From: a virus
Virus record (IMG/VR): IMGVR_UViG_3300020392_000972
Coordinates: 1-21,304 of that record
Length of the DNA stretch: 21,304 nucleotides
Direction: 5' to 3' (one strand)
Under the pieces are notes generated by a model. It searched no databases and was not told the DNA's origin. It saw only the letters and a program-made list of their open reading frames with translations. Positions 1 to 21,304 of the stretch are shown in pieces (position 1 is the stretch's first letter; each line of letters opens with the position of its first letter). The translations under genes and the position numbers were made by a program.

Positions 1-68
1 CTTGTAGCAGTGAATACATCTGCTTCAGTAATTGGTTTTAGAGTTATAAGACCACCTAATTTAATCAT
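1..68 (-). CDS. 5' end of a probable prohead core/scaffold gene (truncated by window edge)
   Basis: The first 22 codons are visible. The ATG at 68 overlaps the stop of the upstream 62-aa gene in an ATGA arrangement, which supports the start. The visible peptide begins MIKLGGLITL and carries I-T-E before A at residues 13-16, matching the T4 gp21 cleavage rule ([I/L]xE before A/G/S). In T4 the gene after gp21 is the scaffold gp22, followed by the capsid protein gp23. A short N-terminal propeptide ending in such a site suits a prohead core or capsid protein. The product beyond residue 22 cannot be seen, so the identity is inferred from position and this one motif. Confidence 0.6.
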   Translation of the reverse strand, partial: MIKLGGLITLKPITEADVFTAT

Positions 69-253
69 AATTCTTTTGTCTCCCTTTTATGTGTATATAA
101 ATCAAGTTTACCATCTTCGGTTAACTTAACATCATAATTCGTTTTTCTTATATCGTTGTGTCCACCTTTGAATGGAGTTTCTCCTACTTCTCTGGTAACT
201 TTACCCAACTTAAATTTATTTTTGGACATAAAGTCCTGTACATTAAATCCCAT
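65..253 (-). CDS. hypothetical 62-aa basic protein
   Basis: A small lysine-rich protein starts at the ATG at 253, four bases after the gp21 stop, and ends in an ATGA overlap with the next gene. It therefore sits in a tightly packed head operon. I do not recognise a family. The composition is highly charged with no hydrophobic segment, so it is probably soluble. Unlike its neighbours it has no [I/L]xE before A/G/S. Its position between the protease and a probable prohead protein suggests a head-assembly role, but nothing in the sequence shows one. The ribosome site is weak (AAG a few bases upstream), so translation may depend on coupling to gp21. Confidence 0.65.
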   Translation of the reverse strand: MGFNVQDFMSKNKFKLGKVTREVGETPFKGGHNDIRKTNYDVKLTEDGKLDLYTHKRETKEL

Positions 254-257
254 AATC

Positions 258-851
258 TTAACTAGCTTCTGTTATAATTTCTCTCATTATGTGCTGTGCC
301 TTACACCATTCTTCACAAACTACTGATTGTTCTTGAATTTGTTTGTTCACAGATTCGTTCATAGGAACCATAAATGCTCCATGAGTAGATGGGTTAGAAA
401 CAAAATCCCAACCAATTAATTCAAAATCTTCACCTACTTGAACTTTACCACCAGTTAAAGGTTCTACCGAACCCATACCTCTTGATGATATACCTAATAG
501 AATACCTGCTTGTAGAAGTTCTTTTAAGATGTTACCGCTTGGGGTTGGTAATATCTCAACTGTTCCTACTAAATCATCACCATCCCAATGAATCTCTCTT
601 ACATTATGTGATACATTTTTTAGGTTGATTACAGAAGAATCAGGATGGTCTAACTCACCTAATGCTCTTCTTTCTTTAATTAGTTGTTCGTATTTCTTTG
701 CCTCTCTCATAAGGATAGGTTTGGGATATATTCTACCATTCTGATTTTCTGCACCAGCTCTTTGTAGAATACCCTTAACGATAGTTCTTCCACTATCATC
801 TTCGTTTACCTTACCTTCGAATAATCTTGTTTCTATTAGTAATGTGTTCAT
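258..851 (-). CDS. 21: prohead core protease, T4 gp21-like
   Basis: Serine protease that matures T4-type proheads by cutting scaffold, core and capsid proteins after [I/L]-x-E. The 197-aa product, close to T4 gp21 in size, shows GELDHP with candidate catalytic His69 and ISSRGMGS with candidate catalytic Ser122 or Ser123. These have the usual order and spacing for prohead proteases. A downstream WDFVSNPS segment also fits the family. The ATG at 851 is chosen over an in-frame TTG at 863 because it gives a TAATG overlap with the previous gene and has GGGGAG just upstream. The protein carries its own candidate sites, LFE before G at residues 10-13 and ITE before A at 193-196, consistent with the self-cleavage known for T4 gp21. 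It lies downstream of the portal, as in T4. Confidence 0.93.
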   Translation of the reverse strand: MNTLLIETRLFEGKVNEDDSGRTIVKGILQRAGAENQNGRIYPKPILMREAKKYEQLIKERRALGELDHPDSSVINLKNVSHNVREIHWDGDDLVGTVEILPTPSGNILKELLQAGILLGISSRGMGSVEPLTGGKVQVGEDFELIGWDFVSNPSTHGAFMVPMNESVNKQIQEQSVVCEEWCKAQHIMREIITEAS

Positions 852-1027
852 TATGCTCCCCAAGTTTTTCTTTTCTTAAATAAATCAAAAAAGATTGCAG
901 ATACCTCTTGTCTGATAATTTTTCTTATAATATCTTTATCAGATTCAGTAAGTTCCTCGTTTATTTTTCCTTTTTTAAAATTAACGATTTCCTCATTGAT
1001 TATATCATACAATTCTCTCTTTGTCAT
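851..1027 (-). CDS. small prohead/internal-protein candidate (58 aa)
   Basis: A 58-aa charged protein starts at the ATG at 1027, preceded by AGAGGA. A TTG at 1048 would also be in frame but lacks this ribosome site. It ends by sharing an A with the gp21 start (TAATG). The N-terminal half is an amphipathic helix-like stretch with INE at residues 10-12 and 22-24, followed by LTE before S at 26-29, a good match to the gp21 cleavage rule. Small proteins encoded just before T4 gp21 (gp67, gp68) are prohead core components processed by gp21. Position and motif suggest an analogous role, but I see no direct homology. Confidence 0.7.
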   Translation of the reverse strand: MTKRELYDIINEEIVNFKKGKINEELTESDKDIIRKIIRQEVSAIFFDLFKKRKTWGA

Positions 1028-1028
1028 T

Positions 1029-1271
1029 TTAATCCTCTTCAGAACCAAAAGTAGGGCCTACATGACCTCTACCAAATCTTTCATTTTTTTGTCCTCTTCC
1101 TTTCCAAGTTTTTTCAATCTTGTTAAAGAATGCCTTCTTTTCATCATCAGACATTTGTGGAATAGATTTACCAGCTTTTTCTAAAGCTTTTTTGAAAAAT
1201 TTTTGGTACTCAGATTCTTCTTTAAGAGTTTCTCTGACTATATTTTTAAGTTGTTCTCTTGTTATTTTCAT
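1029..1271 (-). CDS. small head-module protein with DDEKKAFF motif (80 aa)
   Basis: An 80-aa protein with ATGA overlap to the gene before it, one base before the next gene's start codon. The N-terminus (MKITREQLKNIVRETLKEE) looks like an amphipathic helix ending in LKE, a relaxed match to the gp21 site. The middle contains SDDEKKAFFNKIEKTW, a pattern I associate with small uncharacterised proteins of marine T4-like phages. The tail is Gly-rich and acidic. The design of a helical leader, a short folded core and a flexible tail fits a capsid-targeted internal or core protein. Function is unknown; the prohead link is inferred from neighbours. Confidence 0.7.
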   Translation of the reverse strand: MKITREQLKNIVRETLKEESEYQKFFKKALEKAGKSIPQMSDDEKKAFFNKIEKTWKGRGQKNERFGRGHVGPTFGSEED

Positions 1272-1741
1272 TTCTCAATCTCCTGTATAGTTCTTGCGAT
1301 TTTGATTAGTTTCTCCTTTATTGTATAAATATGTCTATTTGTTCTTTTCCAATACTTGTCTGAATCTAACTCATTAATCGTTTTTATCTTGTTATACCAA
1401 TTGAAAAACTTCTCAACTTCTCTTAATTGATACTTTAATTCTTTAAGACCCATTGCCATCTTTTTATGTGGATGCATGGATTCATCATTTTTTAATTCCA
1501 ACCATCTATTTACAGGTCTTTTTACTTTGGCTTCATTAATATTATCCATATCATTATCTACCACAGTATAACCCATAGATGTTGCAACCTTTTTCTTTCT
1601 TTTTTTGTCTTTTTTACTTGAAAATGCGTATGGGGTTTGATAACCAGCTACATTTGCGGTAGTAGTGGCTTCTTCTAATTCTTTCTCTACTTCATCAAGA
1701 ATTTCATCTAAGATTTCTTTAAGACTTTTTTCCATTGACAT
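1268..1741 (-). CDS. prohead core-like protein with acidic leader and two candidate gp21 sites (157 aa)
   Basis: The start is the ATG at 1741, preceded by AAGGAGATAAATA, a strong ribosome site. It overlaps the upstream gene by 23 bases. Residues 1-24 form a very acidic helix-like leader that ends in LEE before A (22-25). This is followed by TTANVAGYQTPYAF, a motif I recall from uncharacterised head-region proteins of marine myoviruses. A Lys-rich patch (residues 43-51) and a second site, INE before A (68-71), follow. The C-terminal half is a charged helical region. If cut at both sites it would yield an acidic propeptide, a basic peptide and a helical domain, reminiscent of T4 internal and core proteins. 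Function is inferred, not shown. Confidence 0.72.
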   Translation of the reverse strand: MSMEKSLKEILDEILDEVEKELEEATTTANVAGYQTPYAFSSKKDKKRKKKVATSMGYTVVDNDMDNINEAKVKRPVNRWLELKNDESMHPHKKMAMGLKELKYQLREVEKFFNWYNKIKTINELDSDKYWKRTNRHIYTIKEKLIKIARTIQEIEK

Positions 1742-2597
1742 TATTTATCTCCTTAATCAACTCATAAGACATCATTAAAGCTGAAACTTGCCCATCGGTT
1801 ATTTTTTTACCAATTTTTTGCTTCTTTAAAACATTTATAGTTTCTTTCAACTTTATTTTAGTAATCTTATCTTTCATTCCTTTATACATCTCGTGTAAAG
1901 AAGTGATAGTTTTGATTAATTGTGACTCAAAATACTCGTTGAACTTTGTTGTATTACTAATGTTGTTAATATATTCTCTTAAAAGTGATTTTTGTTCTTT
2001 ATTTAAGTTAGAATATTTTTTATTAAAAGTTTCAACAAGAATTTTATATGCCAATAATCTAAGGTCTTTATCCTTAGCTTTGTATTCTTCAACTAATTTA
2101 TCTTGTTTTGAATTTGTAGTATTCTTTGTATTGGAAGATAAAGAAATATGTTCTACAAGAGTTTGTTTAGCGTTAAATACATCTTTTACATTTTGTACAT
2201 CTAATTTTTTAGCTTCAAATATTTTATGTATTGATGCTAAAACCTTATAATTTGTTACAGGTGAAGATAGAAAGTTAGAAATCTCAAAATTTTCTTTAAT
2301 TGATTTGATTAAATTATATTTTTCTCGTTGAAGTTTTTTGTACTCAAGTTTACCATGTGCCTCTAAAATAGCATTGATAAATTTTTCAGCCTTAATATCT
2401 GAACTATATTTTTCATTAATTAATAAATTAAATAATCGTAATTCTTTAGAAAGTTCACTGCCCTTTCCATAAAATTCAGCCATTATTTTTTTAGCTTTTT
2501 CTTCTGAACCATTAATTACTTCTAAAGTAATTTGTCTTGTTAGTAATTCAAACAAAAAGCCTGTGTTTTTAAATTTTGAGTGTTTTATTTTTTTCAT
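1719..2597 (-). CDS. conserved marine-myovirus head-region protein, function unknown (292 aa)
   Basis: I take the ATG at 2597 as the start because AGGAAA lies directly before it. An in-frame TTG at 2612 would add five residues. The N-terminus, KHSKFKNTGFLFELLTRQIT, resembles a conserved block I associate with proteins located after the portal in marine T4-like phages. No enzymatic motif is visible. The remainder is lysine-rich and predicted by eye to be almost entirely alpha-helical, without membrane segments or cysteines. It overlaps the following gene by 23 bases and follows gp20 after a 67-base spacer that carries the ATATTTATA element. A structural or assembly role (neck, portal-associated or core) is inferred only from position. 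Confidence 0.75.
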   Translation of the reverse strand: MKKIKHSKFKNTGFLFELLTRQITLEVINGSEEKAKKIMAEFYGKGSELSKELRLFNLLINEKYSSDIKAEKFINAILEAHGKLEYKKLQREKYNLIKSIKENFEISNFLSSPVTNYKVLASIHKIFEAKKLDVQNVKDVFNAKQTLVEHISLSSNTKNTTNSKQDKLVEEYKAKDKDLRLLAYKILVETFNKKYSNLNKEQKSLLREYINNISNTTKFNEYFESQLIKTITSLHEMYKGMKDKITKIKLKETINVLKKQKIGKKITDGQVSALMMSYELIKEINNVNGKKS

Positions 2598-2637
2598 TTT
2601 CCTATCTTCCAATTATGATATAGTAAATTTTCTCTAT

Positions 2638-2646
2638 TATAAATAT
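2638..2646 (-). promoter_or_regulatory. ATATTTATA element upstream of the 292-aa gene
   Basis: On the coding strand this spacer reads ATATTTATAATAGAG, about 40 bases before the chosen ATG. The same 9-mer occurs in three other spacers of the window. It may be a phage promoter -10-type element, with TATAAT contained in the extended match, but this is inferred from recurrence only. Confidence 0.35.
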
Positions 2647-2664
2647 AAAAATATAAAAGATAAA

Positions 2665-4401
2665 TTAATTTTCAGTATCACTAATGAGGTTTTCCTCATC
2701 AAGCATACTCTTTATTTCGTGTAAATATTTTCTTTTTGATGCAATTCCGCTAATATATTTTATAGCTTTATCTTCTGAAGTAGTATTCTTTCTTGAATCC
2801 CTTCTTTCCTTATCACCAAGTGGGTCTCTACCATATGGGTGTTTATCTTTTTTATAAGTTCCACCCTCTCTTGGTCTACCACCTTTATCCTTGATTTCTT
2901 GTTTTAGTTTTTCCAAAGATTCTTCAATATCATCAGGTTCTTCATCTTCTGTAGCAGGGTCATTACCCTCATCTTCAATTGACCTAAATCTAAATCTATC
3001 TTTAAGGTCATCTAACATCTCCACTCTTTGTTCGTTTTCTTCTGCTTCTGATAATTTGAATATATTATCATATACCCATTGTTTAGATAACATATTTAAA
3101 GATTGTATATCTTGAGCCAATCTTATTTTTTCACTCCACAAGTTTAATTTTTCTTGTTCATATATGTAAGATGGATTTACTAATGCTAATTCAAAATTAG
3201 TCATTTCAGCATCTGTTATTCCTTGTGAATATAAATGAATGATTGCAATCTTAGTTAATTCTGAAATTACAGTTCTTTGAATTCTTTCAATTGTTCTTGC
3301 GAATCTAACATCTTCAGCTGCTAATGTTGCTTTACCTGCAACATTTTCTTCATATCCTAAATAAGCTTTTGGAATCTTAAGTGCAGCAAATAATTTATTT
3401 TTTAAGTAATCAATATCCTCGATACTTGCATATTCTAAACCTGCAAGGTTATCAATATTCGTTCCACTATCTCCACCTCTAACTGGTAAATAAAAATCTT
3501 CAGTTAGATTTTGCATATTATACTTTAAGTTATAGTCACCAGTATTTCTATCAACGAAAGGAACTTTCTTCATTTTGTTGATGATTCTCTGCATATAGTT
3601 ATCAACCTCTGTTGGAGGGATATTTCCTATATCTACTTTGAATACTCTCTTTTCTGGTGCTCTCATGATTCTATGGATTAACATTGCATCTTCCATTAGA
3701 GATAATTGTTTCCATAATCTTCTACCATTCTCAATCATTGATTTACCATATGGTAACCAGTTTGTATCTGCTAATAATCTAAAGTGAGCTATTTCAAAGT
3801 TTTCGTATTCTTCTTTTCCATTCGGGTCCTCAGTAATCTTAAACTTAACTGAATTTGGATTTGATGGGTCTGTTCTTTCTAATCTTTCTGTGTTGTAAAC
3901 AGAGTGTGGAGTAACATTTACGATACCCTTTCCTTCTGCAATTTCTAAACCTAAGAAAAAATCTCCATACTTACACATATTTCTTGTCCATGGCCATAAA
4001 TTAAATTCTATGTTTAGAACATCATAAAATAAGTTTCTAAGTAACTCTTGTACTCTATCATTTTTAGATGTGATTGATAAAGTATCACCAAATTCGTTTT
4101 TTAGTGTTGATTCATCTGCGTATATATCAAGTGCTGATGCTAATATTGGGTCATTATCCATTGCATCATAATCCCTAAATACCTCTCTTCGAACTTGTTG
4201 GTATGCCATTGATTGTGCACCACCTGCTTGTTCAAAGAAAGATTTTTGTATCTTTGTATATCTATCTCTTAATGAAGATAAGTTTGTTTGTTGTCTTTCA
4301 TCGGTATCAACTACTTTTCTTTTACCCTCTTTATCGATGGTAACCACCGCTTGAGCTCTAAATAATTTCGTTAATCTACCAAAAAATGAAGTATCTGCCA
4401 T
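2665..4401 (-). CDS. 20: portal vertex protein, T4 gp20-like
   Basis: The 578-aa product is recognisable as a T4-type portal, the dodecameric ring at the head vertex through which DNA is packaged and to which the neck attaches. Family-like segments include DYDAMDNDPILASALDIYADE near the N-terminus and the downstream blocks WPWTRNMCKYGD, RAPEKRVFKVD, NVAGKATLAAEDVRFARTI and an IERIQR helix. T4 gp20 is 524 aa. The extra length here is mostly a highly charged, probably disordered C-terminal region from about residue 470 (acidic stretch, then a Gly/Arg/Lys-rich stretch). The start ATG follows TAGGAA. Two [I/L]xE-before-A/G matches (IAEG, LSEA) lie in the body; T4 gp20 is not known to be cleaved, so these are probably chance. 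Confidence 0.95.
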   Translation of the reverse strand: MADTSFFGRLTKLFRAQAVVTIDKEGKRKVVDTDERQQTNLSSLRDRYTKIQKSFFEQAGGAQSMAYQQVRREVFRDYDAMDNDPILASALDIYADESTLKNEFGDTLSITSKNDRVQELLRNLFYDVLNIEFNLWPWTRNMCKYGDFFLGLEIAEGKGIVNVTPHSVYNTERLERTDPSNPNSVKFKITEDPNGKEEYENFEIAHFRLLADTNWLPYGKSMIENGRRLWKQLSLMEDAMLIHRIMRAPEKRVFKVDIGNIPPTEVDNYMQRIINKMKKVPFVDRNTGDYNLKYNMQNLTEDFYLPVRGGDSGTNIDNLAGLEYASIEDIDYLKNKLFAALKIPKAYLGYEENVAGKATLAAEDVRFARTIERIQRTVISELTKIAIIHLYSQGITDAEMTNFELALVNPSYIYEQEKLNLWSEKIRLAQDIQSLNMLSKQWVYDNIFKLSEAEENEQRVEMLDDLKDRFRFRSIEDEGNDPATEDEEPDDIEESLEKLKQEIKDKGGRPREGGTYKKDKHPYGRDPLGDKERRDSRKNTTSEDKAIKYISGIASKRKYLHEIKSMLDEENLISDTEN

Positions 4402-4435
4402 TTTATTCCTAATTTAAATTATAACCTTTATTTTT

Positions 4436-4816
4436 TTACCATGCTCTACATGACCAGTATCTAGCTTTGTGTCTTGGACCTGGATTATCACAATTGTGTC
4501 TTGCTCTAAAAGATTTTCTCCTTGCAGGATTACTCTTTTTAATTTTCATTGTTTTCTCTCCACCTTTTCCTTTATGACCAAAGTTTACTTTTACTACATT
4601 ACCTTGGGGATTTTTAACATATACTTTGAATTTTTTAACATCACCTCTTGTTGGTTTACCAAGTTTTACTTTTCTACCTTGGTATTCGGCTTCGTTAATA
4701 TCAGGTTTATACGATTCCATGAATTCTACGAACTCTTTTACATCGTAATAGTTTTCTACAAAGTACTCTTCACAGTAATTTTTATTTTCGTTTATTAAGC
4801 TTTTCATTGAAATCAT
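4436..4816 (-). CDS. conserved head-module protein with C-terminal Cys/His cluster (126 aa)
   Basis: The start at 4816 has AGGAG eight bases upstream; an internal ATG at 4807 is an alternative. Residues 1-42 are an acidic, Tyr-rich leader ending in INE before A (40-43), a close match to the gp21 rule. From residue 43 the protein becomes strongly basic. Its last 30 residues carry ARHNCDNPGPRHKARYWSCR, with His107, Cys109, His116 and Cys123 spaced like a small metal site. I recall this tail from uncharacterised proteins near the structural genes of marine T4-like phages. Acidic propeptide plus basic mature domain is the layout of packaged or core proteins. It occupies the slot where T4 has tail sheath and tube genes. 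Function is not known. Confidence 0.75.
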   Translation of the reverse strand: MISMKSLINENKNYCEEYFVENYYDVKEFVEFMESYKPDINEAEYQGRKVKLGKPTRGDVKKFKVYVKNPQGNVVKVNFGHKGKGGEKTMKIKKSNPARRKSFRARHNCDNPGPRHKARYWSCRAW

Positions 4817-4835
4817 TATATTTATCTCCTCACAT

Positions 4836-4844
4836 TATAAATAT
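4836..4844 (-). promoter_or_regulatory. ATATTTATA element upstream of the 126-aa gene
   Basis: The coding strand reads TATATTTATAATGTGAGGAG, with the element ending 19 bases before the ATG at 4816 and just upstream of its AGGAG. This is an exact repeat of the 9-mer found in three other spacers. The promoter role is inferred. Confidence 0.35.
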
Positions 4845-4851
4845 ATAATTA

Positions 4852-6441
4852 TTAAATTAACCAAGTTAAATCCTCATCCTTATCACCAACTTTCATTTTC
4901 CAAGGATTCTCTTCCATTGATTGATTTCCACCGAATCCCATACCTGCCACATCTAAAGAATGTGCACCAATACCACCTAAGGCCTGTTTAGTTAAATCTA
5001 TACCTTCTTGTCTCAATCTTAAGGCTGTATCTCTAACCCACAATCCAATTGCAAAGGACATTGTTAAATCATCGTTGTATCCTTGCATTGCTTCTGCTCT
5101 ATTTCCTTTCCATATAAAAGTGAATAGTTCATCTATCAATCTTGAAGAGCGAACTGTTACTGATTTATCTCTGAAGTAATCATCTAATTTAGATATAATC
5201 AGAGGTCTTGTTTTAGAAGTAGTTGAAAATCCTGCAACCATTCCTCTTTCTTCTCTATTGTATTTATTATGTAATTGATGTTCAACATCCACATATTTTA
5301 AATCTTTACTCATATAGAAAAGGTTTTGATATCCTCTATCAATTACTTGTTGTATTACTGCCCATCCAATATTTGCGTTTTCAATTACAAGTAATGCTTG
5401 ATTGTAATCAGTTGCAAGAGAAACTAAAAAGTTTCCAAAATCTTTTGTATCTAATTTACCTTTGTATTCAGCTACTTGTGTTGCTTGTTCAATATCGATA
5501 ACATGACATGCTGAATAATCTGTTGAATCTCCTCGAGCAACATCGGCTACAACCATATAACCTTTATTATAGTTTGGATATTCCCACTTCCAAAGATTAC
5601 CATCAAATCCTGTCTTTTCCATTGGTTCTTGACAAAATGATTCTTTATAAAATTGTAAAAGTTGTGGTTCAATTACAGTATCACCTGATGATACGAAATC
5701 ACAATCACATTCTTGCGCTGCTCCTTTAACACCTAATAACTTTTCTTGTTCATCTCTCCATTCTTGATTTCTTTCAGGATGAACACTCCAATGTAATCTA
5801 ATTGGATTAAATCCATTTTCCTCTTCCTCAGCACCTACCCATGTTTTATGAAAGAAATTTCCTACCCCATTCGGTGTTGAAAGGATTATTGCATTACCAC
5901 CAGTCGATAGTGTTGATTGAGATGATACCCATATATCTTCAATCTTATCGATAAATGCTGCCTCATCAAATACTAATAAGGATAGTGCTTCAGAACGACC
6001 AGCATCTCCAGCTGCTGATGTTGCTTTAATTTGAGAACCATTTGAATATCGTAGAGATAGTTTGTTATCCTCTACTGTATTTTGTTTCAACCACGAAGGT
6101 AAGTATTGGTTCATAACTCTAACCTTTGTTACAAGGTTCTTAGCAACTTCTTGTTTAGTTGCGATTACAAGTACATTAAAATCTTGATTGAATAACATTT
6201 TCCACAATGCAAATCCAGCAGTTAAAGTTGATATACCAGTTTGTCGTGATTTTAAGATTACATTGTATCTATGTTTATCGAATTCTTGTAGAGTTCGTTC
6301 TTGAAACTGATATAAATGAAATGGTATCTTTCCTCGTACAGGATGTTGTATCATGCAGTATTTTTTCATAAAGTGTATTGGGTCTGATGCACACTTTTGA
6401 TACTCAAGTTTTATTATATCCTTTAAAGAAGCTTTAGCCAT
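4852..6441 (-). CDS. 17: terminase large subunit, T4 gp17-like
   Basis: DNA-packaging motor ATPase plus headful nuclease, 529 aa. The ATPase domain has the phosphate-binding loop KSRQTGIST (64-72), Walker B LLVFDE (155-160) and the coupling motif LSTP (187-190). The C-terminal RNase H-type nuclease has candidate acidic residues at Asp300 (VADVARGD), Glu354 (VIEN) and the DD of YNDDLTM near 462. The P-loop is deviant: the position of the usual GK lysine is Ile70, while Lys64 sits at the loop's start, as in lambda gpA. The start ATG abuts the stop of the upstream gene (TAAATG) with AGGAAA before it. T4 gp17 is 610 aa, so this is a compact member. Confidence 0.96.
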   Translation of the reverse strand: MAKASLKDIIKLEYQKCASDPIHFMKKYCMIQHPVRGKIPFHLYQFQERTLQEFDKHRYNVILKSRQTGISTLTAGFALWKMLFNQDFNVLVIATKQEVAKNLVTKVRVMNQYLPSWLKQNTVEDNKLSLRYSNGSQIKATSAAGDAGRSEALSLLVFDEAAFIDKIEDIWVSSQSTLSTGGNAIILSTPNGVGNFFHKTWVGAEEEENGFNPIRLHWSVHPERNQEWRDEQEKLLGVKGAAQECDCDFVSSGDTVIEPQLLQFYKESFCQEPMEKTGFDGNLWKWEYPNYNKGYMVVADVARGDSTDYSACHVIDIEQATQVAEYKGKLDTKDFGNFLVSLATDYNQALLVIENANIGWAVIQQVIDRGYQNLFYMSKDLKYVDVEHQLHNKYNREERGMVAGFSTTSKTRPLIISKLDDYFRDKSVTVRSSRLIDELFTFIWKGNRAEAMQGYNDDLTMSFAIGLWVRDTALRLRQEGIDLTKQALGGIGAHSLDVAGMGFGGNQSMEENPWKMKVGDKDEDLTWLI

Positions 6442-7131
6442 TTATTTTTTTCCTATTTTCCAATATAGTGATGTACCTACGAATGGTTTGTATTTTCCTG
6501 CCTGATTAGATAAACCTAAATTTAAACCATAAAGGTTCATCTTTTTAGTTTTTAATAATCCATTCAAACTAAAGTTACCAAATCCATTTGTTTGGTCAAC
6601 TCCTACTCCGAAACCATAATAAAATTCGTTTTTAGGTAACTCTTTTACAATTGTAGTATTGTAAACAGTTGGAATCTTGAAGAACCAATCTATTTCTCTT
6701 GATTCGATTCTATTTTGTGAAATAACATCAGTAAGAATACCAAATCCTAAACTACTTGCAGGTTTTTGTCCTAAAGAATCTGTAACTTCCTTTGGAAAAT
6801 CATAATCAAGATTTAAAGTATCGGTTACTGTAACTCTTGAAAAGTAATCTTTAATAATAGCAAGTGAATCTACATCTACTGGTATTTCTACTTCTTTTAT
6901 TACTTCTTTTGTAATGTATCTTGGAACATATTTGGTTACTTGAACTTCTTTTTCAACAAAAACTGTATCAGTTTCTTGTTTTATAAGTTCAAAATCTTCA
7001 CCATCAATGTTTACTATCTCTTTATCACTATAATCTGGTCCACATCCTCTCATTAAGAATATGATACCAATCAAAAGGAGTATCAACAACTCCTTCCATC
7101 TTTTGGATATTAAATTAAATATAATGTTCAT
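6442..7131 (-). CDS. membrane-anchored protein with C-terminal beta-rich domain (229 aa), unknown function
   Basis: Residues 1-13 are basic, and about 14-27 are a single strongly hydrophobic segment followed by RGCG. This gives a probable signal-anchor with the rest outside the cytoplasm. Next comes a Val/Glu-rich repetitive stretch (about 50-95) and a segment with alternating polar and apolar residues. The C-terminal 60 residues look like beta-hairpins ending in YWKIGKK. I recall similar proteins in phages of Bacteroidota and marine bacteria. An inner-membrane spanin-like lysis role or an envelope protein is possible, but there is no lipobox, no second overlapping spanin gene and no visible endolysin, so I leave it unassigned. 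It overlaps the upstream gene by 17 bases and abuts gp17. Confidence 0.7.
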   Translation of the reverse strand: MNIIFNLISKRWKELLILLLIGIIFLMRGCGPDYSDKEIVNIDGEDFELIKQETDTVFVEKEVQVTKYVPRYITKEVIKEVEIPVDVDSLAIIKDYFSRVTVTDTLNLDYDFPKEVTDSLGQKPASSLGFGILTDVISQNRIESREIDWFFKIPTVYNTTIVKELPKNEFYYGFGVGVDQTNGFGNFSLNGLLKTKKMNLYGLNLGLSNQAGKYKPFVGTSLYWKIGKK

Positions 7132-7774
7132 AATTTTTTTCTTTTAGTTTGTTAAAAGCCTTTTCTTTTTTTTCTTCTAACTCTTTAATTTCTCCTTCAC
7201 CATAGTCAATAAGTTCTTGTATCTCTGCTTTAACCTCTTCAATTGGTTTAGGTAACTTCCAAGTTTCTGTTATCTCACCTTGGTCATTATGCATGTGATA
7301 TTCTTCTTTTAAATCTCCTAATGATTCTCTATATTGTTCTAATTTGTGTTTTCCATAGATTATCATTCTAGTCCATACTTTATAGTTTTCATAATCTTCC
7401 CATAAACCTGCTGTTCTAATATCATGTTCTCTCTCAGTAGTACAATTTATACAAAAACCACCCTTTTCTATGAACCTTTTATCTTTTGCTGTAATTTTTA
7501 CTGTTTTACACTCAGAGTTTTTACATTTTGATTTTTCCTCTAAGTATTTTCTGATTTCTTGGAATGTTTCAGAATTTTTATTTGTTTTAAGAGTATATCC
7601 CTCTTTCTTTTCGTACTTGTGGTGTTCATCTTCCCAAACATCACCTACTTTTCTATCTTCTTTTTTGGCTTCCCAACCGACAGTTTGATTTTTTTCGTAC
7701 TTACCAGTCTTAACCATATCAACCAACTTTCTTCGAGTTGGATGCATGTACTTCTTTTTAAATTCTTTACCCAT
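7115..7774 (-). CDS. Zn-site and coiled-coil protein in the gp16 position (219 aa)
   Basis: The protein begins with a basic region containing MHPTRRKLVDMVKTGKY. It has four cysteines spaced as a zinc ribbon (Cys84, Cys89, Cys108, Cys111) and ends in a long, strongly charged helical region from about residue 165 that is probably a coiled coil. I do not recognise a named family. It lies two genes upstream of gp17, roughly where T4 has the small terminase gp16. DNA-binding N-terminus plus coiled coil would fit a terminase small subunit, but gp16 proteins do not usually carry a zinc ribbon, so this is only a possibility. The leader before the ATG at 7774 has no clear Shine-Dalgarno sequence. Confidence 0.7.
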   Translation of the reverse strand: MGKEFKKKYMHPTRRKLVDMVKTGKYEKNQTVGWEAKKEDRKVGDVWEDEHHKYEKKEGYTLKTNKNSETFQEIRKYLEEKSKCKNSECKTVKITAKDKRFIEKGGFCINCTTEREHDIRTAGLWEDYENYKVWTRMIIYGKHKLEQYRESLGDLKEEYHMHNDQGEITETWKLPKPIEEVKAEIQELIDYGEGEIKELEEKKEKAFNKLKEKNYEHYI

Positions 7775-7801
7775 TGTTATATATTAGGTTATAATTTTAT
7801 A

Positions 7802-7810
7802 TATAAATAT
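7802..7810 (-). promoter_or_regulatory. ATATTTATA element upstream of the 219-aa gene
   Basis: In the 60-base spacer after the giant gene, the coding strand reads GATATATTTATATATAAAA, 27 bases before the ATG. It is the same 9-mer as in three other spacers. No hairpin terminator is visible in this spacer. The promoter role is inferred. Confidence 0.35.
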
Positions 7811-7834
7811 ATCAAAATATGGAAACCGTAAATT

Positions 7835-10800
7835 TTAGAAGAAAATACCAAGTATTTGATTTACGGATGCAAATGTACCAGTAAGTTTAAAAGTATTCCC
7901 TTTATATAAAAACACAATACCTTCATTTGGTACAATTTTTTTAGCCCCACCGATAGAATTTAACCTTCCAAGTTCTAATTTTAGTTTATCTATCTTTTTT
8001 GGGTCACCTGATTTCTTAACATCTTTGATTGTTTTATCAATTCGTTTCTTTATATCACGAACTGCCTTATCAGGATTTACTGTAAGTGCTGATGATGTGA
8101 ATTCTAAAACTTCTGCACCTAATCCTAAGAAGATTTTCTCAAATTTCATTAAATTATCTTTTGATATCTTCTTATGATTATCTTTATCTGTTTTCTTAGC
8201 CCAATCAAGAGTTTTTGAATCACTAATATTCTTATTATCTAATCTAAACTTCTTATCCATGAATGCCCATCTCTTAACCAATCCCATTTTTGTTTTATTA
8301 TCTAATGATGTTGGTGATTTTTTATCAACAAATTGTTCCCACCATGCTTGATGGTAATCTGCAACACCATCTGTATCTTTTAACTTGAACTCTTTTTGTA
8401 ATTTTGATATTTGTGATGAGTATTTTGCTTTTTTCTTTGATAAATCTTGTGATTTAGGTAATTTTACAATAGGTGGCCCTTGTATTGTATAGTTATCTTG
8501 TACATCTTTGTTAACTTGTTTAATCATACCAGCTAATACTCTTGCCGCTTCACCATTTTCACCTATGGCCTTACCATCCATATCATATTCCATAGTACCA
8601 TGGAACACAAGTAACGCTTGGCCGTAAGGTATAACATTAACTGATGTTGGGTATATTACTTCAAGGTTCATAAAACACGCACCTTGTTTGAATATCTTAT
8701 CTCTTTGTTTATTTGATAGAGCTGATATTGCATTTGAAAGGTCTTTCATAGCATAATTGTAAGCATCACTTAATCCACCTCTACCTTGGAACTTATCTGA
8801 TACCCCTTTGATATCTAAAGCGTTTTCACCTCTGTTCTTTAGGTGTCCTTTGTTCCTCGCTGCTACTAACCTACCATCTCTCCATGATATTGCAAGTGCT
8901 TGACCATCTGTTTTCTCTCTTGTGAACTCTAATGTACCTTCGAGTGCTCTATTTACGATATCTTTAAGTTGTCCAAAGGTTAAATTGATATCAGTATCGA
9001 ATGGGTGAGACATATGACCATATGCACCACCTTCTATAATTAGTTCTTCCTTGACTGGTTCATATCCTCTCTTTATTTTATCCTTTCGTTTATCTTGATG
9101 TCCACCTTCTTTACCACCATCATCAAAATCAACTGTTTCAGGTTCAGCAATCGAACCTCTTTTTGCATATGCAGATGTAGAATGATGTCTATTAAAATCT
9201 TTTTCTACTTCAGATTGTTTTGGGTCTAATTTTACTGGTTTTAATTTATCAGTTACTTTAGATTCTTTCATAAAGAGTTCTTTTTCTTTATTATTTATGT
9301 ACATTCCAATATCTGGCCCTTTAATATCGGATGGAACATCTTTTCCACCAACTGATAATTTAAATTTTACAAATTTATCAAGTTTTTTACCTATCATTTT
9401 ACCAAAATTAACAATATCTGAATCTGATACTGTTGTTTTATCATGTAACTTTTTAAATTGTACTATTTTATCTGGTGTAAATTGTTTTAATGATATTAAA
9501 AACACTATATTATCTCTATCTTTGTTTGAGTAAGATATTCTATTCAATGTTTTCGCTACTTTCAATGGGTCGTTATCCCTTAAAATATAAGAAATGAATG
9601 TAATATAGTTATTATCATGTGGATATGGTTTACTTACTTTTAAACTTGGTAATATTTGATTAGTAAATCCAACTTCATCCAATCTTTCCATGTAAACTTT
9701 AGTATTTTTGGATTGTTTTATTGCACTTACAAACTCTTTTGTAATTCTTTCAAATGGAAGTGATTTAATTGAGTTATCTTTCTTTAATGCATCTAAAGTT
9801 TCTTTATCTAATTTAGCTCCTAATCTTGTTTCGAACCTAACTGCTCTTAATTTTCTTAATGGGTCCTCATCAAATCTTTCTGATGGTTTACCAACTGTTT
9901 TAATTACACCCTTTTTTAAATCTTTTATTCCACCATGGAAATCAATTACTTCTTTCTTATCAATATCATAATATAAAGAATTACAAGTTAAATCTCTTCT
10001 TTTAGAATCAGTTGAAATATCACAATATACTACTTTATCTGGTCTCCTACCTTTACCAATATCTTGTCTGAATGTAGTTACTTCATGGCCATTGATTATA
10101 ATACTACCTAAATCAAGATTTGCATTTACATTTGTTGTTGAATGTTTAAATTTACCTTGTTTAGCAATCTTAATCATTTCTGCTGGAGTTGCATCTGTTG
10201 TTAAATCAAAATCTTTTGGTGTTTTACCAAGTATAGCATCTCTTACTGCTCCTCCAACTACATAAAGTTCTTTTTTATTCTTCTTAAATGCCTTTTGTAG
10301 TTTTTTAATATCAGCTGGTACAGATAAATTAAACTTTGTTCTTGTTGCTTTGTTTTCTCCTAATCTTTGTAATCCTGCTGGTGGTGGAGTTAAAGGATTG
10401 TATCCAAAACATCTTCTTCTAAAATCTTGTTCTGATTCGCCCTTCATTGGTTTATCACAACTCTGTTCATTTATTCTTTTATCTTTTCTCAACATCTGTA
10501 ATAGTTCCATTCCTTTTCCTTTGATATCTCTATCTACCATTCTTGATGTTGGGCCTTTGAATAATTTAATGTATAGTTTTTCTAAGTATTCACCTTTTTT
10601 GTTATCTGGTAATTTACTAAATAATCTGTTAATTTGTCCTCTTTTTTTATAAACATATTTTTTAAAATCATCATAGAAAAAAGAATTAATTTGTTCTTGG
10701 TAGATTGTATCATCAATTCTACCATATTCTCTCATTATAATACCTGCAACGGCATTTGCTTGATTCTCAATAGGTGAACCATCTGCTCCATCTCTCCTAA

Positions 10801-13375
10801 CATCTCCTAATAAACCAAGTTCATCTTGTTTTCTATGAACCAATTCATGTGCAATAGTTCTAAGGATATCAGCTGTCAATCTGTTTTCTGTTGCAACAAA
10901 TATTTCTTTTGTTTGTGTATCAAATCCACCTAAACTTTTATGAGTATCTGAATATTCTGTACCACTCATCAAAGTAATCTTTGGTTTATCTTGAAGTTTT
11001 AATCTTTCACAAGCATATTCAACAAAGTTGTTAATTGTTTTTATTTTTTTATTCAAATCTTCTTTAATAGGTTTATATTGATACTCTTTATCGGAATCAG
11101 CGTTTTTTCTATATTCTTTGTTTCTTTTCGCGAACCTTTTCATATCTTCCGGCCCAGCGTATCCAATCATCAGTTCATTTTGTTTAGTTTTTTTCTTCAT
11201 TTGGTTAATGAACTTTCTATAAACATCTGCAGCTGATTTTTTACCCATCACTCTTGCTCTTTGTTCCATAGCAATTGCTGCTTGAATCTTATGTGCATGG
11301 GATTTACCACTACCTTTAATTTTACTTACTGATTTTTGTGCATCTTTTACTGTTGCAAACTTTAATCCTTGTATTGTACCTTTTGGATTTTCATCTGTAT
11401 ATAAATCGGAATGTGAAGATGAACCTCTATGTTGTCCTTTTTTTCTTGGTACTCTTGCTGCTTCTTTACCATCAAACTTTTCTGCTTCTTTAGCTCTCAA
11501 TGCTGGTAAGAATTTAAATCTTGCTCTTTTAAGAACTCTTTTCTTTTTTCTTAATACATTTTTATGAACTATCTTTGCTTGTTGAATTGATAAATCAGTT
11601 CGTTTCATACCAGGAAATAAATCATTTAAGAATTCATTATAAACTTGTTTGTATGCTTGTTTGTATGCAATCTTTTTAAGTTTAGCAAGAGATTTTCTCC
11701 TTTTCATAGTTCTTGCTCTTCTTCTTGCTATTTGAGCTCGTTTACCAGCCATCGCTGCTTTTCTTCTAAGTAATGCTGCTGGTCTTAATCTACCTTTACT
11801 TCTTTCATCTAAATCTACAAATGCCGTTTCTTTAAGTGGTTTCATTCCACCTGCCTTTCTAACAACATTTAACTTCTTTATAATATCTCTTTGTTTTGGG
11901 GAACCAGGCATAGCTCTCATTGCCTTGTTTAGTAGTTTGAGATGTAATAGTTCATCAAACTTTTCATTTAATGATTCAGTTAATCCCATCTTTTCTCTCC
12001 ATGAATCAAACGCCCCATAATCATACTCTTGTTTTTGTGAATCGTATCCACAATTATGACATAAATACTTTTCATCATCATCGGATTCTAATTCCCATGA
12101 GTGATTACATTTTGGACAATCAATTGCCGTACCAGCGATTTCAACGATGTAACCCTCTTTCATTAGTCGAAAAGTTACAACTTTTCTTCCATTGATAGTT
12201 GGCATTCCATGTTCATCTTTACCGATAGATTTAACTTTTACCTTCTTGTTTTTAAATCTACCCATTAAAATAGTATCACCAACTTCTACTGGTAGATTGA
12301 TAGCTTCATTTAATGATGCTTCATACTCTTCTTGAGCATCTTTATCACCTTTTTGTGTATCAAGTGATATTTCTTTCTCATCTTTGTTAGTTTCTAATCC
12401 TTTGACTAATTCATATCCAATCATGGATGCTTTTCGAGTAGAGTGTTTAAACCAATCAGAATATGCCTTTGAAGAGTATATATCTACTTGGTTAGTTGCA
12501 GTGGTTGTACCTAAGACACCAGCTGGAAAGTAAGTAACTGCTTTTACTGGCCCATTAGGGTAAGTTGGATGGTCATAATAATCTTCAATCTCTTTGGATG
12601 TTATCATGTTAAGAACCTCATATCCAATCTTTGCTGCTCGTTTTACATTTATCCGAGAAAATACATCGTAGTTAGGGAAAAAGAAGTTTGGCCCATCATC
12701 CACTTGACCTGTACTCATCTTCGAACTCTCGTTGATGAGCCATTCTTCAATTCTCTCTTTAGAAATCTCGATTACTCCTTCATTAAGTTTATCAGTAATC
12801 ATCTTAAAAATCGTAGCATTAAACTTTCCATATGCACGAGATTTAAAGAAAGATTTCTTCTGGTCATCCGACCCTACTGATAACCCATTACGAGTTTCAG
12901 TACCACTTATACCACCTCCTTGTGATGGAGCAGCATAAACATAACCACCATCCTCATAACCAACCTCGGCCTTTCCTTTCCATGGTTTGAAATACTTTCC
13001 ACCCAATCTACTTGCATCTTTCTGACCTACTACGGTTATAAAGGCGGTTGTGTTTTTATCGTATTTTTTGAGGATTTCTTGTGGAGCATAATTGTTTTTT
13101 ACCTGTACTATTTTTGATTTAGGTATATTGAACATTGTAGTCATTATCTTCACCTTTTCTCTGAAGTTAAAAGGTGATTTGGGTTTTTCTACTTTGTTCG
13201 AAGTACTGATAAAAACATTATTCTTTCCGAACTTTTTGACAAGGTGTTGGTATGTGCCGAAGTGTCCTTTATGCATAGGTTGAAACCTACCACCATAAAC
13301 AACTACGACTTTCTTAATAGGACTTTCATCCTCCAAGAGCATTTGCTCTACAAGAAATTGTGAGAGTTTGTTCAT
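7835..13375 (-). CDS. giant multidomain head-associated polyprotein candidate (1846 aa)
   Basis: One open frame without a stop; residues are counted from the ATG at 13375 (a TTG at 13381 would add two). Visible modules: HxGH nucleotidylyltransferase (H35-H38 in GRFQPMHKGH, ISGTETR 156-162); phage block with GQVDDGP (about 217-350); SH3/KOW-like piece (363-410); zinc ribbon (C420, C423, C439, C442); Arg/Lys-rich block (517-645); block with SHSDLYTDENP (650-725); metallopeptidase (HELVH 843-847, E870); class II CCA/poly(A) polymerase-type domain (GGAVRD 1041-1046, D1055, D1057, RRD 1126-1128, EDPLR 1170-1174); ligase-type domain (K1488-T-D-G, E1572, E1818, K1830). Candidate gp21 sites follow E199, E216, E357, E467, E516, E772, E970 and E1448, all between modules. 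I infer capsid packaging and processing; the enzymatic families are seen, the biology is not. Confidence 0.9.
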   Translation of the reverse strand: MNKLSQFLVEQMLLEDESPIKKVVVVYGGRFQPMHKGHFGTYQHLVKKFGKNNVFISTSNKVEKPKSPFNFREKVKIMTTMFNIPKSKIVQVKNNYAPQEILKKYDKNTTAFITVVGQKDASRLGGKYFKPWKGKAEVGYEDGGYVYAAPSQGGGISGTETRNGLSVGSDDQKKSFFKSRAYGKFNATIFKMITDKLNEGVIEISKERIEEWLINESSKMSTGQVDDGPNFFFPNYDVFSRINVKRAAKIGYEVLNMITSKEIEDYYDHPTYPNGPVKAVTYFPAGVLGTTTATNQVDIYSSKAYSDWFKHSTRKASMIGYELVKGLETNKDEKEISLDTQKGDKDAQEEYEASLNEAINLPVEVGDTILMGRFKNKKVKVKSIGKDEHGMPTINGRKVVTFRLMKEGYIVEIAGTAIDCPKCNHSWELESDDDEKYLCHNCGYDSQKQEYDYGAFDSWREKMGLTESLNEKFDELLHLKLLNKAMRAMPGSPKQRDIIKKLNVVRKAGGMKPLKETAFVDLDERSKGRLRPAALLRRKAAMAGKRAQIARRRARTMKRRKSLAKLKKIAYKQAYKQVYNEFLNDLFPGMKRTDLSIQQAKIVHKNVLRKKKRVLKRARFKFLPALRAKEAEKFDGKEAARVPRKKGQHRGSSSHSDLYTDENPKGTIQGLKFATVKDAQKSVSKIKGSGKSHAHKIQAAIAMEQRARVMGKKSAADVYRKFINQMKKKTKQNELMIGYAGPEDMKRFAKRNKEYRKNADSDKEYQYKPIKEDLNKKIKTINNFVEYACERLKLQDKPKITLMSGTEYSDTHKSLGGFDTQTKEIFVATENRLTADILRTIAHELVHRKQDELGLLGDVRRDGADGSPIENQANAVAGIIMREYGRIDDTIYQEQINSFFYDDFKKYVYKKRGQINRLFSKLPDNKKGEYLEKLYIKLFKGPTSRMVDRDIKGKGMELLQMLRKDKRINEQSCDKPMKGESEQDFRRRCFGYNPLTPPPAGLQRLGENKATRTKFNLSVPADIKKLQKAFKKNKKELYVVGGAVRDAILGKTPKDFDLTTDATPAEMIKIAKQGKFKHSTTNVNANLDLGSIIINGHEVTTFRQDIGKGRRPDKVVYCDISTDSKRRDLTCNSLYYDIDKKEVIDFHGGIKDLKKGVIKTVGKPSERFDEDPLRKLRAVRFETRLGAKLDKETLDALKKDNSIKSLPFERITKEFVSAIKQSKNTKVYMERLDEVGFTNQILPSLKVSKPYPHDNNYITFISYILRDNDPLKVAKTLNRISYSNKDRDNIVFLISLKQFTPDKIVQFKKLHDKTTVSDSDIVNFGKMIGKKLDKFVKFKLSVGGKDVPSDIKGPDIGMYINNKEKELFMKESKVTDKLKPVKLDPKQSEVEKDFNRHHSTSAYAKRGSIAEPETVDFDDGGKEGGHQDKRKDKIKRGYEPVKEELIIEGGAYGHMSHPFDTDINLTFGQLKDIVNRALEGTLEFTREKTDGQALAISWRDGRLVAARNKGHLKNRGENALDIKGVSDKFQGRGGLSDAYNYAMKDLSNAISALSNKQRDKIFKQGACFMNLEVIYPTSVNVIPYGQALLVFHGTMEYDMDGKAIGENGEAARVLAGMIKQVNKDVQDNYTIQGPPIVKLPKSQDLSKKKAKYSSQISKLQKEFKLKDTDGVADYHQAWWEQFVDKKSPTSLDNKTKMGLVKRWAFMDKKFRLDNKNISDSKTLDWAKKTDKDNHKKISKDNLMKFEKIFLGLGAEVLEFTSSALTVNPDKAVRDIKKRIDKTIKDVKKSGDPKKIDKLKLELGRLNSIGGAKKIVPNEGIVFLYKGNTFKLTGTFASVNQILGIFF
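11644..11667. repeat. tandem 12-bp duplication inside the giant gene
   Basis: CTTGTTTGTATG occurs twice in direct tandem. It encodes a repeated Y-K-Q tripeptide in the basic block of the giant protein and keeps the frame, so it looks like a recent in-frame slippage duplication. Confidence 0.6.
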
Positions 13376-13396
13376 ATTCAATATACCTTATCAGTA

Positions 13397-13405
13397 TATA
13401 AATAT
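13397..13405 (-). promoter_or_regulatory. ATATTTATA element upstream of the giant gene
   Basis: The coding strand reads CATATTTATATACTGATAAGG, ending 21 bases before the ATG at 13375 and followed by the AAGG ribosome site. It is the fourth spacer copy of this 9-mer, placed where the sugar cassette ends and the giant gene begins. A promoter would let the head genes be expressed separately from the cassette, but this is inferred. Confidence 0.35.
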
Positions 13406-13419
13406 GTTAGAAAATAGAA

Positions 13420-13548
13420 TTAATGATTCTTGTAAATAAATGGGTCTCTTTTACGAAGTTCTTCTAATTTCTTTTTGTATTGTTTTTTTAATTTTCTTTT
13501 CTTATACCAATTTATAAAAGGAGAAAATATTTTATTTATTAAATTCAT
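13420..13548 (-). CDS. 42-aa basic protein ending in an RKRDPFIYK motif
   Basis: A short open frame starts at the ATG at 13548, three bases after the stop of the E1-beta-like gene, and ends with TAA at 13420. The peptide has a hydrophobic first third (MNLINKIFSPFINW) followed by a run of lysines and the sequence LEELRKRDPFIYK. I recall very similar tiny proteins in marine T4-like phages, which is the main reason to call it real despite its size and lack of a clear ribosome site. It could be a membrane-peripheral amphipathic peptide. No function is known to me. Confidence 0.6.
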   Translation of the reverse strand: MNLINKIFSPFINWYKKRKLKKQYKKKLEELRKRDPFIYKNH

Positions 13549-13551
13549 AAG

Positions 13552-14100
13552 TTAGTTACTATAATATAATTCAGGATATTCTACTAATATATGTATTCCA
13601 CCTTTTGATAAAGCATTTTTATATGCAGGTAAAATTTTATCATGAGTATCTAATTTCACGATTGTACTATTTGTTACTATATCTTTAAAAGCCTCTGTAT
13701 AATCAGCTTTGTGTTGATGACCTGGGTCTAATGGTTTATCAGAACCTTTACCTACTCTTACAATCACATTTGGTTTCCACTCACCATCAGACATTGCCTC
13801 TAATTTATCTAAGTGATTTACCAGTTGATTTACAGCAAGTATTAAAAAATCCCATCTTGGGTAAAATGTTACAACTTTATGTCCTGTCATAGCGAGCCCC
13901 ATTGTCATACCCATCTGTGTTTCTTCCATTACTGGTGTTTCTATCATTCTATCTTTTGGTAATCCTTCAATTGTTTTACTCATTGGATTACCATACCATA
14001 CGATTTGTTGTCCTATGAAAATTGTTTTTGGGTCATCCATTACAAGTTTCATTGCTTCAGTTAAAGCATCTAAGTAAGGTGTGTATTCTGGTTGTGCCAT
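13552..14100 (-). CDS. ThDP-dependent enzyme, E1-beta-like (pyrimidine-binding) subunit
   Basis: The 182-aa product matches the pyrimidine-binding domain of 2-oxoacid dehydrogenase E1-beta and transketolase-like enzymes. The segment IETPVMEE (53-60) contains the candidate Glu59 that would activate thiamine diphosphate. GMTMGLAMTGHKVV, FYPRWDFLILAVNQLVNHL and a later VIVRVGKGS block follow in family order. E1-beta proteins are usually about 325 aa; here the C-terminal transketolase domain is absent. The partner E1-alpha-like subunit is encoded three genes upstream (17268-17909). No E2 acyltransferase is present, so a stand-alone carbon-carbon bond enzyme acting on a sugar is more likely than a dehydrogenase complex. 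The start forms a TAATG overlap with the previous gene. Confidence 0.85.
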   Translation of the reverse strand: MAQPEYTPYLDALTEAMKLVMDDPKTIFIGQQIVWYGNPMSKTIEGLPKDRMIETPVMEETQMGMTMGLAMTGHKVVTFYPRWDFLILAVNQLVNHLDKLEAMSDGEWKPNVIVRVGKGSDKPLDPGHQHKADYTEAFKDIVTNSTIVKLDTHDKILPAYKNALSKGGIHILVEYPELYYSN

Positions 14101-15395
14101 TATATTAAATTTATTTTAGTTCTTGAAAGCCAATACTCTCTACTAATTGTTAATCCATTTTTACTAAATTCTTTTTTTGTACATCCATAATCTTCCCAAA
14201 ATTTATTTTTAATAAATGTTTTAAAATTTTCTTTTATTTTAAGAAAATTACAATTTTGTGCAGCTTCGTTCCAAAGTAACATATACAAAATTACATTTGG
14301 ATGTTCATTATATCCTGGTAATAATTCTTTTACATCAATAATTTTTGATTCAAAATGCTCAGGTGTTAAATTTACAAATCCTACTTCTTTAAAATTATCA
14401 ATGATAAATTCATCAATACCTCCTTTTCTATATCTTTCACTTTCGTAAAAGTAATGTCTACCACAAGAATTAATTTGTTTAAATAGATATTCTAAGTTTG
14501 GAAATAATTCAACTATATTTTTTGTTTGTAAATTATTTGGTCTGTTTTCACCAAATTGATTTGTTTCTTTTAATCGAGTTTGATTATCTACAAAATAATA
14601 TTCGTGTGGATGTTCTTGAAATTCTGAAAATAACCAGTTTTCTTGAAACGATTGCATATCAATTGAGTTCCATTCAATTTGTTTACTATTCAAAAATGAT
14701 TGTGTTTTAATAATATTATCTAAATGATTTTTGATTTTCATATCAGGTGATAATTTATTTTCTATTGATAAAACAGTATCAAAATATAATTCATAATCCA
14801 AACTAATATCTGAAAAATAATCTTTAAATGAATGTGCTGGATTTACATAAAAGTTTTTATCAATATGTCCAACATTTCCAATTTTAAAAGTGTTACCTAT
14901 ATTGATGTTATCTAATAAACTTTTAAGTTCCTTTGGTAATTTTTTATACTCATTTGATTTTACATCATCAATACTTATAAAATTATCTTTTGTTTTGTAA
15001 ATAAATGGCATATCACCAGGTGATGGATATGAAGTTGGTTCTAAAACAGTTTCATCTATTTTCATGTATTTCATGATAGGAAAACAAACTCTATGCCATT
15101 GTGACCATTCTATAAAACAATATATGTTTTTAGATTCAACTCCTAAATTTAATAACTGATTTACTACATATATAATTGAATCAGATTGCCAATCACTACC
15201 CATACTTCCGCAGTGAACTGTAATTCCAATAATGTTATCAACATCTCCTTCAACATGACACTCACTATATTCTTTTTTAAGTCTTTTGCTGTAATCTTCA
15301 GGAATATGTTTAAAAGGTGTTAAAACTGATTCTAACATTCTACCATATGAACATCCTGTATTTATGATAAATTTATATTTTGATAGTTCTTTCAT
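14100..15395 (-). CDS. SGNH-hydrolase-like protein (431 aa)
   Basis: The N-terminus, FIINTGCSYGR, places a Ser (residue 16) after a beta-strand in the way of SGNH/GDSL-type nucleophile blocks. A later GSMGSDWQSDSIIY and the strand YCFIEWSQWHR fit the oxyanion and core-strand positions seen in phage SGNH-like proteins. I could not find a clear C-terminal DxxH pair, so catalysis is uncertain. The rest is AT-rich, Asn/Lys/Phe-rich sequence without recognised motifs. It is joined to the neighbouring SDR gene by an ATGA overlap and to the E1-beta-like gene by TAATG. In a glycan cassette it might add or remove acyl groups on a sugar. A related SGNH gene sits two genes upstream. Confidence 0.7.
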   Translation of the reverse strand: MKELSKYKFIINTGCSYGRMLESVLTPFKHIPEDYSKRLKKEYSECHVEGDVDNIIGITVHCGSMGSDWQSDSIIYVVNQLLNLGVESKNIYCFIEWSQWHRVCFPIMKYMKIDETVLEPTSYPSPGDMPFIYKTKDNFISIDDVKSNEYKKLPKELKSLLDNINIGNTFKIGNVGHIDKNFYVNPAHSFKDYFSDISLDYELYFDTVLSIENKLSPDMKIKNHLDNIIKTQSFLNSKQIEWNSIDMQSFQENWLFSEFQEHPHEYYFVDNQTRLKETNQFGENRPNNLQTKNIVELFPNLEYLFKQINSCGRHYFYESERYRKGGIDEFIIDNFKEVGFVNLTPEHFESKIIDVKELLPGYNEHPNVILYMLLWNEAAQNCNFLKIKENFKTFIKNKFWEDYGCTKKEFSKNGLTISREYWLSRTKINLI

Positions 15396-16342
15396 ATTGT
15401 TTTTCTATGATGATTATAAGTTCTTCTTATACCCTCTTCAAAGCCTGTTTGAGGGAGTAATCCATACTTTTTTTGTATATCTGTATTCATTCTTCTTCTT
15501 GGTTCACCATTTGGTTTTGAAGTATCCCAAGATACTTTTACATCTTTATCACTTACTTTTACTATTGTATCAACCATTCTTTTAATTGATATTTCTTCTC
15601 CACTTCCCAAGTTCGTAACTATGTGTAATTTATTTTCATAACATTTAATACTTGCAGATGCAACATCTCCAGCATAAATAAAATCTCTTGTTGGTGAACC
15701 ATCACCCCATGCTTCTATCTTACCTTTACTTGGACTAGCCATAGAAACTTTTCTTATGTTTGAAGCCACAGCCATTGCTGATTTACCAAAGTTATCGTAT
15801 TCACCAAATATATTTGCAGGTCTTACTATTGTCCAATTATTCCACTTGTATTGTACTTTGTGAGCTTCTAAATATAATTCTGGTACTCTTTTACTCCAAG
15901 ATGGATACCAATCATGTTGTGATGGTAAAGTTTTCCAAACTGTATCTTCTACAAATTCAGGTGCTGATTCGTAAACACCAACTGATGACATGAATACTAA
16001 CCAAACATTATTCTTGTAACAATTATCTATTATATTAAAATTACCACTTATTGATGGTTTTAAAAAATCAACAGGATTTTCTTTTGCTGTTTTTGGTGTA
16101 CCTTTAATACCGAATGAATTAATACATGCATCAAACTTATGTATTTTAAATAATATTTCAACATCCTCTGAATCTTGTAAATCACAATGAACAAAATTAA
16201 AATTATCATAATTTACATCATTGAAATATTTCATATTTTTATTAATATCAGCACCTACAACAAAATAATTTTTTTTAAGTAATTGTGCTACAATGTGTGT
16301 ACCTACTAGTCCATTTGAACCTGTTACTAAAACCTTTTTCAT
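15392..16342 (-). CDS. extended SDR, NAD-dependent sugar epimerase/dehydratase family
   Basis: The 316-aa product has the Rossmann signature TGSNGLVG (7-14), a strand ending MSSVGVYE (118-125) with the candidate active-site Ser, the substrate-domain segment IVRPANIFGEYDN and a family-typical GDGSPTRDFIYAGDVA. These place it with NDP-sugar epimerases/reductases such as GDP-fucose synthase-like enzymes. The expected Tyr-x3-Lys pair is odd: Tyr146 and Lys151 are five apart, as YPSWSK, so the Tyr is shifted by one from the usual place. Either a local bulge restores it or the enzyme is altered. Length is normal. It is coupled by TAATG to the SGNH gene before it and by ATGA to the one after it. The substrate is probably a nucleotide sugar. 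Confidence 0.88.
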   Translation of the reverse strand: MKKVLVTGSNGLVGTHIVAQLLKKNYFVVGADINKNMKYFNDVNYDNFNFVHCDLQDSEDVEILFKIHKFDACINSFGIKGTPKTAKENPVDFLKPSISGNFNIIDNCYKNNVWLVFMSSVGVYESAPEFVEDTVWKTLPSQHDWYPSWSKRVPELYLEAHKVQYKWNNWTIVRPANIFGEYDNFGKSAMAVASNIRKVSMASPSKGKIEAWGDGSPTRDFIYAGDVASASIKCYENKLHIVTNLGSGEEISIKRMVDTIVKVSDKDVKVSWDTSKPNGEPRRRMNTDIQKKYGLLPQTGFEEGIRRTYNHHRKTI

Positions 16343-17268
16343 TAGATTAATTTATTTTTATTAGATATTGCTTGTATAACATTTTCTGCTATTATTTTAT
16401 GACACAATTTTGATGGATGTGTATCCATGCCTGGTTTCCTATTAGGATTATTATAATTTTCTGTATCGATGTACATTCTTTCTCCTTCTTTATCTTCATT
16501 CACTTGAAGATATTCGATACAATCATAAACTTTATCTTTGTAAGTAAGTTTAATAAATCTTTCATTTAGAAAACTATCTTTTTTTATGTAATCAAGATAT
16601 TCATCCGTCCATGAAAGTAAATAAACTTTTTTACCTAAATCATGATACTTTTTTAAAATCTTTGAAAGTTCGTTTGTCCAACGCTGGATATGTTCGTGTT
16701 TAAAATCATCCAAAGTTTTTCCATTATCAATTAAATAATCAAGAAAAATTTCAAGTGGTAAATTTTCTTCTTCAATTATTAAATGACCTAATGCAGTAAA
16801 TAATTCTTCACCGAATCCTGCTATTCTATTAACATGGTCTAAGTTTCTTAAGTTTGGTGTACCCTTAACCATATACCTTTGCCCTTTGTAATCAAAATAA
16901 AATGGACTTCTATAAGGTTGTGTTGTTTGTACAATTATGTATTCTACCTCATCCAAGTCAAAGTTTTCCTTTAGCATTCCTTTATGATGTGGTGGTTCCC
17001 CAAACACCATTTCGATAAATCTAACTGTTTCTTCATCACACCCACCATTATATCTTTTCACGATAGGTTCAGTTCCTAAATAATCTGATACCATTTGTGG
17101 CCATCCGAGTGTTTTTCTCAACTTAAAAGCTTGTTCAGGTATTCTTTTATGTTCTATTGTATATTCTTGTGCAGATGGAACATGAACATCATCTCCTTCA
17201 TAGTACATCCAAAGTCCTTGTCCCCATGTAAAAGAACATCCTGCATATATTGTTCCTTTTCTACTCAT
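16342..17268 (-). CDS. SGNH/GDSL-family hydrolase-like protein (308 aa)
   Basis: The N-terminal block YAGCSFTWGQGL holds the candidate nucleophile Ser12. A central YNGGCDEETVRF gives an Asn/Gly-type oxyanion position, and the C-terminal GMDTHPSKLCH gives a D-x-H pair in the place expected for the catalytic Asp and His. All four SGNH hallmarks are therefore plausible, and such proteins are frequent in marine phages. The ATG at 17268 is chosen over one at 17283 because it overlaps the previous stop as TAATG. Family members act as esterases or acyltransferases; in this cassette a carbohydrate acyl group is a reasonable but unproven substrate. Confidence 0.8.
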   Translation of the reverse strand: MSRKGTIYAGCSFTWGQGLWMYYEGDDVHVPSAQEYTIEHKRIPEQAFKLRKTLGWPQMVSDYLGTEPIVKRYNGGCDEETVRFIEMVFGEPPHHKGMLKENFDLDEVEYIIVQTTQPYRSPFYFDYKGQRYMVKGTPNLRNLDHVNRIAGFGEELFTALGHLIIEEENLPLEIFLDYLIDNGKTLDDFKHEHIQRWTNELSKILKKYHDLGKKVYLLSWTDEYLDYIKKDSFLNERFIKLTYKDKVYDCIEYLQVNEDKEGERMYIDTENYNNPNRKPGMDTHPSKLCHKIIAENVIQAISNKNKLI

Positions 17269-17909
17269 TAAAATACAACCCATTTACCAGTACCATAATG
17301 TGGGTACTTTGATTTATATTGATAATAAATTACATCACCTGGTAATTCTCTTTGGATACCATTCCATGTATCTAAGGTTGGTGTATTTGTTGATACACCA
17401 TTATCCTCTACAACAAAATAGAGTGGTAGTTCATAGTTTCTTGCATATTTATGAACCTCATAAAAGATACCACTTTCAAACGCCATATCTCCAACAAATG
17501 CCCATACTTTATCATCACCACCATTATACTTAATTGATTTAGCCACTCCTAATGCAATCGGTAAAATACCTGTTACAATAGCAGAAGAATAAAATTTTGA
17601 TTCTTTATCAACTATTGTAATTGATTTACCATCAAGTATTTTTTGTTTAAGTTTTTGTGGTTCTATACCATGAAGTAATGCATGGTAGTGAGACCTCCAA
17701 GTTGAGAACACCCAATCAGTTGGTGATATTTTTTTAAATATTTTTATAAGTTGGCTTTCATTTCCATTGGATAAGTGTATTGGGCCTCTTATCTCTCCGC
17801 CCTCCCAATGTTTGATGATATCATCTTCAAAGTCAATTAAATCTTGTTCAGACCAATTACCTTCTAACCATCTATCTTCATGGTGATTTAAGTTTTTTAT
17901 AGTGTTCAT
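17268..17909 (-). CDS. ThDP-dependent enzyme, E1-alpha-like (diphosphate-binding) subunit
   Basis: The 213-aa product carries the thiamine diphosphate/Mg motif GDM...N: GD at 140-141 and Asn170, about 29 residues apart, within DMAFESGIFYEVHKYARN and VVEDNG. Upstream, WRSHYHALLHG (71-81) matches the conserved His/Arg region of E1-alpha, and IVTGILPIALGVA the following helix. It is closer to E1-alpha of 2-oxoacid/acetoin dehydrogenases than to transketolase. It is shorter than the usual 320-400 aa, lacking much of the C-terminus. Its partner is the E1-beta-like protein at 13552-14100. Start and stop overlap neighbours (ATGA and TAATG). The pair probably makes a two-carbon or acyl transfer during modified-sugar synthesis; the substrate is unknown. 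Confidence 0.85.
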   Translation of the reverse strand: MNTIKNLNHHEDRWLEGNWSEQDLIDFEDDIIKHWEGGEIRGPIHLSNGNESQLIKIFKKISPTDWVFSTWRSHYHALLHGIEPQKLKQKILDGKSITIVDKESKFYSSAIVTGILPIALGVAKSIKYNGGDDKVWAFVGDMAFESGIFYEVHKYARNYELPLYFVVEDNGVSTNTPTLDTWNGIQRELPGDVIYYQYKSKYPHYGTGKWVVF

Positions 17910-19033
17910 AACCTTTTTAAATAATTTTTATCATTATTAAGATTTACTAAATCCTTTACTATTTTTTGGTTTTTTAGAAATCTTGATTCAAAATTTATGT
18001 AATTATTTTTGAAAAAATTAATATTATTTTTAATTCTAATTAATTCATCTATAATCATAAATATTCTTTTTTTATTATTCTTCTCATTATCATACGAATG
18101 GTCAATTATATCATCAAAGAAATCAAACCCATAATCTCTCAAATATTTACAATGTTGATATGGTGCAACAAATATGGGGTACTGATAATAGTAAAATGGT
18201 TTTAATGATTTTTCTGTAATATGTATTGTGTTATCATCAAAATCTGTTTCATTAACAATATTAACAAAACTTTGTTCAAAAGTTTTTTTCTCAATATAAT
18301 TTGAATCAATACAATCTAAGTTTTTCTCAAAATAACTTCTTTTATTTTTTAAAGATTTTATGTACTTTAACGATTCAGAATATTTTTCTAATTCTTTTTT
18401 ATTTAAAAAATCTTTAATTTCAAAATCTTTATTATAATCTATTACAGAAAAATCTGTATCATCTAAAAAACTATTATGATGTAATAAAGAAACAATTAAA
18501 TATCTATGAATCCACATTTTATTATTATGGCACATAAATGAAAATTTTTTATCTTTAATAAAATCTACTTCATTAGCTTGTAGAATTTTAGAATGTACTT
18601 GATGTAAAAAAATAGGTTTATGATAATTTATTTTTGATTTGTATTTTTTCTTATATAAATCTATTTTCCAATTGTTTACTAAAAAGTAAATATTTTTTTC
18701 TTCTATATTTTTATTTTTAAGATAATCAATAAATTGTTTAAAAGCATCTTCAGATATAGTTTCGTTTACATTAAAAATTATAACTTTTAATCCATTATTA
18801 ATATAATTAATCAATTCATCTGAAAAAACTTCTTTGTTATGTATCCATGGATTTGATAAATTACATATCGGATAGATTGTATTATTATCCACTTCATTTG
18901 TAAATTGAATTTCTAAAGCTAATTTTTCAAAGATTTCAAATAAAATATTATTTCTTTGTTCTAAAGTATTATTTTTACTATAATATAAATTTAAATCAAA
19001 ATTAGAAAGTATTTTGTTTAGAAATTTAAACAT
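17906..19033 (-). CDS. putative glycosyltransferase, GT10/fucosyltransferase-like C-terminus (375 aa)
   Basis: The ATG at 19033 follows AAAAAGAGATAAAT and is preferred to an upstream in-frame GTG at 19066. The N-terminal half is AT-rich and poorly conserved, with FSFMCHNNKMWIHR near the middle. The C-terminal half has HITEKSLKPFYYYQYPIFVA followed by YLRDYGFDFFDDIIDHSYDN. This pattern of a T-E-K donor-binding loop, a P-I/V-x strand and a DYGFDxF element is what GT10-type alpha-fucosyltransferase C-terminal domains look like in phage and bacterial glycan clusters. The family call is by motif resemblance only. It overlaps the RmlC-like gene by eight bases. The donor could be a GDP-sugar made by the epimerases in this cassette. 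Confidence 0.65.
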   Translation of the reverse strand: MFKFLNKILSNFDLNLYYSKNNTLEQRNNILFEIFEKLALEIQFTNEVDNNTIYPICNLSNPWIHNKEVFSDELINYINNGLKVIIFNVNETISEDAFKQFIDYLKNKNIEEKNIYFLVNNWKIDLYKKKYKSKINYHKPIFLHQVHSKILQANEVDFIKDKKFSFMCHNNKMWIHRYLIVSLLHHNSFLDDTDFSVIDYNKDFEIKDFLNKKELEKYSESLKYIKSLKNKRSYFEKNLDCIDSNYIEKKTFEQSFVNIVNETDFDDNTIHITEKSLKPFYYYQYPIFVAPYQHCKYLRDYGFDFFDDIIDHSYDNEKNNKKRIFMIIDELIRIKNNINFFKNNYINFESRFLKNQKIVKDLVNLNNDKNYLKRL

Positions 19034-19604
19034 ATTTATCTCTTTTTGATAATATAGGTTTATCACATGGCCAATCTATTTTGAATTTTTTGTCATTCCA
19101 TTTAATAGTACCTTGTTTATCATCATCATAGTATTCACCTTGATATGCAAGTTTATATTGAAAAATAGAATCATCTTCCATAACATAGTGTCCATTTGCA
19201 AACATTGGTGGTACTAAAACTTGTGTACCTGTTTCAGGTCCTATTATAAAAGATTCCCACTTACCGTAATTTGGTTGTTTGGGTCTTAAATCTAAAACTA
19301 CAAGATATAGTTTACCATGAGGACATGAAATTAGTTTCCATGTTTTATCATCATAGTGTAATCCACGAAGAACATTGATTTTTGATTTTGAATATCTATC
19401 ATGGTTAAATTTTAATCCTTTATTTCTTTCACCAGCTGGTAACAGCTTATCATAATAATCCGAATGATATGTTGTTGTAATCATCCCTCTATACTCATGA
19501 TATATGGATGGTTGTACTACTTTTACTTGTGGTAAAACTGAACCATTATAGAAATGGAAATCATCCCAACTTCTTTCTTTGTAAAATATACTTCTGTTTT
19601 TCAT
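19026..19604 (-). CDS. dTDP-4-dehydrorhamnose 3,5-epimerase family (RmlC-like)
   Basis: The 192-aa product is a cupin of the RmlC family: VLRGLHYD (78-85) with the candidate base His83, KLYLVVLDLRP, a VPPMFANGHYVMEDDSIFQY strand pair with candidate Tyr150, and IKWND near 167-171. Length is typical (about 180-190). RmlC epimerises C3 and C5 of 4-keto-6-deoxy sugars. No RmlA, RmlB or RmlD is in the window, so the substrate may be host-supplied or a different 4-keto sugar. The VPPMFANG segment departs from the common P-x-G-F-A-H-G-F form in that the first Phe/His pair is altered, so specificity may differ. It has an ATGA overlap with the kinase gene. Confidence 0.88.
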   Translation of the reverse strand: MKNRSIFYKERSWDDFHFYNGSVLPQVKVVQPSIYHEYRGMITTTYHSDYYDKLLPAGERNKGLKFNHDRYSKSKINVLRGLHYDDKTWKLISCPHGKLYLVVLDLRPKQPNYGKWESFIIGPETGTQVLVPPMFANGHYVMEDDSIFQYKLAYQGEYYDDDKQGTIKWNDKKFKIDWPCDKPILSKRDKYV

Positions 19605-20356
19605 AACTTATTTTTATTAATAATACTCACTCCTCGTTTTTGTACTACCTGAGTTGAACATTTATTTGCAAATTCAATCGAATTTTCTATTGATTTTGTT
19701 TCAACATATTTATAAACTAAACCAGATAAAAAGGTATCTCCTGCACCTGCTACATCCTTAATTGTAACTTCTTTAGTAGGATAATTACTTCCATTGTAAT
19801 CACAACCAAATCTACCCCTTGTTACAATAAGCTTTTCATTTATCCAATCATTATTTTCTATAAAAGATTTTGATTCCTTATATTCTAAATAATTAATTTT
19901 AATAAAATCTATTGTAGAAACCCAATCTCCTAATTTTTTCTTAGTGTCTAAAAATACTGTACATGATGTATTTTCTGATATTTTTTTTATAATTTCTTTT
20001 GTTAGGAATCCTTTGTTATAATCAGCGATAATAATACTATCGTAATCTTCTAATTCAACATCATCAAATGATTCATCTGTTATGTTATCTACAAAATCAT
20101 TCTCATCAATCCTTAACAAAATGTAATTGTAAGAATCATCTACATATCTAATTTTTTTTATTTTTTTTGTGTTTGTAACTATATCAACTTGAACTCCTAA
20201 TGCTTCAATATTATTTTTAACATTAGATGCCATACCCTCATTTTCTATCTGATGAGTTGGTTCAATTACAGGTATAGGAGCTTCGGGTGATAATCTTTTT
20301 GCATCACCATAAATAAAAATATCTTTACAACTTTCTCCTATTACTAAAACCTTCAT
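19601..20356 (-). CDS. PfkB-family sugar kinase, HldE/RfaE N-domain-like
   Basis: The 251-aa product has the heptose-kinase-like N-terminal blocks GESCKDIFIYGDAKRLSPEAPIP in order (about 8-30), then EGMASNVKNNIEALG in place of the usual GGAANVA block. Near the C-terminus, DVAGAGDTFLSG carries the PfkB signature with candidate catalytic base Asp207. Family members phosphorylate D-glycero-D-manno-heptose 7-phosphate at C1, leading to ADP-heptose for LPS. The protein is shorter than the roughly 315-aa HldE kinase domain and lacks the cytidylyltransferase-fold second domain. The ATG at 20356 is chosen over upstream starts because it forms TAATG with the previous stop. The heptose substrate is inferred from family resemblance. 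Confidence 0.87.
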   Translation of the reverse strand: MKVLVIGESCKDIFIYGDAKRLSPEAPIPVIEPTHQIENEGMASNVKNNIEALGVQVDIVTNTKKIKKIRYVDDSYNYILLRIDENDFVDNITDESFDDVELEDYDSIIIADYNKGFLTKEIIKKISENTSCTVFLDTKKKLGDWVSTIDFIKINYLEYKESKSFIENNDWINEKLIVTRGRFGCDYNGSNYPTKEVTIKDVAGAGDTFLSGLVYKYVETKSIENSIEFANKCSTQVVQKRGVSIINKNKL

Positions 20357-20757
20357 TACCAGCTTATTTCCCAATCTTTAAACTCAGAGGCTAAACAATC
20401 TATTTTATAATCTTTTCTACCTCCTAATTTTTCTTGTATTTTATTTTTTGCAGTATTTCTTATACCATTAACACTATGAGTTAATTTTAGTTGATTCTCA
20501 GTATCAACACCATTTCTAGCATTATCCTCATTGTTCCAAATATGTACATTCATTTGTGATAAAACAACAATAGCTCTAATTACTTCACCATCAATAATAT
20601 TATCTTTATCTAAAAGAATTTGATTAATATCATGAACAATATCTTTTATTTCTTGTTGATATTCTTTTTTATGATTTGGAATTTTGATTTCTTTTATCTG
20701 AAGTATTGATAATCTATCAATTAGTTCGCCGAGTGTTGGTAAATATTTTCTAACCAT
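20356..20757 (-). CDS. small LPS-cluster-type protein of unknown function (133 aa)
   Basis: The protein begins LPTLGELIDRLSILQIKE, has the central segment VVLSQMNVHIWNNEDNAR and is helical and charged throughout. The GELIDRLSI helix recalls uncharacterised proteins found in heptose/LPS gene clusters (DUF4254- or DUF6165-like), but I cannot confirm the family from memory. There is no membrane segment and no recognisable active site. It starts inside the end of the GDP-mannose epimerase-like gene (37-base overlap) and is coupled to the kinase by TAATG, so it belongs to the sugar cassette. Confidence 0.7.
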   Translation of the reverse strand: MVRKYLPTLGELIDRLSILQIKEIKIPNHKKEYQQEIKDIVHDINQILLDKDNIIDGEVIRAIVVLSQMNVHIWNNEDNARNGVDTENQLKLTHSVNGIRNTAKNKIQEKLGGRKDYKIDCLASEFKDWEISW

Positions 20758-21304
20758 TTATATAACTTTTTGATTCCTGTTTCTAATTTTTCTGTTGGTT
20801 CCCATCCTAATAATTTTTTTATCAGTTTGTTATCAGAGTTTCTTCCTCTAACACCAAGTGGGCCATCTATATTTTGTATTTTAATGTTCTTACCACTTAT
20901 ATATATTATCATTTTAGTAAAGTCATTTATAGAAATCATTTCTTCTGAACCTATATTAATAGGTGTTTTTACTTCTGATTTCATTAATCTTCTCAGCCCT
21001 TCTACACATTCATCTACATATAAAAATGAACGAGTTTGTTTTCCATCTCCCCATACCTCAATGGTATCGCCCTCATTTGCTTGAACAACTTTTCTACAAA
21101 TAGCTGCTGGTGCTTTTTCTTTGCCACCATCGTATGTTCCCATAGGTCCAAAGATATTATGTAATCTTGCAATCTTTGTATCAATATGATAATTTTTTCT
21201 AAATGATAAATATAATCTTTCACCATATAATTTTTCCCATCCATATTCTGAATCGGGTTCAGCTGGATAAACTGAATCCTCAACACAACTTGGATTGTTC
21301 TCAT
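20721..21304 (-). CDS. GDP-mannose 3,5-epimerase-like SDR (C-terminal 193 codons; continues past the window)
   Basis: The frame is open to the window edge, with codons starting at 21302, and no start is visible. The visible part begins ENNPSCVEDSVYPAEPDSEYGWEKLYGE in reduced form: the YGWEK element gives the catalytic Tyr and Lys of extended SDRs. HNIFGPMGTYDGGKEKAPA, EVWGDGKQTRSFLYVDECVEG, NIGSEEMISIND and GPLGVRGRNSDN follow. This series is very characteristic of GDP-mannose 3,5-epimerase, which makes GDP-L-galactose or GDP-L-gulose. An internal ATG at 21143 would drop the catalytic Tyr/Lys and is not the start. GDP-sugar production would suit the GT10-like candidate downstream. Substrate assignment is from family resemblance. 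Confidence 0.9.
   Translation of the reverse strand, partial: ENNPSCVEDSVYPAEPDSEYGWEKLYGERLYLSFRKNYHIDTKIARLHNIFGPMGTYDGGKEKAPAAICRKVVQANEGDTIEVWGDGKQTRSFLYVDECVEGLRRLMKSEVKTPINIGSEEMISINDFTKMIIYISGKNIKIQNIDGPLGVRGRNSDNKLIKKLLGWEPTEKLETGIKKLYKWLENIYQHSAN

Follow-up and report, generated by a model that had tools for sequence, protein, structure and literature searches.

A modular enzyme polyprotein with prohead protease motifs at its module junctions is a probable head cargo of a T4-related large phage

The stretch of viral DNA analysed here (the window; 21,304 nucleotides, positions 1 to 21,304 of IMG/VR record IMGVR_UViG_3300020392_000972) contains on its minus strand a gene (P0001) at 7835..13375, with its ATG at 13375 and its stop at 7835-7837. 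The 1846-codon gene announced by the original prediction, which had been made from the sequence alone, was thus confirmed as an open reading frame encoding 1846 amino acids, and orthologues of it are present in viral contigs. The gp21 homologue announced in the same window was also recovered, at 258..863 (minus strand), as a match to Peptidase_S77 (PF03420, E 8.7e-27, above the curated cut-off); this T4 gp21-type prohead protease is the proposed cutter of the polyprotein. The portal and terminase genes lie between the prohead protease gene and the polyprotein gene. The cultured Microcystis phage Mel-JY01 shows this gene order too, with the polyprotein followed by the terminase, a portal-sized gene and the prohead protease, and the portal lies downstream of the polyprotein in all 40 loci with enough sequence. 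Positions 13552-21304 of the window correspond to a sugar-nucleotide cluster including two nucleotide-sugar epimerases and a dTDP-4-dehydrorhamnose 3,5-epimerase, with transketolase/E1-like halves that are split between 13552-14100 and 17268-17909, each having a match to phrog_34187.

The polyprotein was divided into the following parts, all encoded on the minus strand (slashes mark putative cleavage points). A capsid-targeting-like N-terminus, MNKLSQFLVE/ (residues 1-10; 13346..13375), ends in LVE and is followed by a second site, LLE, at E15. The nucleotidylyltransferase module (residues 16-199; 12779..13330; PF01467) carries GRFQPMHKGH and SGTETR and ends in LNE199/G. Then come the 'VDDGP' block, a putative module without assigned function (residues 217-357; 12305..12727; ending LNE357/A), a KOW-like module (residues 358-412; 12140..12304; ending IVE412/I), at the equivalent place of which stand-alone genes begin with MAITIDVN, and a zinc ribbon (residues 413-467; 11975..12139; ending LTE467/S). 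A small helical module (residues 468-524; 11804..11974) containing LNE471, LKE516 and LDE524 precedes a basic, helical, DNA-binding-like module (residues 525-638; 11462..11803). The basic 'HSDLYTDENPKG' module with its linker (residues 639-772; 11060..11461), which occurs also in Kyanoviridae phages, has E/A at its start without [IL]xE, and its linker ends in IKE772/D. It is followed by a metallopeptidase-like (AHELVH) part with a small module (residues 773-970; 10466..11059; ending INE970/Q), for which the match to Peptidase_M78 is weak (E 0.019), and by a small Cys-containing segment (residues 971-1007; 10355..10465; ending LGE1007/N). The CCA-adding/poly(A) polymerase-type tRNA nucleotidyltransferase module (residues 1008-1376; 9248..10354) ends in the relaxed motif FMKE and has a strict in-fold motif at E1234. 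A small acidic/basic segment (residues 1377-1448; 9032..9247), containing IAE1411 and ending IIE1448/G, leads to the C-terminal ligase-type module (residues 1449-1846; 7838..9031), with KTDG, EGIVF and FKLTG and a strict in-fold motif at E1606.

Two of these enzymes could be predicted with confidence from their domain matches. The nucleotidylyltransferase matches PF01467, a CTP_transf_like family with HxGH (NMNAT/cytidylyltransferase-like), over residues 26-128 (E 2.2e-7, above cut-off), and the CCA-type enzyme matches PF01743 (PolyA_pol head) over residues 1037-1158 (E 2.8e-29, above cut-off). PHROGs agree with Pfam, the CCA module being phrog_2244 (E 3.9e-51). The K-x-DG, E, EGxVF and late Lys positions of the ligase-type module are invariant or nearly so among 38 sequences, 5 of which are matched by PF09414 (best E 0.003). 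After the close relatives, the top of the lists from the PDB and viral fold searches repeatedly contains RNA ligases, without significance (PDB E of at least 0.56). The sole significant match of the ligase profile to solved-structure sequences, ribosomal eS6, was judged compositional and was discarded. The motifs and these weak matches tentatively suggest an RNA-ligase-type enzyme. The metallopeptidase module had no match in solved structures. An HD domain (PF01966) is found in the polyproteins of some relatives. Phages are considered to pack NAD/ADP-ribose enzymes in their heads (PMC9503650), and the module set, judged by domain types only, would fit an early kit restoring NAD and repairing tRNA ends.

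The start of the polyprotein reads MNKLSQFLVE/QMLLE/D, with F7, L8 and E10 in the register of the T4 capsid-targeting sequence and L at position 4. This pair of N-terminal sites, E10 and E15, was missing from the motif list of the original prediction. A 10-residue capsid-targeting sequence, MKTYQEFIAE, is common to the T4 internal proteins II and III and agrees with MNKLSQFLVE at positions 7, 8 and 10; in the annotation of the T4 record, the IPII precursor spans residues -10 to 90. Mutation data in T4 indicate that positions 4 and 7 mainly govern targeting and positions 8 and 10 processing (PMC9026906). The pattern M.....[FYHW][LI].E was present at the start of 47 of 89 distinct related polyproteins versus 1 of 494 other long ORFs. 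In most of the polyproteins that do not fit this pattern, the site is shifted downstream by a few residues (as in MNELSQYLVNQILLE/), and [IL]xE lies inside residues 6-22 in 100 of 106 related polyproteins, as compared with 14% of internal windows. In a 276-kb relative, tag-like starts were found in 11 of about 20 genes of the head cluster at 98-118 kb versus 12 of 299 genes elsewhere (odds ratio about 29), the latter rate being equal to the internal background. The polyprotein of phage Mel-JY01 (WWT39297.1) starts with MGKLINILLSE and has GGLGGHMNHPFDD after IIAE238. By its residues, the window polyprotein appears to start with a short targeting sequence of T4 type that terminates in [IL]xE.

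The T4 prohead protease cuts according to the rule [IL]xE (PMC9026906). The prohead protease of the window begins with MNTLLIE/TRLFE/G, an [IL]xE-bearing N-terminus of its own; an LIE-9 motif is present near the start of T4 gp21, where its role is unsettled according to the same review (PMC9026906). The gp23-type capsid protein (PF07068) of three relatives contains six [IL]xE motifs in its first ~65 residues. The last of them, LLDE/ATxTG, stands directly before the conserved core, at a position which we take to correspond to the T4 gp23 cleavage point. By analogy, the protease of this lineage plausibly uses the T4 rule. The targeting N-terminus, the LLDE/A site of the capsid protein and the conserved head-gene context thus provide evidence for packaging beyond that of the original prediction.

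The polyprotein contains 18 strict [IL]xE motifs (E10, E15, E199, E211, E216, E357, E412, E467, E471, E516, E524, E772, E970, E1007, E1234, E1411, E1448 and E1606). The eight sites listed initially were all found at the residues given for them, but the total is 18, and three junctions had been overlooked, namely E412 between KOW and zinc ribbon, E524 where the basic module begins, and E1007, at which the CCA module truly starts. This number is not above chance, since shuffled sequences gave 14.6±3.4, and the portal, for which two strict matches had been reported, has ten. It follows that only placement carries the argument, as had been proposed. Only 2 of the 18 motifs (E1234 and E1606) lie inside module bodies, versus 72% expected from the share of residues in these bodies (P~1e-7). 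The control motifs did not avoid the bodies, with 81% of [IL]xD, 74% of [IL]xK, 70% of [IL]x[QN] and 76% of [AGST]xE inside them. The claimed avoidance of the folds is therefore real, even though the statement that they hold only relaxed matches was wrong, since E1234 (CCA region) and E1606 (ligase-type region) are both strict matches. As the body limits were drawn by the analyst from domain matches and conservation, partly after the fact, we relied more on comparative tests than on this placement test. The predicted model of residues 1-1010 was poor (pLDDT 51), and the use of AlphaFold confidence as a two-state test across junctions was dropped for this reason; in the 418-1010 part of the model, which is the better one, low-confidence stretches overlap most motifs, an observation to which little weight was given.

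Module borders were also defined blind to the motifs, as the positions at which BLAST matches among non-redundant mosaic proteins begin (left edges), and a window of -1 to +8 around each edge was searched; a -10 to +4 window gave a blunted signal because BLAST matches begin on the motif itself. Of the edges backed by 10 or more HSPs, which are not independent of one another, 60% carried [IL]xE versus 8.7% of positions drawn at random from these proteins (ratio 6.9), while [IL]xD, [IL]xK, [IL]xQ, [IL]xS and [IL]xN were not enriched at these edges (ratios 0.5-1.1). Any xxE was found at 89% of them versus 46% of random positions, and over all 525 edges [IL]xE was present at 33% versus 9%. A strict [IL]xE is absent from 40% of the well-supported breakpoints and, when edges are grouped according to the family downstream, most members have [IL]xE in only 9 of 31 families, many of which are small or noisy. 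Some domain edges will inevitably lie near a three-residue motif and the number of motifs equals expectation, but their placement, the null controls and the enrichment at breakpoints already refute chance for placement, so that a fortuitous origin can practically be discounted.

About 240-315 related loci were compared, the scans of viral contigs having yielded several hundred relatives. Their modules are shuffled into 27 architectures in which the junction motif stays while the upstream neighbour differs, and across unrelated contexts the motif keeps a largely constant distance to the conserved core of its module. Orthologues keep E10 in 12 of 13 sequences and E15, E199, E357 and E412 in 12-13 of 13 (E199 being invariant), while the neighbouring residues vary. 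E216 (INE, start of the 'VDDGP' block) is kept in only 7 of 13 orthologues, and E216, E471, E516, E970 and E1007 are not widely conserved. Among 119 distinct instances of the ligase-type module, 112 directly follow [IL]xE (INE, ITE, LTE, IIE, LLQE, IME etc.), and the motif precedes it in 27 of 30 upstream contexts lacking mutual similarity. A Glu is found at the border of the KOW module in 64 of 65 instances, 49 of which are strict [IL]xE, and the CCA module follows [IL]xE/(A/S/N) in 6 of 6 unrelated contexts. In locus L014, the CCA module sits before the basic module of the 525-638 type; both keep their motifs, the basic one again after DLDE. In loci L002 and L013, a whole extra module is inserted exactly at E412. 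The TDENPKG module follows E/A without I/L, showing that not every junction is strict. The original prediction had proposed to check whether junction motifs are conserved in homologues, and this comparison bore it out: [IL]xE is kept at module edges while modules shuffle and flanks are replaced. The idea that the polyprotein is packaged and cut survives the homologue comparison by which it could have been refuted, and the mechanism appears well supported by these alignments.

In seven loci (L017, L018, L020, L021, L023, L024 and L186), a Met (KELLLM or similar) replaces the Glu directly before GGAYGH, and some of them have the motif 5-18 residues upstream of GGAYGH. In L013, residues about 430-770 form an inserted module of ~340 residues (GGGKVYGTEHGE...) flanked by IFE/ and LRE/; Pfam gave no match for the part examined.

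The same modules also exist as separate small genes with MxKLxxLLxE starts of their own. Stand-alone KOW genes occur in a tagged form (MIKLLNLITE/KIVLDVKVGD, MIKLKDLLLE/KIVLNVNVGD) and in an untagged form (MAITIDVNVGD) in which the start Met replaces the junction Glu; because of the latter, this Glu is dispensable for the domain. These genes bear on the view that the polyprotein is a cytoplasmic multi-enzyme, neither packaged nor cut, in which [IL]xE is simply the conserved N-terminal edge of each domain. The hydrophobic residues before GGAYGHM do persist even where E is M, and the ligase fold may include part of the motif. However, the same motif is found at the starts of several unrelated module types, the free-standing KOW genes lack the Glu, and the ligase model opens with a disordered stretch of 13 residues that contains the junction (pLDDT 25, first block). 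A cytoplasmic role is also at odds with the T4-type targeting start and the head-gene context, and we regard this view as very unlikely. In loci L027, L031 and L034, modules are present as runs of short separate genes, each starting with MxKLxxLLxE, and the polyprotein seems exchangeable with such a multi-gene form.

Genes of a single module that bear an [IL]xE-ending tag, such as those above, would leave internal [IL]xE motifs as scars upon head-to-tail fusion. The polyprotein could then be packaged with only its N-terminal tag removed, the chain acting as one multifunctional protein, and the junctions that are not strict [IL]xE would agree with this. Such scars should decay, yet I/L and E persist while P2 and the flanks vary (IIE, ITE, LTE, LLQE, INE/GGAYGHM). 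Full tag remnants are, moreover, mostly absent upstream of the internal sites, and the avoidance of module bodies by [IL]xE makes sense if cuts there are harmful, which also counts against fusion scars. Packaging of a chain that loses only its tag consequently seems unlikely.

Another candidate for the cutting activity is the embedded metallopeptidase-like module itself, since the AHELVH module is present in the window polyprotein (as a weak match) and self-processing by embedded metallopeptidases has been proposed for polyvalent proteins (PMC5512222) such as P1 DdrB. Among 90 complete polyproteins with a ligase module, however, 82 lack the metallopeptidase and yet keep the junction motifs, so that it is not a general cutter. 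The junction motif, furthermore, equals the gp21 rule and the site in the capsid protein itself. An embedded peptidase as the means of release, proposed for a subset of polyvalent proteins, is thus not supported here, given its absence from these 82 proteins and the weak match in the window, and self-cutting is highly improbable.

Taken together, these results make it very probable that the polyprotein is a head cargo of a T4-related large phage that is tagged, packed whole, cut by the phage's own prohead protease and delivered. The N-terminal capsid-targeting sequence would draw the whole chain into the prohead core, where the S77 prohead protease would remove the tag and cut after [IL]xE in the linkers. 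The head would then hold, all as free proteins, an NMN adenylyltransferase-like nucleotidylyltransferase, the CCA-adding and ligase-type enzymes and the metallopeptidase-like module, together with the KOW domain, the zinc ribbon and the basic DNA-binding modules, and the freed modules would enter the host with the DNA.

The proposed system resembles the T4 internal proteins IPI-III and Alt, which a capsid-targeting sequence directs into the head and gp21 processes, in its 10-residue tag (aromatic residue at 7, I/L at 8, E at 10), its S77 protease, the [IL]xE motif and the head-gene context. T4 cargoes are, however, single proteins losing a short terminal propeptide, whereas here the motifs also separate many enzyme modules. 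The polyprotein has at least two biochemically disparate domains in one chain in a virion-gene context, which places it among the polyvalent proteins of phages and conjugative elements (Iyer et al. 2017, PMC5512222), whose disparate enzyme domains are likewise encoded with head genes and predicted to be injected, and which have been compared with RNA-virus polyproteins in the same work. Polyvalent proteins differ by their release, which has been ascribed to embedded peptidases, and by another module set, while here the sites match a trans-acting prohead protease and the tag is of T4 type. In the head proteins of phiKZ and SPN3US (PMC10052503), one substrate also undergoes several cuts after xxE by a gp21-related protease, and cargo is ejected, but these multiple sites dismantle N-terminal propeptides (for gp245 also a C-terminal one) without separating enzymes, and the motif is A-x-E. 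The P1 Dar system (DarA, DarB, DdrB; PMC9024508), which serves anti-defence, likewise uses large proteins packed through an N-terminal signal, some of them proteolytically processed; they are encoded by separate genes with other folds, and no module-junction motif has been reported. Retroviral Gag-Pol and RNA-virus polyproteins parallel the proposal as packaged precursors cut into enzymes at maturation by their own protease, although there is no relation by descent and the phage, a DNA virus, encodes its protease in a separate gene.

The arrangement of the polyprotein recurs in two other genes of the window. The core-like gene at 1268..1741 (minus strand) has an [IL]xE-rich head and INE/AKVKRPVNRWLELK, and in relatives (L102, L064/L005, L105, L085) it grows from ~150 to 887 amino acids by insertion before INE/AKVKRPVNRWLELK. 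From this comparison, it is a second putative taker of cargo modules before its conserved INE/AKVKRPVNRWLELK end. The small head-cluster gene at 4436..4816 (minus strand) encodes MISMKSLINE/..DINE/AEYQGRKVKLGKP, with the same motif arrangement, and its module shows insertion behaviour in relatives like that of the 1268-1741 gene. Uncultured phages of 460-480 kb carry versions of this arrangement (MKFLKSYEEFLNE/NLILE/GGSYGHLNHPFED), and Kyanoviridae isolates have the TDENPKG module beside tagged genes. In the cultured cyanophages S-SM2 (L240) and P-TIM68 (L241), the TDENPKG basic module is annotated as a 'hypothetical protein' beside terminase or capsid genes, and the gene neighbouring it in S-SM2 starts with MKTLKQFLKE/T.

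Capsid-targeting tags with gp21 processing are already known for small single cargo proteins, as are multi-enzyme injected proteins. No case of a prohead protease processing an enzyme polyprotein of a phage was found in the literature, the coverage of which was incomplete, so that novelty is unproven. The comparisons made here support well the view that the polyprotein represents a variant form of the tag-and-cut cargo system of T4 and would work like a Gag-Pol polyprotein. On the broader proposal our opinion is evenly balanced: a widespread family of large phages may possess a Gag-Pol-like system, consisting of the polyprotein and at least one core-like gene with enzyme modules freely inserted between prohead protease sites, through which the virion would deliver a pre-cut, rapidly evolvable NAD-, tRNA- and DNA-acting kit that would counter the defences of the host as soon as infection begins. 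If true, genes annotated as 'cytidylyltransferase-like protein' or 'hypothetical protein' would turn from an annotation puzzle into predictions testable in a cultured phage, and cargo could be read in hundreds of uncultured phage genomes by a simple rule, the tag indicating what is packed and the motif where the products start. It would also explain how cargo modules can be swapped without redesign of packaging.
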